A DNA stretch of 64,000 nt. Origin: Telmatactis stephensoni. Taxonomy: Eukaryota > Cnidaria > Anthozoa > Actiniaria > Isophelliidae. Every line of letters begins with the position of its first letter. Within the stretch, counting starts at the first letter, position 1. Location of the stretch: the NCBI GenBank assembly GCA_029948255.1, contig JALIZF010001257.1, positions 124,001-188,000 on the forward strand, written 5' to 3'. Below are positions 1 through 64,000 of this stretch, piece after piece. Position numbers and translations under genes: made by a program. The notes below the pieces were generated by a model. The model did no database searches and was not told the DNA's origin. It saw only the letters and a list, made by a program, of their open reading frames with translations.

Positions 1-227
1 TACTTACACAGGTAGCCCGCGGTTCATGCTGTGTTTCTTCTTTTTGTTTTTAGCGAAACTTGATTTAAAATAGTTCAAAAACAAACTTCAATAGCTGCCA
101 AAAATTATCATGAGAAAACAAGCAAAGAAAAAGACGCAATAACTAATAGCAAAAGGACATTTTTACGCCTAGTACATATTATGAAAAGCGAGTGTTTGAA
201 GTCCGTCGTGGTCTGGTGTTTTTCGAC

Positions 228-868
228 AACTTCGACATTACTTTTATCCCTTCAGTAGAAAAATATTATCACTTATTTCAAAACATAAAGAATAGATTAT
301 ATCCGGATGCAGTCATAGATGTTTTTGAAAACAAAACAACAGAAATACACAGTCCAATAGATTTGTTTGAGCGATTTGTTTTCACTATATAGCTGAAGTT
401 GTCAGAACGAATTATCCAAAAAACACCGGTAAAAAGGCATTCAAAACATAACCAAAAAACCAGCAAGAATAGAAAACTATTATCATGTCTGAATAGCAAG
501 CTTTTGATAGTTAGGGGAACAAAATTTTCGACTTTACTTGACTTACTTTTTCGCAGTGTCAATGAAATGCTCCAGACCATTTTTCCCGACAAACAAGTGT
601 TGTTTTGCCATTCATGAGATCGACATTCCTCCAGGACAATGTCTACATGGTTTTCAGTTCCAAATCCAGCCAAATAAAGGAAATTTTCCAGTAGTTTGAC
701 AATAATTTTGTTCCTCAAATACTCGACACGAGGTTGAAGCAAAGTAAGTTTGCAAGTGAGACGATTTTTTTCATTCACGACTACAGCTTCATTCTCATTC
801 GCTGGCTATTTTTGTATACTCGCTCTTGAATGGCTTGCCGTGCGCTTTGAAAAAATGGACAAAATTGG
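228..868. repeat. Direct repeat copy 1 (about 640 bp)
   Basis: This block starts at TTCGACATTACTTTTATCCC and is found again at about 4447-5045 in the same orientation with high identity. Copy 2 lacks about 48 bp present here (around 364-411) and has small substitutions and indels. On the minus strand a 166-residue open frame (278-778) covers most of it, but copy 2 breaks that frame, so I do not call a gene. The pair could be the long terminal repeats of a decayed retroelement or a plain segmental duplication. The ~3.6 kb between them shows no polymerase or gag frame, which favours duplication. Confidence 0.7.
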
Positions 869-888
869 CTTTATTTATTTTTTCATGT

Positions 889-1056
889 CCGCTATGGGAT
901 TCAAGGAAATTTCAGTGGAGGACTCGGTGAATTCCACGTTGAATTTCACTCGAAAAAACGATATCGCACGACTCGTGCGATATCGTTTTTCTCGTGAAAT
1001 TCAACGTGGAATTCCCTCGTCATCCAATGAATTTTCCTATAGAATCCCATCCAGCC
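889..1056. mobile_element. Palindromic MITE-like element (~165 bp)
   Basis: Near-perfect inverted repeat centred at about 971. The inner 86 bp (929-1014) runs from GAATTCCACGTTGAATTTCA to its mirror partner with almost no mismatch, around a central ATATCGCACGACTCGTGCGATAT. The outer arms (ATGGGATTC at about 894, GAATCCCAT at about 1042) also pair, less perfectly. It can form a long hairpin and resembles the other foldback MITEs in the window. No coding capacity. Confidence 0.75.
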
Positions 1057-2324
1057 AGGGGGGGCTGGACACGGTCCGCGAAGCATGATGGTAGGGCCTA
1101 TTGACCAATCAGATCGCTGTATTTCGAGCAAAAAGGAGAAGCAAAAATGGCCGATAAAGATGGGAAGGTTAGTACAAAAAATATTTATTTTTTGGTCTTA
1201 AACTCGTAGTTTGACTATGAAATTTCAACAGTTGAATTTTTATATAACGTTTAAAGTGCCAGGAACGCCTCATATCTTAAACATGCTTATAACCTTTCGT
1301 AAAATTCGTGAAAAGTCATAGGGGTGTTTCAGTCAGCTTGGTTTCTTTACCCAAATGGGATGATTACTTCATTTGAAGTTTCCATAAAAACTAGAGGGGA
1401 TCTTGGTGTTAACTTTCGATCAATTAATTTATTATGAAATTATCTTTAAAACGGTTCCATCGCTCCCCAAAGCTCCCCAGTACTTTTTGAGTTCTGGTCT
1501 GTCAAAGTTTCGTCTAGTGATCGATGATGATGAATTTGTAGACTGCTGTTTAGACTCAAAATTCACATTTATTTTTTTTAATGTTTAGGAACGTACTGGT
1601 CAAAAATATTTGGACATAAAGCAAAATAATTCCACTGGCAGTACTAGAGTTTTATTACTAGAAATGAACTTTCTGTAGGGGATGTTATGGCAACTCGTGT
1701 TGCATATCTACTTCACCAGTGTCTTGTTTATTTGTGCTATCAAATCACCTAATTCTTTGCAAGTCAGCATTTCTCTTGGCCCTATTTGCATTTTTTACAT
1801 CTGTATCCCTCCAAACGCTTCTCAAATGCCAATTTATAGTTAAAATTTGAGATAAACACTTCTGATCAATGTTTGTTTTGTTGTTTTTCATGTCCACGTT
1901 CTTAATCCAAATAATGTTCCTTTTTAGGTAAAATTTTTATCTGGCTAAAAAGTCATTGGGGTTGCTTGGACCAGCAACATTAATCAAGACATGTACACAG
2001 CACAGATGCATTGCATCTCATTCTGTATACAATTTATGTAAATTTATCTCTAGAAAAAATTTGTATGATAATTGTTATGAAATATTTGAGTTGTTGGCAT
2101 CTCGATAGTTGTTTAGCAAGTACAGCGACATGGCTCGGTCGCACAAGTGTTGAAAGTATTTTCTCAAAGTAATATGAACGGTTGCTTACCTAATGGCCGA
2201 ATGGAGTATAAACCCTTTAGCTGCTTATTCAGGGGGGGGGGGGCATATTCAAATTTAAATTGAACTAGTGTTTTGGGGGACTTATTTGCATTCTTGCTCT
2301 TTAGTTCATGAAACCCTGAACATA

Positions 2325-2460
2325 ACATTATAATTATAATTATACAATATAATATAATTATAATGTAATATATAATATAATATAATATATAATATATATT
2401 ATATTATAATAATTATATTATATTATTATTATATTATAATTATATTATAACATTATTATT
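2325..2460. repeat. TA-rich imperfect palindromic microsatellite
   Basis: About 135 bp consisting almost entirely of A and T in ATAATTATAATT and TATAATATAA patterns, self-complementary on several registers. Low-complexity DNA with no coding content. Confidence 0.85.
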
Positions 2461-3104
2461 AAGGTACTTTCCATTAACAGGAAAATAAACTTGTTTTGTG
2501 GCACATTTCCTTTAAAATTGCTTTGAAACTGGGATGTTTGTTCAAAAAAGTTCAGATGTATGTACATGTAGATCAAAGTAGCATGAAAAATATTAAATGT
2601 GGCAAATATGACTATAGTGTCATAATTTGGAAGATATTTTAAAAATGTACATACAGTGACAGTAATAGAACTGTAGTTTATTTTTTCTACTGATTTGAGT
2701 TTTTGTATTGCTTTGTGAGCATTAAACTTGAAGAAAGTTTATTTTGAACCTGCAATAACCCCTGAAATAGTAGTGTAAACCAATATCAAAATTTAGACCA
2801 CAAGGTCTATATATATATTTACAGTTCATGCAATATTTACATCAACATATTTACATATCATTATGGTATATAGCTATTTGCACAAACATTGACCCTTTCA
2901 AAATCACCAAACATACAAGCTGTTCCTGGGTACTCTAATAATATTTGGATTTTATTGATTTTTATTGATGAATGGGCTGAATAAATGTACATGGGCAACA
3001 CATATAAAACTCTCACAGAGTGTGCATAAAAATATGTGACCCACCCCCTATTTGCACCAGCCCCCCTCTCTATAAATAATGTCAGACCAGTCCCTAATCA
3101 CAAC

Positions 3105-3222
3105 CTGACAGAATGCAAATATGTATAAATTTGTGAAAACTGTAGTTTGGGAGGTCTTATAGCAACTTCCATCTGAAGACCAAGTCCTTCAATTCCTCTG
3201 AGGTCAAGTTTGAAGAGTACCT
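3105..3222 (-). CDS. Possible isolated exon, product unknown
   Basis: On the minus strand a good 3' splice site (a T-rich tract ending TTTTTTCAG at about 3223) is followed by about 38 open codons reading VLFKLDLRGIEGLG and onward to LHSV, and then by CAG-GTTGTG, a weak donor, near 3110. I do not recognise the peptide and see no neighbouring exon in frame. It may be one exon of a gene whose other exons lie outside what I can resolve, or chance. Confidence 0.2.
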
Positions 3223-4446
3223 GAAAAAATATTGAAAAATTAGCATTAATATTAAAAAGACAAGTTTCAATGGCTGAAAGTGACAATTAAGGCTCTACTT
3301 TTTGATGTTATTGAATGATTTCACTTTGAGCAAAAAACTAATACTGCAAAATATAGGCAAAAAATTGATAATATTATTAGATGTACTTGCATGAGCACAT
3401 CTTAACAAGTTTAAATGATATTTTGTTGTGTTAGGGACTGTTCAGGAATTAGCAGGGAGAGGGAGGGAGGGAAGGATGGGTATTTTGAATTAATGGCTGT
3501 ATATTGTTACACCCCACCCAGCAATAGACTACTTCCATGATACGGAGGCCATCTTGAACTTTATTGCTTCAAAGACATTGGATGCCCAGGGGACGAAAAC
3601 ATATCAATTGGCCCCTGGGGTATCCCACAATGTTTTTTGAAACTATAGAATTAAAGATAGCAGCCATATTGTCGAAAGTAGTTTATTGGAAATGAAATTC
3701 TGTGACCATCCCCTGAGATTTGGCCTAAAATAGCACTGACCATTTTTTCATGGCCCTCCTTTTTGAAGGGCTCAAAAAGTTTTGCCCCTCCCACACTTTC
3801 CACCCACCCTCCCTCCTGCTAATTCCTGACGAGTCCCTTACAATAAGCAATAGAATAGTTACAACAGCCTACATGTTAGGCTTAAAGTCTTCCCAACAGT
3901 GTCATTGTACTCCCCTGTACCACCACCCTGTACCACCCGTTGGTGTCTCATTTTTCCTCGTTCCAGGCCCTCTCAGATTTTTTAACGGCTTTCGCTGTCC
4001 ACAGTTTCGATAACGGCGAATAAAATGGCGTCGTTTGCCTGCGATGTTGTCGAGCAACGAGTGGGCTGGTGGCTGAGGGAAGTCGCCGATCTTCGTTTGA
4101 TTGCCGTCCGAAGATCGAGAAATAATCCCTTCAACTGTGTACGCGTGCAGACCTCGGTTGAGAGTATATTTCAGTGAAAAAATCGTCGTGAACTGGAGCC
4201 CACCGAAGGCAATTTGAAGGCCTGTGTCTCCAACCTTTACCCCTCTTATGTTTGGTGGGGAGAAAGTACCTAAACCCGAATGAAATCGTCTGAAACTCAG
4301 TCAGGGGGTTATTTAGAGCAACAAGAAGACACTGTGAGTATTTCATTAAATTTTATGAAATTTTAGGGCAAAAAATCGACTGTTTAAAAGTCCCCCTACA
4401 TTCTATAGTAAATCAACACAAACCAAAAGCTTGGGCTACCTGTGCT

Positions 4447-5045
4447 TCGACATTACTTTTATCCCTTCAGTAGAAAAAAATGATCACTTATTTCAAAACA
4501 TAAAGAATAGATTGTATCCGGATGCAGTCATAGATGTTTTTGAAAACAAAACAACAGAAATACACAGTCCAATAGAATTATCCAAAAAACACCGGTAACT
4601 GAAAGGCATTCAAAACATAACCAAAAAAACCAGCAAGATAGAAAACTATTATCATGTCTGAATAGCAAGCAGTCGATAGTTAGGGGAACACAATTTTCGA
4701 CTTAACTTAACTTACTTTTTCTGCAGTGTCAATGAAATGCTTCAGACCATTTTTCCCGACAAACAAGTGTTGTTTTGCCATTCATGAGATCGACATTCCT
4801 CCAGGACAATGTTTACATGGTTTCCAGTTCCAATTGCAGTCAAATAAAGTACATTTTCCAGTAGTTTGACAATAATTTTGTTCCTCAAATACTCGACACG
4901 AGGTTGAAGCAAAAGTAAGTTTGCAAGTGAGACGATTTTCATTCACGACTACAGCTTCATTCTCATTCGCTGGCTATTTTTGTGTACTTGCTCTTGAATG
5001 GCTTGCCGTGCGCTTTGAAAAAATGGACAAAATCTTCTCTATTTA
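4447..5045. repeat. Direct repeat copy 2 (about 600 bp)
   Basis: Second copy of the block at 228-868. Homology ends near the shared TTATTTATTTTTTC stretch and the sequence after it is unrelated. A short AAAC-type microsatellite follows at about 5107-5150. Confidence 0.7.
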
Positions 5046-5365
5046 TTTTTTCCTCCTCATGGTGAATATTTACTGTATATACTACGATAATAATATACGC
5101 TACTACGGTAAAAAACAAACAAACAAACAAACAAAACACAAACAAACGTCCAGGACGTGAAACCTGTGGTGCTGCCTTTATAATTACATCTGAAAATCCT
5201 TTCAGATAACGTCAAACCGTAGGCCCCGTCTCTCCAAAACCAGCCTTGACCACGGAGGAAACCGAAAGTTAGTATTTTTGAGCAGCTCTTGTAAACGTCC
5301 GTAAGATTATAAAAAATTAAATGTTTAATAACAAATTCAAGGGAAAGGAGACGAGACTTATTTGG

Positions 5366-5655
5366 TCATTCCAAGAGACCATAATACTAAGAGAGCGAAG
5401 CTCAGTATTGATGTCTGTGCCATGTTCGTGGCGGCTAAAGCTATTTTTAGTAACTTCGCCATCGCGCGCGCAAGTCCCTCAACCAATAGAATTTGATTTT
5501 TGACGTGCGCGCGGACGGGACCGTTTGAATTCTATTGTTTAAGAGCCTTGTGCGCGCGATGGCGAAGTTACTAAAAATAGCCTTAGCCGCCACGAACATG
5601 GCACAGACATCAATACTGAGTTTCGCTCTCTTAGTATTATGGTCTCTTGGTCATT
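5366..5655. mobile_element. Foldback MITE with 5 bp target duplication
   Basis: The arms (5371 to about 5490, and about 5530 to 5650) are inverted copies of each other, starting CCAAGAGACCATAATACTAA and ending in the complement. Both sides are bounded by TCATT, a 5 bp target-site duplication. The two arms differ at only a few positions, so the insertion appears fairly young. Related arms occur at 23668-23800, and a shorter shared core (GGCTATTTTTAGTAACTTCG) occurs at 28585-28627 and 29334-29385. Confidence 0.85.
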
Positions 5656-5689
5656 CACGGTACTAGTTGTTCAATGTTGTTGTTTTATC

Positions 5690-5857
5690 CCGTAGGTCAG
5701 GGATGACCATTTTAAGTGATCGTGTTTGTTGATGGTAAGGGTTGGATATTTACTGATGCTACAAACCTACATCGGGAATTCTAGCCTTGCGAACGGATGT
5801 GATAATGTTTATGGATGGACGTGCTTGCCTGAGATGCTGCAATCCTACATCGGTAAT
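5690..5857 (-). pseudogene. Degenerate tail of the NLR leucine-rich repeat array
   Basis: Read on the minus strand from 5857 this begins ITDVGLQHL, the same repeat core found in the NLR gene at 9.8-13.9 kb, then decays. The next repeat reads PDVGL followed by a stop, and further stops follow. It is the far end of the same array, separated from the rest by the transposon at 5858-9253 and no longer coding. The nucleotide match to intact repeats (for example GAGATGCTGCAATCCTACAT) leaves little doubt about origin. Confidence 0.85.
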
Positions 5858-6946
5858 AGCGCAGCGCGGTATTACTAAAACTAGCCGTTTCTAATAGAAA
5901 GTGAAATGCTGCGAGCAGAAAACAGCTGGTGTATCCACGTTAGCAGAACTGTTCCCCTAAAACTCACGAAAGTACACCGCTTTGTCTGATATATCAAATG
6001 TTTCTTGTCTATCTCCTGTGCGTTGTGTGACGAACACTGCTAGTTGACCTTCAATATTGAACTACAGAACATAATAATTCTCCAGGTTCAGTGTCGGACA
6101 CACACAGTTCAAAATATTTAGCACCTTGAGTAAAGCAATTTTTCAAACAATCACAAACGGCTAGCGTTGGCAATGATTATGTAACTGACTACGACAAGGC
6201 AAGTTTTAGAAATGTACAAGTACATTTTATTCACTGAAATATATTGCTTTTTCAAACAATCACAAACAGTGTTAGCAATGATTATAAAACTAACTGATTA
6301 AAGTTTATGTATCGCTCCCTGGCAGCTAAAAGAGTCTTGATAAATATCTGACACATAATTTGCCTTGTAATGTATAGAGAATGCATAAATATATGTGGAT
6401 TTAACTGAACTACTGAGAGTAGTCTGCGTAAAGAAAGCCAAAATTTCGATTCACCAGAACTTTGAGCGATGTCATGTGGCTTTCTAAAGAGATTTTACCT
6501 CTTTGAAGAGGAGAACATTGGAATGCAACTTTGTATCGTCTTCTTGTCTTGCTTCGATCGAGCGCACAACGGAGATGAAAAACTCATAAAAGGACATTGT
6601 CTTTCCTGAGAAATATCACTAAAAAGTTCATGGCCTTATTGAATGCTTCCACGAATACAAAGCAGGATTCAGTGGATTCTCGGGGTATGATAAATCTGAA
6701 TAACAATGACAACTTAGCTAGAAACTTGATCGTGAAATCGCGTGGTCAGCGATCATTCCAAGCGTATTTTGATGACGTCACGAATCATCGTTCGCTACAT
6801 CTATATACATACGTGCCTACCAACAGTTGAAGACCGCAAGCCCACAACAAATGGCCTGGGCCAACTCTGTCGTACGTGACACAGGAAATCCATCCACGAA
6901 TAGTGTCGCTGCTCGCTTCGCTCGCAGCAAATAGATATGTTAATTA

Positions 6947-9221
6947 GGACCCCCCGCCAGACTCAGACAAACAAAGCGTTTGCTAAAGAAATTGTATGTG
7001 AATTTCGATTTATTTTCCTCAAGAAGTAATTGATTTTTTGTAAAAAAAATCACTTGGTAGATAGCACTGGTGCCTGCAATAGTACCAAAGATATTTTATA
7101 GACTCTCAAAAGCATTTTAAGCCACCAGTTGGATGTGAGAAACTCTGGTCCGAAGTCAGTCAAAGACGTAAAGTTCAGGCTCTCAAATGGCTTGAGATAC
7201 TCTCAAAAGCGAGGTTTCAACGGATGAAAGACAATCATGAATACTAAGAAGAAGTAACACGTAGTAGTTTTATTTTAATGCAGTAATTATTGAGTTTGAT
7301 TGATTCAAGTGCGGATTTAAACAACATTGTGCTCGATCTTTGTTATTAAATTAATCACAGGGATTCCCAGACCTTAACAGTTTGGGCTTCCTGTGGTCTT
7401 TTAATTTTACCAAAGAATGTATGAAACGATATTCAAGTAAAGATATCTCATGAAAAAAGCCTTAATTTACTTGGGATTTAGTTCAAAATTGAGGAATGTT
7501 GTATTATTTCTCCAAATTTGTGAAATTGCGGCTTGAAAAATTGGTTACAACATCTTAACTCCGAGGAAACTTTGAGCTGTTTTGCAACTGTTCAGCGAGT
7601 GCATATATTTACACAAGGGAAGACAGCTTTTTGGGGGGTCGCTGAAAATGCCACTTAACGTCTATAAACTCTTCAGTTAACTGCGTAATGACATAAATAT
7701 ATACGAATTCGCTTTAGTAAAGAAGTATTAGCTTGAAATATTGAGAATTAGTAGGAGAAAATCGACGTTTTCAAAGCATCAATTAAGCTGGATTGAAGCA
7801 GCAGTTGGCTGATCACACAGGGGGTAGACGACGGGCAAATTTGTACTTGTTTGCTAAGAAGAGGGAGGGGCTGGTGCACATTTTTGCTAGTCAAGGTGTG
7901 AAGTTGCCAATAAAATCATGAACGTCGGTTCCAATATGGATGAAGAGCAGGAACTAGACAATTTGCGAAATATTTTAATAGAAAAGGCTATCAGTGGACA
8001 CAATCTTGCAATCATTGGCGCAGCCGCCGGCACTGGGAAAACAACTCTTGTGGGAAAAATAATTGAATCAGTTAATCACCAAGGAAAAAAACATACGTTG
8101 TAAGTGCAGCCACCGGAGCTGCATGTGAATGTTATGAACGAGATCTAGAAAACCACGCGGTAACTTTAGATTCTTTCTGTGGAATTGCACCCTCCTTCGA
8201 ATTAAGACAATCCATTCTAGTAGAGACATGCCGGCTAAGTTCTCCGGCAGTGGAATATGTAAATCAGTACAAATTAATGTGCCTCTCTCCCACCCCCTAA
8301 GTGATCAGCCACCTGCTGCTCTTCTAAATTTTAATTAAAAGCGAAGTGTCTTCCCTTGTGTAAATATATAACTCAGAAGAATTTTGTTTTGATAAACTGC
8401 TTCAAAAGCATATTTAAAGATAAGGAAACGTGAATGGATAACTAAACAAGGTATTTCTTTTGTTTAAGAGCTTTATTTCAGGTTTTGAGACACGTTTTCG
8501 GCACGAAATTTTTGGTTCTTTGATGCGTTATCGCACAACAGCCATTTATGAATACATTATCTACCGTTGAAGACCACAGGAAGCCCAAACTGTTAAGGTC
8601 TGGGAATCCCTGTGAAATTAATACGGCATCCCAGAATTTGATGGGTTATTCAATTTAAAGTAGTATTTATACATATTTGAAATGTATAATACTTCAGGAT
8701 ACTTCTAATACTGATGAACTGCTTGTCAATTATAAAATACACACAAATTTTAGAATTGCTGTCGTACAACTTACGCGTTATAATCGATTATAAGCGGTCC
8801 GATCGCCTTGTAGCTTGTCGCTGAAATCAGTTAATACAACAGTGTAGAATTGCTTCAGTTGGACTATTTTTGTTCGTTATTGAAAGACATTTATTCATTC
8901 CTCAATAATATCTGAATATTGCTCTCCATTTATAAAAAAACACAAAAGGAAATGGTAATAAACTTACTAACATTACTGATTCAGCTGAGTCTCGGTAGCC
9001 GCGATTTGGCGAATTTTAAGCTTCTAAAAATATGTCAAATCTTCAGTTTTACACTCAGTCAAAATATGATTCTGGCACACAAATTGTGTCTTTCATATTT
9101 TCCAACTTCAAATTGAAAGAATTTTTAAAGAAGATACATGTTTTCGTGGTAACCATACCAAGGAAATCCTGAAGAAATCATAGAGAAGTGTGTTGTGTTT
9201 GTCTGAGTCTCGCGGGGGGTC
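6947..9221. mobile_element. Nested inverted-repeat element carrying a helicase fragment
   Basis: The left end GGACCCCCCGCCAGACTCAG and the right end, whose complement reads GACCCCCCGCGAGACTCAG, form ~27 bp terminal inverted repeats. TAATT lies on both outer sides (6941-6945, 9222-9226), consistent with a 5 bp target duplication. Inside, further inverted pairs are nested around a central loop: 7355-7410 with 8570-8625, 7606-7628 with 8342-8364, and about 7803-7826 with 8307-8330. The element is thus a large imperfect palindrome with a Pif1-like helicase fragment at its core. Confidence 0.6.
7918..8270 (+). pseudogene. Frameshifted Pif1-type helicase fragment
   Basis: The first frame (7918-8102) encodes a P-loop, GAAAGTGKT, typical of SF1B Pif1-like helicases. 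It stops at TAA, but in the next frame from about 8100 the reading continues VSAATGAACECY and then TLDSFCGIAPS, which matches the Ia-type segment (AxTGxAA) and the following SFxGI motif of the family. A one-base shift therefore separates two consecutive family motifs. The shift site also reads GTAAGT, so an intron donor is an alternative, but continuous motif order argues for a frameshift. Only the N-terminal ~110 residues of a helicase are present. It sits in the loop of a palindromic element and may be captured cargo or the remnant of the element's own replication protein. Confidence 0.65.
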
Positions 9222-9253
9222 TAATTTCCGTGACGTAATTACCGCGCTGCGCT

Positions 9254-9441
9254 ATTGAAGTGTAACGAAGGTCAAGTGTGGTAATGTTTCTGGATGGTAA
9301 TGCTTGGCTGAGATGCTGCAATCCTACATCGGTAATTAAAGTGTTTTGAAGGTAAAGTGTGGTAATGTTTGTTGATGGTAATGCTTGGCTGAGATGCTGG
9401 AATCCTACATCGGTAATTTCAGTATCATCCAGGTGAAGTGT
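9254..9441 (-). pseudogene. Displaced LRR units of the NLR gene
   Basis: On the minus strand this encodes about two and a half 27-residue repeats in an open frame: HLDDTEITDVGFQHL, then LYLQNTLITDVGLQHL, then LDLRYTS. Without the insert at 9442-9846 the frame would be continuous with the NLR coding exon. As it stands they lie downstream of the stop created by that insert and are probably untranslated. They end at the inverted-repeat element 5858-9253. Confidence 0.85.
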
Positions 9442-9846
9442 TTTTATTTTATTTATTTATTTAGAAGCTTCCACTTAGTTCACAAATTTACAAAAACAAG
9501 AGAGAAAACAAAACGAACTGAAAAGACACAACTACAAAATAGCACAGTTTGAAACTAGGTGAGGGAGCAACTAACGGACTCAAAAGGTCCCGGCAAGGTT
9601 GCCCCCAACAACGAAAAAGAAAAAAAAAAAATTGATATACATAAAACACTTATAAATATATATATATATTAATACTAATAGCGGCCTCCATAAGCCTAAT
9701 GTGAGGGAGGGATACGGCAAGGAGACCGAGGGAGGGTAAGAAGCAAGGCTTATGGAGACTACTAGTAGTTTAATGGAATTAAGCGGTCCTAAGACATAGT
9801 TACAAGTGGTCTAAGTAAGGGATGTCAAGTGACTGTCAACAGCACT
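9442..9846 (-). mobile_element. Retroposon-like insertion interrupting an LRR codon block
   Basis: About 405 bp lying exactly between two halves of one LRR repeat and flanked by GTGT on both sides (9438-9441 and 9847-9850), a short target duplication. Read on the minus strand it ends in an A-rich tail built of AAAT units, as in SINE or other retroposon insertions. It is not an intron: no AG acceptor lies at the downstream edge. The insertion puts a TGA a few codons into the element, so the NLR open frame ends in QCC. Two GGCTTATGGAG-type segments (about 9680 and 9747) form an internal inverted pair. Confidence 0.7.
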
Positions 9847-12800
9847 GTGTGGTAATGTTTGTTGATGGTAATGCTTGGCTGAGATGCTGCAATCCTACAT
9901 CGGTAATTGAAGTACGACTAAGGTCAAGTGTCGTAATATTTGTTGATGTTAATGCTTGGCTGAGATGCTGTAATCCTACATCGGTAATTTTAGTACCACC
10001 GACGACAAGTGTGGTAATCTTTGTTGATGGTAATGCTTGGCTGAGATGCTGCAATCCTACATCGGTAATTGAAGTATCATCGAGGTGAAGTGTGGTAATG
10101 TTTGTTGATGGTAATGCTTGGCTAAGATGCTGCAATCCTACATCTGTAATTGAAGTACGACTAAGGTCAAGTGTGATAATGTTTGTGGATGGTAATGCTT
10201 GAATAAGATAAACGAAACCTGTAGGATCTATATCATCATCATACGTCATGCTTGTCGAAAGAACCTCTCTACTATCACTGAATTGTAATGGCACATTGCT
10301 GATATATGGGCTTTCACAATTAAGAAAGAAAGTGTCTCCTTCTGGTGACTGTGAATTTTTGCATATTTCAACCCTTAAATCGAAACTACTGGCACCGTAA
10401 AGGATAAGTGTAGTGATTTTTGTCGATGGCAATGCTCCATAAAGACGTTCTATTCCTGAAGCAGCAAGATTGGTGTATCTGAACTCAAGCGTAGTTATCA
10501 TTGTTGCCGGTAATACTTTCACCAAGTATTGCAAGCTTACCGCAGAAATTTTTTCAATATACGAAAGGTAAAGTGTGGTGATATTTGTTGATGGTAATGT
10601 TTGGCTGAGATGCTGCAATCCTACATCGGTAATTTTAGTATCATCCAGGTGAAGTGTGGTAATGTTTGTTGATGGTAATGCTTGGCTGAGATGCTGGAAT
10701 CCTACATCGGTAATTGAAGTATGACTAAGGTCAAGTGTCGTAATGTTTGTTGATGGTAATGATTGGCTGAGATGCTGCAATCCTACATCGGTAATTGAAG
10801 TGTTATGAAGGTAAAGTGCGGTAATATTTGATGATGGTAATGCTTGGCTGAGATGCTGGAATCCTACATCGGTAATTGAAGTGTTTTGAAGGTAAAAAGT
10901 GGTAGTGTTTGTTGATGGTAATGCTTGGCTGAGATGCTGCAATCCTACATCGGTAATTGAAGTATTATCGAGGTCAATTGTGGTAATGTTTGTTGATGGT
11001 AATGCTTGGCTGAGATGCTGCAATCCTACATCGGTAATTTTAGTACCACCGACGACAAGTGTGGTAATCTTTGTTGATGGTAATGCTTGGCTGAGATGCT
11101 GCAATCCTACATCGGTAATTGAAGTATCATCGAGGTGAAGTGTGGTAATGTTTGTTAATGGTAATGCTTGGCTAAGATGCTGCAATCCTACATCTGTAAT
11201 TGAAGTACAACTAAGGTCAAGTGTGATAATGTTTGTGGATGGTAATGCTTGAATAAGATAAACGAAACCTGTAGGATCTATATCATCATCATACGTCATG
11301 CTTGTCGAAAGAACCTCTCTACTATCACTGAATTGTAATGGCACATTGCTGATATATGGGCTTTCACAATTAAGAAAGAAAGTGTCTCCTTCTGGTGACT
11401 GTGAATTTTTGCATATTTCAACCCTTAAATCGTCACTTCTGGCACCTCTAAGGATAAGCGTAGTGATTTTTGTCGATGGTAATGCTCCATAAAGACGTTC
11501 TATTTCTGAAGCAGCAAGATTGGTGTAGCTGAACTCAAGCGTAGTTATCATTGTTGCCGGTAATACTTTCACCAAGTATTGCAAGCTTACCGCAGAAATT
11601 TTTTCAATATACGAAAGGTAAAGCGTGGTGATATTTGTTGATGGTAATGCTTGGTTGAGATGCTGGAATCCTACATCGGTAATTTCAGTATCATCCAGGT
11701 GAAGTGTGGTAATGTTTGTTGATGGTAATGCTTGGCTGAGATGCTGCAATCCTACATCGGTAATTGAAGTACGACTAAGGTCAAGTGTCGTAATGTTTGT
11801 TGATGGTAATGCTTGGCTGAGATGCTGTAATCCTACATCGGTAATTTTAGTACCACCGACGACAAGTGCGGTAATCTTTGTTGATGGTAATGCTTGGCTG
11901 AGATGCTGCAATCCTACATCGGTAATTGAAGTATCATCGAGGTGAAGTGTGGTAATGTTTGTTGATGGTAATGCTTGGCTAAGATGCTGCAATCCTACAT
12001 CGGTAATTGAAGTACGACTAAGGTCAAGTGTGGTAATGTTTGTTGACGCCAAATCTTCACTTATGCTGGCAAGACACTCATCATTGGCGCGACATTTCAA
12101 CTTAATGATTGGGCAGAATTTGTGTTTCAGTGAGTTCATGATTCGTTTCACACCTGTGACTGTCTGGATTTTACATTCCAAGCCATCGATATCAGTTATG
12201 GAAGAATGCGGCGTACCGTCTGGTATTTCAATTTTATCATCCTTACATGATTCACTGACCAACTTCAAAAAAAATGATGCAGCTACACAGTCTACGTCAG
12301 ATAACGCCACATCACCGAAAGATAGGAATTTTTTCATATCAAGGTGATATTTCTTTATCATCTTTACTCCAAACTCTTCATCTTGATATTCATAGAGACA
12401 CTTTGCAAACAGCAGAGTATCCCCTACAATTGTGCGCCTTCTTAGCAACTCTTCCATGAGTTCTTTGTTCTTGTCTTCGTGTAAAAGACCAGCCATAAAT
12501 TGGAATATCATGGTGTCCTCGTGATCACTCAGTGGTATTTGGCCGTTTCTTACAAACTCCAGCGCAGCAAAATACTCGTGGAACGTTAAATGCGAAAAGC
12601 AGAAATTTCGTGTTATCTTAAAAGGTTCTTCTCGAAAACCAGGGCCACAAGTGAGAAGACCGCTAACTTTAAGCTCTTCCACTTCTTGTGTTTCGATGCC
12701 GAATTTCTTCAGCTTATCTTCTTGAAAGATTACTATGATTTTTTTTTCGTCAATCATTTCAGCTGCCAATTTTGACAGTTTATCAAGTGTCTTTTCGACA

Positions 12801-13899
12801 ACTGGCGGTACTCTGAATTCTTCAGTCGTTTTTGTTCTGTAATCTGATTTCAGATGGAGTTTCATTTCAAAAATGTTCACAACTTTGGAATAAAGATCAG
12901 TTATCGTAACAGGAAGATCGAATTGATCCTTCTCCTTTTTGGTTTCAATTTCCCATTCCAGACACCAACACATCAAGAAGCACATCATTGGAATATGGGC
13001 TACGCTTAGCAGATTTTCATTTCTCATAATATGCTCAACTGCAACCTTCCCAAATTCACTATGCTTTGACTGAAAGTACTTTCCAAGAAACACTTGGACT
13101 TGCTCAGGAGAAAACCCCAGAATTTCCACCACTGCATCCCCAAAGTCAACTCCGTTCAGTTGGTCGGCTTCCCGTGGTCGTGACGTAACCACGATCGTAG
13201 CGTCACGAAAGATCTTCTTTTTTGCAAGTTTTGAAACAAGTGTGGTCACAGGCATACAAATGCGTAGGTCATTAGCGTACTTCTCCTCAAGAGGTTTGGT
13301 AATGTCTGAGCGATATGCATACTCGTCGTAACCATCAAGTATAAACAAGACTTTTTCTGGATGTTCAACCATATACTCCAACAAAACCTCATCAATGTTG
13401 GAATGTTCATCCAACAGGGAAGAGCGATTTAAAACATCGCGTATTGTTAATTCTTTCTTTCCAAGCAAATTCAGTTGACGAAAAGTCAACAAGTACACAA
13501 AGTCAAAACCACTGCGGCTTTCACTGTTAGCTTTGTTCTGGAATAACACGTCGTTAGCCCAATCTCTTGTGAGTTTTTGACAAAAAAGAGATTTTCCAAT
13601 ACCAGGCTTACCAACAACCAGAATAGACTTAGGTCTTGGTGAGTCCTTTTTTTGACCAATAAATATCTCCTGGCACGTTTTTATTGGAGTCCCGGTCGTC
13701 TTGCTGTATTCGTCTAATCGGTCTTTCCTCCTGAAATATTTTTTTTTCTTCAAGGGCTTTCGTCCGTGTTGAACGGTGAGGTTAGTGAAGATGTCATCGG
13801 TCTTTGCACTAGACACAGAACCAATGGCCATTAGCTTTGGTTGGAATTCTGTTTGGCTTTTTATTGAAGACTTTAAGCTTCTAGAACGTAATTCAACAT
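9836..13899 (-). CDS. NLR immune receptor: NACHT ATPase plus leucine-rich repeats, truncated C-terminus
   Basis: Cytosolic pattern-recognition receptor of the animal NACHT-LRR family. A single long exon follows a clear acceptor (TTTGTTTTAG, exon from 13899); the open frame extends further to an ATG at 13954, so numbering below starts there (1372 residues). NACHT features: Walker A VVGKPGIGKS (about 113-122), Walker B VLFILDGYDE (202-211), sensor TSRP (257-260), the IPMMC segment near 321, and FCFSHLTFHEYFAALEF closing the helical domain. From about residue 640 come at least 21 LRR units of 27 residues with the core ITDVGLQHLSQALPS, plus two longer spacer units. An N-terminal effector domain (often Death or CARD in cnidarian NLRs) should lie in upstream exons; I could not find it. 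The frame ends early in a retroposon at 9442-9846, so the protein loses its last repeats. Known role is inferred from family. Confidence 0.9.
10201..12060 (-). repeat. LRR-coding tandem repeat with a 1,050 bp higher-order unit
   Basis: The 81 bp coding repeat is itself organised in a larger unit. The spacer block encoding PEGDTFFLNCESPYI occurs at 10201-10560 and again at 11251-11610, offset by 1,050 bp (350 codons), with long stretches identical at the nucleotide level. Each block is followed by the same order of repeat types. Near-identity of such long blocks indicates recent unequal exchange or gene conversion within the gene. Confidence 0.85.
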
Positions 13900-13954
13900 C
13901 TAAAACAAACAGTAAATCGATGTGAGTATTTCCAATTTCGCTTGTTTGCCGCAT

Positions 13955-14234
13955 TATTGTAACAGTTTGTTATCGCTCGTGTCACGTTTACCAAATTCAG
14001 CTTAACAGGCCTCTAAAGGTTTCATACTTTTTTACAGTGGCAATCAAGTAAAAACTATTTTTTGTTTTTATATAATCTGATCTCTTAAATAAGACTTTTA
14101 TTAAGGCTTTAAAGCTGTGCCATCTGTCTCCAAAACGCCATCTTGGTCGCAGAATGTGGTGAATAGTATGAAGGGTATCTTAATAATGGAAATGTTTTCT
14201 TCTTCTAAAGTAATTATCACTGACACTAATCAAA
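13955..14234. other. Interval upstream of the NLR exon
   Basis: This is the intron or 5' region of the NLR gene on the minus strand. No effector-domain exon could be recognised here or up to 16 kb. Confidence 0.4.
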
Positions 14235-14700
14235 TGTAGAGTGATTGCACTTAACCCGTGAAATTGTGAGGACTAAATAATGCAAAATAGCACTTTTAAA
14301 CAATGGAAAACAAAGGATTTTGTATCATTTAGTACTATTTAGATTTTGTACTTTTTCACGGGTTAAGTCAAGAGGTCTCTTGATTAAGTACGACCACTCT
14401 ACTTTTTCGGTAGAGTGACCGCACCGGTTTAGAATGATCGCACTTAATCCGTGAAATTGTACTAGCTAAATAATGCAAAATAGCATTATTAAACAACGGA
14501 AAACAAAGGATTTTATGCTTTTTAGTACATAGTAGATTTTGTACTTATTCACGGGTTAATTAAGTGCGATCACTCCAACCCGTCAAAAAGTACAAAATCT
14601 AAATAGTACTAAATAGCAAAAAATCCCTTGTTTTTCATTGTTTAATAGTGCTATTTAACATTATTTAGCTAGTACAATTTCACGGATTAAGTGCAAATTC
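14235..14700. mobile_element. Cluster of three related MITE-like copies
   Basis: Two direct copies (about 14238-14368 and 14432-14562) and one inverted copy (about 14575-14695) share the ends CACTTAACCCGTGAAATTGT and TTTTGTACTTTTTCACGGGT and an interior with AATGCAAAATAGCA. The shared edges ACCCGTGAAA and TTTCACGGGTT form terminal inverted repeats. Copies differ by many substitutions, so the cluster is not new. No coding content. Confidence 0.75.
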
Positions 14701-16070
14701 TTCTACAAAGATCACTTTTCTTTGCGGTATTTTAAACTAAATTGGAGGAATTCAGTTATTGACGGCAAATGGCACAACTTTAAGGGCTAATGTAAAATTG
14801 TCAACTCTAACCCAAGGCACCTCAAACTTTGGAATTGTGTATTTCAAAAATAAATTAGTTTATGACCAAAAAACAGTTTCGCTTCATATGCACTTTACAT
14901 ACTGGGGTACATCCACACTATATATACAAATGTAGGCTACGAGTACGGTAAGGTGTCACTGTGGGAAAGGGTACACGTAGTGTCTTCTGGAATTCACTGA
15001 ACAGTGTTATAAGTTCCTCGGCTGAGCGATCTGTAAAGGCTGGTGACATAGAATCAGTGCAAATAAGTGACAATTTCACTTTTTGCAAAAATTCGCATTT
15101 AAGAATTTACGAATTGAGTTCCCTGATTGAGTCAAAAACTGAGTTTTCCCAATCTTTTGCGGTTTTTCATGAGAGACCGAAGAAGGTGAAAAGACTGACT
15201 TTATTTGAAATAAAATGGACGGGATTTTTCAGTCAGTTTTATTGGAAACATTCCAAGTCATGATGTCTGGAAAAAGTGACCTTTTTTAGCTTTTGCCCTC
15301 ATTAAGAACTTTCAAAGAACGTGCACTTTTCCAAGATTTCAGTAACATTTTTAAACTCATCGTTAAAGGTGTCAGTATGCTAATGAAGTGCTGTCGCTGC
15401 CGTTTGCATTCTGGTTGTGTTTAATGTTTTAATCTTAATGGATTTTCAAATGTTGTTTCAAAGATGATAATTAATACACTTCTAGCATATCAAGCAAAAA
15501 TGTTTAGTCGTTTGAGAGATATTTTGGAAACAATTTCGAAATAGACGTTACGGCAATGTTTATCAAAAGTAAAGAAAAAATGATATCTTCGCTTTGGAAG
15601 AGAGTTAAGAATAACCATTTAGCCACTTTGAAGTGTACAAGCAAAGGCTTCTTTACCGTGTTTTGTTGGTGTTTCACGTGTCCTGAGTAACGTTTAGGCG
15701 GTCGTGACTTTTAGCATATAAAAATTAATGCTTCAGAATATTTCTGCAAATTACTCGAAATCAAACAGATTGACTTTCTTTTGTATAGTCTAATTTGCTT
15801 CGTTTTAGCTTGAAGTTAATGATTCCATTTATTGCTTGTCCCGAGCAGGTCAGGTTTTTGAGATATTTAGCAAAAACCAATTTCAACGATAAATGTTTAT
15901 CGTTGCCATGGTAACGCTGATTATGTTAAAACTGTCATAATTGAAAACTTTCATCTTACCTCTACAGCTGGTATCAATATCAAATTGATAGCTGCGGATT
16001 ATAGCTATCAACAAAGTGAATAAATGTGAAAGGTTTGATCCAAAAATTACTATAGGGAGTCACCTTAGTC
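14701..16070. other. Interval without recognised genes
   Basis: I see no supported gene. A 100-codon plus-strand open frame at 14961-15263 has no family resemblance or flanking splice logic I trust. A polypurine patch of G and A follows at 16096-16150. Confidence 0.4.
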
Positions 16071-16235
16071 ATAGCCTGCGTAGCTGGCGGTTTAGGGGAT
16101 TGGGGAAAGGAGAGGGGGAGGGGAGGGAAGGGGAGGGGGAAGGGAGAAGAGAAACCGCCTGTCGGAAGACTACTGTTTTTCAGATCCGCCTCTTCCGTTA
16201 TAACACCTCATACAAGGTGACCTTTGGCCACCTTT

Positions 16236-17230
16236 ATGGGGTAAAATACAGGTCAAAAGTACATGTATCGTACATGTATTATTTAAGGAATAAAAAACGG
16301 TTTCCCGTGTTTGATAGCCTGATCAAAACACGCGTGACGTTGGGAGAACACGAGAGAGCGTAGTGGAAGCACGAGCCGTAGGCGAGTGCTTTCACAGCTC
16401 TCGAGTGTTCTCCCAACATCACAAGTGTTTTGATCAGGCTATCGGATACGGTAAATCGTTTTTTATTTCTTTTATAAAATAACTAACACGCAAATAGACG
16501 AAAATAGGAAAAAGAAAACACCGTCGAAAAAAACAAATTGACGTGAGTGTGTTTGATGCTCTCATCAAACACGGGTTTTCAGCCAATCAGAGCGCGCGTT
16601 ATATAAGAGTTATTTTATAAACAAGTATTATACATATACTGATCGTTTGGAACATTTACTTAATGCGTGCTTCCGAGAAAATACATGTTATTTTAACATG
16701 TATCTGTAACGAAAGTGTTAAGATACACGTATCTGATACATGTATTACGTTCTAATACATGTAACGAAAACACGAAAATACATTGTGATTGGACATGATC
16801 AATTGGAGGTTGTATCACACTATCGAGGATACAGTACGTGATTGGTTGGAACTTGTATCACACTATCGAGGATACAGTACGTGATTGGTTTGTTAGGCAC
16901 GTTTTATACATGTATCAAATTTTGTTGATCCATGACACGATTATAAAAGTGACAGATACGTTAACATAAAGAAACGGAAACAGATAAACAGTTAATAACT
17001 TACGGAGGTCAAAGGCGGATTTTGTAAATATTAAGATTCATGGTATTAGAACGTAATACATGTATCAGATACGTGTATCTTAACACTTTTGTTACAGATA
17101 CATGTTAAAATAACATGTATTTTCTCGGGAGCACGTATTAAGTAAATGTTCCAAACGATCTGTAAAGGTATAATACTTGTATGTACGATAATGTACGATA
17201 CATGTACTTTTGACCTATATTTTACCCCAT
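16236..17230. mobile_element. Foldback element interrupted by a nested MITE
   Basis: The outer arms pair: GGGGTAAAATACAGGTCAAA at about 16238 with its complement near 17205-17228, continuing through TACATGTATCGTACATGTAT. The inner arms (16635-16770 and 17045-17175) pair over more than 120 bp, including AAATACATGTTATTTTAACA. The left arm is interrupted at about 16280-16630 by a different palindromic element, which must be the younger insertion. The central part contains a tandem duplication of ~48 bp (16803-16893). Confidence 0.8.
16280..16630. mobile_element. Palindromic MITE family B, copy 1
   Basis: A strong hairpin (16295-16475) with arms GATAGCCTGATCAAAACACG and complement around a TGTTCTCCCAACATCACAAG stem, followed by a ~130 bp tail with GGGTTTTCAGCCAATCAGAG. 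The same structure, nearly identical, is at 31378-31690. This copy sits inside the left arm of the foldback at 16236-17230. Confidence 0.85.
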
Positions 17231-17395
17231 ATTTCAGGTTTGTCAGAATGTTTGTTTGTCAGGATGAATATGCAAACATATTGGATAGCGGCAAACTGTT
17301 CTAAAATTATGCGTTGGGCTGAGCACGTTTTTGAACGATGATTTGTGACGTCATATGCTTGGAATGATTACTGACCACGCCAGCCATTTCAGACT

Positions 17396-18005
17396 CTTTC
17401 TACATGTAGGTATAAGCATGTCCTTAATAGTATATGTCTCTGCTTTTATATATACATATAGAATACATATATGTCCCCATATATGTATATACACCCCATA
17501 TATGTATATACACCCCATATATGTATATATACCCCATATATCAGTATAGACTCCATAAGCCCTGTATATACCATATACACCATATACAGTATATACATAT
17601 ATTGGCATAGGCTCCATAACCTCTGTACATACCATATACAGTATATACAGGTATCGGTATATACTCCACAACCCCTGTATATACCATATACACCATATAC
17701 AGTATATACAGGTATCGGTATATACTCCACAACCCCTGTATATACCATATACACCATATACAGTATATATACGTATATCGGTATATACTCCACAACCCCT
17801 GTATATACCATATACACCATATACAGTATATACGTATATCGGTATAGACTCCACAACCCCTGTATATACCATATACACCATATACAGTATATACAGGTAT
17901 CGGCATAGGTTCCATAACCCCTGTACATACCATATACACCATATGTATATATACAAGTAGAGACATGTATACTATTAAGGACATGCTTATACCTAGAAAG
18001 AGCCC
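17396..18005. repeat. Minisatellite array inside a foldback element
   Basis: About seven units of ~62-65 bp (17550-17945) built on CCTGTATATACCATATACAC and GTATCGGTATATACTCCACA, preceded by ~20 bp CATATATGTATATACACCCC units (17470-17545). The array is enclosed by inverted flanks, GTATAAGCATGTCCTTAATAGTATA at about 17409 and its complement at about 17970-17995, so it probably expanded within a palindromic element. Long open frames read across it on both strands are artefacts of the repeat length and composition. Confidence 0.85.
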
Positions 18006-18128
18006 TTTTGTTGAACCCTTGAGGTTCTTGGAACATCGTTCAACATCTGTTTTGAAAAGAGTATAACCATCAGTCAGTCAGCAGTGTCCCCAATTAGCTA
18101 CTAAGCTAAATACCATGACACTAAAATA

Positions 18129-18153
18129 AAGTTCATCATCATCATCATCATCA
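18129..18153. repeat. ATC microsatellite
   Basis: Short run of ATC/TCA triplets just beyond the 3' end of the minus-strand gene at 18211-20808. Confidence 0.8.
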
Positions 18154-18210
18154 CAGTACTACCATGCATTTCCTTATCTTAAGGTTCATTCTAATTATGT
18201 TCTAAAACAT

Positions 18211-20808
18211 TTACCTACCAATTCTGGACAACTCTGTGTTAGGCTGCTCCACATAATTTGTTGGTCGAAGAGGTATAGTTCCAATTATTGGTTGATTGTT
18301 ACCACTTGGTTGGTATGCTAGTGGGAGTAGATTTGGTTGATTGTTACCACTTGGTTGGTATGCTAGTGGGAGTAGATTTGGTTGATTGTTACCACTTGGT
18401 TGGTATGCTAGTGGGAGTAGATTTGGTTGATTGTTACCACTTGGTTGGTATGCTAGTGGGAGTAGATTTGGTTGATTGTTACCACTTGGTTGGTATGCTA
18501 GTGGGAGTAGATTTGGTTGATTGTTTTGGTATGCTTGTGGGGGAAGAATTAGTTGAGCATTACTACCTGGTTGGTTTGCTGGTGGACATGGTCTTCCTTG
18601 ATTTCTGTTTTCCAAGGGGTCAGGAGGTATAAACGATACATTTTGCTGGTTATTATCATCTGGTTGGTTGGTTGCTGCTGAAGCTTCACACACTTCTTGA
18701 ATGCCTTAGATAAAAAACAAAAAGAGAGATAACAGTCATAAAAATTGTCATATATATACCTTTTAAAGACGGGAGAGCTGATCAGAAGTAGTATGTATTT
18801 TTTATAAACTAATATATCAGTTATGCTCATCAGATATTTTCAAATATACAGTTATTCAAATATAGCAGAAGTCTTTTTGCAATGGTTGTGGTTAAGATTC
18901 CTTAATTGTACCACGTGGTTATAATTAATACATAACAATAATACAAGTAAATATTATACATAGTAATACTAATAATATAACGATATATAAATAACCAAAG
19001 GATTTTTATTTGCATACTATCTATATTTTAAAGAAAAAAGACACTATACAAGTCATGTATATATTATGTAATATGTGAAGCAATTGTTTGCAACTTTTCA
19101 TAATTCAACATGTCAATTTGACACATTTCATTCCATGCATGTTGAAAACCAGCTTGGCAAATGATTTCAACTTTGGCATTCACCAAGCTTAGAGAATTTT
19201 AAACAGTTTGTCATTATATGCACAATGTACAAAATAAAACTGACCTTTTGCTTCTGCTGATTCAGCTGCTGAGGTTGTTGGAGTGTCTGTACTGTGATGA
19301 GTATTCCCTATTTCCTGGCCATCATTTCGTTGCCCTTGTTTTGATGCCCTGATGGCTAAATATATATAATCAATATGAAAATAATGTGCATGATCAAATC
19401 AGAAGCAGGAGCTGAAAGAATGAAGCTTGGATAAGCACTATCCCTCAGATAAATCCTTATCCAGCAGATAAAATTATAGCTCTTATCCAGTGGATGACTT
19501 ATCCAGGTTTCAGATAGTAGACGGTTTTAATTGTGCTTTTTCCAAGTTTGGACTGATTTTGAGCAGTGATATTTTGCTATCTGCTATACCCTTGATGAAA
19601 CTTATAATTTAATATAGGTACCATAGACTGTTTATGCCTCTGTTTTGGGGTGCTTGAGCACAAATTGTTACAATGAGATTGCCAACAAAACTATTGTTCC
19701 TTGTCAACATAGATTTCTTGTGTTTGATATGCCAGCGATAACAAGCTAATGAACATCATTATAATATAATGAGCATAAAATTGAACAGTTGACATGCTTT
19801 TGTTAGGCAAATTTCTTCCATTTAAGAACAAGATATTATAAGCAATGGGCTCTTTTGATCCCCTAAGAGAGACCAGGAAATGCTAAAACTCTAAACTTCA
19901 ATTTTAACACCCTAAAAGATACAAAAATCCCTGACTTTTACTCCTAAGAGATACGACGAGCATACCTGATCCTTTTACAATGGAGTTCACCCTCCCCCCC
20001 GGGGCCTTGACCAATCATTCTCTGGTTGGTATTGATGATGATGATGAAGACTTTATTTATTGAGGGTGAAAGCATATTATTTACTGGTGGCCCAGTAGTT
20101 TACAATATGGCCTTCAGAATTGGTATTGGTATATAGGCATCTTTAAATTACAGTACTTATAACAGAATCATCTAGAATTTATCAATATTTACCTGCAGTA
20201 AAGGTATCACCTTTAAATAGAATTGAACACCATTTTTTATCCTTGTCATTGTATTCAGAGATACCAATGGCTTGATCTCGATGAAAGACACCGTGTTGAA
20301 TCATTATAGGTGCACCTTTGGCCCTCTTTAAGTCGAAACTTGTTGAACTAGCCAGTTTGAGGGTAGTACCACTTTCACTTTTTTCTGGTATCAATTTAAA
20401 CTTTTTAACATCTTCACCATCAAAGGCTACTGCTTTGGCTGAACTTGTCTGAAGTTTTTTGACCAAATTAATACAATGTCCAAATAATATCTGATACTTT
20501 GATATGATCTGATTTTCATATCGCTTAAATGCAATTCTGCCCTGCTCACCACATATTTTGAATTCTGTGGAATCTATTGTCAGAGTTTTGACACTTTTTT
20601 GGAATGGTTTGTGGTATCTTTCAGCTACAAATTTGGTGCAATTACATTGTAGCACAGAACTACTTGTAACTAACCACTGTTCATTTTCATATTGTTCGTG
20701 ATCTTGCATAAGGAATGCAAAACCACATTCTCTCCCAACATTGCCTTTACTGTCCATCTCTTTTAAGAGATATAATGCCTTCTTGCCATCCTCTGATATA
20801 GTTACCAT
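18211..20808 (-). CDS. Likely inactive trypsin-fold protein with Pro/Asn/Gln tandem-repeat tail
   Basis: Three exons with matching phases: 20808-20193, 19355-19245 and 18704-18211, giving 406 residues. The first exon (205 residues) has the outline of a trypsin-like peptidase domain: GRECGFAF and WLVTSSSVL where active enzymes have a His in LTAAHVL-type sequence, and AKGAPIMI followed by AIGIS where they have GSP. Both catalytic His and Ser appear replaced (Ser and Ala), so it is probably a non-enzymatic pseudo-peptidase. Exon 2 is a polar linker. Exon 3 carries five near-identical 15-residue repeats (QPNLLPLAYQPSGNN) after a partial one. The start ATG has an in-frame stop upstream, but a TACTAATAG acceptor-like site lies just before it, so 5' exons are possible. 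GTAGGTAAAT at the 3' end could also be a donor. The domain call is by eye and uncertain; the gene structure is firmer. Confidence 0.65.
18292..18526 (-). repeat. 45 bp coding minisatellite
   Basis: About five copies of a 45 bp unit (TTGGTTGATTGTTACCACTT and the next 25 bases) with virtually no base differences between copies. They lie in the last exon of the gene at 18211-20808 and keep the frame, each adding 15 residues. Confidence 0.95.
19850..19995. mobile_element. Decayed relative of the CCCTAAAAGGTACC element
   Basis: Contains CCCTAAAAGATAC, CTAAGAGATACGACGAGCAT and TGGAGTTCACCCTCCCCCCC, the same arrangement as the right half of the element at 61680-62112 with many substitutions. It lies in an intron of the pseudo-peptidase gene. 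Confidence 0.5.
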
Positions 20809-20829
20809 ATTATAGCTATTAGTAGGTAA

Positions 20830-21515
20830 AACAGCTATTCTTCAGATGATACTCATTGTTAATTATTGATTTTGCAGTCTGCAGAAAAAAATACAAATGT
20901 CAATACAATATAGCACTAAGCACAATTGAAGATGTCTTAAATAACTCTGATCAAAGGTCTCAATGAGAAAACTCACAGATACAGTACACAAGCCAAAAGG
21001 AAAAACTTAAGCCTTAACTAGGGTATAAAAAAGTACTAAAAGTGATCAACATAAATAGTAATAAATAGTGCTATTTTATCACTAATTCTATTGTTCTATG
21101 ATTGTGTTTTTCCAGAAAATATTCATACCACCCCCAGCCCCCACGGAATGGTTTTTCTTTTGAGATCCCCTAACCCCCCAAGAATTTCTTCCAGGGCCCC
21201 TTGGGAATTTCCATGACTTTCCCACTGGCTTTTACCACCCCCTGGAAAAACACAAATGCCCCCAAATGTACCTATTTTTACCGTAAGCATTTAGCTGTGG
21301 CAGTTTACAATTGTCTTTAATTCATGGATAAAGTTGTAAATGGTAAATTTCTATATCAACACTAGTTGTGTATATCTCAAATCAAAGCCGCACTTGTATA
21401 TATAGATATTAGTAATTAGCAACTATAAACTTAAATCTCAAAGAGTTTTCAACTGAATCTAAACTGGCCAGCCTTGTATACTGTAGTCTTTGTTTACTGA
21501 ATTTAGCTGGTACAC
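20830..21515. other. Interval upstream of the pseudo-peptidase gene
   Basis: This would be the promoter or 5' intron of the minus-strand gene ending at 20808. No upstream exon could be confirmed. A C-rich patch (21129-21250) is low-complexity. Confidence 0.35.
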
Positions 21516-21524
21516 GGCATTACT

Positions 21525-22447
21525 AAATCACGGAATCCACGGAATCATGGAATCAACGGAATCCAACTTAAAACATTGAATTTTGTAAAATACGCTAAAA
21601 TTGTAAATAAAGGACAAATGAAACAATGAACGGGCTAGGAAATTACTCCAATAGACTAACAACTCAGTGATTTCGCGCGCCATAATCAATGATCAATGTG
21701 TATGCTTACGACCAAAATCTCTTGAGGAAATGCACACCAGAGACAATGTGATAACAAGAACACAACCTTAGCTTGAACTATGCCTTACCTGAATAAAATA
21801 TTTCCTTAAACTCGATAAATATACAGAATATTTTCACCCATTTACGCCGCCATTTTGTCAATGGAACAAGAAGCCCAAAAGCGTTCTGTGGTCTTCCACA
21901 GGAAGCCCAATCATTTGTTTGAACGAATAGTTACTTACGTCGATGTTCGTCTTTGGTTTAGGAATTATTTCAAGCCTTTTTTATGTCTTTTTGCAAATTT
22001 CAAGACCCGAAGTAAGCCTCCGATACTTTTGTACTCTTAAACAAAAGACGAACATCGACGTAAATAACTATTCGTTCAAACAAATGATTGGGCTTCCTGT
22101 TCCGTTGACAAAACGGCAGCATAAATGGTGAAAATATTCTGTATATTTATCGAGTTTAAGGAAATACTTTATTCAGGTAAGGCATATAGTTTGAGCTAAG
22201 TTTGTGTTCTTCTTGTTCTCACATTGTCCCTGGTGTGCATTTTCTCAAGAGATTTTGGTCGTAACTAAGCATACACATTGATCCATTTTGGCGCGCAAAA
22301 TCACTGAGTTGTTAGTCTATTGGAGTCAGTCCCTAGCCCGTTCATTGCTTCATTTGTCCTTTATTTATAATTTTAGCATATTTTACAAAATTCAATGTTT
22401 TAAGGTGGATTCTGTTGATTCCGTGGATTCCGTGATTTAGTAATACC
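21525..22447. mobile_element. Long foldback element, ~430 bp arms
   Basis: The left arm starts ATTACTAAATCACGGAATCC and the right arm ends with the complement at about 22425-22445. The arms pair almost throughout, including CGGGCTAGG with CCTAGCCCG and AAACAAATGATTGGGCTTCC near the hinge at about 21990. The CCACAGGAAGCCC motif seen in several other elements occurs in both arms. The arms have scattered mismatches and small indels. No coding content: short open frames inside are by-products of the palindrome. Confidence 0.85.
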
Positions 22448-23145
22448 GGCTGGTACATAGAGCTGAATTGGTTCTGGGTCTGAATACCATAATTATTAAT
22501 TTTTGAGAAGCAAGCTTAAGCTTATTAATTATTTGTTTGCATTTTAAAATCTCAATATTCCTCTTTCTGCATAATTTCTAAAAACTAAAAAGAGGAATAG
22601 TTCAACACAGTTATTAAAAGACTTGGAAAGGTCAAAATTTGTGATCAAATGCACATTAGAATGCAGCTGCCAATTAGGCATCTAGATTTTGCAGTGAAAT
22701 CTCTAAGATTATATTTGGTTTTTATGGGCATGTCTATAATTATGATCATACTCTTTTCACCACAGATAACTTGGAAAGACATTATCCTGGATCACACTAG
22801 CAGTACAATCCCAAACATAGTGGAATTTAGGAGCTGATCTCTTATAATTAGCAATTAACCCACATTGTTAGCCCTTTGATTTGCTGTTTAGTTGACAGCT
22901 GTTTATCATCACCTACCTTTGCATTTTTGCAGTTGATTCAAGTACTGTTTCTTATCATTCATGCTGAACCAAGAATGCACCTGTAGTGTTCTTTTAAGAC
23001 TAAAACTAGCTTCTTGTCTTCTGTTGCAAAACTTGTGAAGGTTATGTCTAAGTTCTATCTAATTAATTCCTCATAGCATGTTTCAATGATTATGTTGATA
23101 TCTGTTAAGTAGAAAGAAAGTAGTTAGTTATATATTATGGATGGC
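22448..23145. other. Interval without recognised features
   Basis: AT-rich sequence with no supported exon or repeat structure that I could see. Confidence 0.4.
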
Positions 23146-23410
23146 ATCGTTGGCTGAGCGGTTAGAGTGCTAGCCTTTCACCGCTATGGTCCAGGTTCGA
23201 GTCCCAGCTCAAGCGCCTGGATCATGTGAATTCCATTTGTTTAATGTGTTGTTCTGTACCATACCATGAGAGTTTTTTCTCCAGGTTATCTGGTTTTTCC
23301 TCCCTCAGCAAAAATCAGCATGTGAGTCGAGTGATTTTTTGCAAAAACACTTAATGTAGAGGGTAGTGTGTGAGAGTACAGTGTCCGTCAATTAGTGCGC
23401 AAGTGCTAGA
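23146..23410 (+). mobile_element. tRNA-derived SINE
   Basis: The head is tRNA-like with A-box TTGGCTGAGCGGTTAGAG and B-box GGTTCGAGTCCC at normal spacing (about 23150-23210), as in Ser/Leu-type tRNAs. It is followed by a ~200 bp body with TTTTTTCTCCAGGTTATCTG and TTTTTCCTCCCTC, the type of conserved central segment seen in many invertebrate tRNA SINEs. It is not a functional tRNA gene: no proper acceptor stem pairs across the ends. Confidence 0.7.
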
Positions 23411-23667
23411 AGACTTGGACACTTTAAACAGTTAATGTTATATATATAAATGTAATTATAATTACTCATTGAGACTAGCTGCAGTCTTGGAATGCTCATT
23501 CTGTACAACAGAACTACCCTTACAGACAATAGAACTACTCTATGGGCCACAGTACATGCTGTATAGCGTGAATTAAAACAGTGGCACAGTAAAAAATAGG
23601 TTGGTGGGCAAGAGATGTTCAGCCTAGATGGGGTTGATTCATTTAATAACTAATTATTACAGTTTTG

Positions 23668-23800
23668 ATCAAGAGACCATAATACTAAGAAAGCAAAACT
23701 CAGTATTGATGTCTGTGTGATGTTTGTGGTGACTAATTAGGCTATTTTTAGTAACTTCATATACCATTGCGCGAGCAAGGCTCTACATCAATAGAAATCA
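23668..23800. mobile_element. Single arm of the 5371-5650 MITE family
   Basis: Starts CAAGAGACCATAATACTAAG and continues through CAGTATTGATGTCTGTG and GGCTATTTTTAGTAACTTC, matching the left arm of the element at 5371-5650 at lower identity. The opposite arm is missing. Confidence 0.75.
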
Positions 23801-24147
23801 AATGCCGAATGCAAACGGTACTGTTTGCGCACATGGCAAAAATCAAATTTTATTGTCTGAGTTGACACAATGTGAAATTTATTTATTTTTAATTATACAT
23901 ATAACAGCCATATATTATTGCACCCCCTCCCACTGTACAATGTTTCTGGGTGTTAAAAGGTTTGTCAGACTGACTGCTGAGTGCATAGGACAAGGATGGG
24001 GAAGGGCCAGGGGGGCTAGATTTTTTTTGGAGGGTGGCTGAATACATCACAACCATTAAGACTGTTGATAACATGAAATGCTGAAGAACTAGTACAGTGC
24101 AGAACAAGCAATTAGCAAAGATTGAACACGCCCAAAGACATATTTTT

Positions 24148-24615
24148 AACTCATGGATTGCAAATCCACGAGTTATAGTGAGGGGTCAAAATATGCAAAT
24201 GAGTCACTCACTCACTCACTCGCAAATGTGTTAACAATGCTACTGTACATGCTCTACGTGATTGACCGCAGGCCCAAAGTATTGTCAGCACTGGATACGA
24301 GATTGTAGGAAATATGATTTCTTTTTATTCTGGGACTGGCAAAGGACTCCCAAACTATTCACAGATCAATGATATTTTGTGAAAGGTCTGGGTTTTATTC
24401 CCGGCTGGGCGGTGAGCTTTTTTTAAAACTTTTTTTCTTTTTGACACATTTTAATTTTCTTTTATAGCTAATGACTTTTTTTGGCTAAAGAATTTATTGA
24501 TTTATTGATTTAGATTTTTTTTCAAATGAAAACTCGTTATTTTACTAAAATGTATTGTTCGGGCTTCCTGTGATCATTTTGGTCAATCCACGAGTTATTT
24601 CGCCATTGGTGGGTT
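24148..24615. mobile_element. Probable element bounded by AATCCACGAGTTAT copies
   Basis: AAATCCACGAGTTATAGT (about 24162) and CAATCCACGAGTTATTTC (about 24586) flank ~420 bp. The left copy also forms a short hairpin with AACTCATGGATT. The right end is preceded by GGGCTTCCTGTGATC, a motif shared with several other elements in the window. No coding content. Confidence 0.45.
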
Positions 24616-25918
24616 GATCATTCTCAATATCATAATTTCAATAAACGTTGTCGGTATCACGACTCACCCGAAATGGAATATGGGAAGAAATTACTAAAGT
24701 TATAAAACCACAAAAATCCCACACAATTACTCAAATTCAGTTTGCTCTGACCTTAATACACTAAAGAACTTCACTTACTGATGCTAAAGTCAATACCAAA
24801 GTGCAAAAGAAAGTGAAGTCTTGCTACTACCCATACTCCTTTTCAGTCTTGTTGCGTGGGCTTGAGAGCTCTCATATGACAACCTTTTTTGAAATAGGTG
24901 TATACCAAAATAAAATGAACACTGAGTTCCCGATCCCTTTTAATGTTCAAGGGAACAAATAGAGACATTTTATACTGTCACACAATTTCGACACAAGTCT
25001 ATACAATATTTTACCTGTTAAAAACTACGTCTTTACGATATGTAGCTCATCATGTTGCCCACCAATGCAAGACTGCGCCAAACTCTGCATTCTCTCACAA
25101 ACATCGCGTGATAAACAGACATGAACGGCCTACAAAGTTATTATATAACTGCAGTAAGACATAATACAGTGTATAATTAATATATATGTATATATGCTTG
25201 CTATTTACATGGGTCCTGAGTCTAAAATCAACCCCAGGGGATTTGACATAAGTTCCTTTCCCAGGGGTGGGGAATAATACAAAATTTGATGCAACATAAG
25301 CGCCCTACGGTGGGGGAATTTGACAAATTATCGCAAGAGACTGGAACTAGGTTGGGCAGCCATCTTGAATTTTACCCACAATTCCTTGTATGTTCGCCAT
25401 CTTGATTGTTCACTTCGTTCACGTGGTGGAGCGAAGGAGACTAGTGGTGGAATCAGAAAGGTATTCCTGCCAAAGAGTGGGGGTGTTTAATTGACACCAA
25501 ATTTTTTCCCCTGGGCAGGGAATTTGACTCCAAGAAAGGTCAAAATGTCAAATCCCCCAGGGTATGCCCGGCCCCCCCTCCCTGGGGCATGACATTGACT
25601 GGTGCATAACTTTGGCGCTATTCATCGAAACTACCTCAAAATTTTAACATTTACTAATTTTGGTGTGTTCTTTTCAAATATTGTATTTTTGTTTTTGTTG
25701 GATTAAAATTTAAAATGTCACTCAAGACCTGCCAAAAGGCCATTGCTTCTTTGTACGAATTGGTCTTCGTGGTAATATATTCGCACTTTTAACTTGTGTT
25801 GAAGGATAATATATATTACTTTCATTACTTAATCAAGGTTTTTATCGCCGATGCCACAGCAAATCGACGTTAGGTGATATAACAACAGCACGGAACGGAA
25901 AGTGAGCCCATAAGCTAT

Positions 25919-27246
25919 ACCAAGGGCACTAGAACCCTGAAATTGAGTTTATTATTAAAACTAAGATCATTGATAATAGACAAAGTTTTACTTAGCTCAA
26001 ATGTCGCCTGCTATGTAGAAATTATAGTAATATTTTGCTGCTTATAAGCCTTCGATTGCTTTCTTTTTTACCGCTCAACGATCCAACGAACAGTTTACTA
26101 CGATTGTTCACCGCTGTACCGCCTGTACCAGCCAACGCCGTCGCAACAGTTGTTATTGATTAACTGATAAATTGAACTAAGTCGCCTCTTTACACCAAAA
26201 GGGTTAGGGGTAGGAAACAACTAGCGGCTCCTTTGACCATTCGTCTGCCTGGATAATTGGATTAAGTTGGCAGTACCTAGGGCAATTTGTTCACTCAACG
26301 ATGACGGATTAACCTACGTCGGTTGAGTAATCGTACGCCGAAGTTGGCTTGGCAAAACGTCGGGATTTGAAAAACGATCCCGTCGCGATGACAGATCGTG
26401 CTCTGTTTTGAAACGGGTCAGTTAGTTGTCCTGCTGTAACTATCTCTGTCATTCATTGCTCTATTCCGTCAAAATCCGATCAACGTACAAGAAACTGTAC
26501 AAAACTCTAGTAGGTATTTCAATTTCATATCCCGTTTAATATGCCAGTATTATTAGAATCACAAACAGCAAGTAATCTATTACTGTCAACTACGAATACT
26601 GAGGTACCCCACATTTGCTCCTCCAAGGGTGGGATCAGTGAGAGTGCCAGACTTGATGGTCTCCAGAGAAAGAGTACTATTCAGGGTGGTGGTTTTGAAG
26701 ATGTTCTCCTCTCCCTGGTATATCAAATAGTCGTAGTAATAGCTGTCAGTTCTATTTATGGAGATCGTTACAGCGTTACGGGATCGTTTTTCAAATCCCG
26801 ACGTTTTGCCAAGCCAACTTCGGCGTACGATTACTCAACCGACGTAGGTTAATCCGTCATCGTTGAGTGAACAAATTGCCCTAGGTACTGCCAACTTAAT
26901 CCAATTATCCAGGCAGACGAATGGTCAAAGGAGCCGCTAGTTGTTTCCTACCCCTAACCCTTTTGGTGTAAAGAGGCGACTTAGTTCAATTTATCAGTTA
27001 ATCAATAACAACTGTTGCGACGGCGTTGGCTGGTACAGGCGGTACAGCGGTGAACAATCGTAGTAAACTGTTCGTTGGATCGTTGAGCGGTAAAAAAGAA
27101 AGCAATCGAAGGCTTATAAGCAGCAAAATATTACTATAATTTCTACATAGCAGGCGACATTTGAGCTAAGTAAAACTTTGTCTATTATCAATGATCTTAG
27201 TTTTAATAATAAACTCAATTTCAGGGTTCTAGTGCCCTTGGCTATA
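25919..27246. mobile_element. 1.3 kb foldback element with ~500 bp near-identical arms
   Basis: CCAAGGGCACTAGAACCCTG at the left end is matched by its exact complement at the right, and both sides are flanked by CTATA, a 5 bp target duplication. The arms (25919 to about 26430, and about 26765 to 27241) pair almost base for base, for example AACTAGCGGCTCCTTTGACC and GTACGCCGAAGTTGGC. The ~330 bp centre is unique. The open frame at 26541-26852 runs into the arm and shows no family resemblance. High arm identity suggests recent insertion or arm-to-arm correction. Confidence 0.9.
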
Positions 27247-28021
27247 CATTGTATACTGAATTGCGTGCTTCTTCGTGAGCCGTCTCAGCGCTGACAGAAA
27301 ATGTGACAGTGAGATTCAAAACCAAACTCACTTGAATTTCAAGGGATTAATTATTTAAACAAAACCACAACGTTACATTACACTATGGCTTGATAACTTA
27401 TCGACACCTTCAAATTCAGTCAAGTTTGCGAATTACTTCTTTATTCAAAGCTTACACCTTTAACCTTATATTCAAAGTCATGAAAACCCATCAATAATGC
27501 TTTGAAACCACGACTCATGAATAAACTAACTATTACACGTAACAAATAGCGTTTTACCTGTACTTTCAAACCAAAGCTTCACCAGTTACACCCTCTGGTC
27601 TCCTGTCTTGTTTGAAATGCAAACGATAGTTCCAAGAACACGCCACAAACTGTTACCTCGAAAAAAACACCTGGATCCCGGCTGGATGCAAAAAGACGCT
27701 TTAGTTTTCAGTCCATCATAACTCCGTGAAATTTAGAAGTGCTGATAAGTAGGAAGCGCTGCTTTAACGGACGAAACACCTCTTGCAAACTTCAACTTTA
27801 GAAGACGAGCATTATTTGCCTGTAAGCACATTCCGCCCTTTCTACGTAACTCCCAGACTCTGACCAACTTCCTGTCACGAGATCCGCACCAAAGGCAACA
27901 CCCCAGCCGAGCCCCCATCCCCCAAGTCTTCCCCATGGAAGGGACGGACCATTAGATTTTTTTTGGGGGGTGGGGGGTGGTTGGGGGCAATTTTTGCTGT
28001 GCAAGAATTTTTTCCCCCTCA
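27247..28021. other. Interval without recognised features
   Basis: No supported gene. Overlapping minus-strand open frames at 27733-28022 lack recognisable domains and end in a G/T-rich patch at 27957-27988. Confidence 0.4.
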
Positions 28022-29104
28022 TTACGGTGGCCTATAAGGGACATCGTTGTTTTCTTTTTTATGATCGTTTTCTTTTTAGATTTCGTGATTTCAGATAAAT
28101 TATCCTGAAGTTTTCAGATATTATCGCGAAATTTCATGATAATTATCTCGAAGTTTTCTGATATTATTGCGAAATTTCAAGATATTATCGCGAAGTTTCA
28201 AGATATTATCGCAAAGTTTCAAGATATTATCGCGAAGTTTCAAGATATTATCGCGAAATTTCAAGATATCATCGCGAAGGTTTTAGATATTTATTTCGCG
28301 AAATTTCAAGACAGCACGTGAATCAGTGATGTTCTTCATGTAAGACTCCACATACTAGCACTCAGTTCAATATCAATGGTCCGCTAATACATTTGTTCTG
28401 ATATGAAGTGAAAGCCTATGATCGAGTCCAGCCAGTCACTGCCAGTCACGGGGAGGATGTGACGAACATTTAGATTGAAGATAGTTTAATATATTATTGC
28501 CAAAAGATTCCATTTTTTCGTGCGTGTGTACGCTAATAGATGCACAGAAGACGTCAAAATGTGGTGAGATATTCCTGGTAACTAAGGCTATTTTTAGTAA
28601 CTTCGCCATTGCGCGCAAGACTCTCATTGAGTCAAATCAAAATTGATTTTGGACTATATTTTATCTGAATGTTCTTCACATCCTCCCCATGGCTGGCAGC
28701 CACGCTGGACTCGATCATAGACTTATACTTCATATCAGAACAAATGTATTAGCTGACCACTGATATTGAACTGAGTGCTACTATGTGAAGTCTAACATGA
28801 AGAACATCACTGATTCACATGAAATTTCGCGAAATAAACATCTTAAAACGTCGCGATAATATCTAAAAACTTCGCGATGATGTCTTGAAACTCCGCGATA
28901 ATATCTTGAAACTTTGCGATAATATCTTGAAACTTCGCGATAATATCTTGAAATTTCGCGATAATATCAGAAAACTTCGAGATAATTATCATGAAATTTT
29001 GGGATAATATCTGAAAACTTCGTGATAATTTATCTGAAATCACGAAATCTAAAAAAGAAAACGACCATAAAAAAGAAAACAACGATGTCCCTTATAAGCC
29101 ACCG
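28022..29104. mobile_element. Foldback element C, copy 1, with internal 21 bp minisatellite
   Basis: Begins ACGGTGGCCTATAAGGGACA and ends with the complement (TGTCCCTTATAAGCCACCGT), with arms about 300 bp or more. Each arm contains tandem copies of a 21 bp unit (TCGCGATAATATCTTGAAACT): about eight on the left (28130-28300) and about five on the right. The middle (28330-28800) consists of inverted segments with ATGAAGAACATCACTGATTC at both sides, and includes a GGCTATTTTTAGTAACTTCG core shared with the MITE at 5371. Confidence 0.85.
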
Positions 29105-30235
29105 TATTATCGCGACGTTTTAAGATGTATATTTCGCGAAATTTCATGTGAATCAGTGATGTTCTTCATGTTAGACTTCACATAGTAGCACTCAGTTCAA
29201 TATCAATGGTCAGCTAATACATTTGTTCTGATATGAAGTATAAGTCTATGATCGAGTCCAGCGTGGCTGCCAGCCATGGGGAGGATGTGAAGAACATTCA
29301 GATAAAATATAGTCCAAAATCAATTTTTTTTGTATGAGAGTCTTGCGCGCAATGGCGAAGTTACTAAAAATAGCCTTAGTTACCAGGAATATCTCACCAC
29401 ATTTTGACGTCTTCTGTGCATCTATTAGCGTACACACGCACGGAAAAATGGAATCTTTTGGCAATAATATATTAAACTATCTTCAATCTAAATGTTCGTC
29501 ACATCCTCCCCGTGACTGGCAGTGACTGGCTGGACTCGATCATAGGCTTTCACTTCATATCAGAACAAATGTATTAGCGGACCATTGATATTGAACTGAG
29601 TGCTAGTATGTGGAGTCTTACATGAAGAACATCACTGATTCACGTGCTGTCTTGAAATTTCGCGAAATAAATATCTAAAACCTTCGCGATGATATCTTGA
29701 AATTTCGCGATAATATCTTGAAACTTCGCGATAATATCTTGAAACTTCGCGATAATATCTTGAAACTTCGCAATAATATCTTGAAACTTCGCGATAATAT
29801 CTTGAAACTTCGCAATAATATCGTGAAACTTCGCGATAATATCTTGAAACTTCGCGATAATATCTTGAAACTTCGCGATAATATCGTGAAACTTCGCGAT
29901 AATATCTTGAAACTTCGCGATAATATCTTGAAACTTCGCGATAATATCTTGAAACTTCACAATAATATCGTGAAACTTTGCGATAATATCTTGAAACTTC
30001 GCGATAATATCTTGAAACTTCGCGATAATATCTTGAAACTTCGCGATAATATCTTGAAATTTCGCGATAATATTTTGAAAATTTCGTGATATCTTGAAAT
30101 TTCGCGATATCTGAAAATTTCGAAAAAAATTATCTCAAATCTCAAAATCAGAAAAAAGAAAACGACAACAACAAAAAAGAAAACAACGATGTCCCTTATA
30201 AGCCACCGTAGATGTCCCTTATAAGCCACCGTAGC
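29100..30235. mobile_element. Foldback element C, copy 2, adjacent and with expanded minisatellite
   Basis: Abuts copy 1 and shares the middle region (29150-29640), in an order inverted relative to copy 1. Its left arm is reduced to ~50 bp and its right arm has about 18 copies of the 21 bp unit (29690-30070) before ending in TGTCCCTTATAAGCCACCGT, the last bases of which are duplicated again at 30210-30240. The plus and minus open frames here (repeats of seven residues, since 21 is a multiple of three) are not genes. Confidence 0.85.
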
Positions 30236-30478
30236 CACCGTACCTCATGGTTCTTGTTTGCTTGCAGGATATTTTTTTCAAGAGCTAATTCTTAATATTT
30301 TAGATTTTTTAGGAATTCTGATTTTAACTCAGTGAAAGCAGCACAAATGTACACCCTAAATTCCGTTTCTTGTTTTTTTGATATTAGATATTGTTCTAAA
30401 AATACGCTTAAACATATTGCAGATCAAATTCCACAAGAAAACCAGATTTATACTTTTATGTAAGCTTTGAAGAAATTG

Positions 30479-30494
30479 GGGGGGGGGGGGGGGT
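30479..30494. repeat. Poly-G run
   Basis: Sixteen consecutive or nearly consecutive G. A matching C run lies at 30759-30772. The stretch between holds ACCCACCCC-type sequence and probably marks a decayed inverted-repeat element. Confidence 0.6.
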
Positions 30495-30835
30495 TTACTT
30501 TAAGCAAATTCTTTTGGGGCGCACTGGCTGAACGACGAATCCTGAATGGGTTCGAAGAAGGGTGTTTTTGTTGCTTTTATTCTTTTACAAAGTCCATAAT
30601 AAGGAATAAGTAAGGAATTGAACTATACTGATGACCCACCCCACTTCCAAATATGAAAATACGGTCCCTTGACCTGGCTTAACTTTCAGAAAAACATGAC
30701 CCACCCCTTTTCATAGAGTAAATTTCTTTTGGCCCACCCCTCAATTCCTCCAGCCCACCCCCCCCCCCCCCCTCCTAAAAAATGAATGCTCCCTAAGGAG
30801 TAAAAGCGTGAAATGGATGCTTTGTAATTAGATGC

Positions 30836-31090
30836 AATTTGGTTAGTGCGCGGCCTTCAGTGCGAGAGGTCCCGAGTTCGATCCCCAGCTAGACCTCACA
30901 TCCTTGTGTCGACTTCTTTCCAATCCTTGTAACTTTAATTAGGATTAAATACCCTTAAAACGGAGCACTGATGCATGGGGAGAGGGGAATAAAATGGGCG
31001 CACCGTCGACCTCAGGTTTGTCAGTTGAATTACTGTTACGAGTTATCGGCGTTAAATATGGTTACTTTACTTTACTTTTTACTAATTCGG
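30836..31090 (+). mobile_element. tRNA-derived SINE fragment
   Basis: TTTGGTTAGTGCGCGGCCTT followed ~20 bp on by GAGTTCGATCCCCAG resembles RNA polymerase III A and B boxes. The following ~180 bp ends in TTACTTTACTTTACTTTTTA, a repeated tail as in SINEs. Not a functional tRNA. Confidence 0.5.
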
Positions 31091-31155
31091 AACATAATGA
31101 TTCCAGTTTGCGAGCGCAAAGCGCGAGCCGCTCGCTAAAAGATTTGTAGCTACTG

Positions 31156-31362
31156 GGCCCCCTATACCTTCTGCGTGAAACGTGAATAAGGCTGATTTAT
31201 TTTGACGTGAAACGTGATGTAAGGTCTAAAATCTTTTTGCATCCACGTGAAAGCAACTTTTGATTTTTTTGTGACCGTGAAAGAGATTTTTAATTATCCG
31301 TGACGCGTGAAAAGACCAAATATTTTAGCGTGATTTCATTTTGCAAAGGGCTATAGGGGACA
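31156..31362. mobile_element. MITE family X, copy 1
   Basis: Ends GGCCCCCTATACC and GGCTATAGGGGACA form short terminal inverted repeats. The interior carries GTGAAACGTGA, TTTTTGCATCCACGTGAAAG and AAAAGACCAAATATTTT. Two other copies lie at 37790-37986 (same orientation) and 60070-60375 (opposite). Confidence 0.8.
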
Positions 31363-31377
31363 CTGTAGCTAGTGATA

Positions 31378-31690
31378 TACTTAAGGAATAAAAGACGGTT
31401 TCCCGTGTTTGATAGCCTGATCAAAACACGCGTGATGTTGGGAGAACACGAGAGAGCGTAGTGGAAGCTCTCGAGTGTTCTCCCAACATCACAAGTGTTT
31501 TGATCAGGCTATCGGACACGGGAAACCGTTTTTTATTTTTTATAAAATAACAAACACGCAAAAAGACGAAAAAAGGAAAAAGAAAACACCGGCGAAAAAT
31601 CAAATTGACGTGAGCGTGTTTGATACTCTCTTCAAACACGGGTTTTCAGCCAATCAGAGCGCGCGTTACATAAGAGTTATTTTATAAACT
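31378..31690. mobile_element. Palindromic MITE family B, copy 2
   Basis: Nearly identical to 16280-16630: stem GATAGCCTGATCAAAACACG with its complement, loop GTAGTGGAAGCTCTCGAG, then the tail with GGGTTTTCAGCCAATCAGAG. The stem here lacks ~27 bp found in the loop of copy 1. Confidence 0.9.
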
Positions 31691-32764
31691 TATTTCAAAA
31701 ATCGCCGTTGTCACAAGTCAGGCGTCAGGCCAAGACCAAAATCAATGCTGGTCAAATCACACTGCAAGTTGTTATCAACAGAATAAAGTGCATTATAGCA
31801 ACAAGCACGTAGAAATGACCATATTTAGTAATTGCTCGTAAAACCAGCATTCATTTCCAATTCGGTCTTGGCTTGACACCTAGCCTAAGCTTGACTTGCG
31901 ACGACGATGTTTGAAATAGTTGTACATGTACTGGTCTTGCGAGCGCGAAGCGCGAGCCGCTCAACAGAAATCCTTCACCAAATTCGTTCACAAATGGCTG
32001 CTTTTTGGTTGATTTACGAGCTAAGATGACAGGTACAATCATTGCCAGAACTGTTGAAAATGTTAAGCTGCTTGCACGAATTTTTTTCTGGCACTTTTGT
32101 TGTGCACGATTTCTTTATTTTTCTTTATTTAAGGCTTTGCTCGAATATTTTTTTGGTTATTGACCATTCATTTGCCATTCCTCGTGTTCGGTTATGCTTT
32201 TGAAGCAATTTAGCAAAACGAAATTCTTCTCAGTAAACATATTTACACGTTTAAATATATGCATGCGGTGAGGCGTGCAAAGCAGCTCACAGTGCTATCG
32301 GCTTGAAGAGCTTGTAGCATCTCTCTCACACACAAATTTATCTATGTTGGACAAATATTGAAAGGCTTTTCTCCGAATAGTACTCAACCTTTCGAACGAC
32401 CAGTCCCTTGGCATAAACGTAGTCAAAGTTTTGTCTATTTCCCACTTCACGTGAAGGAGAAAGGGGTAACGGTTGATACCGAAGAACCACGAGTAGCGAC
32501 CCTATTTCCTGGTTCTTTCTTTCACGTTATACTACTTGCATTCACATTACACTATCCGTTGGTAACAAGGGTGAGGTAGGCGAATCCGTTGTGCTTGACA
32601 GAACTTTTACACAAGTATCAATCATGCAACTCCGCCTTTATTATACAAAACATACTTAAACTTAATCATTCAAAATATTGTAATCAATTGATAAATCATG
32701 TGGCGCTATTAAGGAGGGCTAAACACTACCTACAATTTATATATAAACTATACCACTGAACAGA
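31691..32764. other. Interval without recognised genes
   Basis: No supported exon. CGAGCGCGAAGCGCGAGCCG at 31939 and GCGAGCGCAAAGCGCGAGCC at 31112 are related short palindromic motifs, probably remnants of one element family. Confidence 0.4.
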
Positions 32765-33115
32765 CCAATCAGAATGCTGGCATGAGAATGATTTGATAAC
32801 GACTAAGCTATGAACAGCCATATAGATGGCTATCATAAAATTGGAAGACTTGTGATGTCATGACACTAGTTTTATGACCAAACAGTATCACCCAATCGTA
32901 TTACTAGCATGAAAGTGAGACTGGTATGGTGTTCTAACAGGAATTACATGGGATTGTGGGTAAACGATAGCCAATCATATAACTGCCATGAAAGTGAGAC
33001 CAGCCAATCATCTAACTGGCATGATAGCGAGACTAGTGATGTCATAACACTGAAATGAAATTATGGGTAAAACGTATCAGCCAATCATATTACTAGCATG
33101 ATAGTGAGGCTTCTT
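32765..33115. repeat. Diverged tandem repeat, AGCCAATCATATTACTGGCATGA-type
   Basis: About five imperfect units with CCAATCA, then 4-8 bases, then (C)TAGCATGA or TGGCATGA and AGTGAGAC, interspersed with GATGTCATAACACT and ATTGTGGGTAAA segments. Spacing is irregular, so it is an old array. Non-coding. Confidence 0.6.
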
Positions 33116-33828
33116 TGAAATTTTCTTGCCAGCAATCATCAAATCTGTTCAAATAAATTCTATTACTTACAATATTACAACAACAACCCTCCTTACTATC
33201 TTATTATATATATTACAAGTACACTCGATTTTGATATATAATTCTTGCTCTTGATGTAAAGAAATATATTATGATCATCTGATAGAAAACTTAATCTGTC
33301 GATATAAGGGTATGCTAACTTGGTTTTACGTGTGTGTCAAGCATGTACAGAGTCCCATCAAACTTAATTCAAAGTTGGGCTTCATGAACCATCAAATAAT
33401 TTTGCGTGTGAAATAGACTTAAGGCCTGGTAACATATGTAACTTTTTTGTGAAATTATGTGCAACACAGTCACACCATATGTTCACTCCACAAAATTTGT
33501 AAATTTTAATGTACACAATGTTGCAGAACAACTCAATGCTAAAACTGCAACTATTGTGCCCAGCGTTACAGAAAAAGGTTGCTCCATGTCTGGCTCTTTA
33601 GATAGAGAGAGATTAAGACTTTAGAAAAAGAACTTTAGTTAATTAGTCATCCATATGATGGATGGCACGTCTGCTCACTACGTCAATGTCTAGTGTGTAC
33701 AAAGAAATTGCACAAAATATATTAACTGGACAAGAAGTTATTGAAAAGAAATAAGCCAGTTTTCCATTCAGTGTAATGCAAAAGTGTTAAAAGCTTTAAA
33801 ACACTGTCATTACCATGGCCATTTAGGA

Positions 33829-33901
33829 GCTGTTTATATGGAGACGAGCGGGCTGAATTCTTTTGTTTTCTTTTCCCTTGGAGCCAGAGAAGAAAAGAAG
33901 T

Positions 33902-33932
<31 letters not shown>

Positions 33933-33953
33933 GTAAACAGCCCCTTAAACCAA
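33829..33953. mobile_element. Short palindromic MITE, GGGGCTGTTTACATGGAG ends
   Basis: The left end GGAGCTGTTTATATGGAGAC pairs with CTCCATGTAAACAGCCCC at the right, and inner AGCGGGCTGA pairs with TCAGCCCGCT. About 125 bp. The ending GTAAACA(G/C)CCCC resembles that of the element at 50228-50453. Confidence 0.7.
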
Positions 33954-34117
33954 AAAGTCAGACCAGAAAAATGGTGTTGTCAAGGAGCTGCCCTTATTCA
34001 CTGATATTCTATAAAAGTCCCTGCAAATTAGCTTTGCTAAAAGTACAGAAAAGTTTAAACTGGTACTAAAAGAGTAGTTACCAACACGGCATAGAATGGC
34101 TTGACTTGAAAACAAAG

Positions 34118-34765
34118 TGCTGTTATAGACAAGGCGCAAAATTGAAAAAGTCGATCGCAAAAAGTGCAGAAGGCATTTTGAGGTAGAGGCTGGTAACATA
34201 ACTATTCTAAACTAATTTTTCATGCTGAATCCGAATATGGCTGTTACCAAGACGTATTCTGCAATCTTATACGTGTAAATGACGTATTTTGTGAATTGCT
34301 ACAGTCATTTCTACTAACGGCTTTTTCATGTAATTCCAAAATTTCCCAAACTTAAAAATAATGACCATAGCTGGAAAGAGCATATCAAAATCAGTAAAAC
34401 TGTGAAGTTTGAAGGATATCAGTTGAAAAATCAAGGAGATACGAATTTTCAAAAAACGAAATTTTGTATGAAAACACTTACAGTTATGCAAGAGATACCA
34501 ACAAATTTCGATTTTGAAAATTCGTATCTCCTTGATTTTTCAACTGGTAAGTTTGGGAACCTTTGGAATTACATGAAAAAGCCGTTCGTATGAAATGACT
34601 GTAGCAATTCACAAAACACGTCTTACGCGTATAAGATTGCAGAATACATCTTGGTAACAGTCATATTCGCATTCAGCATGAAAAATCGGTTTAGAATAGT
34701 TATGTTACCAGCCTCTACCACAAAATGCCTCCAGGTATCTGATTTCTCGAAAATGCGCCTTGTCT
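34118..34765. mobile_element. Foldback element D, copy 1 (~640 bp)
   Basis: The arms pair from ACAAGGCGCA / TGCGCCTTGT at the outside through GAGGCTGGTAACATAACTAT, AATTGCTACAGTCATTTC and CAAGGAGATACGAATTTTCA at the hinge (~34480). The right arm lacks ~115 bp of the left (GACCATAGCTGGAAAGAGCA segment). That segment is shared with copy 2 at 38030-38400. Confidence 0.85.
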
Positions 34766-34769
34766 ATTA

Positions 34770-36744
34770 TACTATCATGTAGTCTACAAACCAGCAGCCA
34801 GCCAAATTTGAATAGGAAACTGTTTTCATATTTTTGAAAACTGGTCACTTGAGATAGGTCACTTATTAGAAATTTTCACAAGGATTTATTGTAGTATGCT
34901 TATTATAGCAAATTCCTTGGCTTTTTTTAAAGAGAAAGTTTGTTAAACATTGTACATCAACCAGAAATTGTCTGTTGCGTACGACATTTTTCTGTCACGT
35001 CTAGAACAAAGTGTAAATATGTAAGTCTATTTCAAAACGTCACTCTGCCCAACTAAGAATGCCTATTGACTTCCAACAGTTAATTCTAAACAGCTTCTAT
35101 GTGGGTGATTACTAATGGGTTAACTACAACAACACGTCAACGTCAGCTACGCCATATTAGTAAGCTTGGTTGTTATGGTTACCAGTCGCTAATAAGAAAA
35201 CAAATTACATCATGTTAGTGTATTAATTTTTATGGTAAGTTTCTTCCCAAGGATTTTATATTTTTATATATATTAAGTGGGTTAACAGTGTTGGATCATA
35301 TAAAGAATTTAATGATTTCGTCAGAAGAGGATAATATTTAGCTGTCTCTTCACCAAGGGAAATCACAGTGCTAGTGATATACAAATAGTTGCAAGACAGT
35401 AGTGATAGGTCAATATTAGATCAAGCATACAATTATTGCTATGTTAGGTAAGAATTATATGATGGAACAACACACAACACACACACAACAAACACACAAA
35501 ACAAAATATCGTTTCGTCAAAAATATAATCACTAAAACATTACCAAAACAGATCACAGAAACGTGCAGATTGCATCCATCTTTGAAGCAGTATATTACTT
35601 GCGTCAATTCTTTAATCACAACTAATTAAACTCCCTGAACAAAACTACTACCTTTTTTTCTTTCTATAGTTTCCTGCAAGGCCTTGCACACCCAACAAAA
35701 AAGTAGACTCAAAGAGAAAGCTGACACTTCAATCATATGAAAAATCACTAGAACAATGCAATTCTTAGATGGACAACAACAACAGTTCCTGCCTGACAAA
35801 TTCCAGCATTGGGAAATTGAAGAAATGTTCATAAAAATTGCCTTAGTGAATTGTCTATGTCCAGAACATTACCACATTTTGCACGCTTACATGCCCTGCC
35901 AAACTAGTCTCAACTTTGAATTGGATGATTAGCTACCAAGAATTCAACAATGTTCAGATATCAATATGAAAAATCAAAAATTAACTCTGGATTTTTTGTA
36001 CATTTAGCCATTGGCCAATTTCCAGTCAAGACTGTGACTCAAGGGTCTGGTAGGACACATTATTATGCAAATGGAGGTAATGTATATACTAATACCATTT
36101 GAAAAAAAAAAAAAAAAATGTTCAGAAAAAGTCACCTAGGCTATTTTAATAGACACCTCTTTCTTGTTTGTTATTGAGCGTCTGTATTTATTTTCTCAAC
36201 AACAGCAGACCTTCCAAGAAACTATAGAATAATTGTTTTCTCAAGTTGCACTAAGATTTTTCTTGATACATTTGTAAATCATCATTTTTGAGTTGATATA
36301 AAAAATATTTAATTCAATGAATGCATCTAATGAAAGTTTTTATATATATTTATATAAAAGTTGTATAAAATTTGGTTTAAATGATTCATCCATCATGGAT
36401 ATGATAATATATTTTCATTTCTTATAAAAATAAACTTTGCATGACCCATTACGATGGGCAACATAATCCAGAAATTTGATAAGCCCAACTAATTTCTTTA
36501 AGCTTTTGTATAATAGAATTTCACCTATCTATAATTTCACCTATTTATATAAAATTCACAATCATAGTTATTTTGTATAATTATCATTTTCTAAAAACAA
36601 CTACTATAAAATATCCGATTCTAGAATTTGGGCTAAACAACCTTTATGGAAGCTGTCAAAGCTTGTTATATGGCAAGGTTGCTATGGTAACCCATTATTG
36701 CAACAGTAACATTAACGACCTGTCTTTGTATACATCAGCCCACC
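34770..36744. other. 3' flank of the QKI-like gene
   Basis: Downstream of the QKI stop at 36745 on the minus strand, so probably 3' UTR near 36.2-36.7 kb. A minus-strand AATAAA lies at about 36187, roughly 560 bp past the stop, and is a candidate polyadenylation signal. Contains an A run at 36103-36118 and CA-rich short repeats at 35464-35500. No further exon recognised. Confidence 0.4.
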
Positions 36745-47544
<10,800 letters not shown>

Positions 47545-47927
47545 TGTTGAGTTAGGGTTAGTTATAAAAAGAAAACACCAAAAAAACAGTGGACGACTTG
47601 ACGTGCCAGCCAACGCTAGCTGGGGACTTCAACATGTGCGCTATTGCCAAGGAAACTGGGACCGACCTATAATCTCTAATTACCATAAATTGAGAGAAAC
47701 TGAAACGAGATTTAAAGATTAACAATTTATCAAATTTTCAGCCCCTTCAAAAGACCAGCATCAATCAAAATATTAAATTAAGGCGAAGCGCTGCGCTTAT
47801 TTTTGCGGCACAGCTGGAGAATTAACTTAATTTATAAAGAGACTTTTATTATTCATGCTGATAGGGAATTATGGGTAATTTGAAAGTCTCATGCTTTTTG
47901 ACCAGCGGAGTACTTTTAAAATTCAAA
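47545..47927. promoter_or_regulatory. Putative bidirectional promoter between QKI and DNAJC8
   Basis: 383 bp separate the two divergent start codons (47544 minus, 47928 plus), and both 5' UTRs must fit within it unless non-coding first exons exist elsewhere. GCGAAGCGCTGCGCTT at about 47782 is the only GC-rich patch. No TATA box at a convincing position. Confidence 0.55.
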
Positions 47928-50900
47928 ATGGCGGCCGATGGAGAAAGAGCATTTTCAACTTTTATGACAGAAGTAAGTTTCTTTTTTATGGATTTATCTT
48001 TAATATTGGCATAGATTTAGTACTGATTTAGCTCCGATAATAATTTTTAATCTGTAGACCGAGTTTCTTGGCGATATCCAATGGAGCTACGTACGAATAT
48101 GACATATTTGTTTGAACAAATGTTACGGCCGGTAATTTTTAGTTTTGACGTCGGCGTTCTTTAGAACGTCAATTAATATTGTAGAAATGATTAAGTTATG
48201 ATGTACTGATATCCGATAGCTTGTAAAAAATATACCACAGTTTTTCACGAAATTCTACGCGTTGCATACAAACAAGGAGAACATTTACACGACAGAAACG
48301 TTGAAAAAGATTTGTATTCTACTTTTAGGTCAAGCAAATAGAAACTACCGATTCTGTATGGACAGGACCAAAACAAATAGAAAGGCTAACAAAACCAGGA
48401 ACCAAATATCTTAATTTAAATCCTTATGAGGTGAGGTTATCCACTTTGTTGCCTGTTTTGCAGACTCAATTTTTTATGCTTGAAAATCTCACCAAAAAAG
48501 TCTGCTGAACTGAGCACTAATTAGTTTCCAATATGCATGAGCAATTGTCGAGGACTGGCCAATCAGAGTGAACTGAGTCTATAAAGCAGGCTACCCATTT
48601 TGCTTCATCATTTCCCATTTTTCCCTTCATTTCGTTTGGGCCATTTTTTCCTTCATTTTGTTCCCATTTTGTTCCCTTCATTTCCCTCCATTTGGAGCAG
48701 ATTTCATATGACTGTGAAAACATGGTCACAGTTATGGCAAGAGTTATAAATGTTGTTATAGAGAACACAGCACTGACGTGGTCATGGCAGGACCAAGCCT
48801 ATTTTGCACTCATGTGTAAACTGTTCTTATTTTCAATATTATACAGTGAACTCCCTCAATGCCAACACCTTTCTAAGGCAGACACCACTCTAAGGCAGAC
48901 ACCTCTCTAAGGCAGACACCTCTTTAAGGCAGACACCACTCTAAGGCAGACACCTCTCTAAGGCAGACACCTCTTTAAGGCAGACACCACTCTAAGGCAG
49001 ACACCTCTCTAAGGCAGACACCACTCTAAGGCAGACACCTCTCTAAGGCAGACACCTCTCTAAGGCAGACACCTCTCTAAGACAGACACCTCTCTAAGGC
49101 AGACCCCACTCTAAGGCAGACCCCACTCTAAGGCAGACACCTCTCTAAGGCAGACACCTCTTTAAGGCAGACACCACTCTAAGGCAGACACCTCTCTAAG
49201 GCAGACACCTCTTTAAGGCAGACACCACTCTAAGGCAAACACCTCTCTAAGGCAGACACCACTCTAAGGCAGACACCACTCTAAGGCAGACACCTCTCTA
49301 AGGCAGACACCTCTCTAAGACAGACACCTCTCTAAGGCAGACACCACTCTAAGGCAGACACCACTCTAAGGCAGACACCACACCAGGCTAGGAAAATACT
49401 AGCAAACTATTGATTACTGGGGAACTGGGATCATTTTCTCTTAATAGAGATGGCATTTAGCTGGTTGTGCATTAGTCTCCCTTGCAGCCATTTTTTGTGT
49501 CATCATCACACAACACTTCCATAGCATTGAGTGATGACACAAAAAACATAAATACATAGTTTATTTGATGAAGCAGGTTATATTATGGGCAGCAATAGCT
49601 GATGTGGCCTGCTAACTAATATTACAAATATATAAAATGAATAAATAGATAAGAATATAAATAATCCACTTCAGGAGCTGTACAAGCATTACTATGAGGA
49701 ATGCTACCATACTAGCATAGAGTAGATAGTGTATGACTGTGAAAACGGCATGGCACAGTTACGGCACTGACACGGTGATGGTACAGCACGGTCTGTTTCA
49801 CACTCATGCAAAAGCTGCTCTATACAACACCTGTAAGCGATCAATTTACATTTGATTCCAGACTAAATAAATTAATTTATTTGCGAGGAAGACTAGCTGT
49901 GCATACCTCTGCAAAAATCCTGGCTATACTACTGTTGTGGGCTACAAAAACCCTAGAGCCCACCTTCTTCATGATCCCCATTGTTGCATTTAAAGGTCAA
50001 GATGCTTCACAGAAAATCCATTTGCCAAAGTCACTGCAAGATAACAATTCTCAGTGAATAATTGACTTTTTTCTGTTGCTATTTTTCCAAAGGTTTTACA
50101 ACTGTTACCAGATGCATCAGAAGAAGAACTTAAAAAACAGTATAGAAAGGTGTAGCAATCTTTAGTGGATTGATTAATAGCTTTGACTGGTTGTGAAAAT
50201 GAGTTTGCCTGGATGTCTTGAACAACCTAATGGGGAATTTACATGGCACTAGGATCATTCTAGTAGGCAAAATAATAATCCTACCTGCTATATATTTACT
50301 GCATTGTGTTTACATAGGAATTTGTGTCTTCACTTTGGGTACTAGGATCGTCCTACTAAACAGAATGCAGTAAATGTATAGCCGGTAGGATGATTCGCCT
50401 GCTAGGATAATCCTAGTACTAGGATGATCCTAGTGCCATGTAAACACCCCCTAAAACAAATTTTGATAGTAAACATCTGTAGTCTTGCCTGCATGTCACA
50501 GTCGGTACCCTCAGTATTCAGGAGTCAAAGCCAGATGCTTCCTCTCAAAAATCTTGAACTAAATGTCACTCAACTTTTGACAAACAAGGTTCCAAAGTTT
50601 AATCGGAAACTTGAAAGTTCAAGTTGTACTTGGGAAGTTTAAAATATACTGTTAAAATTGGTAAACCTCAAACTTTCTTCCTAGTATTCCCTTAAGTCCT
50701 ATTAAACATTTGGACAACTAGCTCCAAGTCCTCTTGTCTATTTAGGAAATTAATTCTCTTTCCATAACCAACTCTCTAATGATCATTGTCCATTACAAGA
50801 GAAATCCTAGTACATAAATTCAGAAATTTGTTAGAATTAAGGTCTGCACTGAGAATGAGTAAATGAAGCAAAACTTCTTTGCCTAAAGAAGTTTGCAATT

Positions 50901-53900
50901 TGATCATCAAAATATAATTTTCCATGGCTAGTTTGAATCAAGAAACTCACTTTGAACAAATTTTTAGATTTGCATGGGAAGTTCGTTTGAATTTTGCCAC
51001 TGAATCAAGTTCATTGATTCAACTTCTAAAGCTTTCAACAAATTTTTAGATTTGCATAGGAATTTGGTTTGAATTTTGCCACTGAATCAAGTTCATTGTG
51101 AACTTCTAATTAAAGTACAATTTGAACTTTGAGACTTCTGAATGAACTTTAGAACCACTCACCAAAATGTATGTGAAATGCTCTATAATGAACTCCTTGT
51201 TGTAAATGTGCAGCAGGAAGCATAACTAAACTAACCATTACAATGTATTTTCAGCTCTCTTTTTTGGTTCATCCTGATAAAAACAGAGAAGATGTTGACA
51301 GAGCACAAAAAGCATTTGATGGTAGGACCGTCTTTTCACCCCCCTTTCTTCCACTTGTTCATTTCTTCCTTCCTTCCTTCCTTCCTTCCTTCCTTCCTCC
51401 CTCCCTCCCTCCCTCCCTCCCTCCCTCCCTCCCTCCCTCCCTCCCTCCCTCCCTCCCTCCCTCCCTCCCTTCCTTCCTTCCTTCCTTCTTCCTTCCTTCC
51501 TTCCTTCCTTCCTTTCCTCCTTTCCTCCTTCCCTCTCTCCCTCCCTCCCTTCCACATTTCTCTTCTTTTTTTTTCTGATTTCCATTCTTCTGCTTCAAGA
51601 TAGATATCAAGAGAGCTCATTTGAAAAATACATACCTTAGGGAGAGTTTAATCTATTCCAATTTAATTTTTACAACACTTGATACTATTACTGACGCGTT
51701 TCAGCATGCATGCTCCTTCTGTTGCCCTGTTTGAAAAGGATTTTTTTACTTTTATCTCAAATAATTGTTGTAAAAAACGAATTGAAGATGGTTTTGAGTT
51801 GTCTGTCCTCTTATCACTGCACTCGTGATTCCACTTGAGTTTTGAACATTTTATGACGTCAAGAGTGTGTCAATAAGAGGACAGACAACTCAAAACCATC
51901 TTTAATTTGTTAATTATTTGACTACCTTTTTTTCAATAAAGCTGTCAGCAATGCATACAAAACAATACAAGATCCAGAAAAGTTACAAAGAGTAAAAGAA
52001 ATATTGGATGAAGCAAATGCATTAGTTAAAGAAAAGGTAGATATCCAGTCATTCAATTGTCATTAAAACAACATGTTACCCAAATGCAAGATTGCAAATA
52101 AGTGCCATTCACCAGACAAATCTTCAAATTATAGAACCTCATCGACAGGTATGTGCCTGTCCCTAGCAACAAGGTGGTAACCATGGTGAACATTTACAGT
52201 CCACCACCTAGCATCCGTCACAACAATACTTACCTACCATGCTTACTAGGGAGAGGAGGGTGGGGCCAAAAGCAATTGAGCTGCAATGCTCAAGCTAGTC
52301 CAGTCCCAGACTCTCTTTCTTGCCGCTCCAGGACTCGCGGAGAAAGAGAGTCCAGTATAACTTGCATGCGCATGTGCAAAATGAGCCAATCAGATTAAAG
52401 TTTTATTTTGAGAGCTTGCAATATGCAAATTTCAGTGTTTGGTAGCAGTGGTAGTGATGCGTATCGAAAAATTCACAAATACGTCTTTCACAACTGTCCA
52501 TCCGTAAATGGCCTGTAACTGCTCAAACTTTGGTAAAAGATTATAGTTGGTTTTTCCAAGTGCATAGCTCACTGAATCAATTAACAAATGGCTTTCCGAA
52601 ATGAGACTGATATCGTGTATACAAAACTCTTCTTCAGCCATCTTGAATCATTGGCGACTTTAGGATTTGTAACCACGCGATCACCACATTCATGTGGTGA
52701 TCGCGTGGTCACTAAGCTGACATGCGCATGCAAGTTATACTGGACTCTCTTTCTCCGCGAGTCCTGGAGCGGCAAGAAAGAGAGTCTGGGACTGGACTAT
52801 GCTCAAGCAAGCTATGAATCTGTGACGATCTGCAAGAATGACCACATGTGAGAGCCCTGCATAGCTTAGGGGAACCCTACACATGCAAACAAGAGATTGC
52901 TGGTCAACGTACCTGGATTTAACTTTGTCTAAATTATATTCAGCGAAATTAATGATGCAGATTTGTAGGCTGGTTTTATCTAACAAGCAGCGAGTTCTAT
53001 TTCAAAGTCTATTTTTTCTGCAACATTGTTCAACATGTTGAAAACTTGATTCAACATTCAGCATACCATGATGTATAGTTCAACATTAATAGGCCATTTG
53101 CATGATGGCATCATATACTACAACTACCAGAATGCTTTGCCCACTTTCTTTTGTAAAACAATTAGTTTAGACTATTCTCAAAAGGGAATAAAACTCTGAA
53201 TAAGAAAGAAAATTCATAAAGCATTCTGGTAATTGTAGTAAAATGACGCCATCATGTAAATGGCCTATTTGCCTTCAACAATAAATGTTGAAGGATGTTG
53301 TCAGAGACTTGATCCTGCTTACAAAGTTCCTCACCAGTACAGATAAATTTGTGTGATTGTATTAAATTGTTTTTGTGTATTGGGTTACAGATTAAAGAGA
53401 AAAGAAAACTAGCCAAAGCAAAAGGAGAAGATACAATAGATGAAGATGATCCAATTAAGGTATGCTGTAGTTCAGACCAACGACTCATGTTAGCCCACAC
53501 CATTAATGTTCAGGGGGTGCACAGGGAGCAGAGTGAGGGACACTTTTCTTGTTTTCATATGCACCTATATTTTATCTTCATCTGCGTGCCATCTTTGTTG
53601 TATCTGTTTTTTGCTTGCCTTTTCACTTCCTTCACCAGTGCCCTGCAGCAATCACTGAACCATCATGTCACTGGAGTTTCATCCCTTTCCAAATTTTATC
53701 ACATTGATCAAATTTCATCCTCTCGTGCACGCGCTCAGCACGACCGTTGAGAATGGGCTCAAGCATTTTGTACAGCAGTAAATAAAAAACAAGATATTGC
53801 GCGGATGAAGATAAAATTAATATAGGTGCGTACACAAACAAGAAAACCAGCCCTCCTCTGCTCCCTTTGGGGGTGAGGCAAAACAGCCTCCAGTAGAACT

Positions 53901-56900
53901 TGCATACATATTGAAAACAGTTTGGATTTATATGGGAAACTGGTCTGAGTTCAAACTGGCATGACTTACTGGTATGTGTCAGTTCAGCTTGTGCTTTATG
54001 GAATGGGCTTAAGATGCCCAGCACCTCTTTATTTGGTTCACAGGTGTAGATTTCAGTAGCATCTTTCAGCATCATAATCTTCGCAAGATTTCTGTAATAC
54101 TAAATCCTCAACCATTGATTTACATAGAAATAATAAATGCTTTATGAATTGAGTAGCATTTATAGAGATATTGCTAACCTTACAAATACCATTTTGAGAG
54201 AAAATACTCATAATTTCAAAAAATCAAGATGGAATATTTTTCATATTACATTGAGCAAGTCAAGTTTTGGGGATTATCAACAAGATTTATGCACTTTAGA
54301 CAACCTGTCACTTGCCAAACCTGCCTGCTTAGTAAAGCAACAAAAGTATATTTTACTTGTTAATGAAATTCATAAAAGGAATTATTATTTTCAACCATTT
54401 TGTGAAGTAATTTTTATTAGTAATTGTTCATAAAGTATTATCTAATGATAATAATAATTATTATAATTGAATAATAATTATCCAATTTCTTATAAATCTG
54501 TACATGTAGTTCAAGAAGTTTCATCATGCAGAAACTGTAAAACTCTTTGCTGACCATGAGATTAAAAGAGTTGCAAGAGAAAATAAAGAAGCTGAACTAA
54601 GGTAAATTTAAAATTGAAACACAAGAATTCCCTGTGCCATTTTATTTACACAGTCAAAGCTTGATTATGCAGACCTCAAATAATCCATACTTTTCCCATG
54701 AATACAGCTGACAGAAGCTCTCGAAAGGAACCACTTTGGGAATTCAAAAAGTGATCATGGCAACTAGAGCTGGTTCCTTATGAGAATGTGCTCTCATAAG
54801 CAGCCATGCATTAGAACAAAGAAATTGGTCACTTAGCAGAGCTTTTAGCTTGAGCTTAGTTAAAAGACTACATGCAGTTACAACAACTTCCAAACATGTC
54901 AAACATGTCTGTTTTGTCAGCCCAATGTTGCTCATTTGTTCTTGGAATGTTTTACATGTCAAAATGTAGAAGCTGAGTAAAACAGATCAAAGTTTTGAAT
55001 CTGGTCATACTTAAGGTGATTCCTCGGTAATTGATCCTACCTATAAAAGTCGCTATAAATTGGATATTTTGTAGATTTTGAGTTACTTATTTTTTAACTA
55101 ACAAAAAACAAGGGGGTCACCATGCTCTTTTAAGAAATATTTGGCTTGAAAGACAAGGGTGTTTTAGCGATTTCACGCGCACGTTCGATGTATTCCGGCT
55201 AATTCGTCGATAAGTCAATCGGGTCTCAGAAATAAGTTGATAGACTCAGAGTTAGCAGCATTGTAGTAGAATAAGATTAAATGGCGAGTTGCCTCTTAAG
55301 AAAGACCATTTTAAGCTTGATAAAATGAATTTAAGGACTTTTTTTTACAAATTTGAGAAACCACTTTCGCGCGGAAACGTTCAAGTTTGGACATTTTAGT
55401 GTCCAAATACTCACAAAAAACGTCATTTTTTCAATGTTTCTACCTATAACTTTTCTTAATTTTCAACTAGACGCATAACTGCGTGAACTCGGGCTTCTCT
55501 TTGAACGTTGCGATTTATCTCTGTTAGCTAAACGTTTGAAATAATTAAAACTCAAATAACATTGTCCTCTGGAAAAGTTGCATCATATGAGTATAAGCCA
55601 TTGCAATTTTAAAGACACACACCGTGTGTGACCGAGGGAGCGTTGCGTGACGAGGTTTATAAACACGGCTGCGAGGGAGACTACTGGAGACATTGTTCCA
55701 GGCCATCCTGTCAACATCATATTCCCTGGCTATAAACAAACTTTCCCTTAGAGTGGAAACGGTAAATCCGTGAAATACTATTTTTCCAATGATCGCAAAA
55801 ATGTACCTTTGAGGACTTGGGTGTATTTGAACGTATTACCTTATAAGCAAACTGTCTGAGCTTTCTACTTTTATCGTTAAGGCTTTTTAGAGTTCGCATT
55901 GGTATTCTGCTCGGTTCACGATCACGTTATAAAAACACTCTACCCTGGGTACTTAGCTTATAAACATGTCTGTAATTATAATAAACATACTATGAATATA
56001 AACGAGATCTAGCATTCTTTGTATTGATACAAGTACGTTCAAATCATTAGCATTATCTAAGTTATTACAATCATTGAGCGATGAATTCACCGAATAGTTT
56101 CGCAATAAACATCAAGCCTTGCTATAACAAAGAAATCAAACACTCACTTTAATTAATAAGCTTAATAAAAAATACCTAACGTGATAGAATTGATCATTGG
56201 GAACGTGGTTCTAGTTTGACACTTCTTCAGTGCATCTTCTTCATTTACAGTCTTTGTAATTCTCCTTTGTTCGTCGCTGAAACTATGTTGAGATTTAAAA
56301 ATAATGGTCCTTTGTGCTGTCATAGTTCACATAAGATTGAGAAGTTGTTTCAAAATAGCTTGTTTAAGTTTAGCTTGGTTCACTATAAAATGATCACTCG
56401 TAAATGTTCTCTCGTATAGAAGTTCGCGGTCTCTCATAAGGTTCGACTCGTTTCGAAAACGCTCGACATCTTTTAGTGTGGGTCTACCGCGAATAGTGTG
56501 CATCTGTAAGTGCTTTAAGCGTACCTCACATCATTTATAAACCAAGAAGCTAAGCGAAAGCGAAGGGAATCGAAGCCTTCAAAGCTGTTAAACTTTGACC
56601 ACGAGCAAAGTTATTGATCACGTGAAATGTATCGATCACGTGATAGCTACTGACCACGTGACTGCTTTTTGTGGTCGAAGACAAATAACGAAGGGCAATT
56701 TATACCTCGGGCATTCCACAGGAAGCCCGAGTAAATACGTTTTGTAAATCATAACAAGAAAGCAAAATTTGAAATAAAAAATGGGGGTCACCGTGCTCGT
56801 TAGAGAGTTATTCTCAAAATTACCATCAAATTTGGGGTAAAATCTGCACTTTTCCGAGAAGGTACTGGGGCGAGTTTGACAAAACTCACTATTTGTCGCA

Positions 56901-59900
56901 CCAAAACTTGCACAATTGTTTCAAATTGTGTTTTTGAGCATTTTTAGCCGTAATTTGAATGAAAATGCTGACAAAGTCGTAATACTGTGCTTTCTGAACC
57001 ATGCGCGGTAGACGTGCGCGGTGCAAAACAGAGGAATCACCTTAAGGAAACCTACTTAAGACATTCATCTCAACAATATCCATAATTTGATGAAACTGTT
57101 GGGCTCCCAGGGCTCCCATTGATAGCAGAGTTTTTATTAATTCTGAAGGGACTACGTACCTGGTTATATTTTATTTTGATTTTTTAATAAAGGTTTCATT
57201 CATTCTGTTACTCTTGAGGGAGGCTCATTACTGGATAGTTTCCAGGATGCTATTACACGGCCGCAACAAACTTTACAGATGCTCAAGACACTGTTCAGAA
57301 AATATCGTTGTGATTTTGTGCAGTACTTAGTGAAAAGCTGAAAGCTGTAGCAGGAAGAAATTCCAGTAATATTTCTACAGAAGATCTGGAGCTGATCCAG
57401 ATTTGAGAAAATAGTTTTTGTAGTTGCTGTTTTCATCTTGTTTATATCTCATGTAATTTAATTTAATTTTTTTTTAATGTAATTTTTTCACAGTATATAT
57501 TTTTAATTTGTTACGTTATTATGATTTTTTTGAGGGCCATCATGATTAACTACAGTTATATAGATGTTTCCCTCTCGAAATAAAGTTATTATTATTATTA
57601 TTATTATTATTATCTCATGGTTCATAAATTTCCCTTTAACACTACAAGTATGAAAAATCTTCCAAATCATGTCAGCTTATATCACATAATTTTCAGCTCA
57701 CAAGTTCATTTTTACTGACAGAGGAAACTGGAGGACCCAATGAACAACCTTTGAGAGATAGAGGATATTACATGGGCGTGCGGAGATACGGATTTTATCT
57801 TCAAGTGTTGAAAATGCGCTCACTCGTGAGAGATCTTTTCAACAAGAGAAGATAAAACCGTATCTCCAAGTGAACATGTAATATTCTATTTATCATATAA
57901 TTATCAAATCAAGAGACAACAAACTATCTTTAGAGTAAATGCGCTCAATTAACCATGGTAACAATCTTTTCACTAGTGAAAAGAACATGTTATTTTCACT
58001 AGTGAAAAGAACAAGTTTTCGAAATTAAGAAATATAGGTTATTTTATAAATAATTATATGATAAAATGAACTAACACATGATGCCCTGTCCAGGAATTAA
58101 TCCCATGGCCACAGAGGTGACAGACCACCAGAGAGGTGGTCTTACTGCTCGGCCACCCTTGCTTACCCATAACATTATGTGCAGTTATTTTGAAGGCAAT
58201 ACATGGAGGACACATGCTAGGCTGAATGATGAATTAGATTTTTGAGTTTAATTTTTATTCACCCCAGAAAAAGACAAAGAGAACAAGAAATAAAAGAAGA
58301 AGAGGAAGCAAAAAGAAAAAAGGAATTTGAGCAACAATGGGAGGTAATGTAAATATGTATCGTGTTGGCTTATTTGGTTAGTGCTGGGCCTTGTTAGTGA
58401 GTGGTCTTCAATTCAATTCTTAGTGGCTTTGCACACTTGTTTCATTTCTATATTCTGTGGAAGCCCCTTGTCAAAAGGTATTTGAAATGCCCTGTAAATA
58501 CCCAGGCAAGGGAACACTGAAGGAGAGCGGGGATCAAGCGCACTCTTTGAGGGAGGTCAAGAGATGGATGAAGAGGGGCGTCAAGTGTACTCTTTCAGAG
58601 GAGTCAAGAGAGATAGGGGGTCAAGTGCACTTATTCAAAAGGTTCAAGTCAAAAGAGGGATCAAGAGCACTCTTTCAGAGGGGTCAAGAGAGCTGGGGGG
58701 GGTGCTCAAGTGCACTTATTCAAAGGGGTCAAGTCAAAAGAGGGGTCAAGAGCACACTTTCAGAGGGGTCAAGAGAGGGGGTCCAGTGCACTCTTTAAGA
58801 AAGTCAACAAGTCATAGTCAAATGATAACTAGTAAGAGCAGATTTGGTATGACTGAAAATGGCACTACATGGTCACGGCATGATTACACCAAGAATTTTG
58901 AATGTTTTTATGGACAACATGGTACTGACACAGCCATGGCATGCCGCTGTCCATTTCACACTCATATTTCACATTTCACACTCAAATTCACCCTTTGACT
59001 CTTAGATACGGCTCACTTTTCTCCTGATTTGTCTTCAGTAGAGTGTGAATTTTCAAGATATTGGTGTCTTAATTAAGGGTGTACTGATATATATAACGGT
59101 GTATTGCTGTGTATTAGTTGCTATGCAAAACAGGGACTGGTATTGGTGATGGGGCGCACATGTTACATTTTTGGCAGGAACCATTTGACTGTAGATAGAG
59201 CGACGCACACCTCTTAAATTGCTGACAAAGAGGACTCATTTTTGTTCTTATTGTGCATGCACGGGACAGACATTTTACTTCCAGTTTCTTTAAAAAGCTA
59301 TAATCTTTAGCAGATTTCATCAAAACCAAGTGTTTCTTCAATCAGTAATTACATCATTACAGCCTTTTCTTCAAAGCCAAGTATGGGATTGGCATAAAAT
59401 TAAGAATTACAGACTGAAGTTATTTGCATTTTTCACTAATTCAAAAAATCATATAACAATTTTATTTAGAGACCATTCTCAAAATGCATGCTTGGTTTTA
59501 TGTACCTTGATCTCAAGATTTGTTTAATCTATTTCAAATTCCCCTATATGCATTACTAAAGGAAATTATAGCTTTTCTCTAGCTATGATGTCATGTGATG
59601 ACGTCACACAATGAGGTCATAAAATGTTAAGTTTCCTCAAAGAAGACAAACTATAATGAGTTATAGGCACTTTAATAGGGTCAGGGTTCAGGAACTATAG
59701 TGTGACACCCCTATCAGAACCCAGACTAAGTACTCCCTAGGGCCCCCCTCCCAGTGTTGTCAGTTGAGACTGATCCCACTCATCTGTTCTAACAGGAGAG
59801 CAGAAATCAACGTGTAGACAGCTGGAGAAATTTTAACTCTGATAAATCAAAGAAGAAAAAGAAAGATAAAGCAAGAAAAGAGTTTAGGCCACCATCACTG

Positions 59901-59918
59901 AAACCAGAAAAACGTTGA
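47928..59918 (+). CDS. DNAJC8: DnaJ homolog subfamily C member 8
   Basis: Nine exons with matching phases: 47928-47972, 48329-48430, 50093-50149, 51255-51321, 51942-52036, 53391-53459, 54510-54601, 58268-58343 and 59796-59918; 241 residues against 253 in human. The J-domain starts at NPYEVLQLLPDASEEELKK, with the HPD triad at 74-76 in LSFLVHPDKN, followed by RAQKAFDAVSNAYKTI. The C-terminal half is charged and helical (LAKAKGEDTIDEDDPIK, then Arg/Glu/Lys-rich coiled-coil-like sequence) and ends with the family signature VDSWRNF and a basic tail FRPPSLKP. DNAJC8 (SPF31) co-purifies with the spliceosome and serves as an Hsp70 co-chaperone in the nucleus. The start codon context is AAAATGG. Introns contain MITEs, an 18 bp minisatellite, a polypyrimidine mirror tract and a 2 kb TTAA-flanked element. 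Confidence 0.95.
48690..48850. mobile_element. MITE family F, copy 1
   Basis: GGAGCAGATTTCATATGACTGTGAAAAC at the left; TTTTGCACTCATGTGTAAACTGTTC at the right. The most diverged of four copies (others 49725-49815, 58838-58975, 60447-60595). In DNAJC8 intron 2. Confidence 0.65.
48870..49385. repeat. 18 bp minisatellite, about 28 units
   Basis: Units of TCTAAGGCAGACACC(T/A)CT with two main variants (CCTCT and CCACT) interleaved irregularly, plus rare TTTAAGG and AGACAGA variants. It directly follows MITE F copy 1, in DNAJC8 intron 2. Confidence 0.95.
49725..49815. mobile_element. MITE family F, copy 2 (short)
   Basis: GAGTAGATAGTGTATGACTG at the left and TTTCACACTCATGCAAAAGC at the right are inverted partners. 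The interior is a deleted version of the 60447-60595 copy. Confidence 0.75.
50228..50453. mobile_element. Palindromic MITE in DNAJC8 intron 3
   Basis: GGGGAATTTACATGGCACTA and GGATCATTCTAGTAGGC at the left pair with GGATGATCCTAGTGCCATGT and AAACACCCC at the right. Inner pair TTTACTGCATT / AATGCAGTAAA. About 225 bp. Confidence 0.85.
51361..51557. repeat. Polypyrimidine mirror tract (TTCC)n(CTCC)n(TTCC)n
   Basis: Nearly 200 bases of C and T on the plus strand: about 9 TTCC units, about 20 CCCT units, then TTCC units again and mixed CCTTT. The order gives mirror symmetry. It starts ~40 bp after the donor of DNAJC8 exon 4. Open frames with Pro/Ser/Leu or Arg/Glu/Gly repeats across it are artefacts. 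Confidence 0.95.
51776..51915. mobile_element. Palindromic MITE in DNAJC8 intron 4
   Basis: AATTGAAGATGGTTTTGAGT plus TGTCTGTCCTCTTA at the left pair with TAAGAGGACAGACAACTCAA and AACCATCTTTAATT at the right. About 140 bp, ending ~25 bp before the exon 5 acceptor. Confidence 0.85.
52284..52810. mobile_element. Foldback element in DNAJC8 intron 5
   Basis: Arms of ~95 bp: AGTCCAGTCCCAGACTCTCT to CAAGTTATACTGGACTC, each of which contains its own inverted pair (GACTCTCTTTCT / AGAAAGAGAGTC). The middle has another perfect palindrome, ACCACGCGATCACCACATTC with complement (52672-52709). The arms are almost identical. Confidence 0.85.
53086..53274. mobile_element. Palindromic MITE before DNAJC8 exon 6
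   Basis: ATAGGCCATTTGCATGATGG at the left pairs with CCATCATGTAAATGGCCTAT at the right; CAGAATGCTTTG pairs with AAAGCATTCTG further in. About 190 bp. Confidence 0.85.
55011..57045. mobile_element. 2.0 kb TTAA-flanked transposon in DNAJC8 intron 7
   Basis: TTAA at 55011-55014 and 57042-57045 encloses inverted ends GGTGATTCCTC and GAGGAATCACC. TTAA duplications are characteristic of piggyBac and Kolobok elements. No transposase frame is visible over 2,027 bp, so it is non-autonomous. Two similar AGGGGGTCACC(A/G)TGCTC segments lie near the two ends (55112 and 56784). At 56704-56734 CTCGGGCATTCCACAGGAAGC is a short palindrome carrying the shared CCACAGGAAGCCC motif. Tandem CACGTGA sites are at 56619-56662. 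Confidence 0.75.
57755..57893. mobile_element. Palindromic MITE, GGAGATACGG stem
   Basis: GGATATTACATGGGCGTGCG and GAGATACGGATTTTATCTTC at the left pair with GAAGATAAAACCGTATCTCC and ACATGTAATATTC at the right. In DNAJC8 intron 7. Confidence 0.8.
58078..58172 (-). mobile_element. tRNA-derived SINE head
   Basis: On the minus strand GGGTGGCCGAGCAGTAAG (A box) and GGGATTAATTCCTGG (B-box-like) lie ~45 bp apart as in a class II tRNA. The B box departs from consensus and the ends do not pair, so this is a SINE or tRNA pseudogene. Confidence 0.5.
58515..58800. repeat. Diverged minisatellite GAGGGGTCAAGAG(A/C)
   Basis: Six or more irregular units containing GGGGTCAAG and GTGCACT(T/C) in DNAJC8 intron 8. 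Plus-strand open frames across it are artefacts of the repeat. Confidence 0.75.
58838..58975. mobile_element. MITE family F, copy 3
   Basis: GCAGATTTGGTATGACTGAAAA at the left, GTCCATTTCACACTCAT at the right, with GGCATGATTACACCAAGAAT in the middle. In DNAJC8 intron 8. Confidence 0.75.
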
Positions 59919-60069
59919 CACAAACCCTCTGGACTTTTTTACTTATATATTTAAGTAAAATAGGCTTAAACCTGTACAAAACTAACAGAATTTCTGTAAC
60001 TTAACCCTTGAACAGGACTAATAACCACAAATGTGTACAAGTATGGCCTAAATCATTGTCTGTTAAGCA

Positions 60070-60375
60070 GGGTCCCCTATACCCTTTGCAAAATGGAATC
60101 AAGCAAAAATATTTAATCTTTTTTTACACGTCACAAATGATTAAAAAATCTTTTCACATTCACAAAAAATCAAAAGTTGCTTTGCATTAGCCTGTGTACA
60201 CCCATTTCCCACCCCTCCCCCCTACGTACGTTTTTCCCCATGGGGAGGAGGGGTGGGAAATGGCTGTACACAGGCTACTTTCACATGGACACAAAAAGAT
60301 TTTAGACCTTAAATCACGTATCATGTCAAAATAAATCAGCCATTCATGTTTCATGCCAAAGGTATAGGGGACTCT
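60070..60375. mobile_element. MITE family X, copy 3, split by a nested palindrome
   Basis: Inverted orientation relative to copies 1 and 2, with GGTCCCCTATACCCTTTGCA at the left and GGTATAGGGGACTC at the right. Homology is broken at about 60183-60277 by a second element and resumes at CTTTCACATGGACACAAAAAG. Confidence 0.85.
60183..60277. mobile_element. Nested palindromic MITE inside MITE X
   Basis: AGCCTGTGTACACCCATTTC and CACCCCTCC at the left pair with GGAGGGGTGGGAAATGGCTG and TACACAGGCT at the right. CTTT flanks both sides (60179-60182 and 60278-60282), consistent with a short target duplication. Younger than its host. Confidence 0.8.
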
Positions 60376-60446
60376 GTCTATAAAGGGGCCCTCAGCCAAA
60401 ATGATCCCATGATTGGCTCCAGTGACAGGCAGAATTCAAAGTGGAA

Positions 60447-60595
60447 TAGAGTAGATTTTGCATGACTGTGAAAACAGCACCGCACAGTCACAGCACGGTT
60501 ACGGCAGGAATTTTGAATGTTTATACAGACGTCACAGCAATGACACAGTCACAGAATGGTGCAATCCATTTCACACTCATGCAAAATCTACTCTA
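60447..60595. mobile_element. MITE family F, copy 4 (best preserved)
   Basis: TAGAGTAGATTTTGCATGAC at the left end is an exact inverted partner, apart from one or two bases, of CTCATGCAAAATCTACTCTA at the right. Confidence 0.9.
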
Positions 60596-61285
60596 TCATT
60601 GTACAAAATATTACTGACACCTTTCTGAATTGTCTGCAATGATCACAAGCAATGGTTTCAGGTCAAAGCTGGACTTGATTTTACAGCCAAAATCGATGCA
60701 TCAACGAATTTTGTTTTGATTTTGAGTTTTTCTGAGCTGTCAATCAGTTCGGGGATGGAGCTTCTTTCAAATCAACCAATCACTGAACAAGTTCGTGAAA
60801 GATCCACCCCCAAGAATGATGGACGGATCAGAAAAGACCAAATCTTGCTGATGTTGGAGGTCGCAATGCAATGATTTTCGCTGTAAAATATGATAAATTT
60901 TTGAAAGCTTCAAGCCCAAGTGTAATTCAGGAAAGATCTATTGTATTTAAGTTATTGAGTTTCTTCTGGAAAGAACTTGTAAACTTTTTTGAGATCACAG
61001 TAACATTCACTCATCTTCCCCCACTCCTCCCTCCCTCAGTCACACTCATGACTCTTTGTTACGTTATTGGTAAACAATGACTTATACATGCATCTTTTTT
61101 GTGAAAAATTAGATTAATTCATACTGCACCCTAGAAGAGGTGCTTATAAAGGGAAATTTAGCATTGAAGTGAGCAAATGAAGAGAGGAAGAAAGCACCTC
61201 TCTTCAAACAACAGGCAGCCCAAGCAATATATTCAGTAAATACAGTTGATGTATGAGTCAACAAATCAAAAAAAAATTGTTTTTA

Positions 61286-61577
61286 CTAAACTTGAACTTA
61301 TCTTTGTGTGTAGTTGTTCTTGATAGTATGTAGATCCCAGCTGGTTTTTAGCCATTTTACAGGGGCGGATCCAGGAATCAAAGAAAAGGGGGGCCGGAAA
61401 ATTTGCGGCCCCTTTGGCCCTCCCCTAAATCCACCCCTGTTTTAAGCATTTTTTCTAGTACTAGTATTACTGGTTGGGGGAAAAAATAGAAAAATTGCTT
61501 AAAATTGCTAAAACCAGCTACAAAGGATCTACAGACTATCAAGAACAACTACACACAAAGGTTAGTTCAAGTTTACT
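61286..61577. mobile_element. Foldback element with a nested GGATCC-type MITE
   Basis: Outer arms: TGTGTGTAGTTGTTCTTGAT and TAGATCCCAGCTGGTTTTTAGC pair with GCTAAAACCAGCTACAAAGG and ATCAAGAACAACTACACACA. The left-centre part is interrupted at 61358-61441 by a short palindrome with ends ACAGGGGCGGATCCAGG and AAATCCACCCCTGT. Confidence 0.8.
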
Positions 61578-61679
61578 ACAAATACATTTTTGGATTTTTG
61601 GCCCATCTACTGTATTAAATTTACATACTGTACACAAGATAATCACTTGGGTTTCCTGTGGTCAAATCCATACTCTAGC

Positions 61680-61687
61680 TAATCCTC

Positions 61688-61725
<38 letters not shown>

Positions 61726-62112
61726 CTATATATAAGAGGACAGGGATGCTCGTCGGAAATTTTGAAAATGACCCCTAAAAGGTACCTGAGTGGGAGTGGC
61801 AACAATTGATTTCTACCCCTAAAAGGTACCAATTCAAAAAAAATAATAAAGAATTAAGTAATGAAACACTTTGTTATCGATGTGCTTTGAAGATTCCTGA
61901 ATTAGGATCATTGAAATCGTCCCTTTCATGCTTCTTTTGGGTAGTTTATTTACCCCAAAACAGTCCCTAAAAGGTACCAGCTATGTCTCTTGTAGTCCAC
62001 TTAAGTCTGAGACACCCTCAAAGGTACCAGATTGCAGATTTTGGCCCCTAAAAGGTACGACGAGCATCCCCGTCCATTTACGATCGGAGTCCCCCCCCCC
62101 CCCCCCCCGGGG
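61680..62112. mobile_element. Element with G-run/C-run ends and CCCCTAAAAGGTACC repeats
   Basis: The left side has a run of ~40 G after CTCC (61688-61730), the right a run of C before GGGG (62090-62110). GACTCCTATATATAAGAGGACAG and GGATGCTCGTCG at the left pair with CGACGAGCATCCCCGTCC and CGGAGTCCCC at the right. Between them CCCCTAAAAGGTACC or close variants occur at least five times, irregularly spaced. Non-coding. A decayed relative is at 19850-19995. Confidence 0.75.
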
Positions 62113-62274
62113 CTAATCCTGTCTGTCACAATACTCTAGCTAACGTTATTCCATATCAACAAATAGGAATGCTTGTTGTATTGACAAGTCTCACTACAGG
62201 TTTGGTGATAAACTCTGTATCCAATAAGATGTGAATTTAAATTTCTGTTGTGAGGAAGTCTTCCATCACAAATG

Positions 62275-62475
62275 AAGGGCTTCACATAAAAATGGCCTAA
62301 GTGACTTTTCTGATGAAGTTTACTCAAATGGTCCAAATTGGAAACAGCAGGCATTCTAAGCCAAATATCAATGTCTTGACGTTTTTGAAAACAGATCACT
62401 TAGGTCATTTTCGTTGGTACCCCTTGATATTTTTGAAAACAGATCACTTAGGTCATTTTTGCTGGTACCCCTTCA
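62275..62475. mobile_element. Palindromic MITE family E, copy 2, with duplicated right end
   Basis: AAGGGCTTCACATAAAAATGG and CCTAAGTGAC at the left pair with TCACTTAGGTCATTTTCGTT and GGTACCCCTT at the right. The right end is present twice in tandem (62390-62430 and 62443-62472), a 53 bp duplication. Confidence 0.75.
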
Positions 62476-64000
62476 AATGTTAAAGTGAGGTTCCTAACAG
62501 ATTTCACCAGAGGTGCTCTCTCGCTCATCTTCAGGTCTTGTTCAGTGCTTAATGATTACTCTCCTCATAAAGCACCTCTGGGGCCAGGGTTATCATGGCA
62601 GGCAAGACTTGTTAAGTACGTAAAATCCTGGAGGTACTTGAATGTAGCTTTAAAATGTGTGGTTCCAGAATTAATATCCATGCATCACCATGGAGGAACT
62701 TGAAAAATGATCCTCCACCCCCTTGAATTTCCAATTTTCATCCTTACAAAACTTATAAAACTTTTTTGTTCTTCCTCTGGCAATTTCCAATCTGGCCCCT
62801 CCTTGCTGGGTATGGAATATAATTCTTGTATGAAATCTGGGGTGGATCCAGGATTTTGCAGAGGGGATGTCCCAAATAGGCCTCTTGAAAGATGACGTCA
62901 CATCCATGCAGGCAGCCTGCTAACAATGGAATCTGATGATGTCATCTCACACGGTGCTTGGAGGGGGGGGGGGGGGGGGGGTTGTCTGATGCACCTATGG
63001 ACACCCCCTGGATCTTCCCCTGGAAATGATCTCAAAGATAGAAGTTGGTTTTGCTAATGAATATAACATGAAACTGTACATATTATACTCTATTTTGGAA
63101 TTTTCATTTTGTTTATGGTAATTGAAAGCTTTCAGTGAGTGAGTTCTGAAGTCAGAACATGTTTGATTTAATTTATAGTCATGATCATTATTTTATGTTT
63201 GTATGCTAGTAGTCAGGATATTGAATTACTTACATGTAAACAGTTTTATATTCACTACTGACTGTTAAATCTATTAGTAAGTAACTCTAAATGGGACAGT
63301 CCTTTGGGGGAGTACTCAACTGAGTTTAACACAGGGAGGCCCCGCCTAAAAGACAAATCGTAATACTATTTGATATACCATTTTGAGAGAGAAACAATAC
63401 CCTTCTCATATACCTTTCAAAGAAAATGGTTTCTCTTTCAAAGACAGCATTCATACTTTCAGTCCAATATGTATACTCGCTTACAAGTGACATCTCAATA
63501 CTTTCATATACTGCCAGCGTGAAATAGGTACCACTTTTGGGTGTGGCCCCCCATGTAGTCCATTAGAGAGAGTTTTCCCAGGGAAATGTCCCTTGTAAAA
63601 ATAGAAGAACTGATAGCCTGATTGAAAAGAGAAATAAATCTGTTTGTCATAAAAATACATTTTTATTGTTAATAATAATTGGTTATATGGTTATTTAGGG
63701 AATGGACATTTATAGCTTGCTTACAGGATCACTGGGGAGTGAGAGGAGAAGGGAGTGCTAGCACTAATGCTATTGTTTTGAAAATAAACTCTGCATTCAG
63801 GGATGGATGCAGGCATCTCACTGGCTGAGGTAGCTGAAGTGATGACATTGGTCATTTGAAAATGATCAGACTGGACCAATCTTAGTAGCTTGCATAACCA
63901 GCTGGCTCTGAAAAGGGGAGGGGGGAGAGGAGTCCTCCATCGTTCTCTTTCGTACCTGTATAGCTGGTGGAAATGAGAAATGTGCTGCACAATTTTTGAT
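62476..64000. other. Interval without recognised genes
   Basis: No supported exon to the end of the window. A G run is at 62960-62980, directly after a pair of imperfectly inverted GATGACGTCA(C/T) segments (62892 and 62936). Confidence 0.4.

Follow-up and report, generated by a model that had tools for sequence, protein, structure and literature searches.

The NACHT-LRR gene and its repeat array

The window, that is the whole 64,000-nucleotide stretch of DNA analysed here (contig C702, positions 124001-188000), belongs to a 483.5-Mb assembly of 1782 contigs, which was also the genome searched for related genes. The COX3 gene of the mitochondrial contig is 95% identical to that of the nearest Actiniaria, 91% to Isactinernus and 88-89% to black corals and Halcampella. 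The source is thus probably an anemone, and a stony-coral origin is not supported.

An open frame on the minus strand of the window extends from 13969 to 9836 and encodes 1377 aa. A probable splice acceptor, TTTTAG, lies directly before position 13899 (context TTTACTGTTTGTTTTAG/ATGTTGAATT). Since homolog alignments begin at ~13899, where the acceptor context TTTACTGTTTGTTTTAG is also found, the NACHT-LRR coding exon proper probably runs from 13899 to the stop at 9836. The encoded protein carries both domains expected of an animal NLR, a NACHT nucleotide-binding domain (13067-13624, minus strand; residues 116-301; PF05729 at 89.9 bits against a cut-off of 26.7) and a C-terminal LRR domain (PF12799, 114 bits; PF13516, 102 bits), and it matches NLRP3 in sequence with an E value of 6e-31. 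The LRR array, delimited from the unit table, the PF12799 and PF13516 matches and an AlphaFold2 model, occupies 9836-12052 on the minus strand and comprises 23 full units plus a partial one, in agreement with the first-pass annotation, made from the sequence alone, which had placed the LRR array of an NLR here; the variants of the LxLxxTx stretch that it had listed are all present in the unit table.

Nineteen of the full units are 27 aa long, two are 28 aa long (the YLSYIEK type) and two are 79 aa long, and a partial unit of 11 residues precedes the stop. Read along the minus strand, the array begins with a variable block of types D, H, V, D and H(E) (11648-12052), followed by a first spacer module (11246-11647), a second variable block of types D, H, V, D', Y, Y, D and H(K) (10598-11245), a second spacer module (10196-10597) and a third variable block of types D, H, V and D (9872-10195). 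The variable blocks were assigned from the unit table, and the first spacer module from the unit table and the spacer comparison. Each spacer module consists of a 28-aa, a 27-aa (LPATM) and a 79-aa unit, and the second is 97.3% identical to the first. A higher-order repeat is also present, in which two copies of 645 nt, each made of a spacer and the D, H and V units, are 97.8% identical. Unit types thus do recur in a similar order, as had been noticed, and this recurrence is explained by block duplication.

The array does not end at the stop. An insertion of 405 bp (9442-9846, minus strand), A-rich (TAAA-type) at one end and bordered by GTGT on both sides, interrupts the array and terminates the ORF, and beyond it LRR units resume outside the ORF (9254-9441, minus strand), the longer matches being 85-93% identical in DNA to array units. 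Because the insertion cuts the array and units resume past it, the window copy is a shortened one, and it may be impaired by the removal of its last units. The insertion is present as a single copy within the 64-kb window, and its interpretation as an intron is not favoured, no AG adjoining the resuming repeat. The 645-nt repeat, the insertion and the LRR units beyond it had all gone unmentioned in the first-pass annotation.

A 219-aa open frame on the minus strand (20185-20841) is a candidate N-terminal exon of this type of NLR, copies of it being found upstream of two other NLR genes (87% and 90% identity; C702 at ~51 kb and C752 at ~160 kb). The frame has no Pfam family above the cut-off, and its predicted structure is poor (pLDDT 34). 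The upstream stretch 19000-24000, which includes this frame, has long matches on C702 and C752 and none on C19 among the best 40 of 7601 candidates, and these 40 revealed no allele of the gene in the window. A HEPN_DZIP3 frame is present upstream of the paralog L020; among the tblastn matches listed, the window contains neither such a frame nor the N-termini of the Oculina and Exaiptasia proteins.

A subfamily with highly uniform LRR units

The search of the same genome returned at least 86 matches (34 of 297 candidates scored), a lower bound on the size of the family. Twenty loci were retrieved, and the 11 closest (L017-L027) were analysed together with the window, giving 12 loci; their amino-acid identity to the window copy is 87-91% for ten of them and 72% for L026. 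A position matrix detected 281 units in the 12 loci, of which 241 with a score of at least 65 were analysed as canonical, the other 40 (score below 65 or containing N) being dropped from the pN/pS, linkage and nearest-unit counts. Loci L028-L036 were left out of the unit counts, L028 and L030 entering the identity comparison only.

The mean DNA identity among the 18 canonical units of the window (17 in the ORF and one beyond the insertion) is 88.3%, which bears out the earlier description of a scaffold nearly constant at the DNA level. Such uniformity is general in the subfamily, the within-array mean identity of canonical units being 84-92% in all 12 arrays, versus 56% and 65% for two NLR loci of this genome that are only distantly related; note that the looser unit threshold used for the distant loci (15 instead of 65) widens this contrast.

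The state of the reading frames bears on whether these genes still function. If the family were decaying, with arrays that expand and break and a window copy that is a pseudogene in progress, the insertion that cuts the window ORF ahead of further LRR units would be readily accounted for, and so would the broken frames in L018 and L021. The NACHT-LRR frames are however open in 9 of the 12 loci, over 852-1979 codons and with the shortened window copy included (L022 contains 5000 N). Moreover, pN/pS is 0.57 at the scaffold codons (see below), and the NACHT-containing parts of L021 and L025 differ with a dN/dS of 0.04. We therefore regard decay of the family as very improbable.

Excess of replacement changes at four codons of the predicted ligand face

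The AlphaFold2 model, built for 1050 residues from 32 aligned sequences and covering the first part of the array, has a mean pLDDT of 79 and displays an alpha/beta LRR fold, with values mostly of 85-97 in the LRR outside a loop; in the 79-aa unit, the pLDDT drops below 50 over 52 residues. The best fold matches of the model are NLR proteins, including NLRP14, NLRP3 and NOD2. With unit residues indexed from 0, the strand occupies indices 7-9 and the helix indices 17-29, which puts codons 9, 11, 12 and 14 on or just after the modelled beta-strand. In LRR proteins the strand side is the concave, ligand side, and in the model residues 9, 11, 12 and 14 would thus form a concave recognition surface. 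Hereafter these four codons are called the face, and the other 23 the rest.

Replacement and synonymous changes were estimated by all-against-all Nei-Gojobori counts over the 241 canonical units of the 12 loci. At the face codons, pS is 0.144 and pN 0.397, giving a ratio of 2.76, and at the other 23 codons pS is 0.138 and pN 0.078, giving a ratio of 0.57. The replacement excess at the face, on whose presence the first-pass annotation had made its proposal depend, is therefore found. As the synonymous rates of the two classes are equal, a mutation hotspot at the face is unlikely, and we discarded this explanation. Taken by itself, the window array gives 3.06 for the face and 0.36 for the rest, and its face codons rank 1-4 of 27 by pN, so that change is concentrated at the LxLxxT positions as anticipated.

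The face ratio exceeds that of the rest in all 12 arrays (L019 has 5 units and zero synonymous change at the face). Ranks 1-4 are all taken by the face codons in 5 of the 12 arrays only, codon 9 ranking 14 in L021 and 11 in L025, and codon 11 ranking 15-18 in L019, L022 and L026. Removing one copy of each close pair (L024 and L025 left out, 183 of the 241 units) gave 2.66 for the face and 0.53 for the rest. With these 183 units, the pN of the face was reached by 1 of the 17,550 possible four-codon sets, namely the face set itself; its pN/pS was matched or exceeded by 971 of the 17,550 sets, owing to codons with almost no synonymous change. Over 100 bootstraps of genes, with at most 120 units each, the ratio ranged between 2.01 and 3.76 for the face and between 0.44 and 0.63 for the rest. 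Single changes on the edges of a minimum spanning tree, restricted to edges of up to 3 nt, amounted to 69 replacements and 3 synonymous changes at the face and to 86 and 34 at the rest (Fisher p 1.2e-5; 0.004 for edges of up to 2 nt and 0.06 for edges of 1 nt), multi-nucleotide codon changes (7 at the face, 2 at the rest) being excluded from the test. Note that all of this evidence comes from counting methods, applied to units that recombine and are not independent of each other.

Could an exposed face simply drift under relaxed constraint, the homogeneity of the units reflecting recent tandem expansion and no positive selection being involved? Change should be tolerated at exposed positions, the 645-nt repeat described above testifies to recent block duplication, and the dN/dS of the NACHT part is itself fairly high, with a median of 0.61 over 55 of the 66 pairs (L026 left out). 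Drift however predicts a pN/pS of about 1, well below the observed 2.76 and its bootstrap lower bound of 2.01. The TT positions next to the face (indices 6 and 7) change little, with a pN of 0.058, though their pN/pS is 0.92. The spacers offer an internal control, for which modules were chosen by how their 27-aa unit ends (LYGA/LYRA) or by the presence of LPAT together with YTNL: the LPATM unit retains its face, with a pN of 0.09 at the four face codons over 19 copies; in the 28-aa spacer unit, the face indices do vary, with a ratio of 1.43. Relaxed constraint is thus, in our view, unlikely to account for the pattern, and we retain selection for replacements at the face.

Probable homogenisation within genes and weak linkage within units

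For the units of the window gene, the nearest unit lies in the same gene in 81% of cases, the chance expectation being 7%. Same-gene nearest units are more frequent than by chance in 10 of the 12 loci and form the majority in just two, the window gene and L022; for the pairs L020/L024 and L021/L025, many of the nearest units lie in the close partner. Within-gene unit distance is not below between-gene distance in L021, L025 and L027. Spacer copies are 88-99% identical within genes, with a median of 88.8% between genes, and the median longest stretch shared between genes is 65 nt in the arrays and 116 nt in the NACHT parts. An exact unit is common to only 3 of the 64 non-allelic-like gene pairs. 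Recent exchange between genes thus looks rare, and frequent recent trading of units between genes is not supported; older exchange between genes is indistinguishable from common descent.

The first-pass annotation had suggested a small set of face cassettes moved as blocks, in the manner of lamprey VLRs but possibly in the germline. VLRs also have LRR units that vary at residues of the concave face, and they are put together somatically from cassettes that flank the gene; here, in contrast, whole arrays are contained in one genomic exon. A VLR-like assembly was rejected for the window, the array forming one long open exon and no cassette bank being seen in 64 kb. By tblastn across these 64 kb, LRR sequence outside the array is found only at about 5714-5890 and in the continuation at 9254-9441.

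The germline process proposed there, in which a limited number of face cassettes would be moved whole onto a fixed scaffold, draws on the recurrence of cassettes. There are 113 distinct cassettes over indices 9-14, 31 of which occur in at least two loci (close pairs counted as two), and a single identical 63-nt scaffold bears 24 different 18-nt cassettes. Linkage between sites within a unit is nevertheless weak, with r2 of 0.086 at 3-8 nt and 0.072 at 9-16 nt, falling near background beyond 16 nt (0.017 at 17-40 nt; 0.004-0.007 after shuffling). Face sites therefore largely assort and are not moved as cassettes, although recurrent mutation could contribute to the weak linkage among them, and rigid cassettes were accordingly ruled out. 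The face displays 106 four-site combinations in 241 units, far from a small set. The rarity of exact units common to two genes and the origin of the recurring order by block duplication also count against cassette shuffling, which we consider quite improbable.

Array differences between close gene copies

Unit number and order were predicted to vary among individuals and related species. We looked at this within one genome only, where they differ between close gene copies. The arrays of L020 (C19) and L024 (C702) contain 40 and 38 matrix matches, of which 27 align, leaving 13 and 11 unpaired; those of L021 (C598) and L025 (C509) contain 30 and 27 units, of which 25 align, leaving 5 and 2 unpaired. 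The NACHT-containing parts of the same pairs are separated by a dS of 0.029 and 0.016, with 3 interior gapped codons in addition to 612 aligned ones for L020/L024, and none in addition to 615 for L021/L025.

Outside the arrays, L020 and L024 are 98.3% identical over 3.2 kb upstream and 97.75% over 4 kb that include the NACHT. In another 2.6 kb, which take in most of the HEPN exon, their identity is 99%, compared with 90-95% for the next paralogs. On C702 a 2-kb stretch upstream occurs in additional tandem copies, the similarity ends ~0.75 kb downstream of the array, and the genes adjoining the two loci differ between C702 and C19. L021 and L025 are 97.1% identical over 6 kb and 97.6-97.8% downstream, around a length difference, and their similarity ends ~1.85 kb upstream. 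Two further contigs, C402 and C647, share 97% identity across 7.8 kb, which suggests that both haplotypes are present in parts of the assembly. On these sequence comparisons, L020/L024 and L021/L025 are probably alleles. Assembly error in the arrays may be a source of differences between copies, such array genes being easily misassembled.

Related NLRs in other anthozoans

The first-pass annotation had proposed a search for related NLRs in corals, and a similar layout is indeed seen at the protein level in anthozoans, coral included. The named NACHT homologs among the best 120 of 430 listed come from Oculina and Exaiptasia and are 40-46% identical. In the 55 of these 120 proteins that have at least 7 recognised units (65 left out), the median entropy ranks of positions x9, x11, x12 and x14 are 3, 3, 2 and 6 of 25. 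A search with the LRR region returned many LRR proteins without NACHT together with anthozoan NLRs; from it, P0150 was the only new protein used, in a comparison of three hand-picked proteins with different scaffolds. In that comparison, the variation of the Montipora (28-residue) and Oculina (29-residue) units falls chiefly at x9 and x12, x11 being S in most of them; in the Exaiptasia protein (units mostly of 26-27 residues), x9 remains H and the variable positions follow directly on LHL. The differing scaffolds suggest that homogenisation has occurred repeatedly, in lineages that would differ in its details.

Discussion

Our favoured interpretation, which we hold to be likely, is that the window contains an animal NACHT-LRR gene from a subfamily that expanded recently, and that the LRR sensor of this subfamily is diversified in the germline by repeat turnover combined with selection on the face. 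It is somewhat weakened by the same-gene majority of nearest units in only 2 of the 12 loci and by the loss of similarity downstream of one close pair. Unequal exchange or gene conversion, between 81-bp units and between larger blocks, would add, remove and homogenise repeat units, seemingly mostly inside each gene. Selection would drive replacements at codons 9, 11, 12 and 14 of each unit and keep the remaining fold. The array would then sense changing signals of non-self or of pathogens, in the same way as the WD40 repeats of the HNWD proteins in fungi.

This locus offers a concrete and testable route by which animals that lack antibodies might diversify their receptors: highly uniform LRR units, four codons per unit driven to change, and a unit number and order that turn over fast. 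A bolder proposal, to which we give a slim chance, is that these genes are the animal counterpart of the fungal allorecognition NLRs, with unstable arrays and specificities that differ among colonies or individuals, perhaps even among the cell lineages of one clonal animal. If so, somatic array changes, passed on by the clonal growth of anthozoans, could act as a heritable, adaptive-like repertoire.

Among animals, the available portions of the cnidarian papers describe expanded NACHT-LRR genes, tandem clusters and differences in gene content between haplotypes (Acropora, PMC12314368; Porites and Pocillopora, PMC10236652; actiniarians, PMC5094078), that is repertoires and haplotypes, with no LRR unit turnover or per-position selection in those portions. 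The NLR-B30.2 genes of zebrafish likewise form a large animal NLR family, and the present genes would contrast with them, since the LRRs are there judged, in the text available, not particularly variable and thus not the variable part (PMC4852459). In the literature searched, which mostly lay outside subscription journals, we found no earlier report of animal LRR NLRs of this kind, though one may already be in print.

The closest parallels are fungal. In the accessible parts of the reports on the HNWD genes of Podospora anserina (HET-D, HET-E and HET-R), the repeats are near-identical and undergo concerted evolution, with four selected codons per repeat that sit in pairs around constrained codons (PMC1805685), and spontaneous mutants with rearranged repeat arrays are described (PMC2873952); the same design of identical repeats, selected codons and variable number also appears in PMC12222747. 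The genes described here share a NACHT protein with C-terminal repeats that have very high internal identity in all 12 arrays, a repeat number that differs between close gene copies and, by counting methods, positive selection acting on a small number of surface codons in each repeat, four in both cases. They differ in that the repeats are LRRs and not WD40, that the organism is an animal and not a fungus with a known allorecognition function, and that exchange is reported within and between loci for HNWD, whereas exact units in common between genes are rare here. More broadly, a survey of fungal NLRs describes, in the portions available, ANK, TPR and WD repeats with high internal conservation, positive selection and length polymorphism, the features that the present arrays resemble, and it finds LRR NLRs absent from fungi and high conservation in just 0.8% of the metazoan ANK, TPR and WD repeats (Dyrka et al, 2014; PMC4986451). 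The subfamily thus most likely represents the fungal strategy of NLRs with high internal conservation, carried out in animals with LRRs, by repeat turnover mostly within genes and diversifying selection, and this LRR version in anthozoans would be convergent, across kingdoms, with the fungal WD40 NLRs.

Exons upstream of the NLR genes

We found a 219-aa open frame at 20185-20841 (-), a possible N-terminal exon of the window's type of NLR gene, which is 87-90% conserved ahead of three NLR genes, namely the window gene, one at ~51 kb on the same contig (C702) and one at ~160 kb on contig C752. A Pfam search with this frame returned no family above cut-off, and its predicted structure has a pLDDT of 34. 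Upstream of L020, the close paralog on contig C19, lies a HEPN_DZIP3 domain frame (L045:1332-1985, C19:~1196.5 kb, (-); 169 bits), which is likewise contained in two other fetched loci, L030, a distant NLR locus, and L031; upstream exons therefore seem to differ among NLR genes with similar NACHT-LRR exons. Close to the possible upstream exon of the window gene, an open frame rich in proline, glutamine and asparagine (18211-18705, (-)) carries 5.3 copies of a 45-bp unit at 100% identity.

Repeats and other features

Downstream of the window gene lies a degenerate LRR remnant (5714-5890, (-)) that belongs to the same family as the gene's array and is interrupted by stops in all three frames. 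A high-copy element (15368-16067) has copies at dozens of places, mostly 86-93% identical and often forming inverted pairs spaced by ~0.2-0.9 kb; more inverted repeats occur within 14245-14694. Two arrays are satellite-like, one with a 21-bp unit in three blocks and both orientations (28099-30109), the other with 30 copies of a 17-bp unit (48865-49379).

Outside the window, a second COX1-like copy, with stops, is present on contig C1782. COX1 is split at L049 (contig C1781), and this locus also holds a 276-aa frame, which we take to be LAGLIDADG-like.
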